From positions 3,286,001-3,350,000 of the forward strand of contig NZ_CP090640.1 in NCBI RefSeq assembly GCF_029633825.1: a stretch of 64,000 nt of DNA. Direction: 5' to 3'. Of the stretch, positions 1 through 64,000 are shown piece after piece. A program made the position numbers and the translations under genes. The DNA is from Burkholderia contaminans (GTDB lineage Bacteria; Pseudomonadota; Gammaproteobacteria; Burkholderiales; Burkholderiaceae). Below the pieces are notes generated by a model that saw only the letters and a program-made list of their open reading frames with translations, was not told where the DNA came from and ran no database searches. How positions within the stretch are numbered: position 1 is the stretch's first letter; every line of letters begins with the position of its first letter.

Positions 1-735
1 AAGGACGTGCAGCCCGCCGTGCAGAAGCGGCTGTCGATGTTCGTGCTGCGTGCCAAAGCGAAGCTGACGGATGCGAGCGACGCGCTCGCGGTGGTCGGTT
101 TCGCGGGCGACGTGCGCGACGCGCTGTCGGGCATCTTCGATGCGCTGCCGGACGGCGTGCACGTGAAGGTCGACGGCCCCGCCGGCACGCTGATCCGCGT
201 GCCCGATGCAGCCGGCCGCAAGCGCTATCTGTGGATCGGCCCGCGCGCGGAAGTCGACGCGCGCATCGCCGCGCTCGGCGGGTCGCTGCCGGTCGTGTCG
301 CCGGCCGTATGGGACTGGCTCGACATCCGCGCGGGCGAACCGCGCATCACGCTGCCTGCCGTCGAACAGTTCGTGCCGCAGATGGTCAACTTCGACGTGA
401 TCGGCGCCGTTAACTTTCGCAAGGGATGCTACCCGGGCCAGGAAATCGTCGCGCGCAGCCAGTACCGCGGCACGATCAAGCGCCGCACGGCGCTCGCGCA
501 CGTCGCCGGCGAGACCGATACCGTGCATGCGGGCGTCGAGCTGTTCCACAGCGACGATCCCGGCCAGCCGTGCGGGATGATCGTCAACGCGGCGGCCGCG
601 CCCTCCGGCGGTGTCGACGCGCTCGTCGAGATCAAGCTCGCCGCGCTCGACAGCGGCACGGTGCACCTCGGTTCGGCCGACGGCCCGGTGCTCGCGTTCG
701 ATACGCTGCCGTACGCCTGGCCGACGGAAGCGTAA
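1..735 (+). CDS. ygfZ: YgfZ/GcvT-family folate-binding protein, 5' end cut by window
   Basis: The reading frame is open from the first base, so the start lies outside the window; about 244 residues are visible. The signature KGCYPGQEIVAR of the YgfZ (CAF17/IBA57-like) family lies near residues 140-151 of the visible part and contains the conserved Cys. YgfZ proteins are tetrahydrofolate-binding relatives of GcvT that support assembly or repair of certain iron-sulfur enzymes in the cytoplasm. The C-terminal beta-barrel part is complete and ends at TAA. No terminator is obvious before the next gene, which starts 76 bp downstream, so co-transcription is possible. The family call is firm; the exact client enzymes cannot be inferred from sequence. 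Confidence 0.93.
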   Translation, partial: KDVQPAVQKRLSMFVLRAKAKLTDASDALAVVGFAGDVRDALSGIFDALPDGVHVKVDGPAGTLIRVPDAAGRKRYLWIGPRAEVDARIAALGGSLPVVSPAVWDWLDIRAGEPRITLPAVEQFVPQMVNFDVIGAVNFRKGCYPGQEIVARSQYRGTIKRRTALAHVAGETDTVHAGVELFHSDDPGQPCGMIVNAAAAPSGGVDALVEIKLAALDSGTVHLGSADGPVLAFDTLPYAWPTEA

Positions 736-811
736 TGCACTGACAACCCGTTCGCGCGCCGGCTCGCGAGTCGCAGCCGGCGCCCGATGTTTCCTGCGAG
801 AGATTCGCCCG

Positions 812-1657
812 ATGTGTCTGATTGCCTTCGACTGGCAGCCTGATGCCGCCGCCGGTCCCGTCTTTACCCTCACCGCCAACCGCGACGAGTTCTTTCGTCG
901 GACCAGCGCGCCGCTCTCATGGTGGGAAGATGTACCGGGCGTGCTGGCCGGCCGCGATCTCGAAGCGGGCGGCACGTGGCTCGGCGTATCGCGCGACGGC
1001 CGTTTCGCCGCGCTGACGAACTACCGCGCACCGTTCGACATCCGCGCGGGTGCGCCGACCCGCGGCAAGCTCGTGTCCGACTTCCTCGGCGGCCCGTCCA
1101 TCGCGCCGCTCGACTACCTCGGGCGGCTCGCGGAGCATGCGGCCGTCTACAACGGCTTCAACCTGCTCGTCGGCGACTGGCGACGGCGTGAGCTCGCGTG
1201 GTTCTGCAATCGCGCACCCGAAGGTGAAAGCAGTGTCGCCGCGCCTGTCGCGATCGCGCCCGGCGTGCATGCGCTGTCGAATGCGCGGCTCGATACGCCC
1301 TGGCCGAAAGTGGTGCGCAAGCGCGCGGAACTCGGCACGCTGCTCACCGACAATCCGACCCCGTCGCTCGACGAGCTGATCGCGCTGATGCGCGACCCGC
1401 ATGTCGCGGACGACGACGCACTGCCGCACACCGGTATTCCGATCGAGCGCGAGCGTGCGCTGTCGGCCGCGTTCATCGAGACACCCGAATACGGCACGCG
1501 CGGCACGACCGCGCTGCGCGTCACGATGAAGGAAGGCGTGCGGCTGACGGTCGAGATCAAAGAACGCTGCGACGACGACGGCTCGCACCGCACCGTCCGG
1601 CCCGGCACGTTCGAGCGCGCGCTCACGTTCGACCTCGACGCGACGCCGCCGCGCTGA
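812..1657 (+). CDS. TANGO2/NRDE family protein
   Basis: 281 residues starting MCLIAFDW, with the family hallmark TANRDEFFRR at about residues 19-28. Members of the NRDE/TANGO2 family are about 250-280 residues long and usually begin Met-Cys, with Cys2 conserved; that start is used here although the frame is open further upstream. Related proteins in animals are implicated in haem or lipid handling, but the bacterial role is not settled. There is no signal peptide, so a cytoplasmic location is expected. The gene follows ygfZ on the same strand and converges on the acetyltransferase downstream, with only 12 bp between stop codons. Confidence 0.85.
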   Translation: MCLIAFDWQPDAAAGPVFTLTANRDEFFRRTSAPLSWWEDVPGVLAGRDLEAGGTWLGVSRDGRFAALTNYRAPFDIRAGAPTRGKLVSDFLGGPSIAPLDYLGRLAEHAAVYNGFNLLVGDWRRRELAWFCNRAPEGESSVAAPVAIAPGVHALSNARLDTPWPKVVRKRAELGTLLTDNPTPSLDELIALMRDPHVADDDALPHTGIPIERERALSAAFIETPEYGTRGTTALRVTMKEGVRLTVEIKERCDDDGSHRTVRPGTFERALTFDLDATPPR

Positions 1658-1669
1658 GCACGCGCCGCG

Positions 1670-2110
1670 CTACGGCGCGCGTGCCATCTCGACGTGCGGC
1701 ACGCCGGCTTCGACGAACGGTTCACCGACCGCCGCGAAGCCGTGCCGCAGGTAGAACGACACGGCCGAATCCTGCGCGTAGAGCCGCACGACGATTTCGC
1801 CGCGGCGCCGCGCCGCATCCAGCAGCGCGTTCAGCACGGCTGACCCGACGCCCTGCCCGCGCGCGTCGGCCAGTACCGCGACGCGCCCGATCGTGCCGGA
1901 CGGCAGCAGCCGCCCCGTCGCGACCGCGCGGCGCGCGCCGGTCGCCGCATCGACGCGGTACGCCACCGCATGGAGCGACAGCGGATCGTCGTCATCGAGC
2001 TCCCATTCCGGCGGTATCTGCTGCTCGCGCACGAACACCGCATCGCGAATCCGCGCGGCATCGCCGCCGAGTACCGTCCAGTCGCCCGTTTCCACCACGC
2101 CGTTCGTCAT
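1670..2110 (-). CDS. GNAT-family N-acetyltransferase
   Basis: 146 residues. The GNAT fold is shown by the acetyl-CoA-binding pyrophosphate loop in VAVLADARGQGVGSAVL (R/Q-x-x-G-x-G/A pattern) and the later strand-helix with YAQDSAVSFYLRHGF, where GNAT enzymes often keep a Tyr general acid. The overall pattern with EQQIPPEWELDD near the N-terminus resembles the ElaA/YjdJ-like single-domain group. The ATG at 2110 is chosen because GGGAGC lies 8 nt upstream; an in-frame ATG at 2122 would add four residues. The acceptor substrate is unknown. It is followed on the minus strand by nothing and converges with the NRDE gene; the esterase gene lies 41 bp upstream on the same strand. Confidence 0.85.
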   Translation of the reverse strand: MTNGVVETGDWTVLGGDAARIRDAVFVREQQIPPEWELDDDDPLSLHAVAYRVDAATGARRAVATGRLLPSGTIGRVAVLADARGQGVGSAVLNALLDAARRRGEIVVRLYAQDSAVSFYLRHGFAAVGEPFVEAGVPHVEMARAP

Positions 2111-2151
2111 CGCAGCTCCCATGCGGCGCGTACGCCGCCAAACAACCACCG

Positions 2152-3111
2152 TCAAACGTCGTCGAATGCGGCCTTCAGCGCCGCCACCGCGTCGGCATGC
2201 GCGGCCCGCACCTCGGGCACGTAGCCGCCCATCTTGAAGAATTCGTGGATCATCCCCGGATAGCAGACGAGCGTGACCGCGTTGCCCGCCGCACGCAACT
2301 TTTCCGCATACGCAGCGCCTTCGTCGCTCAGCGGATCGTATTCGGCCGTCGCGATCCATGCCGGCGCGACGCCCGCGAACGACGGCGCATCACGCGTGCC
2401 GTCGAGCGGTGCGAAACGCCAGTCGTCACGGTCCGCCCGATCGCGTATGTATTGCATGAAAAACCACTGGATCGTGTCCTGCGTCAGCAAGTAGCCGTTC
2501 GCGAGCCTTGCGTGCGATTCCGTGTCCTGGAAACCCGTCACGCCCGGGTAGATCAGCATCTGCAGCGCAAGGCGAATGCCTGCGTCGCGTGCGAGCACCG
2601 CGCAGACGGTCGCGAGCGTGCCGCCCGCGCTGTCGCCGCCGACGGCCAATCGTTCGGCATCGATGCCGAACGCAGCCGCTTCGCGATGCAGCCATTGCAA
2701 TGCGTCGTCGGCGTCGTGCACCGCGGTCGGAAACCTGTGTTCGGGCGCGAGCCGGTAGCCGACCGACAGCACCGCACATTGCGCATCGTGCGCGAACATC
2801 CGGCACAGCGCGTCGTGCGTATCGACGCTGCCGACCGTGAAACCACCGCCGTGGTAGTACACGAGCGCGGGCAGCGGCTCCGCCAGGCTCGGCGCGACCG
2901 GCAGGTACAGCCTCGCGCCGATCGTGCGGCCGTCGCGCGTCGGCACGACGCATTCCTCGACCGAATGCATCGGCGCCGGTGCGACGTCGAGAATCGGCGC
3001 GCTCTTCTCGTACGCGGCGCGCGCCTGCTGCGGCGTCTGGTGGTGATAGGACGGACGTTTCGCGCGCTCGACCATGTCGAGCACCTGGGCGATCTTCGGA
3101 TTCAGCGGCAT
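2152..3111 (-). CDS. alpha/beta-hydrolase, HSL-type esterase/lipase
   Basis: 319 residues of the hormone-sensitive-lipase (family IV) esterase group. The oxyanion motif YYHGGGF lies near residue 85 and the nucleophile elbow GDSAGG near residue 160; the acid Asp (in AEYDPLSDE) and His (in GMIHEFF) follow in the C-terminal third, so the catalytic triad is complete. No signal peptide is present. It probably hydrolyses short- or medium-chain acyl esters in the cytoplasm; the natural substrate is unknown. The start MPLNPKIAQVLDM is preferred over longer upstream readings because family members begin with this helix. The neighbouring acetyltransferase is on the same strand and may be co-transcribed. 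Confidence 0.9.
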   Translation of the reverse strand: MPLNPKIAQVLDMVERAKRPSYHHQTPQQARAAYEKSAPILDVAPAPMHSVEECVVPTRDGRTIGARLYLPVAPSLAEPLPALVYYHGGGFTVGSVDTHDALCRMFAHDAQCAVLSVGYRLAPEHRFPTAVHDADDALQWLHREAAAFGIDAERLAVGGDSAGGTLATVCAVLARDAGIRLALQMLIYPGVTGFQDTESHARLANGYLLTQDTIQWFFMQYIRDRADRDDWRFAPLDGTRDAPSFAGVAPAWIATAEYDPLSDEGAAYAEKLRAAGNAVTLVCYPGMIHEFFKMGGYVPEVRAAHADAVAALKAAFDDV

Positions 3112-3240
3112 CGGTGAGGACGGCGCCTGGCGGGCGCCGTGAACGGACAAGCGTGCATGATGCCACGCGCGCGTCAGGCGAGCGTGATGCGCCGTGTGTT
3201 GCGACATTCCGCGGTGTGCGATGCACGCCGCCAGACAAAA

Positions 3241-3270
3241 CGGCCCCGCCTGTGAAGAGGCGGGACCGCC
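3241..3270 (-). terminator. hairpin behind the thioesterase gene
   Basis: On the minus strand GGTCCCGCCTC pairs with a GGCGGGGCC arm across a short loop, then runs into the T-rich GTTTTGTC. It lies just past the thioesterase stop codon and would end the Dabb-thioesterase transcript. Confidence 0.6.
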
Positions 3271-3284
3271 GTGCGTCCGGGCGC

Positions 3285-3764
3285 TTACGCGTCGCTCGGG
3301 CCGGGCTGGGCGTCCGGCGCCGTGCGCGAACGTTGGCGCTTGATGTCGCGGCCCACCGCGAGCCGCCGCATGTACTTGAACGTGCCGAGCGCCTTCGCGA
3401 CGAAATTGCCGTCGCTGTCGCGCACTTCGCCTTCGCAGTAGGCCATCGTGGTCGAGCGATGCATCACACGCCCGTACGCGCGCAGCTCGCCGCGCCCCGG
3501 CTGCATGAAGTTCACCTTCATTTCGACCGTGACGACGCCGATACCGTCGTCGGTCAGGCTGCGTGCGGCCATCGCGAGCGCGATATCCGCGAGCGTCATC
3601 GTCACGCCGCCGTGCGCGATGCTCCACGTGTTCATGTGCCGCTCTTCGAGCGGCAGCACAATCTCGCTTGCGCCGTCCCTCGCGGACACGAGCTGCACGC
3701 CGAGCATGTCGACGAACGGGCTTTCGATCGACGGGCCGTCCGTCGGGGTTGCCGCGTCGCTCAT
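3285..3764 (-). CDS. PaaI-type hotdog-fold thioesterase
   Basis: 159 residues. The hotdog-fold thioesterase pattern is visible: NTWSIAHGGVTMTLADIALAMAA carries the HGG motif and the Asp of the PaaI/YbgC subgroup active site, followed by VTVEMKVNFMQPG. These enzymes hydrolyse acyl-CoA thioesters in the cytoplasm. The ATG overlaps the stop codon of the upstream Dabb gene (ATGA), so the two are translationally coupled. The C-terminus ends in a polar tail rich in Arg, Pro and Asp beyond the fold. The acyl substrate cannot be named from sequence. Confidence 0.88.
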   Translation of the reverse strand: MSDAATPTDGPSIESPFVDMLGVQLVSARDGASEIVLPLEERHMNTWSIAHGGVTMTLADIALAMAARSLTDDGIGVVTVEMKVNFMQPGRGELRAYGRVMHRSTTMAYCEGEVRDSDGNFVAKALGTFKYMRRLAVGRDIKRQRSRTAPDAQPGPSDA

Positions 3765-4075
3765 CGTGCGCTGTCGACGAGGTAGTCGACGCACTCGCGC
3801 GATTCGGCCACCGCGACGACGAATTTCTTCACTTCCTGGTGAACCGGATGCACCTGGTACGCATCGAGTGCGGCTTTGTCCGCGAAATCGGACACGAGCA
3901 CGATGTCGGCGGTCGCATCGAGGCCAGGCGTCGCCACGCCGACGTCGATCTGCAGCGTGCCCGGCACGAGGTCGCGGCAGCCTTCGAGCTTCTCCTTCAG
4001 CTTCAGCGCGTTCTGCGCGCGCGTCGCGCCTTCGGCCGATTCTTTCAACTTCCACATGACAATGTGTCTGATCAC
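3761..4075 (-). CDS. Dabb (stress-responsive A/B barrel) domain protein
   Basis: 104 residues, one Dabb domain: IRHIVMWKLKE at the N-terminus and VLVSDFADKAALDAYQVHPVH in the middle are typical of these ferredoxin-like dimeric proteins. A GTG start at 4075 is chosen because GGAG lies 8 nt upstream and the protein then begins at the first beta-strand; the frame is open to 4141 but that extension has no family support. Dabb proteins bind small hydrophobic ligands, but a function for this one is unknown. Its stop overlaps the thioesterase start by 4 nt, which suggests a two-gene operon acting on the same acyl or aromatic compound. Confidence 0.85.
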   Translation of the reverse strand: MIRHIVMWKLKESAEGATRAQNALKLKEKLEGCRDLVPGTLQIDVGVATPGLDATADIVLVSDFADKAALDAYQVHPVHQEVKKFVVAVAESRECVDYLVDSAR

Positions 4076-4253
4076 TTCGTTCGCTCCAGTTCGTGATGGG
4101 TCGGCAACTTGCCGCAGCCCCTTGCCAGTCGGGCGTTTCACGCCCTTCTACCGTTCGCCTGCGTCGCCGGAAATCGTGTCCAGCCGAGAAAAAAATGGGG
4201 GATGAAAAGGGGTAGCAGTTCGACAAGCCAGAGACGATACCGCCATTTTCACC

Positions 4254-4370
4254 GTGCCACTTACCGGCATCAAGATCCGACAAGCGAAGGCAGGCGACAA
4301 GCCTACCAAACTTACCGACGCCAATGGACTGTATCTGTTCGTGAAGCCGTCCGGCTCCACGCTCTGGCGA
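4254..4370 (+). pseudogene. truncated P4-type tyrosine integrase, N-terminus only
   Basis: A GTG at 4254 opens 39 codons that match the N-terminal arm-binding domain (DUF4102) of P4-like integrases: PLTGIKIRQAKAGDKPTKL followed by TDANGLYLFVKPSGSTLWR. The match stops abruptly after TLWR, where transposase sequence begins. The catalytic tyrosine-recombinase domain is absent, so this is a remnant. It marks the left edge of the accessory patch and suggests that an integrated island once started here. Confidence 0.75.
4299..4322 (+). repeat. 24-bp repeat, copy 1
   Basis: First of three related 24-bp sequences beginning AAGCCTACCAAACTT; it lies inside the integrase remnant. The copies at 8373-8396 and 9151-9174 match at 19 and 22 of 24 positions respectively. 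Confidence 0.5.
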
Positions 4371-4371
4371 T

Positions 4372-4581
4372 GTGAAGCGCTTTACGGAACAGCGAATCAT
4401 CGGGTTTCTGAAGGAAGCCGAGGCCGGCATGCCGGTCAAGGAACTGTGCATGAGGCACGGGTTCAGTGATGCGTCGTTCTACACCTGACGTACGAAGTTC
4501 GGCGGCATGAAAGTCTCGGAAGCCCGCCGGCTCGAGGAGCTCGAGGTGGAGCATGCCCGGCTGAAGAAACGGCTGGTCTGA
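4372..4581 (+). pseudogene. decayed IS3-family transposase orfA remnant
   Basis: From the GTG at 4372 the frame reads KRFTEQRIIGFLKEAEAG, then MPVKELCMRHGFSDASFYT, a stop, then RTKFGGMKVSEARRLEELE and VEHARLKKRL. This is the helix-turn-helix and leucine-zipper part of the OrfA of IS3-family elements (IS407-like group), which normally has Trp where the TGA at 4486-4488 stands. The left end of the element is missing because the integrase fragment runs straight into the start codon. The similarity is lost by about 4575 and no orfB follows. The gene is therefore dead through truncation and a nonsense change. Confidence 0.8.
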
Positions 4582-4883
4582 ACTCTTTCCAGGAGCGGGG
4601 TTTAAAGGGAATTTGCCAGAAGCCCATTGGCCCTGTTGAAGGGGCCAGCTCAGCGCAAAGCCGAAATAAATCGGACGGGCAACAAACGATGCGCGTATGA
4701 TGGGCTCATCAGGGCGACCAATAGTCCCCTGACCTTTCGCCCCTCCATCCGCCCTCTTGCTGCATCGCCCTCTTCCGCGCTGCAACGCAGTCCCTTTCAT
4801 CAACCAGCCCGCTCCGCAACGTGGATACCGGCTGGATGCGTTTGCCCATGCGACTCGTCGTGGCCGAACGCCAGGAGTTTGTC
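4582..4883. other. stretch without a convincing gene
   Basis: About 300 bp between the transposase remnant and the first small gene. Short frames exist on both strands but none has family-like sequence or a good ribosome binding site. The AGGAG at 4873-4877 belongs to the gene that starts at 4884. No transposon end or tRNA was recognised. Confidence 0.5.
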
Positions 4884-5168
4884 ATGAGCATGCACGTCTA
4901 CCGTGGATTCGAGATTTATCCACTGATTTATCCTCACGCGCTGGCGCCGAATGGCAGCCCGCATAACTACGACGCCGGGTTCGACGCGGCAGTCAAGATT
5001 TGCCTTCGCGGGACCACCGATACGCTGACACAGAGCCAGACTTTCAGATTGCGCGACACATCCCCATTTGACAACGCCGGCGACGCCCGTCGTGCCTCGG
5101 TGCGCTATGCCGAGAACATCATCGACGATAACCGCGGCAAACAGGGGTTCTTTTCCAGCGCGCGCTGA
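4884..5168 (+). CDS. small hypothetical protein (94 aa)
   Basis: 94 residues beginning MSMHVYRGFEIYPLIYPHA. The ATG at 4884 has AGGAG seven bases upstream; the frame is open to 4821 but that extension lacks such a site. No signal peptide or membrane segment is visible; the middle (AAVKICLRGTTDTL, SQTFRLRD) looks like alternating beta-strands and the C-terminus (GDARRASVRYAENIIDDN) like a helix, so a small folded alpha/beta protein is likely. I do not recognise a characterised family. It is the first of several small genes, each with its own ribosome binding site. Confidence 0.6.
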   Translation: MSMHVYRGFEIYPLIYPHALAPNGSPHNYDAGFDAAVKICLRGTTDTLTQSQTFRLRDTSPFDNAGDARRASVRYAENIIDDNRGKQGFFSSAR

Positions 5169-5215
5169 GGCGACTCGTCAGCGCAACACAATTTCCCGGT
5201 CTGTTGGAGGTCAAA

Positions 5216-5425
5216 ATGATCATCGACGAACTGCTCGGCTTGATCAGACGGCGCGAGGTCACCTGGATCGACACCGTCGTACCCGTCAGAATCGCCGATT
5301 CGGCAATGTGCCGTCCACATGAGCTGCAAATGTTCACTGCCATACGTGCACTATCGATCGGAGCCGGATATTCGGAATTCGAATCCGACGAGATTGCAAG
5401 CGCCGTCATGACACGGCTCGGCTGA
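5216..5425 (+). CDS. small hypothetical protein (69 aa)
   Basis: 69 residues, MIIDELLGLIRRREVTWID at the N-terminus and a C-terminal helix-like YSEFESDEIASAVMTRLG. A strong GGAGG stands 5 nt before the ATG, which argues for real translation. It is acidic and mostly helical in appearance, without membrane segments. No known family is recognised. It lies 47 bp after the 94-residue gene and 33 bp before the S21 paralogue, in the same direction, so the three could share a transcript. Confidence 0.55.
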   Translation: MIIDELLGLIRRREVTWIDTVVPVRIADSAMCRPHELQMFTAIRALSIGAGYSEFESDEIASAVMTRLG

Positions 5426-5458
5426 CTTTCCGTTTGAATCTTTCGATACAGGATCTAC

Positions 5459-5671
5459 ATGACCACAATCACTCTTAAGCTCAACGAACCGATCGATGTC
5501 GCGCTGCGGCGCTTCCGGCGTGACATCGAGAAAACGGGGCTGATCCGCGAGTTGCGCAGTCGCACCTCCTATGAAAAGCCGACGACGGAACGCAAGCGGA
5601 AAAAAGCCAGCGCCGTTGCCAGGCAACACTTGCGTGCGAAGCGCATGTTGCCGCCCCGGAAAATGTACTAG
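5459..5671 (+). CDS. rpsU: divergent 30S ribosomal protein bS21 paralogue
   Basis: 70 residues. The bS21 pattern is clear: [20 protein letters not shown], then [20 protein letters not shown] and a basic tail rich in Lys and Arg ([23 protein letters not shown]). bS21 binds the 30S platform near the anti-Shine-Dalgarno end of 16S rRNA and helps initiation. The usual housekeeping rpsU of beta-proteobacteria is more conserved (for example NEPFEVAIRRFRR), so this is probably an extra copy. Its neighbours are uncharacterised small genes and not a sigma-factor/primase operon. AGGA lies upstream of the ATG. A role in a condition-specific ribosome pool is inference only. Confidence 0.88.
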
Positions 5672-5680
5672 GAGAGCATC

Positions 5681-5887
5681 GTGTACAACATGCCGTCCGA
5701 GGCGCCTCCGTTTTTTCCGCTGACCAAATGCGAAGTCGATTTCAATCGGCAGAAAGACATGGTGACCCTGTTGCCGAGCTTCTATGCATTCGGGTGTGAG
5801 TACACCAGCCGAGGCTTTCTGATCGGTCGGGACGACGCATTCAAATTGATTGCGGCATTGGAGAAGGCGCTCAGCATCCAAGGATGA
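5681..5887 (+). CDS. small hypothetical protein (68 aa)
   Basis: 68 residues from a GTG at 5681 that follows AGGAG by six bases; the Shine-Dalgarno overlaps the stop codon of the S21 gene, which suggests translational coupling. An in-frame ATG at 5690 would shorten it by three residues. The sequence (FPLTKCEVDFNRQKDMVTLL, then YTSRGFLIGRDDAFKLIAAL) looks like a small alpha/beta domain. No family is recognised and no membrane segment is present. The tight link to the S21 paralogue is the only hint of function. Confidence 0.6.
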   Translation: MYNMPSEAPPFFPLTKCEVDFNRQKDMVTLLPSFYAFGCEYTSRGFLIGRDDAFKLIAALEKALSIQG

Positions 5888-6376
5888 TGCTCACGCCGAC
5901 GCGGTCACAAACATTGAAAACCAGAAGACCAACCATGCGCGTCGCGACCCGGTATGTTGATTTGCTCTGTTTCCTTGTTGGGCTGCAGCTCGTCACCCAG
6001 AGGAAAACTCGTCAGTGGCTGTCACCCCCTCAGCTCGTCGAATCGCTGCAGGCATGGCTGGTCGTCCATCGAGCGAAATGCGAGTGGCGCGATCGAGTCT
6101 GGATAGGTCATGCCGCCCTTCAAATAGCGAAGTCCGTCCACGCCGTGGATAGCTCCGCGCCTTCCGAACAGCGTCCTGGTATCGCGGATGATGCGACAGC
6201 ACACCCGCGATATGCGCTCGCGAATCGGTTGGGCCTGCGACTGAAGTGCACCCAGTATCTTCGGGAGCGGATCTGATTCCTCTCACGGGGCCAGCACTCG
6301 AACGACAGCAGCAAGCTGATCTGAAGAAATCGTCAGCAGCCGACTCGATGGCCGAAACACGATACATGGAGGAAAA
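5888..6376. other. probably decayed stretch between small genes
   Basis: About 490 bp with several overlapping short frames and no persuasive start site. The plus-strand frame 5884-6276 lacks recognisable motifs. On the minus strand 6022-6204 reads IHGVDGLRYLKGGMTYPDS and FRSMDDQPCLQRFDELRG, which looks protein-like and could be the remnant of a lost gene, but it matches no family I know. GGAGG at 6367-6371 serves the next gene. Confidence 0.35.
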
Positions 6377-6592
6377 ATGCGCTTCAATTCGACGCGATTC
6401 CGAATCGATTCGACACCGCGCAGAGCCGATGTTCAGTATGTCGCGCACGCGCGGATCACCACAACACTGATGGACGGCGCGGAACAGGAAGTACATGATA
6501 GTAGCGATCTGGCTGCTTTCTACAATCGTGAGGATGCAGTTGCGTACGCAACAAAATGGGCAGAAGAATGGCTAACTTCACGGTATGGTTGA
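6377..6592 (+). CDS. small hypothetical protein (71 aa)
   Basis: 71 residues starting MRFNSTRFRIDSTPRRADV, with GGAGG six bases before the ATG. The C-terminal half (AFYNREDAVAYATKWAEEWL) is a strong amphipathic helix preceded by beta-like segments (RITTTLMDGAEQEVHDS), similar in layout to the other small proteins of this patch. No signal peptide, membrane segment or known domain is seen. The function is unknown. Confidence 0.55.
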   Translation: MRFNSTRFRIDSTPRRADVQYVAHARITTTLMDGAEQEVHDSSDLAAFYNREDAVAYATKWAEEWLTSRYG

Positions 6593-6712
6593 CGAACGGC
6601 CTCGATCGCTCGAACGCGACGAACCTGGCTGAGGAAACCATTCTTCCACGTGGAAACCCTCTGCGGATTGCTACGCTGGAAGGAATCTGATTGGCTAACG
6701 AGATCTCGATGA

Positions 6713-7012
6713 ATGGCAACGCCGGCGATGACAGTCGACCAAAGTTCCGTACCTCACTACGTTGTTCTTCTGAACGGATGGCGACCCTATGTATTGAATG
6801 TGGATCGCATCGTTATCCGACGCGAAGCTAGTCGGTTGTTGCTTGCCTTTGCACGGTCCCACGGCAAACTGGAGGGCATCGACGGTGTCGAATGGAACAA
6901 GTTTTCCGACGCGCAGGATCTTTCAGTACCTGAGCGTCGCGAGGCGCGATTCTATGCCCTGGTAATGGGGGCCGAGACCAAGCATCAGTTGCGGTTGCTT
7001 GCAAATCTCTGA
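6713..7012 (+). CDS. hypothetical protein (99 aa)
   Basis: 99 residues from ATG at 6713. The segment [20 protein letters not shown] followed by [20 protein letters not shown] and a helical C-terminus suggests a soluble alpha/beta protein. The upstream GGAA is a weak ribosome binding site, and an overlapping ATG four bases earlier opens another frame, so the start is uncertain. It is the last small gene before rdgC and lies in the less GC-rich part of the patch. No family is recognised. Confidence 0.45.
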
Positions 7013-7277
7013 AATTTTCATTCCGGGCAGCGGTCCGGTTCCGAGTGACGACGAGCGCGACGCCCTGCTCGCGCAGCCCGTCAGCAGCCCCGTCGGCAGC
7101 TGCGGCATCAGCCAGCGCTTGATCACGTTCTTTCGCAGCGTCGCTTGCGATCCTGTTGTGCGGCCAGGCGGCGACGAAACGCGCTACGTACGTTCGGATT
7201 GGACCGTCACGTCGGGCAACCGAATCGCACCGAAAGCATCACCGTCATATAGAATGGTGCGCTTTGCCCGTACTCCT

Positions 7278-8201
7278 ATGTGGTTCAAGAACCTTCAGCT
7301 TCATCGTCTTCCGGCACCTTGGGCCGTTACCCCCGATCAGATGGAAAAATGGCTGGCGCCCCACGCGTTCCAGCCGGGCACCAGCGTCGAGATGCAGCGC
7401 TGCGGATGGGCGTCGCCGCGTGACGACGGCGCACTCGTGTATTCGATCAACCGGCAGATGTTGCTGACGTTTCGTGCCGAGAAGAAGCTGCTCCCGGCGT
7501 CGGTCGTCACTCAGGTGACCAAGGCCCGCGCGCTTGAAATGGAGGAGCAGCAGGGTTTCAAGGTGGGGCGAAAGCAGATGCGCGAACTCAAGGAGCAGGT
7601 AACCGACGAACTGCTCCCGCGCGCGTTCACCATTCAGCGCGATACCCGCGTATGGATCGATACGGTGAACGGCTGGCTCGTCATCGATGCGGCTTCACAG
7701 GCGCTTGCCGACGACGTTCGCGGCCTGCTCGTCAAATCGATCGATCAGTTGCCGCTCGCTGGTGTGCAGGTAGTGCGTTCGCCGGTCGCCGCGATGACGG
7801 ATTGGCTGTTGTCCGGCGAGGCGCCGGGCGGATTCACCGTGGACCAGGACGCCGAGCTGCGCTCGAGCGGTGAAGGCGGCGCCACGGTGCGATACGTCGG
7901 CCACGCGCTGGAAGCGAACGACATGCGCCGGCACATCGAGGCCGGCAAACAATGCATGCGCCTTGCGATGACCTGGGATAACCGGATCTCCTTCGTGCTG
8001 ACGCCATCGCTGACGATCAAGCGCGTGACGCCGCTCGACGTGATCAAGGAGGCGGCGGATCCGACCGCGCAGAACGACGACGAACGCTTCGACTCGGATG
8101 TCACGCTGATGACCGGTGAATTGGAGCGGATGTTGGCCAGCCTGATCGATATCCTGGGTGGCGAGCAACGCGACTCGGTTCATCAGGCGGCAGCAGCCTG
8201 A
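7278..8201 (+). CDS. rdgC: recombination-associated protein RdgC
   Basis: 307 residues, the usual RdgC length. It begins [20 protein letters not shown], matching the conserved RdgC start, and keeps family blocks such as [20 protein letters not shown] and [16 protein letters not shown]. RdgC is a nucleoid-associated, ring-forming dimer that binds double-stranded DNA and restrains RecA. The frame is open to 6999, but only the ATG at 7278 gives the family N-terminus. A TAGAAT at 7250-7255 could be a -10 element. A copy of the gene next to a decayed mobile patch may be coincidence, as rdgC is widespread in this genus. Confidence 0.95.
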
Positions 8202-8470
8202 ACGCCGTCGCCGGCAGAGAAGCCTCGCCTCCCCCGCGACGGTGAGGTTTCGAGCCGGCACGACAGTTCAACGAGGACTGTCGTCACGCTGTCGGTGGAC
8301 CGCCACCGGGCGCCCGCACGCGATGCCCGATTTTTCTCCGTGTCGCCTGCCAGCGCGACGATCCCGCCCAGCCAGCCTGCCAAACTCGCCGGCGCCAAAG
8401 CGCCGACATGCCGAGATTCACGCATTCGGCTCCCGGAACGCTGTTTCCGTCAGCGCACGGGCGCCGCGAC
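8202..8470. other. intergenic region between convergent rdgC and hydrolase
   Basis: No gene is seen. An inverted repeat ACGACAGT/ACTGTCGT with a 9-nt loop lies at 8260-8284 and may end rdgC transcription, although no T-run follows. A copy of the 24-bp repeat is at 8373-8396. Confidence 0.5.
8373..8396 (+). repeat. 24-bp repeat, copy 2
   Basis: Begins CAGCCTGCCAAACTC and ends GCCGGCGCC; it matches the copy at 9151-9174 at 21 of 24 positions. It lies just past the 3' end of the isochorismatase-type gene. Confidence 0.45.
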
Positions 8471-9001
8471 TCATTTGATCAGGCGCAGCACATCGCGAAA
8501 ACGCGGATGCCGGCTGGAGCCCAGCCATTCGAACCCGATCATCTCGACCGTCGCGATTTGCACCCCCGCCACCCCGAGCCGGGCGATCCCCGCGTCCCGG
8601 TCAGTCATCCTGCGCGACCCCACGGCATCGCTGACCACTGTGACTTTGCGGCCGCTGCGCAATAGCCCGAACGCCGTTTGCAACACGCACACGTGCGCCT
8701 CGCATCCGGCGACGATGACACTGTTGCGCCCCGCCGGCAATGCATCGACCAGGCCCTCCGCGCACGCGTCGAAATGGTCCTTGACGACGGTGTCGGAGCA
8801 CAGATCCTTGATCTCCGGTACGTTCCGGCCCAGCTGGACGGGGCTCTGCTCGGTACCCATCACCGGCACCCCGAGGATCTGCGCAATGCGGGCAAGTCGG
8901 ACAGCCTGCGTGACGACCGATGCCCCTTCGTGGATCACCGGCATCAGCCGCGCCTGAAAATCAACCAATACGACCACTGAATCGTCGGACACGTGCAGCA
9001 C
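8471..9001 (-). CDS. isochorismatase-family cysteine hydrolase
   Basis: 176 residues. The isochorismatase-fold triad is visible: Asp14 in VVLVDFQARLMP, Lys in TVVKDHFDAC, and the nucleophile Cys in VAGCEAHVCVLQT. The length and the EQSPVQLG segment fit the YcaC-like or nicotinamidase-related group of unknown substrate. It begins with GTG at 9001, preceded by GGAG 8 nt upstream. It is monocistronic on the minus strand and flanked by two copies of the 24-bp repeat. A true isochorismatase role is unlikely, as no siderophore genes are nearby. Confidence 0.88.
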   Translation of the reverse strand: MLHVSDDSVVVLVDFQARLMPVIHEGASVVTQAVRLARIAQILGVPVMGTEQSPVQLGRNVPEIKDLCSDTVVKDHFDACAEGLVDALPAGRNSVIVAGCEAHVCVLQTAFGLLRSGRKVTVVSDAVGSRRMTDRDAGIARLGVAGVQIATVEMIGFEWLGSSRHPRFRDVLRLIK

Positions 9002-9008
9002 GGCGCAT

Positions 9009-9795
9009 TCTCCGGAGTGAAAGCGACGTCAACCACCATCGACCGTCGATGAAAAGTCGCTTTGTCGCAAGATCGTCAGTCCCGCACAAGACCGATATCG
9101 AATCGCGTCAATGACCGAGTGCGTGAATTCGGTAAACGGAAGCGGTCCCCAAGCCTACCAAACTTGCCGGCGCCGCTGACGTGATCGCATGGAGCCGGTT
9201 CATGGAATCCCCCACGGTCCAATCGCAGGAACGCCGGTTGCTCACTGCTTCGTATTGTCGAATCCGCCGCCCGCGACACGGCGACAGGCAAACCGCCACG
9301 ATTCAATCCCGGTTCAGAATCAATCACCAATACCGACAACGATTGCCAATCTATTTTCACCAAATTCAATAATCAGCTCATCTCCATTCCCTGGCGAATT
9401 CGCATATTTTACCGACCCAACAAGCAATAATTGCGACCTCATTCCAGAACATTATTCGAAAACCACAAAATCATTATTGACTTCGACTTTATCCGAACTT
9501 TAGAATCCCCAACGACAGCTTACGTTTCGATTTTCATACCGCGCACACACCCATGTCGGCGCGATACTGGAACGCCAACAGAGAAGTCTTGCATGCCCGG
9601 CCGGGGCAGCGCCTCCGTTTTTTCAATTCCGGCATTAACCGACAACCGGTTATTTCTCATTCAATTCGCCCCGGAAGTACGCCCGGATTAATTCCGAATT
9701 TCCCAGGAATTCCGCAATACCGGACGAAGCAGATCGAGCACCCGCTCATTCGATAATTCTCATAAAAATCGCCAGTCATCAGGAGGGACATCAAC
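9009..9795. other. AT-rich region without convincing genes
   Basis: Nearly 800 bp that are clearly richer in A and T than the flanks, most strongly at 9330-9780. Short frames occur on both strands but none has a good start site or a recognisable motif. The region must contain the promoters of the flanking divergent genes. The 24-bp repeat copy 3 lies at 9151-9174. The composition suggests acquired or decayed DNA. Confidence 0.55.
9151..9174 (+). repeat. 24-bp repeat, copy 3
   Basis: Begins AAGCCTACCAAACTT, identical to copy 1 over the first 15 positions and 22 of 24 overall. About 4.85 kb separate the two, and together they bracket the accessory patch, rdgC and the hydrolase. Confidence 0.5.
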
Positions 9796-11943
9796 ATGCA
9801 TCGCCTTGCGAAGTCGCTGTGTCTCGGATTCATCTGCGCCGGCCTGCTCGCGGCCTGCAATGACGACGACGTCAAATCGAGCAACCCGCCGTCGAACAAC
9901 GTCGCGCTGTCGTTCCGCATGGACACCGGCGGCCAGATCAACGCGTTCTACCGGCAGGACAACGTCGCCGCACACCTGCTCGTGCGCTCGTCGACGAAGC
10001 CGCGCCTGCTCGTGGTCTTCCCCGCCGGCAACAGCGGCACCGGGCTGTGGTTCGACGATACCGCGCAACCGGTGAACTGGAGCCTCGACACGCCGCCGTC
10101 CGCGCTATCGGCACCCGACACGCACGGTCGCCCGCTGTACGGCATCGGCGCCGACGTGTCGGTGGACACCAACACGCTGACGATCCGACAGGGCGTGCTC
10201 AGCAACGTGCGCTTCCTGCGTGACTTCAACGGCGGTGCAACGATTCCGCAGCAGATCCTCACCGCGCCGACGGTCCAGGGCAGCGCGGCACTGTGGCAAC
10301 GCGACCGGATCGACGGCGCGCCCGGCTATTCACTGCGCATCACGCTGCGCGACGGCGGCAGCATCGCGCCGGCAGCGGGCGGCAAGCTCGTCCTGAGCGC
10401 ACCGGCGGGCTCGCACACGTTGCGGCTGCATGTCGATGCGCTGTCGGGCGAGACGCCGTTGTCGCCGATCACGCACGCCGACCTGCTCGCGCCGTCGGTG
10501 AACCCCGACCCGGTGAGCCAGAACGTGCTCGAATTCCTGAGCTTCCACGACAAGCTGCTGGCCGGCTCGTGGCAGTACGACACCTACTTCGGCCGCGACA
10601 CGCTGATCTCGGTACGCATGCTGATGCCCGTGCTCGAACCTGCGGCGATCGAGGCCGGCCTGTCGTCGGTGCTGAGCCGGCTGTCTACCGACGGCAAGGT
10701 CGCGCACGAGGAAGGGATCGGCGAATTCGCCCTCGTCGACAACCAGAAGAACGGGCGGCCGAACGATTCGACACCGACTTACGACTACAAGATGATCGAC
10801 AGCGACTACCTGCTCGCGCCGATCGCGGCCGCGTGGCTGATCGACGATACGCGCGGCCAGGCCCGCGCGGCCGCGTATCTCGCGCAGCGCGGCAGCGACG
10901 GACAGACCAATGGCAGCCGCCTGGTCGTCAACCTGCTGCACGTCGCGACAACCGCGCAGCCGTTCGCGCAGCAGCCGACAGTCGCGAACCTGATCCACCT
11001 GCGGCCCGGCGAAATCGTCGGCAATTGGCGCGACAGTACCGACGGGCTCGGCGGCGGCGTCTATCCGTATGACGTCAACGCGGTGCTCGTGCCGGCCGCG
11101 TTGCGCGCGGCGAACGCATTCCTCGCGCGCGGCCTGCTCGATCCGTACCTGGATGCCGGACAGCGCGCGACGCTCGCCAATACGGCAAATCAGGCGGCCA
11201 CGTGGGAAACGCAGGCACCGCCGCTGTTCCAGGTCAGCGTACCGGCCGCGCAGGCGGCCACCGACGTGTCGGCCTATGCGCCGTCCGCGGGCGTGCCGGC
11301 CGGCGCCGCACCGGGCGCGCCACTGGCGTTCTACTCGCTGTCGCTCGATCAGCAGGGCAATCCTATTCCGGTGATGAATTCGGATGGCGGCTTCGCGCTG
11401 CTGTTCGGCACGCCGCCGGATGACGAGCTACAGCGGATCGTCACCGACGTCACGCGGCCGTTCCCGACCGGGCTCGTGACCGATGCCGGGATGCTGATCG
11501 CGAATCCCGCGTATGCAAGCCAGGCGCTGTGGCCGAAATTCACCAGTTCCGCGTATCACGGCACGGTGATCTGGTCGTGGCAGCAGGCGATGTGGGTGGC
11601 CGGGCTCGATCGCCAGCTCGCGCGCCAGGACTTGTCGGCTGCGACACGCACGCTGCTCGCGCAGGTGCGGCAGACGATCTGGCAGGTGATCTCGAACGGA
11701 CGCGACATGCGCACGTCCGAGATGTGGACGTGGTCGTACGTGAACGGCAAGTACCAGACCGATGCATTCGGTACGCGTAGCGCCGACGCCACCGAGGCGA
11801 ACGCTGCGCAGCTCTGGAGTACGACGTATCTCGCGATCCGCGATCCGCAGCAGCGCGCGGGCAAGTACTGGTGGCAGGCGTCGCAGCAGATGCAGGATGG
11901 TGCTCAGCCGAAACAGCGCGCGGCGGCGCTGGCAGCGCGGTAG
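9796..11943 (+). CDS. predicted lipoprotein, six-hairpin glycosidase-like
   Basis: 715 residues with a lipoprotein signal peptide: a basic start, a hydrophobic core and the lipobox LAAC with Cys21. The next residues are Asn-Asp-Asp-Asp. The N-terminal 200 residues look like a beta-sandwich. The rest carries SWQYDTYFGRDTLISVRMLM, HEEGIGEFALVDN and YDYKMIDSDYLLAP, and later GTVIWSWQQAMWVAG; this repeated acidic and aromatic pattern is typical of (alpha/alpha)6 six-hairpin glycosidases and debranching enzymes. A role in polysaccharide or glycoside cleavage at the cell envelope is inferred. AGGAGGG precedes the ATG. The gene stands alone after an AT-rich region. Confidence 0.75.
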   Translation: MHRLAKSLCLGFICAGLLAACNDDDVKSSNPPSNNVALSFRMDTGGQINAFYRQDNVAAHLLVRSSTKPRLLVVFPAGNSGTGLWFDDTAQPVNWSLDTPPSALSAPDTHGRPLYGIGADVSVDTNTLTIRQGVLSNVRFLRDFNGGATIPQQILTAPTVQGSAALWQRDRIDGAPGYSLRITLRDGGSIAPAAGGKLVLSAPAGSHTLRLHVDALSGETPLSPITHADLLAPSVNPDPVSQNVLEFLSFHDKLLAGSWQYDTYFGRDTLISVRMLMPVLEPAAIEAGLSSVLSRLSTDGKVAHEEGIGEFALVDNQKNGRPNDSTPTYDYKMIDSDYLLAPIAAAWLIDDTRGQARAAAYLAQRGSDGQTNGSRLVVNLLHVATTAQPFAQQPTVANLIHLRPGEIVGNWRDSTDGLGGGVYPYDVNAVLVPAALRAANAFLARGLLDPYLDAGQRATLANTANQAATWETQAPPLFQVSVPAAQAATDVSAYAPSAGVPAGAAPGAPLAFYSLSLDQQGNPIPVMNSDGGFALLFGTPPDDELQRIVTDVTRPFPTGLVTDAGMLIANPAYASQALWPKFTSSAYHGTVIWSWQQAMWVAGLDRQLARQDLSAATRTLLAQVRQTIWQVISNGRDMRTSEMWTWSYVNGKYQTDAFGTRSADATEANAAQLWSTTYLAIRDPQQRAGKYWWQASQQMQDGAQPKQRAAALAAR

Positions 11944-11978
11944 CGCGTCGCCAGCCGCATGCCGACCGGCCATGCAAA

Positions 11979-12008
11979 AGCCCCGGTGGCGTTACCGCCT
12001 CCGGGGCT
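11979..12008. terminator. bidirectional terminator between convergent genes
   Basis: AGCCCCGG and CCGGGGCT arms with a GC-rich loop, with AAAAG on one side and CTTCGTT on the other. It separates the lipoprotein gene from the diguanylate cyclase gene. Confidence 0.75.
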
Positions 12009-12106
12009 TCGTTGGAGATCGAGGCGCCGGACACGGCCTCTTTACGCCCGGGTTGCCGAACGTTCCGCATCCGTTCACCGGCGCCCGCGTGCCGCGCCAA
12101 CCCGTG

Positions 12107-13507
12107 TCACCGCGCCACGACCCGGTTCCGCCCTTCCCGCTTCGCCTGGTACAACCGTTCGTCGACCACGCGCAGCAACGCATCGACCGTGCTGCCGTCG
12201 GCCCCGTATTGCGCAACGCCGACGCTGACCGTCACCTGCACGCGCTTGAAATCGAGCCCGAACGGCGAGCTCGCGATCGACGAGCGCACGCGCTCGGCGG
12301 TCATCCGTGCGCCTTCGAGCGGCATCTCCGGCAGCAGCGCCATGAATTCCTCGCCGCCGACCCGCGCGAGCCCGCCGGCCGGCCGGATCGCGTCGAGGCA
12401 CTGGCGCACGACACCGCGCAGCACCTCATCGCCGATCTGATGCCCGTACGCATCGTTGATGTTCTTGAAATTGTCGAGATCGAGCGCGAGCAGGCAGAAC
12501 GGCGTGCCGTCGCGCTCGGCCCGCACCATCTCGCGCTCGACCTGCGCGATGAATTGCCGGCGGTTCGACGCGCCCGTCATCGGGTCGGTAGCGGCCATGT
12601 ATTCGAGCTTCTGGTTCGTGCGCCGCAGCTCCTGCAACGCGCTCTCGGTGCGCGCCATCGATTCCGACAGCCGGCTCATCAGGTCTTCCTGGCGGTAGAT
12701 CGCCGAGAACGAGCGCGTCGTCTGCAGCGCCTGCACGACGCCGTAGCTGAGCAGGAAGAAGCCGCCGGCGAAGATCGCGTGCGCGAGCCACCACATGTGA
12801 TTCCACGGCTTGCCGAGAATGAACGCGAGCGACGACAGTGCAAACGCCATGATCGACACGCCGTAGATCATCATCAGCGGCGAGCGGATCCGCCGCGCGA
12901 GCAGCACGGCGACGTTCAGCAGCGAGAATACGAGCGCGCCGCCTTCCATCGACAGCCGCGTGCCCGGCGCGCCCGCGACCGGCGAATACGCGATGTACGC
13001 CACGACCACGTTGACGATCACGAAGAAGACGATCCACGGCAGCCACGTGCGCACGCTCGTGCGCTTCTCGACGCGATCGGGCGGCCGCGAATACGACAGC
13101 AGGCCCGTGAGCAGCAGGATCGACATCACGAGCCGCGACGCGGGCCCGTACAGCAGGAACAGCCAGATGTTGTGATGCGCCATCCCGGTGAATGCACCGT
13201 GCAGCGCATAGATCATCGCGAAGCCGAGAAAGCCGAGTGTCAGCCAGCGCAGCAGCGGCTCGCCGGACGACCGGTAGCAGACCCACGTCACGTAGGTGAC
13301 GAACGCGCCTTCGAGGGTGGCGGCGGCGATCGCGATTTCATGGAACGCGTGGTTCTCGAACACGACGTGCGGGTCGCTGAAGAACCACAGATACGCAATC
13401 AGATAGGCGGGCAGCAACGCGAATCCGACCAGCAGGCATTTCGCGTAGAGCCTTGCGGCCGCGCTGACGACGCGCGGCGGTTCCCCGGCTGCATAGGTCG
13501 TACTCAT
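12107..13507 (-). CDS. membrane-bound diguanylate cyclase (GGEEF)
   Basis: 466 residues. About seven hydrophobic helices fill residues 20-270 (for example LLVGFALLPAYLIAYLWFF and WIVFFVIVNVVVAYIAY), forming a membrane sensory module of MASE type. A short coiled coil around EDLMSRLSESMARTESAL leads to a GGDEF domain that starts at AATDPMTGASNRRQF and has an intact GGEEF active site. Such enzymes make cyclic di-GMP from two GTP. The product-inhibition I-site (RxxD five residues before the motif) is absent: RPAG stands there. The signal sensed is unknown. It has its own promoter and is monocistronic. Confidence 0.92.
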   Translation of the reverse strand: MSTTYAAGEPPRVVSAAARLYAKCLLVGFALLPAYLIAYLWFFSDPHVVFENHAFHEIAIAAATLEGAFVTYVTWVCYRSSGEPLLRWLTLGFLGFAMIYALHGAFTGMAHHNIWLFLLYGPASRLVMSILLLTGLLSYSRPPDRVEKRTSVRTWLPWIVFFVIVNVVVAYIAYSPVAGAPGTRLSMEGGALVFSLLNVAVLLARRIRSPLMMIYGVSIMAFALSSLAFILGKPWNHMWWLAHAIFAGGFFLLSYGVVQALQTTRSFSAIYRQEDLMSRLSESMARTESALQELRRTNQKLEYMAATDPMTGASNRRQFIAQVEREMVRAERDGTPFCLLALDLDNFKNINDAYGHQIGDEVLRGVVRQCLDAIRPAGGLARVGGEEFMALLPEMPLEGARMTAERVRSSIASSPFGLDFKRVQVTVSVGVAQYGADGSTVDALLRVVDERLYQAKREGRNRVVAR

Positions 13508-13607
13508 TCGGTCCCCGGTCGGTCTGCTGCGTGGGTTCGAACCTTCGCGGCACGGATCACACGACGCACGATCCTGCCCATCGTGCCGAAAGGCAAATGT
13601 CAGAGCA

Positions 13608-13635
13608 AGTATAGGTGGGGCAATTCGTTTGACAA
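13608..13635 (-). promoter_or_regulatory. sigma-70 promoter of the diguanylate cyclase gene
   Basis: On the minus strand TTGTCA (13630-13635) and TATACT (13608-13613) are separated by 16 bp. Transcription would begin near 13600, about 95 bases before the start codon. Confidence 0.65.
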
Positions 13636-13768
13636 GTAAGGGGAAACGGCATTGCCGGGCGCATGCCTATTGCTTCCCGATTGTTTCGAATGGCGGATCA
13701 TTCGCACCGATTCGCGTCGCGGCCGCCTGTCTCGCCGAAGCGAAACCGCGGCCGCTCCACATCAAAGA

Positions 13769-14947
13769 TCAGAGGATTTCGAACAGGCCGGCTGCACCCT
13801 GCCCGCCGCCGATGCACATCGTGACGACCACGTACTTCACGCCGCGCCGCTTGCCTTCGATCAGCGCATGGCCCGTCAGGCGTGCGCCCGACACACCGTA
13901 CGGATGGCCGACCGCGATCGCGCCGCCGTTCACGTTAAGACGATCCTCAGGAATCCCGAGCGTGTCGCGGCAGTACAGCACCTGCACCGCGAATGCTTCG
14001 TTCAGTTCCCACAGGCCGATATCGTCGACCTTCAGCCCCGCCTGCTTCAGCAGCTTCGGCACCGCGAACACGGGGCCGATGCCCATCTCGTCCGGCTCGC
14101 AACCGGCCACCGCGAAACCGCGGAACACGCCGAGCGGTTGCAGCCCTTCGCGCCGCGCGGCGTCGGCGCTCATCACGACGCAGGCCGACGCGCCGTCCGA
14201 GAACTGGCTCGCGTTGCCGGCGGTGATCACGCCGCCCGGCACGGCCGAGCGAATCTTCGACACGCCTTCGAGCGTCGTGTCGGGGCGAATCCCTTCGTCG
14301 GCCGAGACCGTCACTTCCTTCGTGAACAGGCGGCCCGTCGCCTTGTCGGCAACGCCCGCGAGCACGGTGATCGGCACGATCTCGTCGAGGAAGCGCCCGG
14401 CTTCCTGCGCAGCCGCGGCGCGCAGTTGCGACTGCACGCCGTACTCGTCCTGCCGCTCCTTCGAGATGCCGTAGCGCTTCGCGACGTTCTCGGCCGTCTG
14501 CAGCATGTTCCAGTAGATCTCGGGCTTGTGCTGGACGAGCCAGCCTTCCTGGATCATGTGGTGGTTCATCTCGTTCTGCACGCACGAGATCGATTCGACG
14601 CCGCCCGCCACATACACTTCGCCTTCGCCCGCGATGATCCGCTGCGCGGCCAGTGCGATGGTCTGCAGCCCGGACGAGCAGAAACGGTTCACGGTCATCC
14701 CCGGCACCGTCACGGGCAGCCCCGCGCGCAGTGCGATCTGCCGCGCGATGTTCGCGCCGGTCGCGCCCTCGGGGTTCGCGCAACCCATGATCACGTCCTC
14801 GACGCGTGCGGGGTCGAGCTTCGCGCGTTCGACAGCGGCCGCGACCGCGTGGCCGCCGAGCGTCGCGCCGTGCGTCATGTTGAAAGCACCGCGCCAGGAT
14901 TTCGCCAGCGGCGTGCGGGCGGTCGATACGATTACGGCTTCGGTCAT
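13769..14947 (-). CDS. acetyl-CoA C-acyltransferase (thiolase)
   Basis: 392 residues, the normal thiolase length. The acyl-accepting Cys lies in [11 protein letters not shown] near residue 90, the His in [17 protein letters not shown], and the second Cys in [15 protein letters not shown]. The enzyme splits 3-ketoacyl-CoA in beta-oxidation or runs in the condensing direction. AGGAGA lies 5-6 nt before the ATG. Its neighbours, a FadB-like fusion protein and an acyl-CoA ligase on the same strand, favour fatty-acid or related acyl degradation (FadA/FadI role) over polyhydroxybutyrate synthesis. pncA is inserted between it and the FadB-like gene. Confidence 0.93.
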
Positions 14948-14998
14948 GCGAGTCTCCTTCGGTCCTGCTTCATGTCCTGAATCGGATGGGAAATTGCG

Positions 14999-15631
14999 CT
15001 ACGCCGCCGGGCGCGCGCCCGCGGACGTCACATGCGCGACGCCCGCTGCCTGCATCTGTTGCCACGCGTGGGCGAGCGACCCGTTCAGGTCGATCGCGCG
15101 GCACGCATCGTTGATCACCGCGGCTTCGAAACCGGCCGCGCGCGCATCGAGCGCCGACCACGCGACGCAATAGTCGGTCGCGAGCCCGCAGCACCACACG
15201 CGCTTCGCACCGAGCTCGCGCAGATAGCCCGCAAGCCCGGTGCGCGTCGTGCGGTCGGCTTCGACGAACGCGGAATAGCTGTCGACCTGCGCGTCGCCGC
15301 CCTTGCGGATCACGAGCCGCGCATGCGGGATGTCGAGATCGCGATGCAGCGCCGCGCCATCGGTGTCCTGCACGCAGTGCACGGGCCACAGCACCTGCTC
15401 ACCGTACGGCAGCGAAAGCGTGGAAAACGGTTCGCGGCCCGGATGGTTCGCCGCGAACGACACGTGCTCGCGCGGGTGCCAGTCCTGCGTCAGCACGACC
15501 TGGTCGAAGCGTTGCGCGAGCGCGTTGATCACCGGCACGACCGCGTCGCCGTCAGGCACCGCGAGCGCGCCGCCCGGCATGAAGTCGTATTGCACGTCGA
15601 TCACGAGCAGTACGTCGTCGGTGCGTTTCAT
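14999..15631 (-). CDS. pncA: nicotinamidase
   Basis: 210 residues. Active-site residues of nicotinamidase are visible: Asp12 in LLVIDVQYDFMPGG, the metal-binding Asp and His in LTQDWHPREHVSF, Lys in VIRKGGD and the nucleophile Cys in GLATDYCVAW. The protein converts nicotinamide to nicotinate in NAD salvage in the cytoplasm. The ATG at 15631 with CGGAGAA upstream is preferred over a much longer open frame. It sits between two beta-oxidation genes on the same strand, 40 bp after the FadB-like stop. This may be chance or shared transcription linked to NAD demand. Confidence 0.93.
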   Translation of the reverse strand: MKRTDDVLLVIDVQYDFMPGGALAVPDGDAVVPVINALAQRFDQVVLTQDWHPREHVSFAANHPGREPFSTLSLPYGEQVLWPVHCVQDTDGAALHRDLDIPHARLVIRKGGDAQVDSYSAFVEADRTTRTGLAGYLRELGAKRVWCCGLATDYCVAWSALDARAAGFEAAVINDACRAIDLNGSLAHAWQQMQAAGVAHVTSAGARPAA

Positions 15632-15671
15632 TGCGTTTCTCCGGGTATGCGTCGCGCCGCGATCCGGCGCG

Positions 15672-17756
15672 TCAGCCGTTGAACCCGCGGCCGGCCTTCG
15701 CGAGTTCCGCGATCGACGGTGCGAGCTGCCATGCGTCGCCGTTCGGTGCGGCCGCGTAGCGGCGAATCGCGCGCTCGACGTTGTAGAGGCCGACCACGTC
15801 CGCGTACAGCATCGGGCCGCCGCGCCACAGCGGGAAGCCATAGCCGGTCAGGTAGACCATGTCGATGTCGGACGCCTTCGACGCGATCTTCTCCTCGAGG
15901 ATCTTCGCGCCTTCATTGACGAGTGCGAACACGAGCCGCTCGACGATCTCGTCGTCGCCGATCTTGCGACGCTCGACACCGCGCTCCTTCGAATACGCGA
16001 CGACCATCTCGTCGACGAGCGACGACGGCCTGGCCTTGCGCTCGCCCGGCACGTAGTCGTACCAGCCGGCGCCCGTCTTCTGGCCGAAGCGGCCCTGCTC
16101 GCACAGGCGGTCGGCGATCTTCGAGTACTGTAGATCGGGCTGCTCGATGTAACGGCGCTTGCGGATCGCCCAGCCGATGTCGTTGCCGGCAAGGTCGCTC
16201 ATCCGGAACGGGCCCATCGCGAAACCGAACTTCTCGATCGCACGATCGACCTGCGCGGGCAGCGCGCCTTCCTCGAGCATGAACAGCGCCTGACGGATGT
16301 ACTGCTCGATCATCCGGTTGCCGATGAAGCCGTCGCACACGCCCGACACGACCGCCGTCTTGCGGATCTTCTTCGCGACGGCCATCACGGTGGCAAGCAC
16401 GTCCTTCGCGGTCTGCGCGCCGCGCACGACCTCGAGCAGCTTCATCACGTTCGCCGGGCTGAAGAAGTGCATGCCGACGACGTCCTGCGGACGCTTCGTG
16501 AATGCAGCGATCTTGTCGACGTCGAGCGTCGACGTGTTCGACGCGAGGATCGCCTCCGCCTTCGCGACTTCGTCGAGCTTCGTGAACACCTGCTCCTTCA
16601 CGCCGAGTTCCTCGAACACGGCCTCGACGATCAGGTCGGCGTCCTTCAGGTCGTCGTAGGACAGCGTCGGCGTGATCAGCGCCATGCGCGCGTCGAGCTT
16701 CTCCTGCGTGAGCTTGCCCTTCTTCACCTGCGCGTCGTAGTTCTTGCGGATCGTCGCGACGCCGCGCTCGAGCGCCTCCTGTTTCGTCTCGAGCAGCGTG
16801 ACGGGCAGGCCTGCGTTGACGAAGTTCATCGCGATCCCGCCACCCATCGTGCCCGCGCCGATCACGCCGACGCGGCGGATCTCGCGCAGCGGCGTATCGG
16901 CCGGCACGTCGGGAATCTTGCTCGCCGCGCGCTCGCCGAAGAACGCATGCCGCAGCGCACGGCTTTCCGGCGTCATCATCAGCGCGACGAAACCCTCGCG
17001 CTCGGCCACGCTGCCCTTGTCGAAGCCGTGCAGCACGCCGGCCTCGATCGCGTCGATGCACTTGTGCGGTGCGGGGAAATTCGGCGCGGCGGCCTTCGCG
17101 GAATTGCGCGCGAACTGGATGAAGCCCGCGGCGTTCGGGTGAACGATCTTGCGATCGCGCACGCGCGGATGCGGCCCCTTCTGCGCGCCGACCTTGCCCG
17201 CGAACGCGACGGCCGCGTCGAGCAGGTCTCCGTCGGCCATTTCGTCGAACAGCCCGCTCTTCGCAAGCTGCTCCGACGGCACAGGCGCGCCCGACACGAT
17301 CATGTTCAACGCGGTTTCGAGCCCCACCGCACGCGGCAGGCGCTGCGTGCCGCCCGCGCCCGGCAGCAGGCCGAGCTTCACTTCGGGCAGCGCGACCTGC
17401 GCGCCCGGTGCCGCGACGCGGTAGTGCGCGCCGAGCGCAAGCTCGAGGCCGCCGCCCATCACGACGCTGTGCAGCGCCGCGACGACGGGCTTCGCGCTCG
17501 CCTCCACCGCGCGGATCACGGTGTGCAGCGTGGGCTCCTGCAGCGCCTTCGGCGTATTGAATTCGGTGATGTCGGCGCCGCCCGAGAATGCGCGTCCCGC
17601 GCCGGTCAGCACGATGGCTGTCACCGACGGGTCCTGCGCGGCGCGATCGAGCGCGTCCATGACGCCCTGACGGGTCGACAGGCCGAGCCCGTTGACGGGC
17701 GGATTGTTGAGCGTAAGGACGGCCACGCCGTCGCGAGTCGAGTAATCCACTGCCAT
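15672..17756 (-). CDS. FadB/FadJ-like enoyl-CoA hydratase and 3-hydroxyacyl-CoA dehydrogenase fusion
   Basis: 694 residues. Residues 1-190 form a crotonase domain (GAGRAFSGGADITEF; LLPGAGGTQRLPRAVG). The NAD-binding motif VGVIGAGTMGGGIAMNF stands near residue 300 and FFSPANVMKLLEVVRG near residue 430, followed by two C-terminal dehydrogenase domains. The two steps hydrate enoyl-CoA and oxidise the 3-hydroxyacyl-CoA with NAD+. GGAGG is 8 nt before the ATG at 17756; an upstream in-frame ATG would add a few residues. The length is close to the 700-residue FadJ-like proteins of beta-proteobacteria. Thiolase downstream and acyl-CoA ligase upstream complete the cycle. Confidence 0.93.
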   Translation of the reverse strand: MAVDYSTRDGVAVLTLNNPPVNGLGLSTRQGVMDALDRAAQDPSVTAIVLTGAGRAFSGGADITEFNTPKALQEPTLHTVIRAVEASAKPVVAALHSVVMGGGLELALGAHYRVAAPGAQVALPEVKLGLLPGAGGTQRLPRAVGLETALNMIVSGAPVPSEQLAKSGLFDEMADGDLLDAAVAFAGKVGAQKGPHPRVRDRKIVHPNAAGFIQFARNSAKAAAPNFPAPHKCIDAIEAGVLHGFDKGSVAEREGFVALMMTPESRALRHAFFGERAASKIPDVPADTPLREIRRVGVIGAGTMGGGIAMNFVNAGLPVTLLETKQEALERGVATIRKNYDAQVKKGKLTQEKLDARMALITPTLSYDDLKDADLIVEAVFEELGVKEQVFTKLDEVAKAEAILASNTSTLDVDKIAAFTKRPQDVVGMHFFSPANVMKLLEVVRGAQTAKDVLATVMAVAKKIRKTAVVSGVCDGFIGNRMIEQYIRQALFMLEEGALPAQVDRAIEKFGFAMGPFRMSDLAGNDIGWAIRKRRYIEQPDLQYSKIADRLCEQGRFGQKTGAGWYDYVPGERKARPSSLVDEMVVAYSKERGVERRKIGDDEIVERLVFALVNEGAKILEEKIASKASDIDMVYLTGYGFPLWRGGPMLYADVVGLYNVERAIRRYAAAPNGDAWQLAPSIAELAKAGRGFNG

Positions 17757-17956
17757 CTGCCTGCCTCCATGCATCGCGCGCCGGGGTGGCTGCGCTTCAT
17801 TGTGCGCGGTCGAACAGCCGCATGTCCTGATGAACGGAGGCAGCATACAACGAAAAAGCACGGTCGTTCAATTTGAATTTCGTTCCCGATGCCGGTCGCC
17901 CATCCGGGGACGGATCGGGGGACCGCGTCACGCGCCGCTTCCGGCCCGGGCCTGCG

Positions 17957-19603
17957 TTACGGCTCGCAGACCGCCGTCGGCAACACGTAGTCGCGGAACG
18001 TCTCGCGCAGCTTCAGCTTCTGCAGCTTGCCGGTCGCGGTGTGCGGCAGCGATTCGACGAATACGACGTCGTCGGGAATCCACCATTTCGCGACCTTGCC
18101 TTCGTAGAACGCGAGCAGCGCGTCGCGGCTCAGGTTCGCCCCTTCGCGCGGCACCACGACGAGCAGCGGGCGCTCGGTCCATTTCGGGTGCGCACAGGCG
18201 ATGCAGGCGGCCTCGGCCACGCCCGGGTGCGCAATCGCGACGTTCTCGATGTCGATCGAGCTGATCCACTCGCCGCCCGACTTGATCACGTCCTTGCTCC
18301 GGTCGGTGATCTGCAGGAAGCCGTCGGGGTCGATCGTCGCGACGTCGCCGGTCGGGAACCAGCCGTCCGACGACAGCGGCGACGTATCGCCGCGGAAGTA
18401 GTGATCGATCACCCACGGGCCACGCACCTGCAATTCGCCGAATGCGACGCCGTCCCACGGCAGCTCGTGGCCGTCCTCGCCGACGATGCGCATGTCGACG
18501 CCGCAGATCACACGCCCCTGCTTCTCGAGCAGCTTGCGCTGCGCGTCGAGCGGCCGCTGCGACTGCGCCCAGTTGAGCTTCGCGAGCGTGCCGAGCGGCG
18601 ACAGCTCGGTCATCCCCCATGCGTGAATCACGCGCACGCCGTATTCGTCCTCGAAGGTGCGCAGCATCGCGGGCGGGCACGCGGAGCCGCCGATCACCGT
18701 GCGGTTCAGCGTCGAGAAGCGCACGCCGGCCTCGCGCATGTAGTTGAGCAGGCCGAGCCACACGGTCGGCACGCCCGCGGAGAACGTCACGCGCTCGGCC
18801 TCCATCAGCTGGTACAGCGATTTCCCGTCGAGATCCTTGCCGGGCAGCACGAGCTTGCCGCCCGTGAGCGGCACCGCGTACGGCAGCCCCCATGCGTTGA
18901 CGTGGAACATCGGCACGACGGGCAGCACGGCGTCCATCGCGGACAGGTTCATCGCGTCGGGGAGCGCTGCGCCGTACGCGTGCAGCACGGTCGAGCGGTT
19001 CGAATACAGCACGCCCTTCGGGTTGCCGGTCGTGCCCGACGTGTAGCAGAGCCCCGACGCCTGCTGCTCGTCGAGGCGCGGCCAGTCGTAACGGCCGTCC
19101 TCCGCTTCGACGAGCGTTTCGTAGCAGAGGAACGGCGTCGTGCCGGACGGTAGGTGCGCGGCGTCCGTCATCGCGACCCAGCCCTTCACGTGCGGGCATT
19201 GCGGCGCGATGGCCTCGACGAGCGGCGCAAAATTGATGTCGAAGAAGACGTAGCGGTCTTCCGCGTGATTGACGATGTACGCGATCTGCTCGGGAAAGAG
19301 GCGCGGATTGATCGTGTGGCACACGGCCCCCATCCCGCCGATCCCGTAATACGCTTCCAGATGCCGGTAGCCGTTCCACGCCAGCGTGCCGACGCGATCG
19401 CCGGTTTCGACGCCGAGCCGGGTGAGCGCCTGCGCCAGCTGCTTCGCGCGGCGTTCGCAATCGCGGTACGTGTAGCGATGCAGGTCGCCTTCCACGCGCT
19501 TCGACACGATCTCCGTATCGCCGGCGTGGCGCGCGGCGTGAGAAATCAGCGAGGACACCAGCAACGGCATGTCCATCATCTGGCCCAGCAACGGCTTACC
19601 CAT
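17957..19603 (-). CDS. acyl-CoA ligase (AMP-forming)
   Basis: 548 residues of the ANL superfamily. The P-loop [12 protein letters not shown] lies near residue 185, the aromatic and gate motifs around [12 protein letters not shown] near residue 325, the hinge [19 protein letters not shown] near residue 425, and the catalytic Lys in the C-terminal TATGKLQK. It activates a carboxylic acid with ATP and CoA. The closest-looking relatives are medium/long-chain fatty-acid ligases and the 3-(methylthio)propionyl-CoA ligase group, so the substrate is uncertain. It begins a minus-strand set with the FadB-like and thiolase genes and diverges from selO. Confidence 0.92.
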
Positions 19604-19749
19604 CGTCCTGTTCTCCGTGAGGATGCGAATCGGTGCCTCTGCGGCGCGCCCGTCAGCGGCCCCGGACGGGCCTGGCGCACGGTGCGCGGGCCACCATGCG
19701 GGCGGCGCGGCGCCGCCTTACAATATCGGCTTACCCAGAGGCGCTCAAC

Positions 19750-21318
19750 ATGTCGTTTTCCCGAAGCGCAGCCGATCCGGCTGACACCCTCCCCGACCTC
19801 GCCGCCACGCTCGGCGCGCCCGCCGCCGGCGCGTTCATCACGCTCGGCGACGCGTTTCATACGCGGCTGCCGGCCGCGCCGCTTGCCGCGCCGTACGTCG
19901 TCGGCCTTTCCGGCGAAGTCGCGCAACTGCTCGATCTGCCACCGTCGATCGCCGCGCAGCCCGGCTTCGCCGAGCTGTTCGCCGGCAACCCGACGCGCGA
20001 CTGGCCCGCGAACGCGATGCCGTATGCGTCGGTGTATTCCGGCCATCAGTTCGGCGTGTGGGCCGGCCAGCTCGGCGACGGCCGCGCGCTGACGATCGGC
20101 GAGCGCACCGGCACGGACGGCCGCCGCTACGAGCTGCAGCTGAAAGGCAGCGGCCGCACGCCATACTCGCGCATGGGTGACGGCCGCGCGGTGCTGCGCT
20201 CGTCGATCCGCGAATTCCTGTGCTCGGAAGCGATGCATCACCTCGGCATCCCGACCACGCGCGCACTGACGGTGATCGGCTCCGACCAGCCGGTGGTGCG
20301 CGAGGAGATCGAGACGTCGGCGGTCGTCACGCGCGTGTCGGAGAGCTTCGTGCGCTTCGGCCACTTCGAGCACTTCTTCTCGAACGATCGCCCCGACCTG
20401 CTGCGCCAGCTCGCCGATCACGTGATCGACCGCTTCTATCCGGATTGCCGCCACGCCGACGATCCGTACCTCGCGCTGCTCAAGGCCGCGACGCTGCGCA
20501 CGGCCGATCTCGTCGCGCAGTGGCAGGCCGTCGGCTTCTGCCACGGCGTGATGAACACCGACAACATGTCGATCCTCGGCGTGACGATCGACTACGGCCC
20601 GTTCGGCTTCGTCGATGCGTTCGACGCGAACCACATCTGCAACCACTCGGATACGAGCGGCCGCTACGCATACCGGATGCAGCCGCGCATCGCGCACTGG
20701 AACTGCTATTGCCTCGCGCAGGCGCTGCTGCCGCTGATCGGCCTGCAGCACGGCATCGCCGACGACGATGCGCGCGCCGAGCGTGCAGTGGAGGACGCGC
20801 AGGCCGTGCTCGCGAAGTTCCCGGAACGCTTCGGCCCCGCGCTCGAACGTGCGATGCGCGCGAAGCTCGGCCTGGAGCTCGAACGCGAGCACGATGCCGA
20901 ACTCGCCAACAAGCTGCTCGAGACGATGCATGCGAGCCACGCGGATTTCACGCTGACGTTCCGCCGGCTCGCGCAGATCTCGAAGCACGACGCGAGCCGC
21001 GACGCACCCGCGCGCGACCTCTTCATCGACCGTGAAGCATTCGACGCATGGGCGAACCTCTACCGCGCGCGACTGTCCGAGGAAACGCGCGACGACGCGG
21101 CTCGCGCGGTTGCAATGAACCGCGCGAACCCCAAATACGTGCTTCGCAACCATCTGGCCGAAGTCGCGATCCGGCGCGCGAAGGAAAAGGATTTTTCGGA
21201 AATCGAGCGGCTCGCGCAGATCCTGCGCCGCCCGTTCGACGAACAACCGGAGCATGAAGCGTACGCGGCGTTGCCGCCCGACTGGGCCGGGTCGCTCGAA
21301 GTGAGCTGCTCGTCCTGA
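19750..21318 (+). CDS. selO: protein adenylyltransferase SelO (YdiU)
   Basis: 522 residues. SelO pseudokinase hallmarks are present: [38 protein letters not shown], and [12 protein letters not shown] followed by [10 protein letters not shown]. SelO transfers AMP from ATP to protein Ser, Thr or Tyr residues and is linked to redox homeostasis. The protein ends Cys-Ser-Ser; many SelO proteins have selenocysteine or cysteine at this place, so the redox-active end is kept in its Cys form. The ATG at 19750 follows a TACAAT that may be a -10 element (19729-19734). msrB follows 44 bp downstream on the same strand. Confidence 0.95.
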
Positions 21319-21362
21319 GCCGCAACCCGCGAGTATCGCCCCATCGATCAGGAGAACCCCAC

Positions 21363-21794
21363 ATGTCCCACGATTCCGACGACAAGATCTTCCCGTACGA
21401 GAAGGACGACGCCGAGCTGCGCCGCCGGCTCACGCCGATGCAGTACGAAGTCACGCAGCATGCGGCCACCGAGCGCGCATTCACCGGCGAATACACCGAC
21501 ACCGAAGACGACGGCATCTACAAATGCGTCGTCTGCAGCACGCCGCTGTTCGAGTCCGGCGCCAAGTTCCACTCGGGCTGCGGCTGGCCCAGCTACTTCA
21601 AGCCGCTCAATGGCGAGGTGATCGACGAAAAGGTCGACTACTCGCACGGGATGGTGCGCGTCGAGGTGCGCTGCAACCACTGCGGCGCGCATCTCGGCCA
21701 CGTCTTCGAGGACGGCCCGCGCGACAAGACCGGTTTGCGGTACTGCATCAATTCGGCTGCGTTAAACTTCGAGTCCCGACCCGAAAACGAATGA
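21363..21794 (+). CDS. msrB: peptide-methionine (R)-S-oxide reductase MsrB
   Basis: 143 residues. Two CxxC pairs bind zinc (CVVC near residue 52 and CNHC near residue 101), [11 protein letters not shown] forms the active-site strand and the catalytic residue is Cys128 in [11 protein letters not shown]. The enzyme reduces methionine-R-sulfoxide in proteins in the cytoplasm; no signal peptide is present. AGGAG precedes the ATG. It follows selO closely, so both redox-repair functions are probably expressed together. Confidence 0.96.
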
Positions 21795-21876
21795 GCGGCG
21801 CCGGGCGGATCCGCGGGGCGCCCCTCGCGCCACCGCCCCGATCCGCTCCGGCGGTGCCTGGCGGGTCCCTACAACG

Positions 21877-21904
21877 GTGAAAGGCCGCGCAAGCGGCCTT
21901 TCAC
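21877..21904. terminator. perfect hairpin after msrB
   Basis: Twelve-base arms GTGAAAGGCCGC and GCGGCCTTTCAC close on a GCAA tetraloop. It lies 16 bp before the yciB start. There is no long T-run, so it may be an attenuating or processing hairpin as much as a terminator. Confidence 0.6.
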
Positions 21905-21919
21905 GCAGCTGCGAGCGCC

Positions 21920-22450
21920 ATGAAATTCCTGTTCGATCTGTTTCCGATCATCCTGTTTTTTGCCGCCTTCAAGGTCTGGGGCATCTTTACCGCCACCGCC
22001 GTCGCGATCGTCGCGACGCTGGCCCAGGTCGCCTGGGTTGCCTTCCGGCACCGGAAGGTCGACACGATGCTGTGGGTCAGCCTCGGCGTGATCGTCGTTT
22101 TCGGTGGCGCCACCCTCGTCCTGCATGACGAGAAATTCATTCAATGGAAACCGACTGTGCTGTACTGGCTGTTTGCGATCGGGCTGCTCGCCGCGCGCTA
22201 TGCGTTCGGCAACAACCTGATCGAGAAGATGATGGGCAAGCAGCTCACGCTGCCGCACCCCGTGTGGGACAAGCTGAACGTCGCCTGGGCGCTGTTCTTC
22301 GCGGTGCTCGGTGTCGCGAACCTGTACGTGGTGCACAACTTCACCGAATCGCAATGGGTGAACTTCAAGCTGTTCGGCACGACGGGCGCGATGGTCGTAT
22401 TCATCATCCTGCAGAGCCTGTGGCTCACGAAATACCTGAAGGACGAGTGA
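21920..22450 (+). CDS. yciB: inner-membrane septation protein YciB/IspZ
   Basis: 176 residues with about five hydrophobic helices ([57 protein letters not shown], then [18 protein letters not shown] and [14 protein letters not shown]). The start [10 protein letters not shown] and the middle [20 protein letters not shown] are typical of YciB. The protein sits in the inner membrane, and family members affect septation and envelope integrity. The bolA gene begins one base after its stop codon. Confidence 0.94.
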
Positions 22451-22451
22451 C

Positions 22452-22760
22452 ATGACGGACGCCTTTCTCCACGCGTCGCCCGGCGAACGCATCGCGCTGA
22501 TCGAAGCGCGCCTCACCGCGGCGCTCGCCCCGCTGTCGCTCACCGTGCGCGACGACAGCGCGCAGCATGCGGGCCACGCCGGCGCGTCCGCCGGCGGCCA
22601 CTTCACGGTCACGATCGTAGCGGCCGCATTCGCGGGCAAGCCGCGCGTCGCGCGGCACCGGCTGGTGTATGATGCGCTCGCTGATGCGATGCAGCGCGGC
22701 ATTCACGCGCTCGCGATCGTGGCTTACACGCCCGAAGAATTCAACGAATCTTCAATCTAG
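22452..22760 (+). CDS. bolA: BolA family protein
   Basis: 102 residues. The BolA domain is recognisable in AGGHFTVTIVAAAFAGKPRV, ARHRLVYDALADAMQRGIHA and LAIVAYTPEEF; the invariant His of the family is in the first of these. BolA proteins bind [2Fe-2S] clusters together with monothiol glutaredoxins and influence morphology and stress responses. It is coupled to yciB (1-bp gap) and followed 18 bp later by a peptidyl-prolyl isomerase gene, an order often seen in beta-proteobacteria. Confidence 0.92.
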   Translation: MTDAFLHASPGERIALIEARLTAALAPLSLTVRDDSAQHAGHAGASAGGHFTVTIVAAAFAGKPRVARHRLVYDALADAMQRGIHALAIVAYTPEEFNESSI

Positions 22761-22778
22761 TCTCATTAGGAATTCCCG

Positions 22779-23561
22779 ATGATCCTGAAATCCCCCCGCC
22801 TGTGGGTCGCGGCGGCTGCTTTTGCAGCGGCACCGGCATTTGCCCAGAACATCGCCGTCGTCAACGGCACGCCGATTCCGAAGTCGCGCGCCGACGCGAT
22901 GGTTGCTCAGCTCGTCCAGCAAGGCCAGACCGACAGCCCGCAGCTGCAGCAGGCCGTCCGCCAGGAACTCGTGAACCGCGAAATCCTGATGCAGGAAGCG
23001 ATCCGCGAAGGCATCCCGAACCGTCCGGACGTGAAGGCGCAGGTCGCCGTCGCGCAGCAGACCGTCGTGCTGCGTTCGATGATCGAGAGCTTCCTGAAGA
23101 AGAACCAGCCGACCGACGCCGAAGTGAAGGCGCGCTACGACGACCTCGTGAAGGGCGCGGGCGGCAATCGTGAATACCACCTGCACCACATCCTCGTCAG
23201 CGACGAGCAGCAGGCGAAGGACCTGATCGCGAAGATCAAGGCCGGCGCGAAGTTCGAGGATCTCGCGAAGCAGTTCTCGAAGGATCCGGGTTCGGGCAAG
23301 AACGGCGGCGATCTCGACTGGTCCGACCCGAAGGCGTACGTGCCGGAATTCGCGGCGGCCGCGCAAAAGCTGCAGAAAGGCCAGATGACCGACACGCCGG
23401 TGAAGACGCAATTCGGCTGGCACATCATCCGTGTCGACGACGTCCGCGACATCGCCCCGCCGCCGTTCGATCAGGTGAAGCAGCAGATCGCGCAGCAGCT
23501 TGTGCAGCAGAAGCTGCAGGCGTTCGAGGAAGGTCTGCGCCAGCAGGCAAAGATCCAGTAA
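22779..23561 (+). CDS. exported PpiC-type peptidyl-prolyl cis-trans isomerase
   Basis: 260 residues. A Sec signal peptide covers about residues 1-23 with the cleavage context APAFAQ. An N-terminal SurA-like helical chaperone segment is followed by one parvulin domain at about residues 130-225 (YHLHHILVSDEQQAKDLIAK, FGWHIIRVDD). It should assist folding of envelope proteins in the periplasm. It is shorter than SurA (one parvulin domain) and resembles the PrsA-like or PpiC-type proteins often found after bolA. A strong terminator follows. Confidence 0.93.
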   Translation: MILKSPRLWVAAAAFAAAPAFAQNIAVVNGTPIPKSRADAMVAQLVQQGQTDSPQLQQAVRQELVNREILMQEAIREGIPNRPDVKAQVAVAQQTVVLRSMIESFLKKNQPTDAEVKARYDDLVKGAGGNREYHLHHILVSDEQQAKDLIAKIKAGAKFEDLAKQFSKDPGSGKNGGDLDWSDPKAYVPEFAAAAQKLQKGQMTDTPVKTQFGWHIIRVDDVRDIAPPPFDQVKQQIAQQLVQQKLQAFEEGLRQQAKIQ

Positions 23562-23587
23562 CGCAGGCGCTCGTCGCCGATGCATCC

Positions 23588-23616
23588 AAAATGCCGCTCT
23601 TCGGAGCGGCATTTTT
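23588..23616 (+). terminator. terminator after the PpiC-type gene
   Basis: AAATGCCGCTC and GAGCGGCATTT arms around a 3-4 nt loop, followed by TTTA. A classic rho-independent terminator for the yciB-bolA-isomerase transcript. Confidence 0.85.
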
Positions 23617-23673
23617 ATTGCCCGCGCGGGCTGTTGGCGCATCACGATGTGCGTCAGCTCGCCCGGCAAAAGA

Positions 23674-23700
23674 AAAGGCCGCTCAGAAGAGCGGCCCTTT
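23674..23700 (-). terminator. terminator after the GNAT gene
   Basis: Read on the minus strand, GGGCCGCTC and GAGCGGCC arms are followed by TTTTCTTTT. It ends the purL-GNAT transcript. Confidence 0.8.
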
Positions 23701-23750
23701 CCCGTGCACGATTCGCGCGCACCGCAAGCGCGCACCGCAAGCGCGGCAGG

Positions 23751-24296
23751 CTACGCGGGATAGAACACGTCGTGATAGCGAACGTCACCCGACGGCCGCG
23801 GCGCCGAATCGTCGAGCGACAGCGCGAGGAAATACTCGGGCGGTACGCCCGGGAACACGATGTCGCCGGATGGCGCAAAGCCGAACCGCGTGTAGTACGC
23901 GGGTTCGCCGAGCAGCACGCAACCGCGCGCGCCAAGCCGGCGCAATGCGTCGAGCCCCGTGCGCACCAAACCCGCACCGATGCTCTGCCGCTGGCAGTCG
24001 GGCAGCACCGCGAGCGGCGCCAGCCCGTACCAGCCCTGGCTGCCGGACGGTTCGCCACCGATCGACACCGGCGAGAACGCAACGTGCCCGATCAGGCGGC
24101 CGTCGCGCTCCGCGACGAGCGAGACGCTCAACGCACCGTCCGCCCGCAGCGTATCGACGATTCGCCGTTCGAACTGCCCACCTTCCGGCTCGCCCGCAAA
24201 CGCGGCGACGATCACGCGGCCGATCGCGTCGGCCTCGCTTGCACGCGCATCACGCAGCGTGACGACCTCGACCGGCGCGTTCGGGTCGAACATCAT
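23751..24296 (-). CDS. GNAT-family N-acetyltransferase
   Basis: 181 residues. The GNAT acetyl-CoA site is in LAPLAVLPDCQRQSIGAGLV, and GEPAYYTRFGFAPSGDI gives the C-terminal strand and helix. The layout matches the YhbS-like group of putative acetyltransferases. Two adjacent ATG codons (24296 and 24293) can start it; there is no clear Shine-Dalgarno and the gene begins 5 bp after the purL stop, so translation may depend on read-through coupling from purL. The substrate is unknown. Confidence 0.87.
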   Translation of the reverse strand: MMFDPNAPVEVVTLRDARASEADAIGRVIVAAFAGEPEGGQFERRIVDTLRADGALSVSLVAERDGRLIGHVAFSPVSIGGEPSGSQGWYGLAPLAVLPDCQRQSIGAGLVRTGLDALRRLGARGCVLLGEPAYYTRFGFAPSGDIVFPGVPPEYFLALSLDDSAPRPSGDVRYHDVFYPA

Positions 24297-24301
24297 CCCG
24301 A

Positions 24302-27300
24302 TCAGCCGATCCAGCGGCGCGCGTTGCGGAACACGCGCATCCACGGGCTCGCTTCACCCCAGCTTTCCGGGTGCCAGCTCATCGCGACCGTGCGATGCAC
24401 GCGCTCCATGTGCGGCATCAGCACCGAGAAGCGGCCGTCGGCCGTCGTGACCGACGTGATGCCGGCCGGCGAGCCGTTCGGGTTGAACGGATAACGCTCG
24501 GTCGCTTCGCCGCGGTGATCGACGTAACGCATCGCGACTGCGACGCGATCGATGTCGCCCTGCTGCGAGAAGTCCGCATAGCCTTCGCCGTGCGCGACCG
24601 CGACCGGAATCCGCGAACCTTCCATCCCCGCGAAGAAGATCGACGGCGACTTCTGCACTTCGACGAACGAGAAGCGCGCCTCGAACTGCTCGGACTTGTT
24701 GCGCGTGAACTTCGGCCACGCTTCCGCGCCCGGGATCATCGACGCGAGGCTCGACATCATCTGGCAGCCGTTGCAGATGCCGAGCGCGAACGTGTCGGGA
24801 CGTGCGAAGAAGGCCGAGAACATGTCGGCAAGGTTCGCGTTGAAGCGGACCGTCTTCGCCCAGCCTTCGCCCGCGCCCAGCACGTCGCCGTACGAGAAGC
24901 CGCCGCATGCGACCGCGCCCGCGAAATCGGCGAGCGTGGCACGGCCGGCCAGCAGGTCGCTCATGTGCACGTCGTGCGCATCGAAGCCCGCGCGATCGAA
25001 CGCGTAGGCCGTTTCCAGATGCGAGTTCACGCCCTGCTCGCGCAGGATCGCGACGCGCGGCCGTGCGCCCGTCGCGATGAACGGCGCGGCGATGTCATCG
25101 GCCGGATCGAAGCTCAGCACCGGCGAGATGCCCGGATCGGCCGCGTCGAGCAGCGCGTCGTATTCGGCATCCGCGCAGGCCGGGTTATCGCGCAGGCGCG
25201 CGATGCGCCAGCTCACTTCGCTCCATGCGCGATGGAGTTCGGTGCGCGGTGCGTCGAAGATCTTCTTCGCGTCGCGGTACACCTCGATCACGTCGCGATC
25301 GTTGACCGACCCGATCACGTGCGAGCACGCCGACAGGCCGAACTCGCGCAGCGCGCCGAGCACCGCGTCGCGATCGGTCGCACGCACCTGCACGACGGCG
25401 CCGAGTTCCTCGGAGAACAGCGCGCGCAGCGTGCGATCCTCGCGGCGGCCGCTCGTCTGCTTCGCCCAGTCCTTTGCGTCGCCGTAGTCGGATTCGTGAT
25501 TCGGGTCGAGCGTCAGCATGTCGACGTTCAGCGACACGCCCGCGTGGCCCGCGAACGCCATTTCGCACACCGTCGCCCACAGGCCGCCGTCCGAGCGGTC
25601 GTGGTACGCCAGCAGCTTGCCTTGCGCATTCAGCGACTGGATCGCGTTGAAGAAGCGCTTCAGGTCTTCCGCATCGTCGACGTCCGGCGTCGTGTCGCCG
25701 ACCTGCTGCGTAACCTGCGCGAAGATGCTGCCGCCCATCCGGTTCTTGCCGCGGCCGAGATCGATCGCGATCAGCACGCTGTCGCCCGCGTCGGCGATGC
25801 GGCGCAGTTGCGGCGTCAGGTGACGGCGCACGTCCTCGACCGGTGCGAACGCGGAGATGATCAGCGACACCGGCGACACCACTTCCTTCGCAACGCCCTG
25901 CTCATCCCACTTCGTCTTCATCGACAGCGAATCCTTGCCGACCGGGATGCCGATCCCGAGCGCCGGGCACAGCTCCATGCCGATCGCCTTGACCGTGTCG
26001 AACAGCGCGGCGTCCTCGCCGGCCGTGCCGCATGCCGCCATCCAGTTCGCCGACAGCTTCAGCTTGTCGAGCGCCGCGATCGGCGCGCTCACGATGTTCG
26101 TGATCGCCTCGCCGACCGCCATGCGGCCCGATGCCGGCGCATTGATCACGGCGAGCGGCGTGCGCTCGGCCATCGTCATCGCCTCGCCCTTGAAGCCCGC
26201 GTAGTCGAGCGCGGTGATTGCGCAGTCGGCCACCGGCACCTGCCACGGGCCGACCATCTGGTCGCGCACCGACGTGCCGCCGACCGAGCGGTCGCCGATC
26301 GTGATCAGGAACGACTTGCTGCCGACCGTCGGGTGCTTCAGCACGTCGACGGCAACCGCCGACAATGCGATGCCCGTCACGTCGACCGGCGCGCGCTCGG
26401 TCGTCACGCGCGTGACGTCGCGATGCATGCGCGGCGGCTTGCCGAGCAGCACTTCCATCGGCATGTCGACCGGGTATTCATCGGCGCCCGTCGCTTCGTC
26501 GTCGACGAGCTTCAACTGGCGTTCGTCGGTCGCGACACCGACCACCGCGAACGGGCAGCGCTCACGGGCGCAGATCGCCTCGAAGCGCGGCAGGTCGGCC
26601 GGCGCGATCGCCAGCACGTAGCGCTCCTGCGCTTCGTTCGACCAGATTTCGCGCGGCGACAGGCCCGACTCCTCGAGCGCGACCTTGCGCAGCTCGAAGC
26701 GCGCGCCCTTGCCCGCACCGTCGACGATCTCGGGGAACGCGTTCGACAGGCCGCCCGCGCCGACGTCGTGGATGCTCAGGATCGGGTTCTCCGCGCCGAG
26801 CTGCCAGCAGCCGTTGATCACTTCCTGGGCGCGACGCTCGATTTCCGGGTTGCCGCGCTGCACCGAGTCGAAATCGAGTTCGGCCGTGTTCGCGCCGGTC
26901 GCCATCGAGCTCGCGGCGCCGCCGCCCATCCCGATCCGCATGCCCGGGCCGCCGATCTGGATCAGCAGCGAGCCGGCCGGCACGTCGTGCTTGTGCGTAT
27001 GCTGATCCGCGATGTTGCCGAGGCCGCCCGCGATCATGATCGGCTTGTGATAGCCGTGCACCTTCCCGCCGACGTTCTGCTCGTACACGCGGAAATAGCC
27101 GCCGAGGTTCGGACGGCCGAATTCGTTGTTGAACGCGGCGCCGCCGAGCGGGCCGTCGATCATGATCTGCAGCGGCGACGCGATGCGGTCCGGGCGGCCG
27201 TACGGGCCGTGCGCTTCGTTCGGGTTGCGCTCGGCAACCGGCTGCGCCGCGTCGCGATCGTTTTCCCACGGCTGGCGGGCATCGGGCAGATCGAGGTTCG

Positions 27301-28366
27301 ATACGGTGAAGCCCGTGAGGCCCGCCTTCGGGCGCGCACCGCGGCCGGTCGCGCCTTCGTCGCGGATCTCGCCGCCCGCGCCGGTCGCCGCTCCCGGGAA
27401 CGGCGAGATCGCCGTCGGGTGGTTGTGCGTCTCGACCTTCATCAGCGTGTGCGTGAGCTCGGTGTGGCGGCCATAACGTTCACCCGGCTCGCCGGCCGCG
27501 CCTGCGTTGCGCGGGAACCAGCGTTCGGCTTCGGCACCGACCATGATCGACGAGTTGTCCGAATACGCGACGATCGTGCCTTGCGGGTTCAGCTTCTCGG
27601 TGTTGCGGATCATCGCGAACAGCGACATGTCCTGCGCTTCGCCGTCGATCGTCCACTGCGCGTTGAAGATCTTGTGGCGGCAGTGCTCGCTGTTCGCCTG
27701 CGCGAACATCATCAGTTCGACATCGGTCGGGTTGCGCTCGAGCTTGCGGAACGCGTCGACCAGGTAGTCGATCTCGTCGTCGGCGAGCGCGAGGCCCAGC
27801 TCGACGTTCGCGCGTTCCAGCGCGCTGCGGCCGACGCCCAGCACGTCGACGGTCGCGAGCGGCTTGGCCGGCAGTTCGTCGAACAGGTGCTTCGCGTCGT
27901 CGCGCGCCGCGACCACGCTTTCGGTCATCCGGTCATGCAGCGCGGCCGCGACGGCTGCGCGCGCGTCGTCCGACAGCGCCTTCTTGCCGCCGAGCAGGCC
28001 CGACTTCAGCGTGACCGTGAATTCGACGCCGCGCTCGATGCGGCGCACCTGTGTGAGGCCGCAATGCTGCGCGATGTCGGTCGCCTTGCTCGCCCACGGC
28101 GAGACCGTGCCGAAGCGCGGCAGCACGACGAAGGTCTCGGCCGTGCCCTTCTCGGCCGCCGGCTCGAACGGCGCGCCGTAGTGCATCAGCGCGTCGATGC
28201 GCGCGCTGTCGTCGGCCGACAGCGGCTCGGCCGCATTGACGAAGTGCAGGAACTGCCCGCGCACCGCGACGATGTTGGCGTCGATTTGCCTGAGCGTGTC
28301 GAGCAGACGGGTTTGACGGAAATCGGAGAGGGCCGAAGCGCCGGGAAAACACGAGAAGTGAGCCAT
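24302..28366 (-). CDS. purL: phosphoribosylformylglycinamidine synthase
   Basis: 1354 residues, the size of the single-chain proteobacterial PurL. It begins [16 protein letters not shown], has FGAM-synthase blocks such as [20 protein letters not shown] and [11 protein letters not shown], and ends in a class I glutamine amidotransferase domain with the nucleophile Cys in [11 protein letters not shown]. It converts FGAR, glutamine and ATP to FGAM in step four of purine synthesis in the cytoplasm. The frame extends upstream of 28366 but family length supports this start. The very long antisense frame opposite purL is a shadow of GC-rich coding. A TATAAT lies upstream. Confidence 0.97.
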
Positions 28367-28427
28367 GGGCTGGACTGACGTCGATGAGTCGCGCGAGGTG
28401 GCGACGTGGGGCGAAAGGAAGGCCGTA

Positions 28428-28433
28428 ATTATA
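28428..28433 (-). promoter_or_regulatory. -10 element of the purL promoter
   Basis: A perfect TATAAT on the minus strand, 62 bp before the purL start. The sequence at the -35 position is GC-rich and does not match well, so an activator may be needed. Confidence 0.4.
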
Positions 28434-28696
28434 CCCGGAAGTCGGTCGCCCCAGACCGGCCAATCGGTAGCCCGCGTGCACCGCGACGGTGCCACGGGGC
28501 GCGCCGCGTCCGTCACGCCCGCCGGGCAGCCCGCGCGGGCGCGGCAGCCGGCGGCCGTGGCGCGGCTGCACGGTCCGTGCTCGCCCGGCGCCGGTTCCCG
28601 TGATTTTGGCGCTATCATTCCGGGTTCACCGGGCCGGGGCCCTCAGCGAATTCTCACCGGGCGGCGCACGCGCGCCGCCCGTCATCGAAGCAATCC

Positions 28697-29998
28697 ATGG
28701 ATGTCATCGTCATAGGCGGCGGAATCAGCGGCGTCGCCACCGCCTACCAGTTGCGCGCGGCCGGCCATCGCGTGTGCGTGGTCGAACGTCACGCCACCGT
28801 CGCACAGGGTGCGACCTACGGCGACGGCGGCGCGCTGCTGCCGAGCCCGCTCGACGTCTGGTTCGGCCCGACCTTCATGCGCCAGCGCCAGCCGCGCGAC
28901 AGCGGCATCGTCTACAAGCCGGGCTTCAACGGCGGCGTGCGCCGCTTCGTCAAGCAGCTCGGCACATTGCGCGAACCCGACGCGTTCGCCGCCCAGTACG
29001 CGCGGCTGCGCCCGCTGATCGATGCGTCGCGCGACACGCTCGCCGACATCGAGACGCGCCTCGAACTCGAATTCGAACAGAAGCCCGGCATCCTGCACGT
29101 GGTGCGCGATCCGCGCGACTGGGAGGCGATGCAGCCCGCACTCGACCTGCTGCGCACGCTCGACCAGCCGTACCGCCTGCTCTCCGCCGACGAATGCGCT
29201 GCGCTCGAGCCGTCGGTGCCGGCCGAACCCGGCTTCGCCGGCGGCGTGCTGCTCGAGACCGAACGCACCGGCAATTGCCCGCTGTTCGCGAAACTGGTCA
29301 AGCAGACGCTCGACGAGCATGGCGTGCAGTTCCGCTTCGGCGCGGAAGTCGCCGCGATCCGCGCCGACACCGGCCGTGCCGCGGTCGAGCTCGTCCCGCC
29401 CGGCGACCGGCGCGCGTCGAACGCACGCGAGGTCGACGTGATTTCCGCCGATGCGATCGTGGTCGCCGCCGGCGCCGGCAGCCTGCCACTGCTCGACCGG
29501 CTCGGCTGGCGCCTGCCGCTGCACCCGGTGCGCGTCCATACGCTCACCGCGCCGGTCGCCTATGAAGAACACGCGCCGCACCTGAACGTCATCGATTCGA
29601 TCAAGCGGATCTCGATCACGCGCACCCACCAGCGGCTGCGCGTCGGCGGCGGCGCCGTGCTGCAGAGCCTGCCCGACACCGCGAAGCCGCTCGCGGAGCC
29701 GCTGTCCGAGGCCGCGCTCGCCTTGCTGGGCCAGGCCGTCCACGACTGGGTGCCCGGCGCCGCGCGGATCTCCGCTGCGTTGTCGTGGCAAGGCACGCAG
29801 TTGCTGTCACCGGACGGCCTGCCGGTCGTCGGTCCGACCCCGCATTCGCGCGTGTTCGTCAATTTCGGACACGGCCCGGCCGGCTGGGGGCTCGCATGCG
29901 GGTCTGCTAAAGTGGTGACCGACTATCTGGGCGGCGACGTGCAGCACTGGCCCGCCGACACGCTCGCCGCGCTGCGCGCCGGGCGCTTCACGACCTGA
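28697..29998 (+). CDS. FAD-dependent D-amino-acid dehydrogenase-like oxidoreductase
   Basis: 433 residues. The Rossmann motif VIVIGGGISGVATAY begins at residue 3 and is followed by the Glu of the FAD ribose contact in VVER. The pattern HATVAQGATYGDGGALLPSP and the C-terminal SPDGLPVVGPTP, FVNFGHGPAGWGLACGSA are typical of DadA. DadA enzymes oxidatively deaminate D-amino acids at the inner-membrane face. Other D-amino-acid oxidases of the DAO fold are possible. No dadX-like racemase is next to it; the repair enzyme for NAD(P)HX follows 52 bp downstream. Confidence 0.88.
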   Translation: MDVIVIGGGISGVATAYQLRAAGHRVCVVERHATVAQGATYGDGGALLPSPLDVWFGPTFMRQRQPRDSGIVYKPGFNGGVRRFVKQLGTLREPDAFAAQYARLRPLIDASRDTLADIETRLELEFEQKPGILHVVRDPRDWEAMQPALDLLRTLDQPYRLLSADECAALEPSVPAEPGFAGGVLLETERTGNCPLFAKLVKQTLDEHGVQFRFGAEVAAIRADTGRAAVELVPPGDRRASNAREVDVISADAIVVAAGAGSLPLLDRLGWRLPLHPVRVHTLTAPVAYEEHAPHLNVIDSIKRISITRTHQRLRVGGGAVLQSLPDTAKPLAEPLSEAALALLGQAVHDWVPGAARISAALSWQGTQLLSPDGLPVVGPTPHSRVFVNFGHGPAGWGLACGSAKVVTDYLGGDVQHWPADTLAALRAGRFTT

Positions 29999-30050
29999 CC
30001 GCCGCGGGCCCGTCCCCGGCGGCCTCCTAGCCAGCCGCCACGACCCCGCG

Positions 30051-31598
30051 ATGACCGTCAATACCCGCCCGCTTCCCGATTCCGATCCGATCGCGCTGCT
30101 GCGCGTCGCCGACCTGCGCACGGCCGAAACCGACGCCGCGGCAGTGCTGCCGCCGCATACGCTGATGGGTCGCGCCGGCGCCGCCGCCGCGCACTGGCTG
30201 TCCGAGCGCATGGCCGGCGACGACCGCCCCGTGTGGTTCGCGGTCGGCCCGGGCAACAACGGCGGCGACGCGCTGGTTGCCGCCGCCCACCTCCAGCAGC
30301 TTGGCGTCGCCACGCAAGCGTGGATGCCGGTGCCGGTGAAACCGGACGACGCGCAATGGGCGCTCGGCCTCGCGCGCGCAGCCGGCGTACCGCTGTCCGC
30401 CGCACCGCCTGCTTCGCTGGACGGCTTTGCATGGGTCGTCGACGGGCTGTTCGGCATCGGTCTCGGCCGCGCACTCGACGGCGCATTCGCCGAGCAGGCC
30501 CGGCGCATCGCCGCGCATGCGCGCAGCGGCGGCCAGGTGCTCGCACTCGATATCCCGAGCGGGCTCGACAGCGATACGGGCCGGATCGTCGGCGCGGGTG
30601 CCGCTGTCGCCGCCACCCATACGCTCACCTTCATCGCCGCGAAGCCGGGCCTCTACACCGGCGAGGGTCGTGATCTCGCCGGCGAGATCGACGTCGCATC
30701 GCTCGACGTCGCGCCGCCCGCCGCGCCGGCCATCGTGCTGAACGCGCCCGCGCGGTTCGCCGCCGCCCTGCCCCCGCGCGCATTCGCGTCCCACAAGGGC
30801 ACGTTCGGCAGTCTCGCGGTACTCGGCGGCGACACGGGCATGTGCGGTGCGCCGATCCCGGCCGCCCGCGCCGCGCTGTTCGCCGGTGCCGGCAAGGTGC
30901 ACGTCGGCTTCCTCGGCGCCGGCGCGCCGCCGTACGACCCGCCGTTTCCCGAACTGATGCTGCATCCGGCTGACGGCCTCGATCTCGGCGCGATGACCGC
31001 CATCGCGGCCGGCTGCGGGCTGGGTACGCGCGAGGCCGCGGCGACGCTCGTGCGCGACGTGCTCGCACACGATGCCGCAACGCTGCTCGATGCCGATGCG
31101 CTGAACCTCGTCGCGGCACATGCCGATCTCGCGGCCGCCGTCGCTACGCGCGGTACGCGCGGCAATCCGTGCGTGCTGACGCCGCACCCGCTCGAAGCCG
31201 CCCGGTTGCTCGGCAGCGACACGGCGACGATCCAGCACGACCGTGTCGCCGCCGCGCAGGCGCTCGCGGCGCGTTATGTAGCGAACGTCGTGCTGAAAGG
31301 CTCGGGCACGGTGATTGCGGCGCCGGACGGCCGCGTGACGATCAATCCGACCGGCAATGCGGCGCTCGCCACGGGCGGCACCGGCGACGTGCTCGGCGGA
31401 CTGATCGGCGCGTTGCTCGCGCAGCGCGTCGCGCCGTACGAAGCGGCGCTCGCGGGCGTCTACCTGCACGGCCTCGCGGCCGACACGCTGACCGCGCACG
31501 GCACCGGCCCGGCCGGACTCACGGCCGGCGAACTCGCGCCGATGGTGCGCACGTTGATCAATCGCCTTTTTTACGCGTCGCCGCGCGCCGACACATAA
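30051..31598 (+). CDS. nnr: bifunctional NAD(P)HX epimerase/dehydratase
   Basis: 515 residues with two domains. The N-terminal YjeF_N domain (about 1-220) has PGNNGGDALVAA and DIPSGLDSDTG for the epimerase; the C-terminal ribokinase-like domain (about 235-505) has SHKGTFGSLAVLGGDTGM, GSGTV and TGGTGDVLGGLIGALLAQ for the ADP- or ATP-dependent dehydratase. The enzyme repairs damaged, hydrated NADH and NADPH in the cytoplasm. This fusion is the same arrangement as E. coli YjeF. It is preceded by a flavin dehydrogenase gene and followed by pgi. Confidence 0.95.
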   Translation: MTVNTRPLPDSDPIALLRVADLRTAETDAAAVLPPHTLMGRAGAAAAHWLSERMAGDDRPVWFAVGPGNNGGDALVAAAHLQQLGVATQAWMPVPVKPDDAQWALGLARAAGVPLSAAPPASLDGFAWVVDGLFGIGLGRALDGAFAEQARRIAAHARSGGQVLALDIPSGLDSDTGRIVGAGAAVAATHTLTFIAAKPGLYTGEGRDLAGEIDVASLDVAPPAAPAIVLNAPARFAAALPPRAFASHKGTFGSLAVLGGDTGMCGAPIPAARAALFAGAGKVHVGFLGAGAPPYDPPFPELMLHPADGLDLGAMTAIAAGCGLGTREAAATLVRDVLAHDAATLLDADALNLVAAHADLAAAVATRGTRGNPCVLTPHPLEAARLLGSDTATIQHDRVAAAQALAARYVANVVLKGSGTVIAAPDGRVTINPTGNAALATGGTGDVLGGLIGALLAQRVAPYEAALAGVYLHGLAADTLTAHGTGPAGLTAGELAPMVRTLINRLFYASPRADT

Positions 31599-31709
31599 GG
31601 CCGCTATACTGACTGCCCCGCCGCACGGCGGGCCCTCTCGTCCGCCGGCCTTCCGATCCCGATGAGCCGGCGCGGCATTCCTCCCGATTCACGCTTCACT
31701 CGAACCGCC

Positions 31710-33332
31710 ATGACGCTGAATTCGCTCCCCGCCTGGACTGCCCTTCAATCCCACTTCGAGCAAATCCGCCATGCTCGCCTGCGCGACTGGTTCGCGCCGG
31801 AAAACGACCACGCGCCGACGCGTGCCGAACGCTTCACGCTCGCGGGCGGCGGCCTCGCGGCCGATTTCTCGAAGAACCGCATCAATGACGAGACGCTGCG
31901 CCTGCTCGTGCAGCTCGCGCGCGACGCGGGCGTCGAAGCGCGCCGCGACGCGATGTTCGCGGGTGAGATCGTCAACCCGACAGAAGGCCGCGCCGCGCTG
32001 CACACCGCGCTGCGCGCGACCGATCCGCGAGCGCCGTTCCACGCGCAGATCAGCGCCGAGCGCGCGAAGATGGCGACCTTCGCGCGCGCCGTGCGCAGCG
32101 GCACGTGGACGGGCTACACCGGCAAGCGCATCCGCCATGTGATCAACATCGGCATCGGCGGCTCCGATCTCGGGCCGAAGATGGTCGTACATGCTTTGCA
32201 CTACGTCGCGACGCCCGACATCACCACGCACTTCGTGTCGAACGTCGACGGCGCCGATCTCGCACGCGTGCTCGAACAGGTCGACCCGGAAGAAACGCTC
32301 GCGATCATCGTGTCGAAAACCTTCACGACGCTCGAGACGATGACGAACGCGCGCTCGCTGCGCGACTGGTTCATCGCACGCGGCTGCCCCGAGGAAGCGC
32401 TCGCGAAGCACTTCGTCGGCGTGTCGGCGAACCCGGCCGAAGTCGTGAAGTTCGGCATCGCCGCGGACAACGTGTTCGAAATGTGGGACTGGGTCGGCGG
32501 CCGCTATTCGCTGTGGTCGGCAGTCGGCCTGTCGATCATGATCGCGATCGGCCCCGAGCAGTTCGACGAGCTGCTGGCCGGCGCGAACGACATGGACCGT
32601 CATTTCCGCGAAGCGCCGCTCGAGCGCAACCTGCCCGTGCTGCTCGGCCTGATCGGTATCTGGTACCGGAATTTCTTCGGTTCGCAGAGCTATCTCGTCG
32701 CACCGTATTCGGAAGCGCTGCACTACCTGCCGTCATACCTGCAGCAGCTCGAAATGGAGAGCAACGGCAAATCCGCGCGCCTGGACGGCACCTTCGTCGA
32801 CTACCCGACCTCCGCGGTCACGTGGGGCGAGCCGGGCACCAACGGCCAGCACGCGTTCTTCCAGATGCTGCACCAGGGCCCGACGATCGTGCCGATCGAC
32901 TTCATCGCGGTGCTGACACCCGAGCATCCGCTCGCGAGCCATCATCCGAAGCTGCTGGCGAACTGCTTTGCGCAGAGCGAGGCGCTGATGCTCGGCCGCA
33001 CGCTCGATGAAGCGCGCAAGGTCGCGGGGCCGGGCAAGGAGGCGCTCGCGCCGCATCTGACGTTCCCCGGCAACCGCCCGACGACGACGCTGCTCGTCGA
33101 TGCGCTGACGCCGCGCACGCTTGGCGCGCTGATCGCGCTGTACGAACACAAAGTGCTCGTGCAGGCAACGGTGTGGGACATCAATCCGTTCGACCAGTGG
33201 GGCGTCGAGCTCGGCAAGATTCTCGGGAAGGTGGTGGAAGCCGACCTGACGGCCGAGTCTGTCGATCCGGCGAAGCACGACTCGTCGACCACCGCGCTGA
33301 TCGAGCGCGCCCGTGCGGCGCTGAAGCGCTGA
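31710..33332 (+). CDS. pgi: glucose-6-phosphate isomerase
   Basis: 540 residues, the usual bacterial length. The substrate-binding [15 protein letters not shown] block, [15 protein letters not shown], the catalytic Glu region ESNGKSARL and the C-terminal [10 protein letters not shown] signature are all present. The enzyme interconverts glucose 6-phosphate and fructose 6-phosphate in the cytoplasm. The ATG at 31710 gives the family start MTLNSLPAW; the frame is open to 31662. A TATACT at 31605-31610 could be the -10 element but lacks a good -35. Confidence 0.97.
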
Positions 33333-33359
33333 TGCGCTGAGGTATCGGCGTCATGCAGA

Positions 33360-33393
33360 GGCCGGCCGCGCAGCCCTGCTTGCGCGACCGGCC
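33360..33393. terminator. hairpin between convergent pgi and ybbA
   Basis: Thirteen-base arms (GGCCGGCCGCGCA with TGCGCGACCGGCC, one mismatch) around an 8-nt loop. It sits between the two stop codons and probably serves both, although no T-run follows. Confidence 0.5.
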
Positions 33394-33400
33394 GCTCGAT

Positions 33401-34114
33401 TCAGGTGCCGCGCCGCTCCGTGTGCGGCTCGACGATGCGTCCGGCGTCGATCGTCACGGTCGTCGCACAGCGGCGTGCAAGTTCGACATCGTGCGTGACA
33501 AGCACGAGCGTGGCGCCATGTGTGCGGTTCAGTTCGAACATCAGGTCGATGACCGCATGGCCCGTGGCTGCATCGAGGCTACCGGTCGGCTCGTCGGCAA
33601 ACAGGATCGCCGGGCGCGTGACGAATGCGCGCGCAAGCGCGACACGCTGCTGCTCGCCCCCGGACAACAGCTTCGGATAATGCGCGGTGCGCTCGCCGAG
33701 ACCGACCTGCACGAGCAGCGCCCGGGCACGATCAGCTGCTTCACGCGCGCTGATGCCGCCCTGCAGCTCGAGCGGCAGCATCACGTTCTCGAGCGCCGTG
33801 AGGTGCGGCATCAACTGGAACGACTGGAACACGAAGCCGACTGCGCCGTTGCGCAGTGCCGCGCGCGCATCCTCGTCGAGCTGGTCGAGCGCACGACCGA
33901 GCAGGCGAACCGTGCCGCTCGTCGCGCTGTCCAACCCGGCAAGCAGGCCGAGCAGCGTCGATTTGCCCGACCCCGACGCGCCGACGATCGCGAGGCTGCT
34001 GCCCGGCTGCACGGCGAGCGTGATGCCGTCGAGGATCGTCAGCTCGCCCGTTGCATCGGCGACCCGCTTGCATACGTCATGGACTTCGATGATCGGATCG
34101 GTAATCTTGAACAT
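33401..34114 (-). CDS. ybbA: ABC transporter ATP-binding protein YbbA
   Basis: 237 residues, one ABC ATPase domain of the LolD/MacB type: Walker A GASGSGKST near residue 44, signature LSGGEQQR, Walker B ILFADEPTG and the switch His in LVTHD. It diverges from tesA exactly as in E. coli, where ybbA lies next to ybbP and tesA; no ybbP-like permease gene follows within the window. The ATG shares the bases CATG with the divergent tesA start, so promoters of each gene must lie within the other coding region, or one start is misplaced. Confidence 0.9.
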   Translation of the reverse strand: MFKITDPIIEVHDVCKRVADATGELTILDGITLAVQPGSSLAIVGASGSGKSTLLGLLAGLDSATSGTVRLLGRALDQLDEDARAALRNGAVGFVFQSFQLMPHLTALENVMLPLELQGGISAREAADRARALLVQVGLGERTAHYPKLLSGGEQQRVALARAFVTRPAILFADEPTGSLDAATGHAVIDLMFELNRTHGATLVLVTHDVELARRCATTVTIDAGRIVEPHTERRGT

Positions 34115-34787
34115 GGACACGACATTTCGCTGGAAAAGACGCGCGGCATTCGCCGCGCTGCTGGGCACCCTGCTCGCGGCTACCGTGCCGGCACGCGCCG
34201 CAACGACGCCGGCAGCGACATCGGGCCAGCCCGTGATCGTCGTGCTCGGCGACAGCCTGTCGGCCGAATACGGGCTGCCGCGTGACACCGGCTGGGTAGC
34301 ATTGCTGCGGCAACGGCTCACGACCGAGCGAATCGATTATAGCGTCGCGAACGCCAGCGTCAGCGGCGACACCACGAGCGGCGGCCGAGCGCGACTGCCC
34401 GCGGTGCTGCAGCGGCTCAAGCCGGCGATCGTCGTCGTCGAGCTCGGGTCGAACGATGCGTTGCGCGGCGTGCCGCTCGCAACGACAGAACAGAACCTGC
34501 GCGACATCATCGCCGGTGCGCGACAGGCGCGGGCGAAAGTCGTGCTGGTCGGCATGTATGTGCCACCCAATTACGGCCCCGACTACACGCAGAAGTTCCA
34601 CGCCGTCTATACGCGGCTGTCGAAGGATCTCGGCGTGCCGCTCGTGCCGTTCCTGCTGGCCGGCATCGAGAACAAGCCGGAGTTGTTCCAGGCCGACCAG
34701 ATGCACCCTGCACAGCAGGCACAAGGCATTCTGCTCGACAACGTCTGGCCGGCGCTGAAACCGCTGCTCGGCAAGCCGCGCGGCTGA
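34113..34787 (+). CDS. tesA: arylesterase/lysophospholipase TesA (SGNH hydrolase)
   Basis: 224 residues. A Sec signal peptide covers about residues 1-29 (two Arg-Arg near the start, then AFAALLGTLLAATVPARA). Block I of the SGNH family is VVLGDSLSAEYGL with the nucleophile Ser, block III is ELGSNDALRG with the Asn, and block V is QADQMHPAQQAQG with Asp and His. The periplasmic enzyme hydrolyses acyl esters and thioesters. The start has no clear Shine-Dalgarno; an in-frame ATG at 34089 is an alternative. Divergent from ybbA. Confidence 0.93.
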   Translation: MDTTFRWKRRAAFAALLGTLLAATVPARAATTPAATSGQPVIVVLGDSLSAEYGLPRDTGWVALLRQRLTTERIDYSVANASVSGDTTSGGRARLPAVLQRLKPAIVVVELGSNDALRGVPLATTEQNLRDIIAGARQARAKVVLVGMYVPPNYGPDYTQKFHAVYTRLSKDLGVPLVPFLLAGIENKPELFQADQMHPAQQAQGILLDNVWPALKPLLGKPRG

Positions 34788-34807
34788 CGCTGCCGCCCCG
34801 CCGGAAA

Positions 34808-34840
34808 ACAAAAAGCCCCGCATCAAGCGGGGCTTTTTGT
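34808..34840. terminator. bidirectional terminator between tesA and ppiD
   Basis: AAAAAGCCCCGC and GCGGGGCTTTTT arms around a short ATCAA loop; the A- and T-runs make it effective on both strands for the converging tesA and ppiD transcripts. Confidence 0.9.
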
Positions 34841-34857
34841 TGCGCGCGAAACGACGC

Positions 34858-36792
34858 TCAGTTGTCGCCGTCCTGCGACTGGCTGGCCGTCGAGCCGTAC
34901 AGCTTCACCTTCGAGCGATCACGCAGCGCGGCGAGATACGCTTCGCCTTCGCTCTGCGCATCGGTCTGCGACATCTGCTGCTGTGCGGCGGCCAGTTGCT
35001 GCGGATCGACCGCCGAGCCCGGGATCACCGCGTTCACGCGGTAGATCGCGTAGCCGTCCGCGCCGAGATCGACACCGACATATGCCGGCAGCGTCTTCGC
35101 GTCGACCTTGTAGACGGCGCTCAGCGCAGCCGGCGTCAGGCCCTGCGACTGCGTGCGCGAGACTTTCTGCGCAGCCCCGAACCCGTCGACCGACTTCGAC
35201 TTCTGCAGTTCGGCGAGCTTCGTTGCGCCCGCCTTCTTCGCGAGTTCCGCAGCCTGCTCGGCAACGACCTTCTGGCGCACGACGTCCTTGATCGCGTCGA
35301 GCGCGGGCACGGCAGCCGGCTTGTAGTCCGTTACGCGCGCCGAGATCAGCGTGTTGTTGCCGACGTCGATCGCCTGCGTGTTGTTCTGGTTCTTCACTGC
35401 GTCGTTCGCGAATACGGCGGCCAGGAACTTCGGATTGTTCAACGGGCTCGTCGGCGGCAGCTGCGGATTCGGCGTCGGCGTGACGGTGGCCGTCTGGATC
35501 GTCAGCTTGTACTTGTCCGCGGCCGGCTGCAGCGTCTTCGCCTTTTCGTAGACGGTGGACGTGAAGCCTTCCGCGTTGTCCGTGAACGCCTTCGATGCGT
35601 ACTGCTGCTTGAGCTCGACTGCGATCTGGTCCTTCACGTCGGCGAACGGCTTGACGGCCGCCGGCTTCACTTCCGTTGCCTTCAGGATGTGGAAGCCCAG
35701 ATCCGACTGCACGACACCGCTCACGTCGCCCTGCTTGAGCGCGAACGCGGCATCGTCGAACGCCTTGCCGCCCGCCGTCGAGCCACGCGCGATGAAGCCG
35801 AGGTCGCCGCCCTTCGCCGCCGACGGTGCGTCCTGCGAGCTCTTCTGCGCGATCTGCGCGAACTGGTCCGGGTGCGCCTTCACGTCGGCCAGCAGCTGCT
35901 CGGCCTTCGTCTTCGCTGCAGCCTTGTCGGCCGCGCTTGCGCTGCCCGGCGCGGCGATGAAGATGTGGCTCACGCGCACCTGTGCCTCGGTGCGGAAGTG
36001 CGTCGGGTTGTCGTCGTAGAACTTCTTGATGTCCGCATCGGTCGGCTGCGCGCTCGCGGCGGCTGCGGCCGGCGAATAGACGAGGTACTGGATCGTCGCG
36101 GTCTCCGGCGTCGCGAAGCTCTGCTTGTGCGCGTCATAGTACGCGGCGAGCTGCGCGTCGGTTGGCTGGACCTTCGCGGCGAAGTCGCTCGTCTTCAGCA
36201 CGAGCGCCTGCACTTCGCGCTGCTGCGCGGCGAGTTCGGACAGGCGTTGCGCGAGGCTCTTCGGCGTGAATGCAGTCGACACGATGCTGGCGGGGATCTG
36301 ATCCAGCGCGAGGCTGTAGCGCACCCGTTCTTGGAATTGCTCCGGCGTCATCCCTTGGAATGACAGCAATTGCGCATAACGTTCGACGTCAATCGTGCCG
36401 TCGGGTTTCTTCGCCGCTGCGACCAACGGCGTGCTCATCAGCGCGTCGCGCACGGCGTTGTCGGATGCGGTCAGATGCAGACGTTGGGTCTCGTCGGCCA
36501 GCACGCGTTGCTGGATCAGGCCATCGAGCACCTGCTTGCGGTGCTCGGGCGTATCGAACATCTTGATGTCGAACTGCCCGCCGAGCGCCTGACGCGCCTG
36601 GTCGATCTGCTGGCGGAACGCGCCGTCGAATTCGACCCGCGTGATCTTGTGCCCGTTGACTGCCGCGACGTTCGCGCTATCGTCGAAGAAACCGCGGAAG
36701 CCTTGGATCCCGACGAAACCCAGCCCCGGCAACACGATCAGGAGCAGGAGCGCCATCATCAGGCGCTGGTGATTACGGAAGAAATCGAGCAT
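34858..36792 (-). CDS. ppiD: PpiD-type periplasmic folding chaperone
   Basis: 644 residues. The N-terminus MLDFFRNHQRLMMALLLLIV is the short cytoplasmic tail and single membrane anchor of PpiD. A SurA_N-like chaperone segment follows (about 35-165), then a parvulin domain at about residues 260-370 (ARGSTAGGKAFDDAAFALKQ, SDLGFHILKATEV) and a long C-terminal domain with SurA-like helices. PpiD works at the periplasmic exit of the Sec translocon. It is the last gene of the lon/clp block and is read in the same direction as the tRNA-Val/tRNA-Asp unit upstream. Confidence 0.94.
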   Translation of the reverse strand: MLDFFRNHQRLMMALLLLIVLPGLGFVGIQGFRGFFDDSANVAAVNGHKITRVEFDGAFRQQIDQARQALGGQFDIKMFDTPEHRKQVLDGLIQQRVLADETQRLHLTASDNAVRDALMSTPLVAAAKKPDGTIDVERYAQLLSFQGMTPEQFQERVRYSLALDQIPASIVSTAFTPKSLAQRLSELAAQQREVQALVLKTSDFAAKVQPTDAQLAAYYDAHKQSFATPETATIQYLVYSPAAAAASAQPTDADIKKFYDDNPTHFRTEAQVRVSHIFIAAPGSASAADKAAAKTKAEQLLADVKAHPDQFAQIAQKSSQDAPSAAKGGDLGFIARGSTAGGKAFDDAAFALKQGDVSGVVQSDLGFHILKATEVKPAAVKPFADVKDQIAVELKQQYASKAFTDNAEGFTSTVYEKAKTLQPAADKYKLTIQTATVTPTPNPQLPPTSPLNNPKFLAAVFANDAVKNQNNTQAIDVGNNTLISARVTDYKPAAVPALDAIKDVVRQKVVAEQAAELAKKAGATKLAELQKSKSVDGFGAAQKVSRTQSQGLTPAALSAVYKVDAKTLPAYVGVDLGADGYAIYRVNAVIPGSAVDPQQLAAAQQQMSQTDAQSEGEAYLAALRDRSKVKLYGSTASQSQDGDN

Positions 36793-36902
36793 GCGTGACG
36801 GGAAAATTGGACAAAACGTCCGATATTACAACATACGGGGTGGGACGGGAGAAAAGCAGACGCACTGCGGGCAAGTACGGCGGAGCAAACAGGCGCATAA
36901 AA

Positions 36903-36933
36903 CGAAAATGTCCGCACAAGGCGGGCACTTTCG
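36903..36933 (-). terminator. terminator-like hairpin at the end of the tRNA-linked repeats
   Basis: On the minus strand GTGCCCGCC and a diverged GCGGACATTTT arm form an imperfect hairpin followed by a T-run. It stands where the repeat units have their own terminator and closes the array before ppiD. Confidence 0.5.
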
Positions 36934-36939
36934 TTTGTT

Positions 36940-37120
36940 TGGCGGAGCGGGACGGGACTCGCCTGCATCCTGCGGGCCGCGGATGCGCGTGCACGCGCAT
37001 CCCTTCGAGTCCCGCCGGAAGCCGCGCAAGCTTCCTTCACTCCGCAGTCACGCGCCCGCTGGCGGGCGCAACCGGAAACGCAAATGAAAAAGCCCGCACG
37101 AGGCGGGCTTCTTCATTTTC
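36940..37120 (-). repeat. tRNA-linked repeat unit 2 (rtT-like)
   Basis: In transcript direction (high to low coordinates) the unit opens with a terminator-like hairpin at 37086-37110, then hairpin GCGCCCGC/GCGGGCGC, then GGAAGC/GCTTCC, then a 22-bp palindrome at 36981-37002 (half-site GGATGCGCGTG), and ends with a copy of the last 21 nt of tRNA-Asp including CCA (36940-36961, with one extra base). It is about 94% identical to the unit at 37121-37303. The differences include a 3-base length change that keeps a hairpin, which suggests that structure is maintained. Confidence 0.8.
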
Positions 37121-37303
37121 TGGCGGAGCGGACGGGACTCGCCTACATCCTGCAGGCCGCGGATGCGCGTGCACGCGCATCCCTTCGAGTCCCGCCGGAA
37201 GCTGCGCAGGCAGCTTCCTCCACTCCGCAGTCACGCGCCCGCCAGCGGGCGCAACCGAAAACGCAAATGAAAAAGCCCGCGCGAGGCGGGCTTCTTCATT
37301 TTC
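37121..37303 (-). repeat. tRNA-linked repeat unit 1 (rtT-like)
   Basis: The unit directly after tRNA-Asp. It contains a terminator-like hairpin at 37268-37292 (AGCCCGCCTCGCGCGGGCT on the minus strand, then TTTTT), hairpins GCGCCCGC/GCGGGCGC and GGAAGCTGC/GCAGCTTCC, the 22-bp palindrome at 37161-37182, and an exact copy of the last 21 nt of tRNA-Asp at 37121-37141. The arms GGGACTCG and CGAGTCCC also pair across the palindrome. The period to the next copy is 181-183 bp. Confidence 0.85.
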
Positions 37304-37380
37304 TGGCGGAGCGGACGGGACTCGAACCCGCGACCCCCGGCGTGACAGGCCGGTATTCTAACCGACTGAACTACCGCTCC
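37304..37380 (-). tRNA. tRNA-Asp (GTC)
   Basis: A 77-nt cloverleaf with encoded CCA. The acceptor arms are GGAGCGG and CCGCTCC, the D-loop is AGTCGGTTAGAA, the anticodon loop reads CTGTCAC with anticodon GTC, and the T-arm is GGGTTCGAGTCCCG. It lies 23 bp after tRNA-Val on the same strand and is followed by the two repeat units that copy its 3' end. Confidence 0.97.
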
Positions 37381-37403
37381 TTGGTCTGGCTGAATCAGGA
37401 AAC

Positions 37404-37479
37404 TGGTGGGTGCTGAGGGGTTCGAACCCCCGACCTACGCCTTGTAAGGGCGCCGCTCTACCAGCTGAGCTAAGCACCC
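37404..37479 (-). tRNA. tRNA-Val (TAC)
   Basis: A 76-nt cloverleaf with encoded CCA. The acceptor arms are GGGTGCT and AGCACCC, the D-arm contains AGCTCAGCTGGTAGAGC, the anticodon loop reads CTTACAA with anticodon TAC, and the T-loop is GGTTCGAACC. It is the first gene of a Val-Asp tRNA pair. Confidence 0.97.
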
Positions 37480-37538
37480 GTTTCCGATTCGTTCTGGCTG
37501 CGATCTGCGTTTCGGCATCAACAACCAGCGAGCCCGCA

Positions 37539-37567
37539 AGTTTAATTCATCCCCGATCATTTTGCAA
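37539..37567 (-). promoter_or_regulatory. promoter of the tRNA-Val/tRNA-Asp unit
   Basis: On the minus strand TTGCAA (37562-37567) and TAAACT (37539-37544) are 17 bp apart, followed by the GC-rich discriminator TGCGGGC typical of stringently controlled stable-RNA promoters. Confidence 0.65.
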
Positions 37568-37619
37568 AGCCCTGACGCGAATTTTTTAAACGTTCACGCA
37601 CACGATTCGGCGACGCATA

Positions 37620-37648
37620 AAAAAAACCCGCGGCTATGCCGCGGGTTT
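37620..37648 (-). terminator. lon terminator
   Basis: On the minus strand AAACCCGCGGC and GCCGCGGGTTTT arms around a 4-nt loop, followed by a run of T. It lies 37 bp past the lon stop codon. Confidence 0.9.
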
Positions 37649-37684
37649 CGTGAACAACCGTCAGGAACGACGGTGTCCGGATGC

Positions 37685-40108
37685 TCAGTGCTTGACGAAT
37701 TCCGTCGAGCCGGCGTCCTTCGCCGCATCGGCGACCGGTGCCGCCGCCTTCGCCTCTTCTTCCGGCGGCAGCGGGGTCGGCGAACGCTCGAGCGCGAGTT
37801 CCAGCACCTTGTCGATCCAGCGGACCGGCACGATCTCGATCGCGTTCTTCACGTTGTCCGGAATCTCGGCGAGATCCTTCACGTTCTCTTCGGGGATCAG
37901 CACGAGCTTGATGCCACCGCGATGCGCGGCGAGCAGCTTCTCCTTCAGACCACCGATCGGCAGGACTTCACCACGCAGCGTGATTTCGCCCGTCATCGCG
38001 ACATCGGCACGCACGGGGATACCCGTCAGCACCGACACCAGCGCGGTCGTCATCGCACCGCCGGCGGACGGACCGTCCTTCGGCGTCGCGCCTTCCGGCA
38101 CGTGAATGTGGATGTCCTGCTTCTCGAACGCTTCGTCCTTGATGCCGAGACGACGCGAGCGCGAGCGCACGACCGAACGTGCCGCCTCGACCGACTCCTT
38201 CATCACGTCGCCGAGCGAACCCGTACGGATCACGTTGCCCTTGCCAGGCATCACCGCGGCTTCGATCGTCAGCAGATCGCCACCGACTTCCGTCCACGCG
38301 AGGCCCGTCACCTGACCGACCTGGTTTTCCTTCGCCGCGAGGCCGAAGTCGTACTTGCGTACGCCGAGGAACGTATCGAGGTTTTCGCCGTCGACCTTGA
38401 TCGCGCCCGATGCCTTCTTCAGCAGCAGCATCTTCACGACCTTGCGGCAGATCTTCGACACTTCCCGCTCGAGCGAACGCACACCGGCTTCGCGCGTGTA
38501 GTAGCGGATGATGTCGCGGATCGCCTGCTCGGTGACCTCGATCTCGCCTTCCTTCAGCCCGTTGTTCTTCTTCTGCTTCGGCAGCAGGTAACGCTGGGCG
38601 ATGCTGACCTTCTCGTCTTCCGTGTAACCCGACAGGCGGATCACTTCCATCCGGTCGAGCAGCGGCGGCGGGATGTTCAGCGAGTTCGACGTCGCGACGA
38701 ACATCACGTCCGACAGGTCGAAGTCGACTTCGATGTAGTGGTCGGCGAACGTGTGGTTCTGTTCCGGATCGAGCACTTCGAGCAGCGCCGACGACGGATC
38801 GCCGCGGAAATCCATGCCCATCTTGTCGACTTCGTCGAGCAGGAAGAGCGGATTGCGCACGCCGACCTTCGTGAGGCTCTGCAGGATCTTGCCCGGCATC
38901 GAACCGATGTACGTACGACGGTGGCCACGGATCTCGGCTTCGTCACGCACGCCGCCGAGCGCCATCCGGACGAACTTGCGGTTCGTCGCGCGGGCGATCG
39001 ACTGGCCGAGCGAGGTCTTGCCGACGCCCGGGGGCCCGACGAGGCACAGGATCGGCGCCTTCACCTTGTCGACGCGCTGTTGCACCGCGAGATACTCGAG
39101 GATGCGTTCCTTCACCTTCTCGAGGCCGAAGTGATCCTCGTCGAGCACCTGCTCGGCGTTCGACAGGTCGTTGTTGACCTTGCTCTTCTTGCGCCACGGC
39201 AGGCCGATCAGCGTGTCGATGTAGTTGCGCACGACGGTCGCTTCCGCCGACATCGGCGACATCAGCTTCAGCTTCTTCAGCTCGGCGTCAGCCTTCTTCT
39301 TGGCTTCCTTCGGCATGCGCGCGGCGTTGATGCGCTTCTCGAGTTCCTCGAGATCCGCACCTTCCTCGCCTTCGCCCAGTTCCTTCTGGATCGCCTTGAC
39401 CTGTTCGTTCAGGTAGTACTCGCGCTGGCTCTTTTCCATCTGGCGCTTCACGCGCCCGCGGATGCGCTTTTCGACCTGCAGGTTGTCGATCTCGGCTTCG
39501 AGCTGCGCGAGCAGGTGCTCGAGGCGCTCGATGACCGGGAACATCTCGAGGATGTGCTGCTTCTGGTCGAGCTTCAGCGGCAGGCGCTCGGCGATCATGT
39601 CGGCGAGGCGGCCTGCTTCGTCGATACCCGACAGCGATGTGAGGATCTCCGGCGGGATCTTCTTGTTCAGCTTCACGTACTGGTCGAACTGCGACACGAT
39701 CGCGCGGCGCAGCGCTTCCGTTTCAGCGCTGTCGGCGTGATCGGGCTCGAGCGGCATCACGTCGCAGGAGAATTGCGTTTCCTGCTCTTCGATCGACAAC
39801 GCCTTCGCGCGCTGCAGGCCCTCGACGAGCACCTTCACGGTGCCGTCCGGCAGCTTCAGCATCTGCAGGATGTTGGCGATACAACCGACCTCGTACATGT
39901 CCTTTTCGGTCGGTTCGTCCTTGGCCGCGGTCTTCTGGGCGACGAGCATGATGTGCTTGCCGCCTTCCATCGCTGCTTCGAGGGCCTTGATCGATTTCGG
40001 CCGGCCCACGAAGAGCGGAATCACCATGTGCGGGAAAACGACGACATCCCGCAGCGGCAGCAGCGGGAGCGTGATGCGTTCCGGCGGGAGAAGTTGGGTG
40101 CCTGACAT
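37685..40108 (-). CDS. lon: ATP-dependent protease La
   Basis: 807 residues, standard Lon length. The N-terminal substrate-recognition domain ([20 protein letters not shown]) is followed by the AAA+ module with Walker [14 protein letters not shown] near residue 360 and the C-terminal protease domain with the catalytic Ser in [10 protein letters not shown] and the Lys in [14 protein letters not shown]. Lon degrades damaged and regulatory proteins in the cytoplasm. The C-terminus has an Ala/Glu-rich tail ([20 protein letters not shown]). Gene order tig-clpP-clpX-lon is conserved in proteobacteria. Confidence 0.98.
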
Positions 40109-40305
40109 TTCATTTCCCCATGAGTGGAATCAATTGTTCGGTAATTGAGGCCGCCACAACGAATTGCAAGCCTTCAAGTGCGGGAAATATTCGGTAAGAA
40201 AGTAACCACCGCGTGTCGAGTCAGAGTTACCCACAAGATAAACGAAAAAAAGCCGCCCACGGTCTCATGAACGGCCTTTTTCGCAGAACATCGTCGGCAA
40301 GCCGG

Positions 40306-41577
<1,272 letters not shown>

Positions 41578-41741
41578 GAATGTAGAGCCTCCGGACAGGT
41601 AGATGACATGATACGCCGAATGCCCCGACTGCCGCGCCTAGGGCGCGACCGGAGCCGGCTGGATGCGCTTGCCGCAGATGCTCAGGGCGTACGGGACGTT
41701 GCAGGGGCGCCGCACGAATCGGGGCGGCACCCTACTTAAGC

Positions 41742-42395
41742 TCACGGACGCTTCAACAGCACCTGATCGATCAGCCCGTATGCCTTCGCGTCCTCGCTCG
41801 ACATGAAGTTATCACGGTCGGTGTCGCGCGCGATGCGTTCGACGTCCTGGCCCGTGTGCTGCGCGAGCAACTGGTTCAGCCGCTCCTTCAGGTAGAGGAT
41901 TTCGCGTGCCTGGATCTCGATGTCGGATGCCTGGCCGCGTGCGCCGCCGAGCGGCTGGTGAATCATCACGCGCGAGTTCGGCAGCGCGAAACGCTTGCCC
42001 TTCGCACCCGACGCGAGCAGGAACGCGCCCATGCTGGCCGCGAGGCCCATGCACAGCGTCGACACGTCCGGCTTGATGAACTGCATCGTGTCGTAGATCG
42101 CCATGCCGGCCGACACCGACCCGCCCGGGCTGTTGATGTACAGGCTGATGTCCTTGTCGGGATTCTCGCTCTCGAGGAACAGCAGCTGCGCAACCACGAG
42201 GTTGGCGGTCTGGTCGTTCACTTCGCCGACCATGAACACCAGGCGCTCCTTCAGGAGACGCGAGTAGATATCGTACGAACGCTCGCCGCGGCCGCTCGTT
42301 TCGACGACGATCGGCACCAGCCCCAGCGCTTGCGCCTCGAAACCCTGCGGCGCGTTCGAAGCAAGCATGTCCAGCAATTCAGCGCGAGTGATCAT
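41742..42395 (-). CDS. clpP: ATP-dependent Clp protease proteolytic subunit
   Basis: 217 residues. Ser121 in GLAASMGAF and His146 in [10 protein letters not shown], with a C-terminal Asp in the [10 protein letters not shown] region, form the catalytic triad. A short N-terminal extension ([20 protein letters not shown]) precedes the mature segment GLVPIVVE and is probably trimmed autocatalytically. The tetradecameric enzyme works with ClpX encoded directly downstream. Confidence 0.98.
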
Positions 42396-42535
42396 TCAAT
42401 GAACCTTGTTCGAATGGAAAATTGAACGGAAGGAAGCCGCCCGCTCAATCGCCATATTAATGGCAACCGTGCGCTTGACGTAAAAACGGCGTGCGGGCCG
42501 TCGCTCCGACAGCCGGCACGCCGCTAGAGCAACAC

Positions 42536-43882
42536 TTACGCTTGCGCCGATGCGCTCGCGAGTGCTTCGAAGCTCACTTCCTTGTCCGTCACCTTCGCCT
42601 TGCCCAGCACGAAATCGACGACGTTGCTTTCAACGACGAACGCTTCCATCTCGGCGAGGCGCTGCTGGTTCGAATAATACCAGCGGACCACTTCCTTCGG
42701 GTCTTCGTAGCTCTTTGCGAACTCGTCGACTTCCGCGCGGATCTGTTCCGGCTTCGCTTCGAGGCCGTTCGCCTTCACGAGCTCGGCCAGCACGAGGCCC
42801 AGCTTCACGCGGCGTTCTGCCTGCTCGGTGAACATCTCGGCCGGGATCGGTGCGTCCTTCGCGTTCGGCACGCCACGCTGCGCCAGATCCTGGCGAGCCA
42901 TTTCGACGAGGCGTTGCTGATCCTGCTCGATCAGCGCCTTCGGCACGTCGAGTTCGGAGATCTTCAGCAGCGCGTCCATCACCTGGTTCTTGACGATCGA
43001 CTGCGTGCGACGCTTCGCTTCGCGCTCGAGGTTTTCCTTGATCTCGGCACGCATCTTCGTGAGGTCGCCGTCTTCGATGCCGAGCGACTTCGCGAATTCA
43101 GCGTCGATTTCCGGCAGGTGCGGCCATTCGATCTTCTTCATCGTGACCGTGAACTGCGCCGTCTTGCCCGCGACGTCCTTGCCGTGGTAGTCCTCCGGGA
43201 ACGCCAGATCGAACGTGCGCGATTCGCCGACCTTCAGGCCCAGCGCAGCGGTTTCGAATTCCGGCAGCATGCGGCCTTCGCCGAGCACGAACGGGAAGTC
43301 TTCAGCCGTGCCGCCCTGGAACGCGACGTCGTCGATCTTGCCGACGAAGTCGACCGTCACGCGGTCGCCGTTCTTCGCTGCGGTGTCCGCACCGCCGTCG
43401 CCGTGCTCGCCGGCTTCGCCACGTGCGTGGAAGTGCACGCGCTGCTTGCGCAGGATGTCCAGCGTGCGGTCGATTTCGGCGTCGCCGATCGACGTCGTCG
43501 AGCGCTCGACCTCAGCCGTCGCCAGATCGCCGATCTTGACTTCCGGGTAGACCTCGAACGTCGCGTCGAACGCGTATGCACCTTCAGCCTGCTCCTGCTT
43601 CGGCTCGAAGCTCGGCTGGCCAGCGACGCGCAGGTTTTCCGCGCGGCTGATCGTGAAGAATTCCTGGCCGATCTTGTCGCTCAGCACTTCCGCTTCGACC
43701 TGACCCGCGTACTGTTGCGCGACCATCTTCACCGGCACCTTGCCCGGGCGGAAACCCGGCATGCGCACGGTCTTCGCGAGTTTCTGGATACGGGCGTCGA
43801 TTTCCTTCTGCACGGTGTCTTTCGGCAGGGAAATCGTCACGCGGCGTTCAAGCTTGCCGAGGTTCTCAACAACGTTAGCCAT
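42536..43882 (-). CDS. tig: trigger factor
   Basis: 448 residues. The ribosome-binding signature [16 protein letters not shown] is near residue 42, a central FKBP-type domain has [17 protein letters not shown] near residue 165, and a helical C-terminal domain follows. Trigger factor binds nascent chains at the ribosome exit. The ATG at 43882 gives the conserved start [15 protein letters not shown]; the frame is open far upstream but without family support. An extended -10 lies 174 bp upstream, and the 5' leader carries an inverted repeat. Confidence 0.97.
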
Positions 43883-44270
43883 GGCTTCAATCGTCCTAAA
43901 ATTATTCGAGCGAATCGGGTTTTCCTTGCCGTGCCTGCCTGCGGCGTGATGTGTGTCACATCCACTCGCCGCGCCGGAGCGCCACGCCATCCCTGCACGC
44001 GCCGGATGGCTAGCGCAAGCGGCTCGGAGCACGGCTTTGGCCGGAAGAATCGACTATTCTAGCAAACAATTTTCATCACACCGCCAGATCGGCGCGACAC
44101 ACATGCGTCCGCGCCGCGTCAACAGCCCTTTGCACGGCAATGCAAGCGGATCGCCGCTATGCCGAACGCCGTATCCTCCCCGGCCCCGCCATCCTGTAAG
44201 CTCCGATTGAGGGGTAGCCGCCGCCGCAGCCCCGATATTCTTCACACTAATCACGCCTTCCGGAGACACC
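43883..44270. other. divergent intergenic region between tig and glycerate kinase
   Basis: Nearly 390 bp without a gene. It contains the inverted repeat GATGTG-TGT-CACATC at 43948-43962 in the tig leader and the tig -10 element at 44056-44064. On the plus strand, CACACTAATCACGCC just before the glycerate kinase start has no clear promoter; the start codon is preceded by CCGGAGAC. Confidence 0.5.
44056..44064 (-). promoter_or_regulatory. extended -10 element upstream of tig
   Basis: TGCTAGAAT on the minus strand combines the extended TG with a five-of-six match to TATAAT; no -35 match is evident. The position fits a tig promoter. Confidence 0.4.
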
Positions 44271-45416
44271 ATGCCGCAACACCCGTCCGCGCCTGTCGTC
44301 GTCATCGCGCCCGATTCGTTCAAAGGCTCGCTTTCCGCCGAGCAGGTCGCGGACGCGATCGCCACCGGCATCCGCCGCGCGCGGCCCGACGCGGTCGTGC
44401 GCTGCTGCCCGATGGCCGACGGCGGCGAAGGCACGCTCGACGCGATGCTGGCAGGCGGCGGCACGCGGCGTGCGTTGCGGGTGGCCGGCGCGTCGCTCGC
44501 GGCGCGCGATGCGGCGGTCGGCGTGATCGACGCGCGCACCGCGATCGTCGAGACGGCAGAGATCGTCGGCATTACGGATCCGGTCGGCATGAGCGTGCCG
44601 GTCGACGCACGCAGTACGCGCGGGATGGGCGAGGCGATCCGTACGCTGCTCGACGAAGGCGTGCGCCGCTTCTTCGTCGCGCTCGGCGGCAGCAGCACCA
44701 ACGATGCGGGCGCCGGGCTGCTCGCGGGCCTCGGCCTGCAGTGCTTCGACGCGGCCGGCCAGCCGGTCGAACCCGTTCCGTCGCGGCTCGCCGAGATCGC
44801 GCGCATCGACGCGTCGGGGCTCGACCCGCGGCTGAAGGAAACGGAATTCATCGGCATGTCCGACGTCGACAACCCGCTGACGGGCGCGCACGGCGCGACC
44901 GCCGTGTTCGGCCCGCAGAAGGGCGTGACGCCCGGGCAGATTGCGACCCTCGACGCCGCCCTCGCCCGCTTCGCCGACCTGCTCGAAGCTGCGCTCGACC
45001 GTCGCAGCCGCGACCTGCCGGGCGCCGGCGCCGCGGGCGGCCTCGGTTTCGCGCTGCACATGCTCGGCGCGCAGTTCGAAGCGGGCGCCGAAGTGGTCGC
45101 GCGGCAGGTCGGCCTCGACGCGGCGCTTGCCGGCGCCGACTGGCTGATCACCGGCGAAGGCCGCTCCGATGTGCAGACGCTGCACGGCAAGGCACCGTTC
45201 ATCGCGTGCCGCCACGCGCAGGCCGCCGGCGTGCCCGCATCGCTGCTGTCGGGCGCGGTCGACCCGGCCGCGCTGCCGCGTCTGTCCGAACATTTTTCCG
45301 GCTGCTTCTCGCCGGCTCCCGGGCCGATCACGCTCGACGTCGCGATCCGCGACGCGGCCAATCTGCTCGCGAACGAAGCGGAGCAATTGACACGCCTGAA
45401 GTACGGCGCACACTGA
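44271..45416 (+). CDS. glxK: glycerate 2-kinase (type 1)
   Basis: 381 residues of the GlxK/GarK family. Typical blocks are IAPDSFKGSLSAEQVADAI at the N-terminus, MADGGEGTLDAM, ALGGSSTNDAGAGLLAGLG and GAAGGLGFALHMLG, with TGEGRSDVQTLHGKAP near the C-terminus. The enzyme phosphorylates glycerate with ATP at the end of glyoxylate and tartronate-semialdehyde assimilation. A MarR-type regulator gene starts 62 bp downstream in the same direction and may be co-transcribed. Confidence 0.94.
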   Translation: MPQHPSAPVVVIAPDSFKGSLSAEQVADAIATGIRRARPDAVVRCCPMADGGEGTLDAMLAGGGTRRALRVAGASLAARDAAVGVIDARTAIVETAEIVGITDPVGMSVPVDARSTRGMGEAIRTLLDEGVRRFFVALGGSSTNDAGAGLLAGLGLQCFDAAGQPVEPVPSRLAEIARIDASGLDPRLKETEFIGMSDVDNPLTGAHGATAVFGPQKGVTPGQIATLDAALARFADLLEAALDRRSRDLPGAGAAGGLGFALHMLGAQFEAGAEVVARQVGLDAALAGADWLITGEGRSDVQTLHGKAPFIACRHAQAAGVPASLLSGAVDPAALPRLSEHFSGCFSPAPGPITLDVAIRDAANLLANEAEQLTRLKYGAH

Positions 45417-45478
45417 CCGTTGACCCGAGCGCGCGATACAGGAACAATCGGGCCCGCCCTTTTTCTTCAGGATTCGAC

Positions 45479-45928
45479 ATGAAAGGCCGTCAAGCCGGGC
45501 TCGATCAGTTTCTGACCTATCGCCTCCACGCGCTCACGAAGCGATCCGACCGCGGGATCGGCGAGGTGTACCGGCACAAGCTCGACATCTCGCTGCCCGA
45601 GGCGCGCGTGATCGCCGCCGTCGGCGCCTTCGGCCCGTTCTCGATCATGGATCTCGCGCGCCACACCAATCTCGACAAGAGCCAGGCGAGCCGGGCAGCC
45701 GAGGCGCTGCTGCGCCAGGGGCTGCTCGAGCGGAGCGCGAGCGAGGAGGATGGCCGGATCGTGCTGATCGCGCTGACCGCCGACGGCCGCGCGCTGCATC
45801 GCAAGATCATGCCGATCGTGCGCAAGTGGAACGACGGCTTGCTCGCGTGCTTGTCCGACAGCGAACGCCAGACGTTCGAACGACTGCTCGACAAGGTCGT
45901 CGCGCACGCGACCGAGCGGGACGACTGA
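45479..45928 (+). CDS. MarR-family transcriptional regulator
   Basis: 149 residues. A winged helix fills the centre: FSIMDLARHTNLDKSQASRA (helix-turn-helix), AEALLRQGLLERSASEEDGR (wing with the conserved Asp-x-Arg), and helices at both ends form the dimer interface. MarR proteins usually repress a nearby gene and release DNA on binding a small ligand. The target could be the adjacent glycerate kinase gene, but no operator was identified. The start follows AGGATTCGAC. Confidence 0.92.
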   Translation: MKGRQAGLDQFLTYRLHALTKRSDRGIGEVYRHKLDISLPEARVIAAVGAFGPFSIMDLARHTNLDKSQASRAAEALLRQGLLERSASEEDGRIVLIALTADGRALHRKIMPIVRKWNDGLLACLSDSERQTFERLLDKVVAHATERDD

Positions 45929-45976
45929 GCCCCGCTACGGGCACGGCGCCCGCAGCATTAATCAGATGAATTCGAC

Positions 45977-46015
45977 GGGCCGCCCCGGTCGCCTGAACAG
46001 CGACGCGGGCGGCCC
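45977..46015. terminator. hairpin between the MarR gene and panE-like gene
   Basis: GGGCCGCCCC and a CGGGCGGCCC arm enclose a loop that itself can pair (GGTCGC with GCGACG-like bases). It lies between convergent genes and ends in CTTTG, so it can serve the MarR side best. Confidence 0.55.
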
Positions 46016-46101
46016 GCTTTGCGTGATGTCGCGCTACGCGTTGCAAGCGAAGCGCAACGCGTAGCGTCGCCGGCGTCGCGCATGCAGCGGCCCCGAGCGC
46101 G

Positions 46102-47100
46102 CTACAGGCCGCTGTTCGCCGCGCGCTGGCGCAACAACCCGAGCACCGCGTCGCAATACGGGGTCGGCACGCCGAGCTTGCGACCGAGTTCAGGGAACAC
46201 GCCGAGGATCGGCCCGATCTCGAGGGCACGCCCCGCTTCGAAATCCTGCAGCATCGACGTCTTGAACGCGCCGAGCTTGCGCGTGACCGCGATCCGCTCG
46301 GGCCCGCTCATCCCCGTCGACAGACCCAGCTTCGCGCCGATCGCGGCCGCCTCCTCCATCATCCGCAATGCGAGATCCTGCGTGAACGGATCGTCGAGCA
46401 ACTGCTCGGCCGTCGACCCCGTCAGCGCGCTCAGCGGATTCATGTTCATGTTGCCCCATAGCTTCGTCCAGATCTCGGTCCGGATCGCGGGCGTCGACTC
46501 GACGTCGAAACCGCCCGCCGCAAGCGCCGCGGCGAATCGCGCCGTGGCAACGTCGAGCCGCGGATCGGGCGCACCGACGATCAACCGGTTGCCGCGCCCG
46601 CGGCGTACGACGCCCGGCGCGTCGGTACTCGACGACAGGTGCACGACGCAACCGATCGCCTGTGCGGGCGGCAACGCCGCCGACACCGCGCCGGCCGGAT
46701 CGACCGCATCGAGCGGCACGCCGTCGAGCGCGCCTCGGAGCCCGTGCGTGAACCACCACGGCAGCCCGTTCATTGCAGCGACGATCACGGTGTCCGGCCC
46801 GACCAGCGGCGCGATGCCCGCGGCCAGCGCCGGCAACGCCTGCGCCTTCAGCGCGATCACCACGTAGTCCTGCACGCCGAGCGCGGCCGCATCGTCACTC
46901 GCTCGCACCGGCACCGACGATGTCTCGCCGGCCTCGTCGATCACTCGCACGCCGTGCGCATTCAACGCGTCGAGCGTCGCGCCGCGCGCATACGCGCTCA
47001 CGGTCATGCCGGCCCGCGACAGCGCGGTCGCGAGCAACCCGCCGATCGCGCCGACCCCGACCACCGCCGCGCGCACCGCCCCTGAATTCGTGTCGTTCAT
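46102..47100 (-). CDS. panE: 2-dehydropantoate 2-reductase family protein
   Basis: 332 residues. A Rossmann nucleotide-binding motif VVGVGAIGGLLATAL is at the N-terminus, the Lys of the catalytic pair lies in YVVIALKAQALP, and the C-terminal helical domain contains WTKLWGNMNMNPLSALTG with the conserved Lys and Asn. PanE reduces 2-dehydropantoate with NADPH in pantothenate synthesis. Burkholderia genomes often carry several PanE-like proteins, some acting on other substrates, so the pantothenate role is probable but not certain. AGGAGA precedes the ATG. Convergent with the MarR gene. Confidence 0.85.
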   Translation of the reverse strand: MNDTNSGAVRAAVVGVGAIGGLLATALSRAGMTVSAYARGATLDALNAHGVRVIDEAGETSSVPVRASDDAAALGVQDYVVIALKAQALPALAAGIAPLVGPDTVIVAAMNGLPWWFTHGLRGALDGVPLDAVDPAGAVSAALPPAQAIGCVVHLSSSTDAPGVVRRGRGNRLIVGAPDPRLDVATARFAAALAAGGFDVESTPAIRTEIWTKLWGNMNMNPLSALTGSTAEQLLDDPFTQDLALRMMEEAAAIGAKLGLSTGMSGPERIAVTRKLGAFKTSMLQDFEAGRALEIGPILGVFPELGRKLGVPTPYCDAVLGLLRQRAANSGL

Positions 47101-47197
47101 GATGGAATTCCGTCTCCTGGAAGCTGACGAGCATAACGTTCAATGGTTGCAGGCACAACCATTCACGCGATCGCATGCAACGTGCGCATCGTGCAAT

Positions 47198-48343
47198 TCA
47201 GCGCGGCTCGCCACCGGCTTCCACCGGCTCGTCGTCGGCCGCACCGCCCGTCGCGCCGAGCACGCCGGCGATCTGGCTCTTGTCGTGCATGCCGAGCTTG
47301 CGGTACGCGCAGCGCAGGTAGTGGCGCACGGTCGTAGGCGAAATCGCCATCTGTTGCGCGACTTCCTTGTGCGAGCGCCCTGCGCCGTAATAGCGGATCG
47401 CCGCGAGCTCGCGCGGGCTCAGGCGGTCGAGCAGCGAGCGCGGCCGCGCCTCGATCTGGAACAGCCCCGCAACCGGCACGCACTGGATTCGCAGCGCATC
47501 GCCGACGAACGGCTGGCCCGGCTGTCGCCGCAAGTGCGCGACGAGCGGCTCCGGCACGCGGGCGCCGGCCCATGCCGGCCACTCGGTACGCAGCACGTCG
47601 TCGAAACCGTGATCGGCATGGTGAAGCACGCCGAAGTTGTCGCACAGCGCACGCGCCGCCGGCGCGACCGTATCACCGCGTTCGCGCGTGAGTTGCGCGG
47701 CGCGATTGATCGTCAGCGCCGCCGCGAGATGCGGAATCACTTCCTCGAAGCGGCGCGCATCGTCGTCGCTGAACGGGCGGTTCAGGCCCTGGCGGTAGAT
47801 CGACATGAACGTCGTCAGGCCGAACCGGCGATCGAGCGTGCACACGCACATCAGTTGCGCGAGCCCGTACTTCACGCACCAGTCGCGAAACCGGGCATCG
47901 AGACCCGGTTCGACGACCGACAACCGCACCGCGTGGCCGTGCGCGCCGCGCAGCGTGCGGTGCGCGAGCGGGTCGCAATCGCGCACGCGCTTCCAGTCGC
48001 TGAAGAACGCATGCGGCAACCGGTACAGGAAGCTGTTGTGCATCACCGGGCCCGTCGGCACGTGGGTCGCGACGCCCGTCCATGCGGCGTCGAACGGAAC
48101 GAGCGCCTGCAGCAGCGAAAAGAAGCGGTATTCGAATTCGCCGATGCCGGACCGGGCGGCAACCGCGTACAGGTCGAGCAGCATCAGCCCGAGTTCGCGC
48201 TGCGACGCGTCACCGCGCGTGACGCCGTCGAAATCGGCGCGCCGGGACGGCAGAGGCGGCCAGGCGAAATCGTCGAGCACGATGGCGGCCGGCACGTCGC
48301 GCAGCGCATCGAGATCCTGCCCGATTTCCGTCGTGATCCTCAC
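47198..48343 (-). CDS. LuxR-type transcriptional regulator
   Basis: 381 residues from GTG at 48343, with GGGGAG six bases upstream; the frame stays open to 48553 but without a ribosome site. The C-terminal LuxR DNA-binding domain is clear: LSPRELAAIRYYGAGRSHKEV, AQQMAISPTTVRHYLRCAY, RKLGMHDKSQIAGVL. The long N-terminal region (about 1-300) is a sensory part without a recognised acyl-homoserine-lactone domain; it has several Trp and Cys residues. A perfect TATAAT lies about 53 bp upstream. It diverges from the porin-MFS-amidohydrolase genes, which it may control. Confidence 0.9.
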   Translation of the reverse strand: MRITTEIGQDLDALRDVPAAIVLDDFAWPPLPSRRADFDGVTRGDASQRELGLMLLDLYAVAARSGIGEFEYRFFSLLQALVPFDAAWTGVATHVPTGPVMHNSFLYRLPHAFFSDWKRVRDCDPLAHRTLRGAHGHAVRLSVVEPGLDARFRDWCVKYGLAQLMCVCTLDRRFGLTTFMSIYRQGLNRPFSDDDARRFEEVIPHLAAALTINRAAQLTRERGDTVAPAARALCDNFGVLHHADHGFDDVLRTEWPAWAGARVPEPLVAHLRRQPGQPFVGDALRIQCVPVAGLFQIEARPRSLLDRLSPRELAAIRYYGAGRSHKEVAQQMAISPTTVRHYLRCAYRKLGMHDKSQIAGVLGATGGAADDEPVEAGGEPR

Positions 48344-48645
48344 CTTCCGCTCCCCTGCCCGATCGGGCTGCTGATGTGCGCGACGACACCGGCCGATTAT
48401 AGCGAGCGGTTTTTTTGACGGGCCACGGTGCCGGAACGGGCGCCAGCCCCATCCATTTGAACGGTGCACGGCAGGTTGCTGCTCCGCAGCACGCCGCGGC
48501 ACGGCAGCGCGCCGTGTGCATGTCGTGCACCACGGGTTTTCCACACCGTTCATCTGTACGACTGTTCGAAGGTTTTCCCGCTGCGGACACTGCGTCGCGA
48601 CAACACCAACGACAAACCGATGCAGGACGGTATGGAGAACCCCAC
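48344..48645. other. divergent control region between LuxR-type gene and porin
   Basis: About 300 bp without a gene. It holds the -10 element of the LuxR-type gene at 48396-48401. The remaining sequence, including TTCGAAGG and CCACCGTTC-like stretches near 48545-48580, must carry the porin promoter, but no confident -35/-10 pair was found. Confidence 0.45.
48396..48401 (-). promoter_or_regulatory. -10 element of the LuxR-type regulator gene
   Basis: Perfect TATAAT on the minus strand; the -35 region is poor. An A/T-rich AAAAAAA tract lies in the spacer. Confidence 0.4.
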
Positions 48646-49692
48646 GTGACGCAACCCCGCTTCATCCGCACGGCCGCGGCCGTCGCGACATTTGCCGCGT
48701 GCGGCGCTGCCGCGCACGCGCAGTCGAGTCTCACGCTGTACGGCGCGCTCGACGCCGGCGTGCAATACCTGACGCATGCCGACGGACGCCACTCGGCCGT
48801 GCAGCTGCAGAACTACGGCATCCTGCCTTCGCAGATCGGGCTGAAGGGCCACGAGGATCTCGGCGGCGGCTGGCGTGCGCTGTTCAAGCTCGAACAGGGC
48901 CTCAACCTCAACGACGGCACCGCGACCGTGCCCGGCTATGCATTCTTCCGCGGCGCGTACGTCGGCATCGCGGGGCCCGTCGGCACCGTCACGCTCGGCC
49001 GGCAGTTCAGCGTGCTGTTCGACAAGACGCTGTTCTACGACCCGCTCTGGTACGCGTCGTACAGTGGCCAGGGCGTCATCCTGCCGATGAACGCGAACTT
49101 CATCGACCACTCGGTCAAGTACCAGTCGCCGACGTTCGCCGGCTTCGACGTGGAGGCGCTTGCCGCGACGTCCGGCGTCGCCGGCAATACGCGCGCCGGA
49201 CGCGTGCTCGAACTCGCCGGCCAGTACACGAGCAACGGCCTGTCGGTCAGCGCGGTGCTGCATCAGGCGCACGGCGATGTTTCCGCGGCCGACGACACGT
49301 CGTCGCGCCGCCGCGAACTCGGCACGCTCGCCGCGCGCTATGCGTTCGCCACACTGCCGCTCACCGTCCATGCGGGCGTCGAACGCCTGACCGGCGACCT
49401 CGACGCGGCGCGCACGATCGTCTGGGGTGGTGCGCGCTACCAGATGTCGAGCGAGATCGGCCTGAACGCGGGTGTCTATCACACCGACTCGCGCACGCCG
49501 GCGATCGGCCACCCGACGCTGTTCATCGCGAGCACCACGTACGCGCTGTCGAAACGCACCGTCACGTACGTGAACCTCGGCTACGCGCGCAACAGCGGCC
49601 AGAGTTCGCAAACCGTCTACGAATACGACCCGACGCCGCTCGCGGGTGCATCGCAGTTCGGCGCGATGGTCGGCATGTACCACCTGTTCTGA
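48646..49692 (+). CDS. Gram-negative general porin
   Basis: 348 residues from GTG at 48646 with GGAG 8 nt upstream. A signal peptide covers about residues 1-25 with the cleavage context AHAQSSLTLYG, the standard start of beta-proteobacterial porins. Repeated amphipathic strands follow (SQIGLKGHEDLGGGWRALFK, LEQGLNLNDG), and the chain ends in Phe preceded by GMVGMYHL, as outer-membrane barrels do. It is a trimeric 16-strand porin by family. It begins a probable operon with an MFS transporter and a deacetylase-like amidohydrolase. Confidence 0.93.
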   Translation: MTQPRFIRTAAAVATFAACGAAAHAQSSLTLYGALDAGVQYLTHADGRHSAVQLQNYGILPSQIGLKGHEDLGGGWRALFKLEQGLNLNDGTATVPGYAFFRGAYVGIAGPVGTVTLGRQFSVLFDKTLFYDPLWYASYSGQGVILPMNANFIDHSVKYQSPTFAGFDVEALAATSGVAGNTRAGRVLELAGQYTSNGLSVSAVLHQAHGDVSAADDTSSRRRELGTLAARYAFATLPLTVHAGVERLTGDLDAARTIVWGGARYQMSSEIGLNAGVYHTDSRTPAIGHPTLFIASTTYALSKRTVTYVNLGYARNSGQSSQTVYEYDPTPLAGASQFGAMVGMYHLF

Positions 49693-49713
49693 TTTCCCCA
49701 ACGAGATTCCGCC

Positions 49714-50913
49714 ATGAAAACCCTGTCCCCGGATGCCGCACTCCCGCCCGCCGGCCGCGCATCGACCTTCGCGCGCTCGACGCTCGTCGCGCTTGTCGTG
49801 TTCGCGGCCATCACGCCGCTGCTGCTGCTCGTGGCGCCTGCCGTCGCGGGCCAGCTCGCGACGCAGCTCGGGTTGTCCGCGTCGCAGATCGGCACTTACT
49901 TCTTCGTCGAACTCGGCGCGTTCAGCCTGGCGACCGTGCCGTCGTACCTGTGGCTCGGGCGGGTCGACGCGCGCCGCGTCGCCGCATTCGCCATCGCGCT
50001 GTTCGGCGCGGGCAACCTGCTGACCGCGCTGTGGATGCCGGGCTTCGTCGCGCTGCTTGCGCTGCGCGCCGTTACCGCGCTCGGCGGCGGCTCGCTGATG
50101 GTGCTCTGCATGACGAGCGCCGCGACGAGCGAGAACAGCGACCGCGTGTACGGCCTGTGGGTCGTCGGCCAGTTAATCGCGGGCGCGATCGGCCTGTTCG
50201 TGCTGCCGCACGTGTTCGCGGCGTTCGGATTGCGCGCGTTGTATGTCGCGCTCGCCGCACTCGCGCTGCTCGCGGCGCCACTGTCGCGCGGCTTTCCGTC
50301 CTCACTGGGCGCGCGAGCAACACCCGCGCGCGACGCTGCGGCGCAGACACCTCAAAGCTTCGTCGTGCTCGCGATCGGCGCGGTGCTGACGTTCTATCTC
50401 GCGATCGGCAGCGTGTGGACGTTCGCAAGCCGCGCCGCGACCGAAGCCGGACTCGATCCGCAGTCGACCGGCAATGTACTCGCGATCGCGAGCGTGATGG
50501 GCATCGCCGGCGCGGCGCTCGCGTCCTGCGCGGGCGGCCGGCTTGCCCGGCGCGCGATGCTCGCGGCCGGTTACGCGCTGCTCGCGGCCTCGCTCGTCGC
50601 GCTCGCCGTGATGCGGCATGCCGGCGGCTACAGCGCGGCGATCTTCGCATTCAAGTTCGCGTGGACGTTCGTACTGCCGTTCATCCTCGCGACCGTCGCG
50701 CAGATCGACACGTCGGGGCGCCTCGTGGCCACGCTCAATTTCGTGATCGGCGCGGGCCTCGCGGCCGGCCCGCTGCTCGCCGGGCTGATGCTCGACGCCG
50801 GCGGCACGATGCGCGCGCTGTTCTCGGCCGCGACGGCCGTCGCGATCGTGTCGTTCGCCGCACTGCGCCACATCGACCGCCGGACGCACCCTTCCATTTC
50901 CACCCAACCGTGA
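49714..50913 (+). CDS. major facilitator superfamily transporter
   Basis: 399 residues with about 12 hydrophobic helices (for example TLVALVVFAAITPLLLLVAP and ALYVALAALALLAA). The loop between helices 2 and 3 (YLWLGRVDARRVAAFAIAL) shows the weakened MFS signature. The protein sits in the inner membrane. The substrate is unknown; its place between a porin and an amidohydrolase suggests uptake of an amide or acetylated compound. Porin stop and MFS start are 21 bp apart. Confidence 0.88.
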   Translation: MKTLSPDAALPPAGRASTFARSTLVALVVFAAITPLLLLVAPAVAGQLATQLGLSASQIGTYFFVELGAFSLATVPSYLWLGRVDARRVAAFAIALFGAGNLLTALWMPGFVALLALRAVTALGGGSLMVLCMTSAATSENSDRVYGLWVVGQLIAGAIGLFVLPHVFAAFGLRALYVALAALALLAAPLSRGFPSSLGARATPARDAAAQTPQSFVVLAIGAVLTFYLAIGSVWTFASRAATEAGLDPQSTGNVLAIASVMGIAGAALASCAGGRLARRAMLAAGYALLAASLVALAVMRHAGGYSAAIFAFKFAWTFVLPFILATVAQIDTSGRLVATLNFVIGAGLAAGPLLAGLMLDAGGTMRALFSAATAVAIVSFAALRHIDRRTHPSISTQP

Positions 50914-50929
50914 CAGGTCACGCACATCC

Positions 50930-52039
50930 ATGAATCGCACTGCCTTCTTCACCGACGAACGCACTTTCTGGCATACCGGCGGCACGCACGCGCTGTTCTT
51001 CCCGGTCGGCGGCTGGGTCCAGCCGCCGTCGAGCGCGGGCTACGCGGAATCGCCCGATTCGAAGCGGCGCTTCCTGTCGCTCGTGCAGGCCTCGGGCCTG
51101 GCCGCGCAGCTCGACCTGCGCGGTGCCGAGCCGGCCACGACCGCCGACCTGCTGCGCATTCACCCCGCGCACTATCTCGACGCGTTCCGCGCACTCAGCG
51201 ATGCGAATGGCGGCGACCTCGGCGACCTCGCACCGTTCGGCAAGGGCAGCTACGAGATCGCCGCGCTGTCCGCCGGACTCGCGATCGCGGCCGTCGACAC
51301 GGTCCTCGGCGAGCGTGCGGCAAACGCATTCTCGCTGTCGCGCCCACCCGGCCATCATTGCCTGCGCGATCGCCCGATGGGCTTCTGCCTGCTGGCGAAC
51401 ATCCCGATCGCGATCGAGGCCGCCCGCGCGAAACACGGCATCGAGCGCGTCGCGGTGATCGACTGGGACGTGCATCATGGCAACGGCACGCAGTCGATCT
51501 ACTACGACGATCCGGACACGCTGACGATCTCGCTGCATCAGGACCGCTGCTTCCCGCCCGGCTACAGCGGCGCCGACGACCGCGGCGAAGGCGCAGGTGT
51601 CGGTGCGAACCTGAACGTGCCGCTGCTCGCGGGTAGCGGCGACGATGCGTATCGCTACGCGTTCGAGCGAATCGTGCTGCCGGCGCTGGAGCGATTCCGG
51701 CCCGAGCTCGTCGTGATCGCGAGCGGCCTCGACGCGAGCGCGGTCGATCCGCTCGCGCGCATGCAGCTGCATACCGACAGCTACCGGTTCATGACACGGG
51801 CGGTGAAGGAAGCCGCCCAACGCCATTGCGGCGGGCGGCTCGTGATCGTGCACGAAGGCGGCTATTCGGAGGCGTACGTGCCGTTCTGCGGGCTCGCGAT
51901 CGTCGAGGCGCTGGCGGGGGTTCGCACCGACGTCGCCGATCCGATGCTCGACCTCGCGATCGCGCAGCAGCCGGGCGAACGGTTCGTCGCGTTCCAGCGG
52001 GAATTGCTCGACGAACTGGCTACGTCGTTCGGGCTGTAA
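50930..52039 (+). CDS. histone-deacetylase-fold amidohydrolase (acetylpolyamine amidohydrolase-like)
   Basis: 369 residues of the class II HDAC superfamily. Catalytic His pair RPPGHHCLRD lies near residue 140, the zinc ligands Asp and His in VIDWDVHHGNGTQSIYY near residue 180, the second Asp in IASGLDASAVDPLARM, and the active-site Tyr in HEGGYSEAYVP. These bacterial enzymes remove acyl groups from polyamines or other amides. The N-terminus (FFTDERTFWHTGGTHALFFP) matches the group with a long lid loop. It lies 16 bp after the MFS gene and is the last gene before a hairpin. Confidence 0.92.
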   Translation: MNRTAFFTDERTFWHTGGTHALFFPVGGWVQPPSSAGYAESPDSKRRFLSLVQASGLAAQLDLRGAEPATTADLLRIHPAHYLDAFRALSDANGGDLGDLAPFGKGSYEIAALSAGLAIAAVDTVLGERAANAFSLSRPPGHHCLRDRPMGFCLLANIPIAIEAARAKHGIERVAVIDWDVHHGNGTQSIYYDDPDTLTISLHQDRCFPPGYSGADDRGEGAGVGANLNVPLLAGSGDDAYRYAFERIVLPALERFRPELVVIASGLDASAVDPLARMQLHTDSYRFMTRAVKEAAQRHCGGRLVIVHEGGYSEAYVPFCGLAIVEALAGVRTDVADPMLDLAIAQQPGERFVAFQRELLDELATSFGL

Positions 52040-52059
52040 AGCGCGCCGGCGGACGCGAC

Positions 52060-52083
52060 GAGGGCCGGCCGGCGCCGGCCCTC
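52060..52083 (+). terminator. hairpin after the porin operon
   Basis: GAGGGCCGGC and GCCGGCCCTC arms on a CG loop, followed by TTGC. It is a plausible terminator for the porin-MFS-amidohydrolase transcript. Confidence 0.6.
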
Positions 52084-52153
52084 TTGCGCGATCGGGGCGG
52101 ATGGGGTTTCCTGTGCCTTTATCCCCGTTTCGGCCCGAAGCCGCACTCTTCCG

Positions 52154-52384
52154 ATGAAATCGTCCCCGCGCGATAACAATGACGATGCCAAGGCGCGCCG
52201 CCAGCCTTCGAAGCTGGTCCTGAACATCGCCGCCGTGACGGTCGGCCTCATCACGTTCGCGATCGGCGCGGCGTGGGTGATCTATAGCTGGGTCGTCGAT
52301 CGCGAAGCGCAGTATTTCGCGATCCCGCTGGTGTTCTCGGTGCCGGTGATCGTGGCGGTCGCGATCCGGAGCTTCTGGGAATAA
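52154..52384 (+). CDS. small membrane protein (76 aa)
   Basis: 76 residues. A charged N-terminus (MKSSPRDNNDDAKARRQPS) is followed by two membrane helices (LNIAAVTVGLITFAIGAAWV and AIPLVFSVPVIVAVAIRSF) with a short loop. No known family. It is a single gene after the porin operon, transcribed in the same direction. Confidence 0.65.
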   Translation: MKSSPRDNNDDAKARRQPSKLVLNIAAVTVGLITFAIGAAWVIYSWVVDREAQYFAIPLVFSVPVIVAVAIRSFWE

Positions 52385-52489
52385 GCGCGCCTGGAATGAT
52401 GAAGCGCCGCGGGTCGGGCGACGCGCGGCGCTGGGTGCCGGACTTGTTTCAGATGAAGCGGGAATTCCCGCAGTTCGCTTGCGGGCCGG

Positions 52490-52783
52490 TCACAGGCCCG
52501 AGGACGTACACGGATCGGGGACTGTGCCCCGGGTCCCGCCGATAACGAGGGTGGGCCCAGTGCCGGTCAGGAACCTGGCGGCCGCTATCAGCACACGTTC
52601 CGTCGTCAACGACTCATCGCTCGAAATCTGCCGCTTCGAGTAGGCGTAACACTCCGGGGGCATGACGAACCGCTGCACCGGCTTGGCGCTCCACGCTATG
52701 TTGTCGGCGGGCGTCGTGGCAAATGCCGGCGCAGCGAGTATCAGCGCCAGTACGAAAAGCGGAACGCGGACGGTGTTTTTCAT
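52490..52783 (-). CDS. small exported hypothetical protein (97 aa)
   Basis: 97 residues with a clear Sec signal peptide (MKNTVRVPLFVLALILAAPAFA) and a polar mature part containing two Cys (PECYAYSKRQ, DPCTSSGL) that could form a disulfide in the periplasm. No family was recognised. The gene is alone on the minus strand. Confidence 0.6.
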   Translation of the reverse strand: MKNTVRVPLFVLALILAAPAFATTPADNIAWSAKPVQRFVMPPECYAYSKRQISSDESLTTERVLIAAARFLTGTGPTLVIGGTRGTVPDPCTSSGL

Positions 52784-52903
52784 CGATGGCCCTCGGCGTA
52801 ATTGTGTTTCTTATAGGGGAAGCGAACACAATATTACACGCGGCACGAATATTCGCCCACCGCTTGCCCCGGCTCTCGTACCGGGAAAAACACCGGCATC
52901 AAC

Positions 52904-52940
52904 AAAAAAGCGCTGCGGTCAATCGACCGACAGCGCTTTT
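52904..52940 (-). terminator. terminator after tRNA-Leu
   Basis: On the minus strand AAAAGCGCTG and CAGCGCTTTT arms (with GGTC/GACC inside) are followed by TTGTTG. It lies 37 bp beyond the tRNA 3' end. Confidence 0.8.
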
Positions 52941-52976
52941 GGGTGAACGGCCCCGGACTGAGGCGCATTCGACTTC

Positions 52977-53063
52977 TGGTGCGTGAGGCCGGACTCGAAC
53001 CGGCACACCCTTGCGGGCGTCAGGACCTAAACCTGGTGCGTCTACCAATTTCGCCACTCACGC
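52977..53063 (-). tRNA. tRNA-Leu (TAG)
   Basis: An 87-nt tRNA with encoded CCA. Acceptor arms GCGTGAG and CTCACGC, anticodon loop with TAG (AGGTTTAGGTC context), a long variable arm GACGCCCGCAAGGGTGT typical of leucine tRNAs, and T-arm GCCGGTTCGAGTCCGGC. Transcribed alone on the minus strand. Confidence 0.97.
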
Positions 53064-53164
53064 GCATTTCTGTCGCCTGACCACGCGGCACGAAAGATGC
53101 GTGACCACGCGCCCGGGACATCGCGCCGGCTTGTAACCGGCACGCCCGATCAGGCGAGCGCGAG

Positions 53165-53193
53165 ATTCTACCCGATCCGTGCGGGCTTGTCTC
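53165..53193 (-). promoter_or_regulatory. promoter of tRNA-Leu
   Basis: On the minus strand GAGACA (53188-53193) and TAGAAT (53165-53170) are spaced by 17 bp, about 100 bp upstream of the tRNA 5' end. Confidence 0.45.
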
Positions 53194-53220
53194 GCCCCGC
53201 CGGCACCCGTCGTGCAGCGG

Positions 53221-53229
53221 TGCTAGAAT
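53221..53229 (+). promoter_or_regulatory. extended -10 upstream of the squalene/phytoene-synthase-like gene
   Basis: TGCTAGAAT, an extended -10 with a five-of-six hexamer, 68 bp upstream of the GTG start. No convincing -35. Confidence 0.4.
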
Positions 53230-53296
53230 GCCGCGCTCGACGTTTCGGCACCGCGCCGCCGCGCGTCCCCGAACCCGCCCCCACACGATTCCGCCC

Positions 53297-54130
53297 GTGA
53301 ACTTCGACGACTACTGTCAGCAAAAGGCCGCCCCTGCGGGCTCCAGCGTCTACTACGCGCTGCGTCAGGCGCCGCTCGCCACGCAGCCGCGTCTGACTGC
53401 GCTATTCGCGCTGCGCCGCGAACTCGAGGAAACCGTCAAGGAAACCAGCGACCCGACCGTCGGACACACGAAGCTCGCGTGGTGGCACAAGGAACTCGCG
53501 GCGCTGGCCGACGGTCAGCCGTCGCACCCGGTCACGAAGGCGCTTGCGCAGCATCATCCGGCGATCGCCGCCGAGGCCGACGCATTGCGTACGCTCGTCA
53601 ACGGTTACGGGATGGATCTCGAACAGGCGCGCTACCTCGATTTCGCGAACCTGCAGCGTTATATCGCGCAGGCCGGCGGCACCTTCGCGTCGCTGGTCGC
53701 ACGCGCAAGTTCGCCAAACCCGGCGGAACCGCAACCGTGGGCCGCGGACGCCGGCCGCGCACTGATGCTCGCGCAGTTCGTGCAGGACCTCGGCAACGAT
53801 GCGCGCCACGGCCGCATCTACCTGCCGATCGACGAACTGCAGCGTTACAACGTGACCGCGGCCGATCTGCTGAACCGCCGCTACAGCCCGGCCTTCACCG
53901 AATTGCTGCAATTCCAAACGACCCGCGCGCGCGAAGCACTCGTGGCCGCCGAAGCGGCGATCCCGGCATCCGAACGCCGCGCCCAGCGCACGCTGCGCGC
54001 GCAGATCGCACTGGCCGGCTCGCTGCTCGACGAAATCGAGCGCGACGGCTACCAGGTGCTGCATCAGCGCATCGCGCTGACACCGATCCGCAAGCTGTGG
54101 ATCGCGTGGCGCGCCGCGCGCCGCCGCTGA
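53297..54130 (+). CDS. squalene/phytoene synthase family protein (HpnD-like)
   Basis: 277 residues from GTG at 53297. The trans-isoprenyl diphosphate synthase fold of the squalene/phytoene synthases is seen in SSVYYALRQAP, KLAWWHKELAALADG and the second Asp motif FVQDLGNDARHGRIYLPIDEL. The first Asp-rich motif, normally D-x-x-x-D, is replaced here by the Glu-rich RRELEETVKE. Related genes act in hopanoid squalene synthesis (HpnC/HpnD), but no other hpn genes are nearby. If the missing Asp pair matters, the protein may be non-catalytic or use another substrate. The frame extends upstream to 53228 without family support. Confidence 0.8.
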   Translation: MNFDDYCQQKAAPAGSSVYYALRQAPLATQPRLTALFALRRELEETVKETSDPTVGHTKLAWWHKELAALADGQPSHPVTKALAQHHPAIAAEADALRTLVNGYGMDLEQARYLDFANLQRYIAQAGGTFASLVARASSPNPAEPQPWAADAGRALMLAQFVQDLGNDARHGRIYLPIDELQRYNVTAADLLNRRYSPAFTELLQFQTTRAREALVAAEAAIPASERRAQRTLRAQIALAGSLLDEIERDGYQVLHQRIALTPIRKLWIAWRAARRR

Positions 54131-54140
54131 TCTCCACGCC

Positions 54141-55361
54141 TCACGCCTTCAGCAACGGCAGCGTATCGAAGCGCTGCTGCAGCACGCGCGTTGCATCGAG
54201 CCCCCACCACGGCCCGAGCACGGTCGCGTAGAGCTGGCGGAAATCGACCGCGACCGGCAGGTTGCCGTTGCCGTCGAGCCGCCCGAGCGCCGGCGGCGCA
54301 CCGTACAGCCCGCCGGCCACGCGGCCGCCCATCACGAAATGCGGCGCGGCCGTGCCGTGATCGGTGCCGTTGCTCTGGTTCTCGCGCACGCGCCGCCCGA
54401 ATTCCGCATAGGTCATCACGAGCGTCTGGTTCCAGCGCCCGAGTTCGATCAACGCGCCGCGCATCGCGCTCATCCCTTCCGCGAACTGCTTGAGCAGCGC
54501 AGCCTGCTGCCCCGGCTGGTTCTGGTGCGTATCGAAGCCGTTGAGCGTCAGGCGCAGCACCGCGACACCATCCTGCGCACCAGGCCCGGACGCTTCGCAC
54601 GCGGCCAGCACCTGCATCGCGGTCTTGACCGACGTGCCGAACGCGCCGGCCGGAAAGGCGGTCCTGAATTCACGCATCCCGCCGCGCGGACGCAGCCGGT
54701 CGGCCGCCTTCACGATGTCGTTCTCGACGTCGATGATGTGTGCGAGCGCGGGGTTCTGTTCGCGCAGTGACGACGGCTCGGCAAGCCGGGCCGCACGAAT
54801 GAACTGCGCGGGATTGACGAGCGCGATCGCTCGCGCACCGTTCGAGAGCGGCCCCATCTCGGCGCTGCCGAGCACGACGCCGTCGGCCGCGAAACCGGGC
54901 GGCACGGGCGCCTGCGCGAACGTGCGCGTCAGCCAGCCTTCGTGCAGATATTGATCCGAGCGCGACGCGGTATCCCAGATCTCGATCGAGCGGAAATGCG
55001 ACAGGTTCGGCTGCGGGTAGCCGACACCCTGCACGACCGCGACCTGCCCGTCGCGCCACAGCGGCATCAGCGACGCAAGCGATGGATGCAGCCCCGTGTG
55101 CGCGTCGAGTTGCAGCACCTGCTCGCGCTTGATGCCGATGCTGCGGCGGAACTGGTAATAGAGCGGGTCCGCATACGGCACTACCGTGTTGAGGCCGTCG
55201 TTGCCGCCCTTCAGCTCGACGAGGATCAGCACGTTCGCGTACCCGGCCGCCGCTTGGCGCCCCGCCTGTGTCACGGAAGCGGCCATCGCAGGCGCCTGCC
55301 ACATCGACACGCCGGCCGCGGCCGCCGCGCCCGTCAGCGTCAGAAAATCACGTCGGTTCAT
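54141..55361 (-). CDS. DUF1501 protein, Tat-exported
   Basis: 406 residues. The twin-arginine start MNRRDFLTLTGAAAAAGV is a Tat signal. The mature part LILVELKGGNDGLNTVVPY and the later GRRVRENQSNGTDHGTAA are typical of DUF1501, related to the alkaline-phosphatase/sulfatase fold. It is next to and downstream of a DUF1800 gene, a pairing seen in many bacteria. The function is not established. The two proteins are presumably exported together to the periplasm. Confidence 0.85.
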   Translation of the reverse strand: MNRRDFLTLTGAAAAAGVSMWQAPAMAASVTQAGRQAAAGYANVLILVELKGGNDGLNTVVPYADPLYYQFRRSIGIKREQVLQLDAHTGLHPSLASLMPLWRDGQVAVVQGVGYPQPNLSHFRSIEIWDTASRSDQYLHEGWLTRTFAQAPVPPGFAADGVVLGSAEMGPLSNGARAIALVNPAQFIRAARLAEPSSLREQNPALAHIIDVENDIVKAADRLRPRGGMREFRTAFPAGAFGTSVKTAMQVLAACEASGPGAQDGVAVLRLTLNGFDTHQNQPGQQAALLKQFAEGMSAMRGALIELGRWNQTLVMTYAEFGRRVRENQSNGTDHGTAAPHFVMGGRVAGGLYGAPPALGRLDGNGNLPVAVDFRQLYATVLGPWWGLDATRVLQQRFDTLPLLKA

Positions 55362-55428
55362 CGCGCATCCTTTGGTTCACCGCCCGGCGTCTTTGCCGCA
55401 CCGGCTCCCCGCTTCATCGTCGTTCGAA

Positions 55429-56946
55429 TCATTTCAGTTGATAGGCCGGATCCATCAGCAGCGCCTCGAGATACGCGCTGCCGGTCGAATCCGTGTCGAT
55501 CGCAGCGACCGGCGACATTTGCAGCACCGCATGCTGCAGCTGAAGCTCGGTCGACAAACCGGCAATCGCCTGCGGCCGCGCGCGATATTGCGAAAGCCAG
55601 CGTTCGAGGTCGAATCGCAGGCCGGCGCGCGCGGGCTTGGCAGGCGTGCCGTGCATGCCGGCGTTGGATGCCGTATCGACCACCGGCATCGCATGTGCGC
55701 GGCCATTCGGCGCATTCGGCGGCGGCACCATCGCATGCGCCGGCGGGTGCATGCCGGCCGTCTCCGTCGCGCGGAACAGCTGCTCGACGAACTGCTTGCG
55801 CGCGAGCAGCGTGGTGCTGTTGATCCACAGCGCGCCGCCCGGCCAGCCCTTCACGTTCGGCGGATAGAACAGGTTCTGCCCGAGCGTGCGCACGGTGTTC
55901 GCGAGCATCTGCGGATCGCCGTACGACACGTCGAACAGCCGCACCGACCCGACGACGAATTCCGCCGGCGACTTGACGAGCACGCCGCGATTGCGAGGAT
56001 CCCAGAAGGCGTCGGTCGACCACAACGCGGCGAGCGCCGCCCGAATGTCGTAGCCGCTCGAGCGAAACCGGTCGGCCACCGCATCGAGCGCGCCAGGATC
56101 GGGGGTATCCGACACGAACTCGCGCCACAGCTTGGCGGCGATGAAACGCGCGGTACCGGGCCGCTTCAGCAGGATGTCGAGAAAGCCGTCGCCATCGAAC
56201 GGCCCCGTTTCGCCGAGGATCGTCTTGTCGCCGGCGTCGTGCAAATCCGGCCGAACCTCGAAGCGATAAGTATCGGGATCGACTGTCCAGCCCGTCATCG
56301 CACGCGCGGCCTCGGTCACGTCGTATTGCGTGTAATGCCCTTCGCCGAGCGTGAACAGTTCCATCACCTCGCGCGCGAAATTCTCGTTCGGGCGCCCCTT
56401 GCGATTGCTCGCGCCATCGAGGTACTGCAGCATCGCCGGATCCTTCGCGACCGCATGCAGCAACACGCCGAAGTTGCCGAGCGCCTCGCGGCGAAACAGC
56501 GCGTTCTGCGCCGCCATCGTCTGCGGATAAGGCACCTTGTCCTGACCCGACGTGAAGTGCCCGTGCCAGAACAGCGTCATGCGCTCGGTGAGCGGCGACG
56601 GCGTGACGATCATCTCGTTGACCCACGCCGCGCGTAGCGCATCGTACCGGACGTTGCGCTCGCGCTGCTCGTCGCGCCGCATGTCGGGCGTCAGCGCCTG
56701 GCGCTGCGCGCGCGTCGGCGGCAACTCGGCGATCCAGTCGGGCCAGGTCGTGATGGGGTCGCGGCGAACGTTGCCGAGCGTGTCGGCCACGACCTGCGCG
56801 CGCGTCATGCCGACGACGCGCGCGACATCGGCGGGCGCGGGAGAAAATCCGGTACGACTCAGGAAAAACAATGCATCGTCGGCGTCGAGCGGCGACTGCA
56901 TGGCGGGCGACGGCGCCGGTGCGGCAGCGTTCGCTTTCATCGTCAT
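55429..56946 (-). CDS. DUF1800 protein
   Basis: 505 residues. DUF1800 blocks such as ALFFLSRTGFSPAPADVARV, MTLFWHGHFTSGQDKV and NFAREVMELFTLGEGHYTQ are present, with NVKGWPGGALWINSTTLLAR in the C-terminal half. No classical signal peptide is visible at the N-terminus (MTMKANAAAPAPSPAMQ), which may be too short or the start may be further upstream. DUF1800 and DUF1501 genes form a conserved pair; no enzymatic function is settled. The DUF1501 gene starts 67 bp downstream. Confidence 0.85.
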   Translation of the reverse strand: MTMKANAAAPAPSPAMQSPLDADDALFFLSRTGFSPAPADVARVVGMTRAQVVADTLGNVRRDPITTWPDWIAELPPTRAQRQALTPDMRRDEQRERNVRYDALRAAWVNEMIVTPSPLTERMTLFWHGHFTSGQDKVPYPQTMAAQNALFRREALGNFGVLLHAVAKDPAMLQYLDGASNRKGRPNENFAREVMELFTLGEGHYTQYDVTEAARAMTGWTVDPDTYRFEVRPDLHDAGDKTILGETGPFDGDGFLDILLKRPGTARFIAAKLWREFVSDTPDPGALDAVADRFRSSGYDIRAALAALWSTDAFWDPRNRGVLVKSPAEFVVGSVRLFDVSYGDPQMLANTVRTLGQNLFYPPNVKGWPGGALWINSTTLLARKQFVEQLFRATETAGMHPPAHAMVPPPNAPNGRAHAMPVVDTASNAGMHGTPAKPARAGLRFDLERWLSQYRARPQAIAGLSTELQLQHAVLQMSPVAAIDTDSTGSAYLEALLMDPAYQLK

Positions 56947-57072
56947 GGACTCCCGGAGCGCACCGGCGGTGCGGATGCCGGTACAACGGCAATCGGCAGG
57001 CGAAAGTTGACGGAAAAATTGCTACGAAACTTTTCCGCGCGGTGAATTCCGCGCAGGGAGAAAGACGGCGTG

Positions 57073-57351
57073 TCAGCGCTTGTACAGCTCGCGAACGGCG
57101 TCCTCGATGTGCTGGCGCAAAAGGTGGCGTTCCTCGGGCGTCATGTGCCCGTCGCGGCGGCGCTGTTCGAGATCGGGAGGCACGGCGGAACGGACCGTCG
57201 TCTCGGCGGTACGATCCGACTGCGGCGCTTTGCCGCGCGGCAGCTTGCGCGACGATGCGCCCTGCTCGGGGCGCTGCGCATACGCGAAGTTCGACGCATA
57301 CGGACCGGCAAGCGCGATCGTCAGCATCAGTGCAATCCGGGCAGATCGCAT
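57073..57351 (-). CDS. small exported hypothetical protein (92 aa)
   Basis: 92 residues. A Sec signal peptide (MRSARIALMLTIALAGPYAS) ends near NFAYAQ. The mature part is basic and polar (PRGKAPQSDRTAETTVRS) and ends in a charged helix (MTPEERHLLRQHIEDAVREL). GAGGACGG precedes the ATG at 57351; a longer frame to 57447 lacks support. It diverges from ompR and lies upstream of the DUF1800/DUF1501 pair on the same strand, so it may belong to that unit. No family known. Confidence 0.65.
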   Translation of the reverse strand: MRSARIALMLTIALAGPYASNFAYAQRPEQGASSRKLPRGKAPQSDRTAETTVRSAVPPDLEQRRRDGHMTPEERHLLRQHIEDAVRELYKR

Positions 57352-57492
57352 GACCGTCCTCGCTTCTTTGGTCGATTTGTTCCCTTCGTCACGCGGCAAC
57401 CGGTTACCTCTGGTACTTGAAAAACCCTGCGGAATTCGGGTGTGCAAAGATGAATGATGGAGTGCAGGGGAGTATCTACCGAATTTCGGCTT

Positions 57493-57527
57493 CGAGTAAA
57501 GGAATCTCTATAGCCTGCCTTTACTCG
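57493..57527. promoter_or_regulatory. 10-bp inverted repeat upstream of ompR
   Basis: CGAGTAAAGG and CCTTTACTCG, a perfect 10-bp inverted repeat with 15-bp spacer, in the divergent region between the small exported protein gene and ompR. The 25-bp centre spacing would suit a dimeric regulator. Function unknown. Confidence 0.5.
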
Positions 57528-57549
57528 GCGCGACACTACGGGTAAATTT

Positions 57550-57565
57550 TGTAACCGACTGTAAC
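57550..57565 (+). promoter_or_regulatory. possible OmpR-type direct repeat
   Basis: TGTAAC occurs twice at exactly 10-bp spacing (57550-57555 and 57560-57565) after AAATTT. Tandem GTAAC-like half-sites one helical turn apart are the OmpR binding pattern in enterobacteria. The site is 45 bp before the ompR start, consistent with autoregulation. Confidence 0.45.
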
Positions 57566-57609
57566 GCACGAAAATACGCGGCCGTGCGCCAATTCCCATT
57601 CGCGATAAG

Positions 57610-58344
57610 ATGCCGATCATGGAAACGAAAAACCCCTCCAAGATTCTCGTCGTCGACGACGACCCGCGCCTGCGCGACCTGCTGCGCCGCTATCTCGGCG
57701 AGCAGGGTTTCAATGTCTACGTCGCGGAAAACGCGACCGCAATGAACAAGCTCTGGGTACGCGAGCGTTTCGACCTGCTCGTGCTCGACCTGATGCTCCC
57801 GGGCGAAGACGGCCTGTCGATCTGCCGCCGCCTGCGCGGCAGCAACGACCGCACGCCGATCATCATGCTCACCGCGAAGGGCGAGGATGTGGATCGCATC
57901 GTCGGCCTCGAGATGGGCGCCGACGATTACCTGCCGAAGCCGTTCAACCCGCGCGAACTCGTGGCGCGCATTCATGCGGTGCTGCGCCGCCAGGCGCCGG
58001 CCGAACTGCCGGGTGCGCCGTCGGAAACCACCGAGGTGTTCGAGTTCGGCGAGTTCTCGCTGAACCTCGCCACGCGCACGCTGACGAAATCCGGCCAGGA
58101 AATTCCGCTCACCACCGGCGAATTCTCGGTGCTGAAGGTGTTCGCGCGTCATCCGCGCCAGCCGCTGTCGCGCGAAAAGCTGATGGAGCTCGCACGCGGC
58201 CGTGAATACGAAGTGTTCGACCGCAGCCTCGACGTGCAGATCTCGCGGCTGCGCAAGCTGATCGAACCCGATCCGGGCAGCCCGCGTTTCATCCAGACCG
58301 TCTGGGGCCTCGGCTACGTGTTCATCCCGGACGGCGCCGCCTGA
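57610..58344 (+). CDS. ompR: response regulator OmpR
   Basis: 244 residues. The receiver domain has KILVVDDDPRLRDLL, the phosphorylated Asp60 in LLVLDLMLPGEDG, Thr in IIMLTAKGED and Lys in YLPKPFNPREL. The C-terminal winged-helix domain includes LTTGEFSVLKVFARHPRQPL, SREKLMELARGR and RLRKLIEPDPGSPRFIQTVW. It is 244 residues, close to E. coli OmpR. The ATG at 57610 is used; 57619 is an alternative. envZ follows 40 bp downstream and forms the partner kinase. Confidence 0.95.
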   Translation: MPIMETKNPSKILVVDDDPRLRDLLRRYLGEQGFNVYVAENATAMNKLWVRERFDLLVLDLMLPGEDGLSICRRLRGSNDRTPIIMLTAKGEDVDRIVGLEMGADDYLPKPFNPRELVARIHAVLRRQAPAELPGAPSETTEVFEFGEFSLNLATRTLTKSGQEIPLTTGEFSVLKVFARHPRQPLSREKLMELARGREYEVFDRSLDVQISRLRKLIEPDPGSPRFIQTVWGLGYVFIPDGAA

Positions 58345-58384
58345 TCTTTTTCCTTTCCGGTTTCGCCCGCCCACGGCCCGTCCC

Positions 58385-59746
58385 ATGCGTATCGACCGGC
58401 GCCTCCTGCAGCTCGCGTTCGGCGGGCTGTTCTGGCGCACCTTCCTGCTGATCGCGCTGCTGATCTCGGTCAGTCTCGCCGCGTGGTTCCAGAGCTTTCG
58501 CGTGATCGAGCGCGAGCCGCGTGCACAGCGCGTGGCTCTCCAGCTCGTCGCGATCGTGAAGCTCACGCGCACCGCCCTGCTCTATTCCGATCCCGATTTG
58601 CGGCGCGCGCTGCTGCAGGATCTCGAGAGCAACGAGGGCGTGCGCGTTTACCCGCGCGAGAAAACCGACAAGTTCAAGCTGCAGCCCGACGAATCGCTGA
58701 ACCGCCTGATCGAACACGACATCCGCAGCCGCCTCGGCGACGATACCGTGATCGCCCAGTCGGTCAACGACATTCCCGGCGTGTGGATCAGCTTCAAGAT
58801 CGACGACGACGATTACTGGGTCGCGCTCGACCGCGACCAGCTCGACAGCGTCACGGGCCTGCAGTGGGCCGGCTGGGGGCTGTTCGCGCTCGCGTTGTCG
58901 CTGTTCGGCTCAGCGTTCATCACCAGCCTGGTGAACCGGCCGTTCTCGCGGCTCGCGCTTGCCGCGCGGCAGATCGGCTCGGGCCAGACACCCGAGCTGC
59001 TGCCCGAGCGCGGGATGGGCGTCGCGGCCGAGACCAACCGCAGCTTCAACCAGATGGTGCGCGACCTCGAACAGCTCGAGGCCGACCGCGCGCTGATGCT
59101 CGCGGGCATCTCGCATGACCTGCGCACGCCGCTCGCGCGGCTGCGGCTCGAAACCGAGATGAGCCCGTCCGACCAGGCGACCAAGGACGCGATGGTCGAC
59201 GACATCGAGCAGATGGACCGCATCATCGCGGCCTTCATCGACTACGCGCGCCCGTCGCAACGCAAACCGGAGCCCGTCGATCTATCGTCGATCGCGCAGG
59301 AAGTCGCCGCCCGCGTGTCGGGCGAGGATGGCGTCGAGATCCGCACACGGCTCGCGCCGAGCGCGGTGATCGAAGCCGACGAGACCGACATGCGCCGCGT
59401 GATCGGCAACCTCGTCGAGAACGCGCGCAAGTACGGCCAGAGCAAGCAGGACGGCGTGTCGCGCATCACGCTCGAGACACGCGTGTCGCACGCGCGCGTC
59501 GAGCTGTCGGTGAGCGACGAAGGCCCCGGCATCCCCGAGGATCAACTGCCGCTCGTGATGCGGCCGTTCTACCGCGTCGACACCGCCCGCACCAAGGCGG
59601 ACGGCACGGGCCTCGGGATGGCGATCGTGCTGCGCCTGGTCGGCCGCTATCGCGGCGCGCTGCGCCTGCGCAACCGCAACCCGGAAGCGGGCCTCGAAGT
59701 CACGCTCGAATTCCCCGGCGCCGGCAAGGCGCGTGCGACTGCGTGA
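58385..59746 (+). CDS. envZ: osmolarity sensor histidine kinase EnvZ
   Basis: 453 residues. Membrane helices at about residues 18-35 and 162-185 flank a periplasmic sensor domain; a HAMP region precedes the dimerisation domain with the phosphorylated His in LAGISHDLRTPLARLRLE (near residue 242). The ATPase domain has NLVENARKYG, SDEGPGIPEDQLP and TGLGMAIVLRLVG. It phosphorylates OmpR in response to osmotic or envelope signals. Same operon as ompR. Confidence 0.95.
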   Translation: MRIDRRLLQLAFGGLFWRTFLLIALLISVSLAAWFQSFRVIEREPRAQRVALQLVAIVKLTRTALLYSDPDLRRALLQDLESNEGVRVYPREKTDKFKLQPDESLNRLIEHDIRSRLGDDTVIAQSVNDIPGVWISFKIDDDDYWVALDRDQLDSVTGLQWAGWGLFALALSLFGSAFITSLVNRPFSRLALAARQIGSGQTPELLPERGMGVAAETNRSFNQMVRDLEQLEADRALMLAGISHDLRTPLARLRLETEMSPSDQATKDAMVDDIEQMDRIIAAFIDYARPSQRKPEPVDLSSIAQEVAARVSGEDGVEIRTRLAPSAVIEADETDMRRVIGNLVENARKYGQSKQDGVSRITLETRVSHARVELSVSDEGPGIPEDQLPLVMRPFYRVDTARTKADGTGLGMAIVLRLVGRYRGALRLRNRNPEAGLEVTLEFPGAGKARATA

Positions 59747-59798
59747 CGCGCTCGCGCACGCTTCTTGCGCTGCACACTATCGATCCGGTTGAAAAAAG

Positions 59799-59838
59799 CT
59801 ATGAGGATCGTTAGTCAAAATCTATTGAATCGCCTAAC
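59799..59838 (+). promoter_or_regulatory. possible OxyR site upstream of ahpC
   Basis: CTAT (59799-59802), TTAG (59811-59814), CTAT (59822-59825) and CTAA (59834-59837) occur at about 11-bp spacing on one helical face, overlapping the -35. OxyR contacts four such elements. The match is imperfect, so this is a suggestion. Confidence 0.35.
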
Positions 59839-59853
59839 TAATAGTGTTATAGT
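59825..59853 (+). promoter_or_regulatory. sigma-70 promoter of ahpC
   Basis: TTGAAT (59825-59830) and TATAGT (59848-59853) are spaced by 17 bp in an AT-rich stretch, about 83 bp before the ahpC start. Confidence 0.65.
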
Positions 59854-59935
59854 TTTGCCCATGCTGTCACACCATCGTTGCAGCACCGAGGTAGCTTGAC
59901 TCAGTCTTCTTCCCAACTCATACAGGAGTATCCGC

Positions 59936-60484
59936 ATGAAAACCGTGGGCGATAAACTCGAAGCTTTCACCGTCGTAGCCGCGAAGCCGGGCTTCAACAA
60001 TCACGAGGAAAACGGCCAGTCGGCATTCGAGACCGTCACCGAAGCGTCGTTCCCGGGCAAGTGGAAGATCATCTACTTCTATCCGAAGGATTTCACGTTC
60101 GTGTGCCCGACGGAAATCGTCGAATTCGCGAAGCTCACGAAGCAGTTCGAAGAGCGCGATGCCATCCTGCTGGGCGGCAGCTCGGACAACGAATTCGTCA
60201 AGCTCGCATGGCGCCGTGAACATAAGGACCTCGACAAGCTGAACCACTACTCGTTCGGCGACGTCAAGGGCGAGCTGATCGACCAGCTCGGCGTGCGCGA
60301 CAAGGAAGCCGGCGTGGCCCTGCGTGCAACGTTCATCGTCGATCCGGACAACACGATCCAGCACGTTTCGGTGAACAACCTGAACGTCGGCCGCAGCCCG
60401 GAAGAAGTCCTGCGGATTCTGGACGGCCTGCAAACGGACGAACTGTGCCCGTGCAACCGTGCAGTCGGCGGCGCAACGCTGTAA
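59936..60484 (+). CDS. ahpC: alkyl hydroperoxide reductase AhpC (peroxiredoxin)
   Basis: 182 residues. The peroxidatic Cys57 is in YPKDFTFVCPTEI, and Cys171 and Cys173 in ELCPCNRAVGG form the resolving pair. The three-cysteine arrangement is that of the AhpC type reduced by AhpD, as in mycobacteria, and not of the AhpF-dependent enterobacterial type. The next gene encodes AhpD, which fits. The protein reduces hydrogen and organic peroxides. A GGAG site precedes the ATG. Confidence 0.96.
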   Translation: MKTVGDKLEAFTVVAAKPGFNNHEENGQSAFETVTEASFPGKWKIIYFYPKDFTFVCPTEIVEFAKLTKQFEERDAILLGGSSDNEFVKLAWRREHKDLDKLNHYSFGDVKGELIDQLGVRDKEAGVALRATFIVDPDNTIQHVSVNNLNVGRSPEEVLRILDGLQTDELCPCNRAVGGATL

Positions 60485-60499
60485 GCGCATCGATGCACG

Positions 60500-60535
60500 A
60501 AGCCCGCGGCGCACGTCCTGCCTGCGGGCTTTTTT
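60500..60535 (+). terminator. hairpin between ahpC and ahpD
   Basis: AGCCCGCGGC and CCTGCGGGCT arms with an ACGTCCT-type loop, followed by TTTTT. It probably makes ahpC more highly expressed than ahpD by partial read-through. Confidence 0.8.
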
Positions 60536-60560
60536 AACGGCCAACCCATAGGAGATATCA

Positions 60561-61088
60561 ATGGAATTCATCGACTCGATTAAGGCACGTATCCCCGACT
60601 ACGCGAAGGACATTCGCCTGAACCTCGACGGCACGATCTCGCGCTCGTCGCTCGAAGGCACCGACGCGGTCGGCGTCGCGCTGGCGGCGGCCATCGCGGC
60701 GAAGAGCACGGTGCTCATCAAGACGATCCGCGAAGCCGGCGTCCTGTCGCCCGAAGAGACGAACGCCGTGCTGACGGCAGCCGCGCTGATGGGGATGAAC
60801 AACACCTGGTATCCGTATGTCGAGATGGCCGACGATGCAGACCTGAAGACGCAACGCGCCGAGCTGCGGATGGGCGCGTATGCGACGCACGGTGGCGTCG
60901 ACAAGCGCAAGTTCGAGATGTACGCGCTCGCCGCGTCGATCGTCGGCAAGTGCCACTTCTGCGTGAAGTCGCACTATGCGCTGCTGAAGAACGAGCAAGG
61001 GATGACCGTTACGCAGCTGCGCGACGTCGGCCGCATCGCGTCGGTGATCAACGCCGCCGCGCAAGTGATCGCCGCGGAAGGCGAATAA
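60561..61088 (+). CDS. ahpD: alkylhydroperoxidase AhpD
   Basis: 175 residues, all helical. The active centre is Cys131 and Cys134 in GKCHFCVKSH with His138 and Glu119 (FEMYALA), the AhpD proton-relay set. AhpD reduces AhpC through its CxxC, taking electrons from a lipoyl protein such as dihydrolipoyl succinyltransferase. A GGAG-type ribosome site (AGGAGATATCA) precedes the ATG. Confidence 0.95.
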   Translation: MEFIDSIKARIPDYAKDIRLNLDGTISRSSLEGTDAVGVALAAAIAAKSTVLIKTIREAGVLSPEETNAVLTAAALMGMNNTWYPYVEMADDADLKTQRAELRMGAYATHGGVDKRKFEMYALAASIVGKCHFCVKSHYALLKNEQGMTVTQLRDVGRIASVINAAAQVIAAEGE

Positions 61089-61141
61089 GCGGTTGCACCG
61101 CCCGGCCGGCAACCGCGCCGGCCCGGCAGTCGCTCCAAACG

Positions 61142-61170
61142 AAAATGCCACGCATCCGCGTGGCATTTTT
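61142..61170. terminator. terminator after ahpD
   Basis: AAAATGCCACGC and GCGTGGCATTTTT arms around a short ATCC loop, between ahpD and the convergent ispF. Confidence 0.85.
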
Positions 61171-61222
61171 CATTTCAGCAGCGCGGCGCGGCGGGCGAAC
61201 CGCGCGCCGCCGCAGCCTCGCG

Positions 61223-61708
61223 TCAGCCGCCCTGCTTCACCAGCAGTGCGGCGGCCTGCGCCTCGATCCCTTCGCCGCGGCCGAGATAGCCGAGCTTCTC
61301 GTTGGTCTTCGCCTTCACGTTCACGCGATCGAGCGGCAGCCCGAGATCGGCCGCGATGTTCGCGCGCATCCCGTCGATATGCGGCGCCAGCTTCGGCGCC
61401 TGGGCGATCACGGTGCTGTCGACGTTCTGGATCGTGAAACCGGCCGCCTTGATGCGTGCGGCGCACTCGCGCAGCAGCACGCGGCTGTCGGCCCCCTTGA
61501 ACGCCGCGTCCGTGTCGGAGAAATGGCGGCCGATGTCGCCGAGCGCCGCCGCGCCGAACAGCGCATCGGTGATCGCGTGCAACAGCACGTCCGCATCCGA
61601 GTGGCCGAGCAGGCCGCGTTCGTACGGAATCGTCACACCGCCGATGATGAGGGCGCGCCCCTCGACGAGCTGGTGCACGTCGTAGCCTTGTCCGATTCTG
61701 AAATCCAT
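61223..61708 (-). CDS. ispF: 2-C-methyl-D-erythritol 2,4-cyclodiphosphate synthase
   Basis: 161 residues. The metal ligands are in [17 protein letters not shown] (Asp and His) and [15 protein letters not shown], with the substrate loop [15 protein letters not shown] and [17 protein letters not shown] near the C-terminus. The trimeric enzyme makes the cyclic diphosphate in the MEP isoprenoid pathway. The start at 61708 gives the family N-terminus; a longer frame to 61777 does not. It follows ispD by 28 bp. Confidence 0.97.
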
Positions 61709-61736
61709 GCGTATTCCGATTGTGAGGGGGTGAATG

Positions 61737-62447
61737 TCAGGAAGCGTTCGTGGAACGCGCGAGGATCGCTTCCGCAAGCGCGAAATCTTCCGGGTACGTG
61801 ACCTTGAAATTGCGCAGGCTGCCCTGCACGACGCGCGGCGTATGGCCGGCCCATTCGATCGCGCTCGCTTCGTCGGTCAGGTCGTGCCCTTCGCGCTGCG
61901 CGCGCAGGATCGCCTCGCGCAGCATGCCGATGCGGAACATCTGCGGCGTCTGCGCCTGCCACAGCGCGTCGCGCGACTCGGTGCGCGCGATCGCGTCGCC
62001 GCCGGCCGGCACGCGCTTGAGCGTATCGGCCACCGGCAGCGCGACGATGCCGCCGACCGGATCGTCCTTCAGCGTTGCGACGAGCGTACGGATCAGTTCC
62101 GGCGTGATGCCCGGGCGGGCGGCGTCGTGCACCAGCACCCAGTCGTGGTCGGTCGCGCCGAATTCGGCCAGTTCGAGCAGCCCGTTCAGCACCGACGCCT
62201 GGCGCGAACCGCCGCCGCAGCGGCGCACCGCGAAGCGCAGGCCCGCGAAGCGGCGCGCGTCGAAATGGGAATCGTCGGGCGCGAGGACGACGAGCGTCTG
62301 CGCGAATTCGCTGCACGCGTCGAACGCGGCAAGCGTGTAGTGCAGCAGCGCGCGGCCGGCCAGCGTGCGGTATTGCTTCGGCACGGCCGAGCCGGAACGG
62401 CTGCCGGTGCCGGCGCAGGGAATCAGGGCGAAAAGTCGGGGAGTCAC
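61737..62447 (-). CDS. ispD: 2-C-methyl-D-erythritol 4-phosphate cytidylyltransferase
   Basis: 236 residues from GTG at 62447. The nucleotide-binding [19 protein letters not shown] is at the N-terminus, the catalytic region [17 protein letters not shown] near residue 115, and the C-terminal [19 protein letters not shown] pattern with the conserved Asp and Glu. It joins CTP to methylerythritol phosphate in isoprenoid synthesis. It forms an operon with ispF and diverges from mfd. Confidence 0.96.
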
Positions 62448-62487
62448 GAAGGGAAACGCCGGTAAGATGAAATCGAGAAGCGGATTT

Positions 62488-62493
62488 TATAAT
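62488..62493 (+). promoter_or_regulatory. -10 element of the mfd promoter
   Basis: Perfect TATAAT in an AT-rich stretch 62 bp before the mfd start; the sequence 16-18 bp upstream (around AAGATGAA) is a weak -35. Confidence 0.45.
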
Positions 62494-62554
62494 AGGTCTT
62501 TCGTCTCGACCGGCGCACCGCGATGCGCCCGTGCACGCCACCCCTGTCGTCCCT

Positions 62555-64000
62555 ATGCCAGATAACGCTTCCACCCCGTCCGCCTCGCCCGTTGCCCGCG
62601 TCAAGCCCGGCCAGCGCTTCGCCTTCGACGGCGCGCATGGTTCCGCCGACGCGCTCGCCATCGCCCGTTATCTCGCCGACAACCGCCAGGACGTGCCGCT
62701 CCTTGCGGTGATCTGCGCGAACGCGGTCGACGCGCAGCGGCTCTCGCAGGAAATCCGCTACTTTTCACCCGACGCGCGCGTGCGCCTGCTGCCGGACTGG
62801 GAAACGCTGCCGTACGACACGTTCTCGCCGCACCAGGACCTCGTGTCCGAACGTCTCGCGACGCTGCACGACCTCGGCGAGGGCCGCTGCGACATCCTGC
62901 TCGTACCCGCGACCACCGCGCTGTACCGGATGCCGCCTGCGTCTTTCATGGCCGCGTACACGTTCGCATTCGCGCAGGGCGAGCGGCTCGACGAGGCGAA
63001 GCTGAAGGCGCAGCTCACGCTGGCCGGCTACGAGCACGTAAGCCAGGTCGTGCGGCCCGGCGAATACTGCGTGCGCGGATCGCTGATCGACCTGTACCCG
63101 ATGGGCTCGCCGCTGCCGTACCGGATCGACCTGTTCGACGACCAGGTCGACTCGATCCGCGCGTTCGACCCGGACACGCAGCGCAGCCTCTACCCGGTGC
63201 GCGACGTGCGTCTTTTGCCCGGCCGCGAGTTCCCGTTCGACGAAGCCGCGCGCACGGCCTTCCGCAGCCGCTGGCGCGAAACCTTCGAAGGCGACCCGAG
63301 CCGCGCGCCGATCTACAAGGACATCGGCAACGGCGTGCCGTCGGCCGGCATCGAGTACTACCTGCCGCTGTTCTTCGACGAAACCGCCACGCTGTTCCAC
63401 TACCTGCCGCAGGATGCGCACCTCGTGTTCACCGGCGATCTCGAAGCGTCGATCCGCCGCTTCACGGCCGATACGAAGCAGCGCCATGCGTTCCTCGCGC
63501 ACGATCGCGAGCGGCCGATCCTCGAACCGCAGCGCCTGTTCCTGTCCGACGAGGATTTCTTCGCATTCGCGAAGCCGTTCGCGCGCGTCGTGCTCCCGGC
63601 GCAGCCGGCCGGCGGCTGGGCAACGGGCCTGCCCGAACTCACGGTCGATCGCCATGCCGACGATCCGCTCGCCGCGCTGCGCACCTTCGTCGAATCGTCG
63701 GGCAAGCGCGTGCTGCTGACCGTCGAATCGGCCGGCCGCCGCGAGACGATCCTCCAACTGCTCGCCGAACACCATCTGCGCCCCACATCGAACGACCACT
63801 TCGCCGGCTGGCTCGAGAGCGACGCACGCTTCGCGCTCGGCGTCGCGCCGCTCTCGAACGGCTTCGCGGTGCCGGGCGAAGGCTACGCGATCGTCACCGA
63901 GACCGAACTGTACGGCGCGCTCGGCCGCCGCGCGGGCCGCCGCCGGCAGGAACAGGCGAGCAACGTCGACGCGATGGTGCGCGACCTGTCGGAGCTGAAG
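62555..64000 (+). CDS. mfd: transcription-repair coupling factor, 3' end outside window
   Basis: 482 residues are visible and the frame runs off the window. The N-terminal UvrB-homologous module is seen: LPDWETLPYDTFSPHQDLVS, SERLATLHDLGEG and RGSLIDLYPMGSPLPYRIDL. The helicase motifs and RNA-polymerase-binding segment lie beyond the window. Mfd removes stalled RNA polymerase and recruits the UvrAB complex. The ATG at 62555 is the family start MPDNAS followed by a low-complexity Ser/Pro/Ala stretch. Divergent from ispD. Confidence 0.93.
   Translation, partial: MPDNASTPSASPVARVKPGQRFAFDGAHGSADALAIARYLADNRQDVPLLAVICANAVDAQRLSQEIRYFSPDARVRLLPDWETLPYDTFSPHQDLVSERLATLHDLGEGRCDILLVPATTALYRMPPASFMAAYTFAFAQGERLDEAKLKAQLTLAGYEHVSQVVRPGEYCVRGSLIDLYPMGSPLPYRIDLFDDQVDSIRAFDPDTQRSLYPVRDVRLLPGREFPFDEAARTAFRSRWRETFEGDPSRAPIYKDIGNGVPSAGIEYYLPLFFDETATLFHYLPQDAHLVFTGDLEASIRRFTADTKQRHAFLAHDRERPILEPQRLFLSDEDFFAFAKPFARVVLPAQPAGGWATGLPELTVDRHADDPLAALRTFVESSGKRVLLTVESAGRRETILQLLAEHHLRPTSNDHFAGWLESDARFALGVAPLSNGFAVPGEGYAIVTETELYGALGRRAGRRRQEQASNVDAMVRDLSELK

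What the first reader, a model, noticed from the sequence alone, without database searches (positions are those of the whole stretch)
36940..37380. rtT-like tandem repeats behind tRNA-Asp, each carrying the tRNA 3' end
Two units of 181 and 183 bp, about 94% identical, follow tRNA-Asp in its transcription direction. Each ends with the last 21 nt of the tRNA, CCA included (one copy exact, one with an extra base), and contains a 22-bp palindrome, two further hairpins and a terminator-like hairpin. One hairpin differs in length between units but stays paired, which suggests the RNA structure is kept. E. coli tyrT is followed by 178-bp repeats that each hold the last 19 bp of the tRNA gene and give rise to rtT RNA. 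The same design on a different tRNA in another class of bacteria would be convergent or an unrecognised general system. I know of no description for Burkholderia.
Basis: partly seen in the sequence, partly recalled or inferred. Interest (0 to 1): 0.78.

Follow-up and report, generated by a model that had tools for sequence, protein, structure and literature searches.

The report
tRNA-capped repeat RNAs in Burkholderiales
Behind several tRNA genes of Burkholderia and related bacteria sit short repeated units that rebuild the end of the tRNA and fold into one shared elaborate shape, which looks like an uncatalogued family of structured RNAs resembling a poorly understood E. coli group.

Summary
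In detail: two units of 183 and 181 bp (172 of 184 aligned columns identical) follow tRNA-Asp, each ending in the tRNA 3' end. A near-identical unit lies behind a second tRNA-Asp cluster of the same genome.

Overlooked: each unit also holds an antisense copy of the tRNA's acceptor and T-stem strands, split by a hairpin. It folds as an acceptor/T-stem helix with a CCA end, a conserved three-way junction replacing the T-loop. The same core occurs behind tRNA-Asp, Leu, Ser, Glu and Arg in Burkholderia, Cupriavidus and Oxalobacteraceae, with T-stem arms matched to the local tRNA. Covariation score 0.503 against 0.155 shuffled, 0 of 500 as high. A model of the fold hits 50 of 65 genomes of the genus and none outside Burkholderiales in the samples searched.

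E. coli tRNA-linked repeats (TLR/rtT) share the layout, but neither covariance model recognises the other group in what was searched. Best reading: a TLR-like structured RNA family, unlisted in Rfam 15, transcribed with tRNAs by read-through. Expression and function are untested.

The parts
37404..37479 (-). tRNA-Val(TAC), first gene of the tRNA pair
   Evidence: ARAGORN, Rfam tRNA
37304..37380 (-). tRNA-Asp(GTC), source of the copied 3' end
37121..37303 (-). unit 1 (183 bp)
   Evidence: model R1 match
36940..37120 (-). unit 2 (181 bp)
   Evidence: model R1 match, 89.4 bits
37265..37301 (-). terminator-like hairpin between tRNA-Asp and the fold of unit 1
   Evidence: sequence, paired
37235..37252 (-). 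18-nt palindrome hairpin of unit 1 (not in the shared model; its counterpart in unit 2 is 37052-37069)
37219..37228 (-). P1 5' arm of unit 1, complementary to the acceptor part of the copied tRNA end
37197..37218 (-). P2 hairpin of unit 1 (in unit 2: 37017-37035, shorter but paired)
37184..37194 (-). P3 5' arm of unit 1, complementary to the T-arm part of the copy
37161..37182 (-). P4 hairpin of unit 1, the 22-nt palindrome (in unit 2: 36981-37002)
37141..37157 (-). P5 hairpin of unit 1
37121..37141 (-). copy of the last 21 nt of tRNA-Asp, CCA included, in unit 1 (exact)
37082..37118 (-). terminator-like hairpin between unit 1 and the fold of unit 2
   Evidence: sequence, paired
36940..36961 (-). 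copy of the tRNA-Asp 3' end in unit 2, with one extra C
36903..36933 (-). terminator-like hairpin after unit 2
   Evidence: sequence; scored on the plus strand

Best explanation
The units belong to a structured non-coding RNA family of Burkholderiales that works like the tRNA-linked repeats (TLR/rtT) of E. coli. Shown: each unit pairs its copy of the host tRNA's 3' end with an antisense arm, rebuilding an acceptor/T-stem helix that ends in CCA; a hairpin (P2) stands where a tRNA has its D and anticodon arms, and a three-way junction (P3/P4/P5) replaces the T-loop. Shown: stems covary and T-stem arms follow the tRNA in front, while junction bases stay fixed. Inferred: part of the tRNA transcripts reads through the first terminator; enzymes that mature tRNA 3' ends (RNase E, 3' exonucleases, perhaps RNase P at the 5' side) cut the RNA at the CCA copy; the product is a short RNA with a tRNA-like end, made in proportion to tRNA transcription, with the junction as its working part. 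Arrays grow and shrink by recombination between repeated terminators and tRNA ends (inferred from empty and truncated sites).
For: Common fold, z -6.3 (Asp), -6.9 and -5.2 (Ser), -6.1 (Arg), -4.5 (Leu). 39 units: 86.5% of 1631 cells paired against 67.4% shuffled and at most 42.6% slid; covariation 0.503 against 0.155. Leu(CAG) units, not used for the model: 92.4% paired, at most 45.3% slid (alignment fitted to the model). T-stem arm fits its own tRNA best or tied for 8 of 8 tRNA types, some with 1-3 units. Within Asp units: tRNA base T with arm base A in 36 of 41, C with G in 23 of 23 distinct units. 20 of 20 regions fetched around further model hits lie behind a tRNA. Of 139 pattern matches not chosen by tRNA, 104 have a tRNA end within 130 nt upstream against 96 of 2780 random positions. 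Precedent: E. coli RrA/B/F, also TLRs, are made by read-through and processed (PMC8144298, Discussion part 1).
Against: No transcript data were seen; none of the passages read in Burkholderia, Herbaspirillum or Cupriavidus transcript papers mentions such RNAs. P1 pairs in only 62% of cells and fits its own tRNA best for 3 of 8 types. In Asp and Ser units the discriminator base is paired, unlike in a tRNA. 27 of 176 units have lost the acceptor/CCA part of the copy. The excess of G-U over A-C, a sign of RNA, holds for P3-P5 but not for P1 or P2; over all helices it is 63 to 64. Units are absent from 15 of 65 genomes of the genus.
Confidence: 0.5

Rival explanations
1. Selfish or neutral tandem repeats: unequal recombination multiplies units, gene conversion with the tRNA keeps the 3' copy exact, and template switching in the hairpin copies the change into the antisense arm. 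No function.
For: Copy number varies from none to at least three per tRNA gene; truncated units are common; two loci of one genome are 97% alike over 194 bp.
Against: P4 and P5, which contain no tRNA sequence, covary as strongly as the arms while junction bases are invariant. Units with a broken copy still keep P3 at 6.85 of 8 pairs (7.34 in intact ones). Units behind one tRNA type look alike across genera (by eye).
Confidence: 0.2
2. Stacked terminators: units insulate the genes behind strongly transcribed tRNAs and act only as terminators and exonuclease blocks.
For: A terminator-like hairpin precedes the fold in the window units and in the Leu(CAG) units.
Against: Some units are only 117-118 bp apart and start 48-54 nt after the tRNA, leaving little or no room for a terminator (L222, L233, L335); termination needs neither the tRNA copy nor an invariant junction.
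Confidence: 0.13
3. [quoted passage not shown]
For: The arm CGGGACTCGAA is complementary to TTCGAGTCCCG of tRNA-Asp, two bases more than to the copy in the unit.
Against: The unit's own copy is nearer, follows the arm and closes a very stable fold; a terminator-like hairpin lies between tRNA and arm.
Confidence: 0.09
4. A DNA element: the palindromes act as cruciform, protein-binding or recombination (att-like) sites, not as RNA.
For: tRNA ends repeated downstream resemble att sites; the Ser(GGA) occupied site differs from an empty one by a unit placed directly after CCA. G-U does not exceed A-C over all helices (63 to 64).
Against: A G-U pair on the tRNA strand is kept in 38 of 39 units, and G-U exceeds A-C in P3-P5 (calculated). 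181-183 bp units leave no room for an integrase gene; none was looked for elsewhere.
Confidence: 0.08

Closest known systems
E. coli tRNA-linked repeats (TLR), including rtT/RttR behind tyrTV (Rfam RF00391 RtT)
   Same: Short units in tandem behind tRNA genes, each ending in the 3' end of the gene in front (exact at tyrV, lysV, argQ, argZ); several tRNAs; an antisense run of 8-10 nt in the Tyr units and imperfect pairing in the Arg units.
   Different: Different core: RtT model finds nothing in this genome or in two other Burkholderia loci, model R1 finds nothing in six E. coli stretches. lysV and 5S units show no antisense run of 7 nt or more. A P2 hairpin between acceptor arm and T-arm was not seen in the E. 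coli folds made.
RrA/RrB/RrF of E. coli rRNA operons
   Same: TLRs between two terminators, made by read-through and processed near the copied end (PMC8144298, passages and Discussion part 1).
   Different: Behind 5S RNA; copy imperfect in rrnB by my scan; CsrA binding there, while GGA in the P5 loop is found in only 9 of 39 units here.
3'ETS-leuZ of E. coli
   Same: A functional RNA derived from a tRNA precursor (introduction of PMC8144298, passage).
   Different: No repeated tRNA end and another function, a sponge for sRNAs (recalled).

Membership tests
tRNA-linked repeats (TLR), as a class defined by layout | Unit located directly downstream of a tRNA or rRNA gene in its direction | tested here: met
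   Window units; 125 of 139 pattern matches have a same-strand tRNA within 700 nt upstream; 20 of 20 regions
tRNA-linked repeats (TLR), as a class defined by layout | 3' end of 18-19 nt identical to the gene in front | tested here: met
   21 nt exact in unit 1, one extra base in unit 2; at most 1 difference in 18 nt in 143 of 176 units
Rfam RF00391 RtT | Match to the covariance model | tested here: not met
   0 matches in this genome, E. coli rings; none in L372 and L378 while E. coli tyr and lysV units pass the gathering score; none at E<=1 in window 36000-38500
TLR/rtT | Transcribed with the tRNA and released as a small RNA | not testable with these tools
   No RNA data at hand
TLR/rtT | Antisense arm pairing with the tRNA-end copy (feature proposed here) | tested here: inconclusive
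   Strong in Burkholderiales; in E. coli present for Tyr, imperfect for Arg, no run of 7 nt for lysV and 5S
CsrA-binding sRNA (as RrB) | GGA motifs kept in hairpin loops | tested here: not met
   GGA in the P5 loop in 9 of 39 units; other loops not tested
Integrated element at a tRNA att site | Mobility gene between the repeated tRNA ends | tested here: not met
   181-183 bp between copies; the ORFs listed there run across units and the tRNA or lie in 65-98 codons without support; no family search was run on them

The most novel reading that the evidence does not exclude
A modular class of tRNA-mimic RNAs: a conserved three-way-junction RNA that borrows the acceptor/T-stem of whichever tRNA gene stands in front, rebuilding both strands of it, so that tRNA enzymes finish and protect it. 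Enteric TLRs and this family would be two lineages of one bacterial strategy that couples a small RNA to tRNA output, old within Burkholderiales and not catalogued there.
Probability: 0.35. Interest if true: 0.85.

Novelty: new variant of a known kind. Interest (0 to 1): 0.7.

Why it matters
Repeated tRNA ends behind tRNA genes were first described in 1978, and a 2021 paper still says that TLRs have no known function apart from the 5S-linked ones it studies (PMC8144298, passages). A second, order-wide family with a sharply defined fold, arms that follow each tRNA, and natural presence and absence among close relatives makes the question testable by comparison. It also gives a covariance model for a structured RNA that none of the Rfam 15 searches made here listed.

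Tried and rejected
CsrA sponge: GGA in the P5 loop in only 9 of 39 units. Membership of Rfam RtT: not met. Protein coding: spacings differ (for example 145-147 bp Ser, 151-156 bp Leu, 181-187 bp most Asp, 152 and 117 bp others), so no frame is kept; window ORFs run through the tRNA. Recent jumping between tRNAs: units of one tRNA type look alike across genera (by eye, 28 rows; no tree was made). First core pattern too loose: 94 of 250 genomes hit, mostly without a palindrome between the fixed parts; the tighter pattern hit 44 of 220 and 32 of 97 genomes and still includes non-palindromic chance hits. The named scan has two likely chance hits, Parahaliea L263 and Actinomadura L290. A GAAGG-type pattern found only 3 units in the last 20 loci because Leu(CAG) units read AAAGG; the covariance model was used instead. 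Literature: ten searches listed no paper on such repeats in Burkholderiales by title or opening of the abstract; two of them listed nothing. Rudd 1999, Egan and Landy 1978 and Bosl and Kersten 1991/1994 were not read and are cited through PMC8144298.

Full report
What is there. On the minus strand tRNA-Val and tRNA-Asp (37404-37479, 37304-37380) lie between two long minus-strand ORFs that I take for lon (37685-40108) and ppiD (34858-36792) from their sequence (recalled, not searched). Two units follow tRNA-Asp. Unit 1 (37121-37303, 183 bp) and unit 2 (36940-37120, 181 bp) agree in 172 of 184 aligned columns; unit 1 ends with the last 21 nt of tRNA-Asp, unit 2 with the same and one extra C. A terminator-like hairpin stands after the tRNA, between the units and after unit 2. 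The region folds with z -10.7.

Same genome. 68 tRNA genes were found. Their 3' flanks were fetched and scanned for another copy of the gene's own 3' end (18 nt, up to 3 mismatches, no gaps, 900 nt downstream, same strand). Only tRNA-Asp has one, at the window and at a second cluster of three Glu-Asp pairs. The ungapped scan misses unit 2 because of its extra base. Model R1 (below) finds three units in the whole genome, these three. The unit at the second locus is 97% identical to the window unit over 194 bp. 5S genes were not scanned for copies by sequence.

The overlooked half. Ahead of the tRNA-end copy each unit carries the complement of that copy in two pieces, one for the acceptor strand and, after a hairpin, one for the T-arm. 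The window unit folds as P1 (9 bp, acceptor-like), P2 (hairpin), P3 (T-stem-like), P4 and P5, with a free CA at the end. P2-P5 recur in the Ser(GGA), Leu(CAA), Ser(TGA), Arg and Glu units folded; P1 varies and is short in the Leu(CAA) one (z -6.3, -6.9, -4.5, -5.2, -6.1 and -3.0; in the Glu unit 1 of 200 shuffles folds as well). In Leu(CAG) units P1 has the register of the tRNA acceptor, GCCCAGGA against TCCTGGGC followed by A and CCA. In the Asp and Ser units the discriminator base is paired, which it is not in a tRNA.

A family. A pattern from the core was run without any condition on tRNAs. Of 139 matches 104 have a same-strand tRNA end within 130 nt upstream, 21 within 131-700 nt and 14 none; nine of the 14 start within 150 nt of the edge of the stretch held, two look like chance, three (L251 twice, L291) stay unexplained. 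Random positions in the same stretches have such a tRNA within 130 nt in 96 of 2780 cases. The nearest tRNAs are Asp, Ser (GGA, GCT, CGA), Glu, Arg(CCG), Leu(CAA), and one Gly whose end is not the one copied.

Arms follow the tRNA. From loci L001-L340 (L032-L070 left out) 176 distinct units with a tRNA upstream were taken by a pattern that requires a P4 stem of at least 5 pairs; 56 duplicates and 9 without a tRNA were dropped. In 143 of 176 the copied 18 nt differ from the tRNA in front by at most 1. Over six T-stem positions the antisense arm fits its own tRNA best or tied for 8 of 8 tRNA types, which hold 1 to 110 units each; Glu and Ser(GGA) tie because their T-stems are alike. For the acceptor arm this is so for 3 of 8 types, Asp, Ser(GGA) and Ser(TGA). 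Within Asp units, where the tRNA gene itself has T or C at one T-stem position, 36 of 41 distinct units with T have A in the arm (4 G, 1 T) and 23 of 23 with C have G (Fisher 1.9e-13 without the one T-T unit and not corrected for descent).

Covariation. Thirty-nine representatives, under 82% identical over hairpin and core, align nearly without gaps. Under the named structure 86.5% of 1631 cells pair, against 67.4% in shuffles and 34.8-42.6% when slid; the covariation score is 0.503 against 0.155 shuffled and at most 0.121 slid; 0 of 500 shuffles reach any of the five observed measures. Paired cells: P1 62%, P2 89%, P3 89%, P4 95%, P5 99.6%. The tool warns that related sequences can exceed shuffles without structure; the slid control keeps relatedness, but favours the true structure if this was derived from the sequences, as here. 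The invariant columns include GAAGGG, GCGGCC and GGCGA at the junction while the stems vary. G-U against A-C cells: P3 12:3, P4 2:1, P5 13:0, but P2 12:15 and P1 24:45; P2-P5 together 39:19, all helices 63:64, with one nearly invariant G-U pair (38 of 39) left out of these counts. This supports RNA for the inner part only.

Independent check. Model R1 hits 50 of 65 genomes of the genus at E<=1e-5. I fetched 20 regions around hits outside the loci known before, not all such hits: 15 lie behind tRNA-Leu(CAG), 3 behind Ser(GGA), 2 behind Asp, 20 of 20. Leu(CAG) was not in the model. Thirty-five matches (32 distinct) in 18 Leu(CAG) stretches pair in 92.4% of cells, against 88.5% shuffled and at most 45.3% slid; this alignment is fitted to the model. 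In the order 11 of 250 genomes match, in seven family groups; of ten loci then inspected nine have a tRNA upstream (Leu, Ser, Glu or Asp) and one, L347, has none. In the class sample (321 genomes) only the window's own genome matches, in the phylum sample (249) only it and another Burkholderiales genome (stricter filters apply in such large searches and lose weak matches).

Dynamics. Units come and go. G000 has none behind Leu(CAG) or Ser(GGA), where relatives have one to three. In Ser(GGA) the occupied site has the unit directly after CCA, ahead of the terminator that the empty site has there (L160 and L063). In Leu(CAG) the terminator is part of the repeat, and a truncated unit lies after a full one. 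The 27 of 176 units with a badly broken copy keep P3 at 6.85 of 8 pairs, against 7.34 in the 143 intact ones.

Comparison with E. coli. TLRs there are known at ten loci, 22 units, with 18-19 bp of the tRNA or rRNA end in front; an early claim for rtT was retracted (PMC8144298, passages). Three behind 5S give sRNAs by read-through of a first terminator, and bind Hfq and CsrA (same paper, passages and Discussion part 1). In MG1655 I found exact copies behind tyrT/tyrV, lysV, argZ and argQ, and a changed one behind rrnB 5S (six stretches looked at, three of them chosen tRNA operons without any copy in part or whole). The tyrV-side Tyr units have an antisense run of 10 nt and the tyrT-tyrV spacer one of 8; the Arg copies pair with 12-15 of 18 nt in predicted folds, lysV with 3-7. 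Rfam RtT passes its gathering score on the Tyr and lysV units and falls just short on an Arg unit; it finds nothing in this genome or in L372 and L378. R1 finds nothing in the six E. coli stretches. Twelve further loci hit no Rfam family but tRNA at gathering level. The units work like TLRs in layout and share no core detectable with these models.

Mechanism and limits. My best reading is a read-through RNA finished by tRNA enzymes, with the junction as working part. Fold, match to the tRNA and conservation pattern are shown; transcription, processing, partner and effect are inferred. Of the transcript papers I saw passages only: PMC5688073 (12 of 25 places), PMC4603805 (7 of 7), PMC7011215 (2 of 2), PMC10175445 (4 of 4), PMC7563307 (12 of 20), and none mentions such RNAs; supplements could not be read.

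Noticed in passing
L031 1285-1607 (same genome, G000:C1:3563784-3564106): The second tRNA-Asp cluster has one full unit and the start of another (terminator and half of the 18-nt hairpin) before unrelated sequence, a truncated array.
   Followed up: partly
L139 (G040:C1:3116281-3117109): In one relative of the same order several tRNA-Val/tRNA-Asp pairs follow each other in tandem (four matches), without a further tRNA-end copy behind the last.
   Followed up: no
L347 1501-1612 (G240:C2:5448-5559): A good model match (80 bits) with no tRNA found within the 3.1 kb held, a possible orphan unit.
   Followed up: partly
L251 996-1042 and 7156-7202 (Lacisediminimonas MAG): Two core matches 6 kb apart on a short contig without a tRNA found in the 8 kb held; the copied ends look like that of tRNA-Ser(CGA).
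   Followed up: no
L351 1380-1594 (family group f4, behind tRNA-Ser(GGA)): The P4/T-arm part of a unit appears twice in a row, a nested repeat inside one unit.
   Followed up: no
L367 (E. coli argQ-argZ-argY stretch): The two Arg units share a core with the 5S unit, CGTTGC..GCAACG followed by GGCCCG.AGGG (by eye); the RtT model scores one Arg unit just under its cut-off and lists none for 5S at E<=0.01.
   Followed up: no
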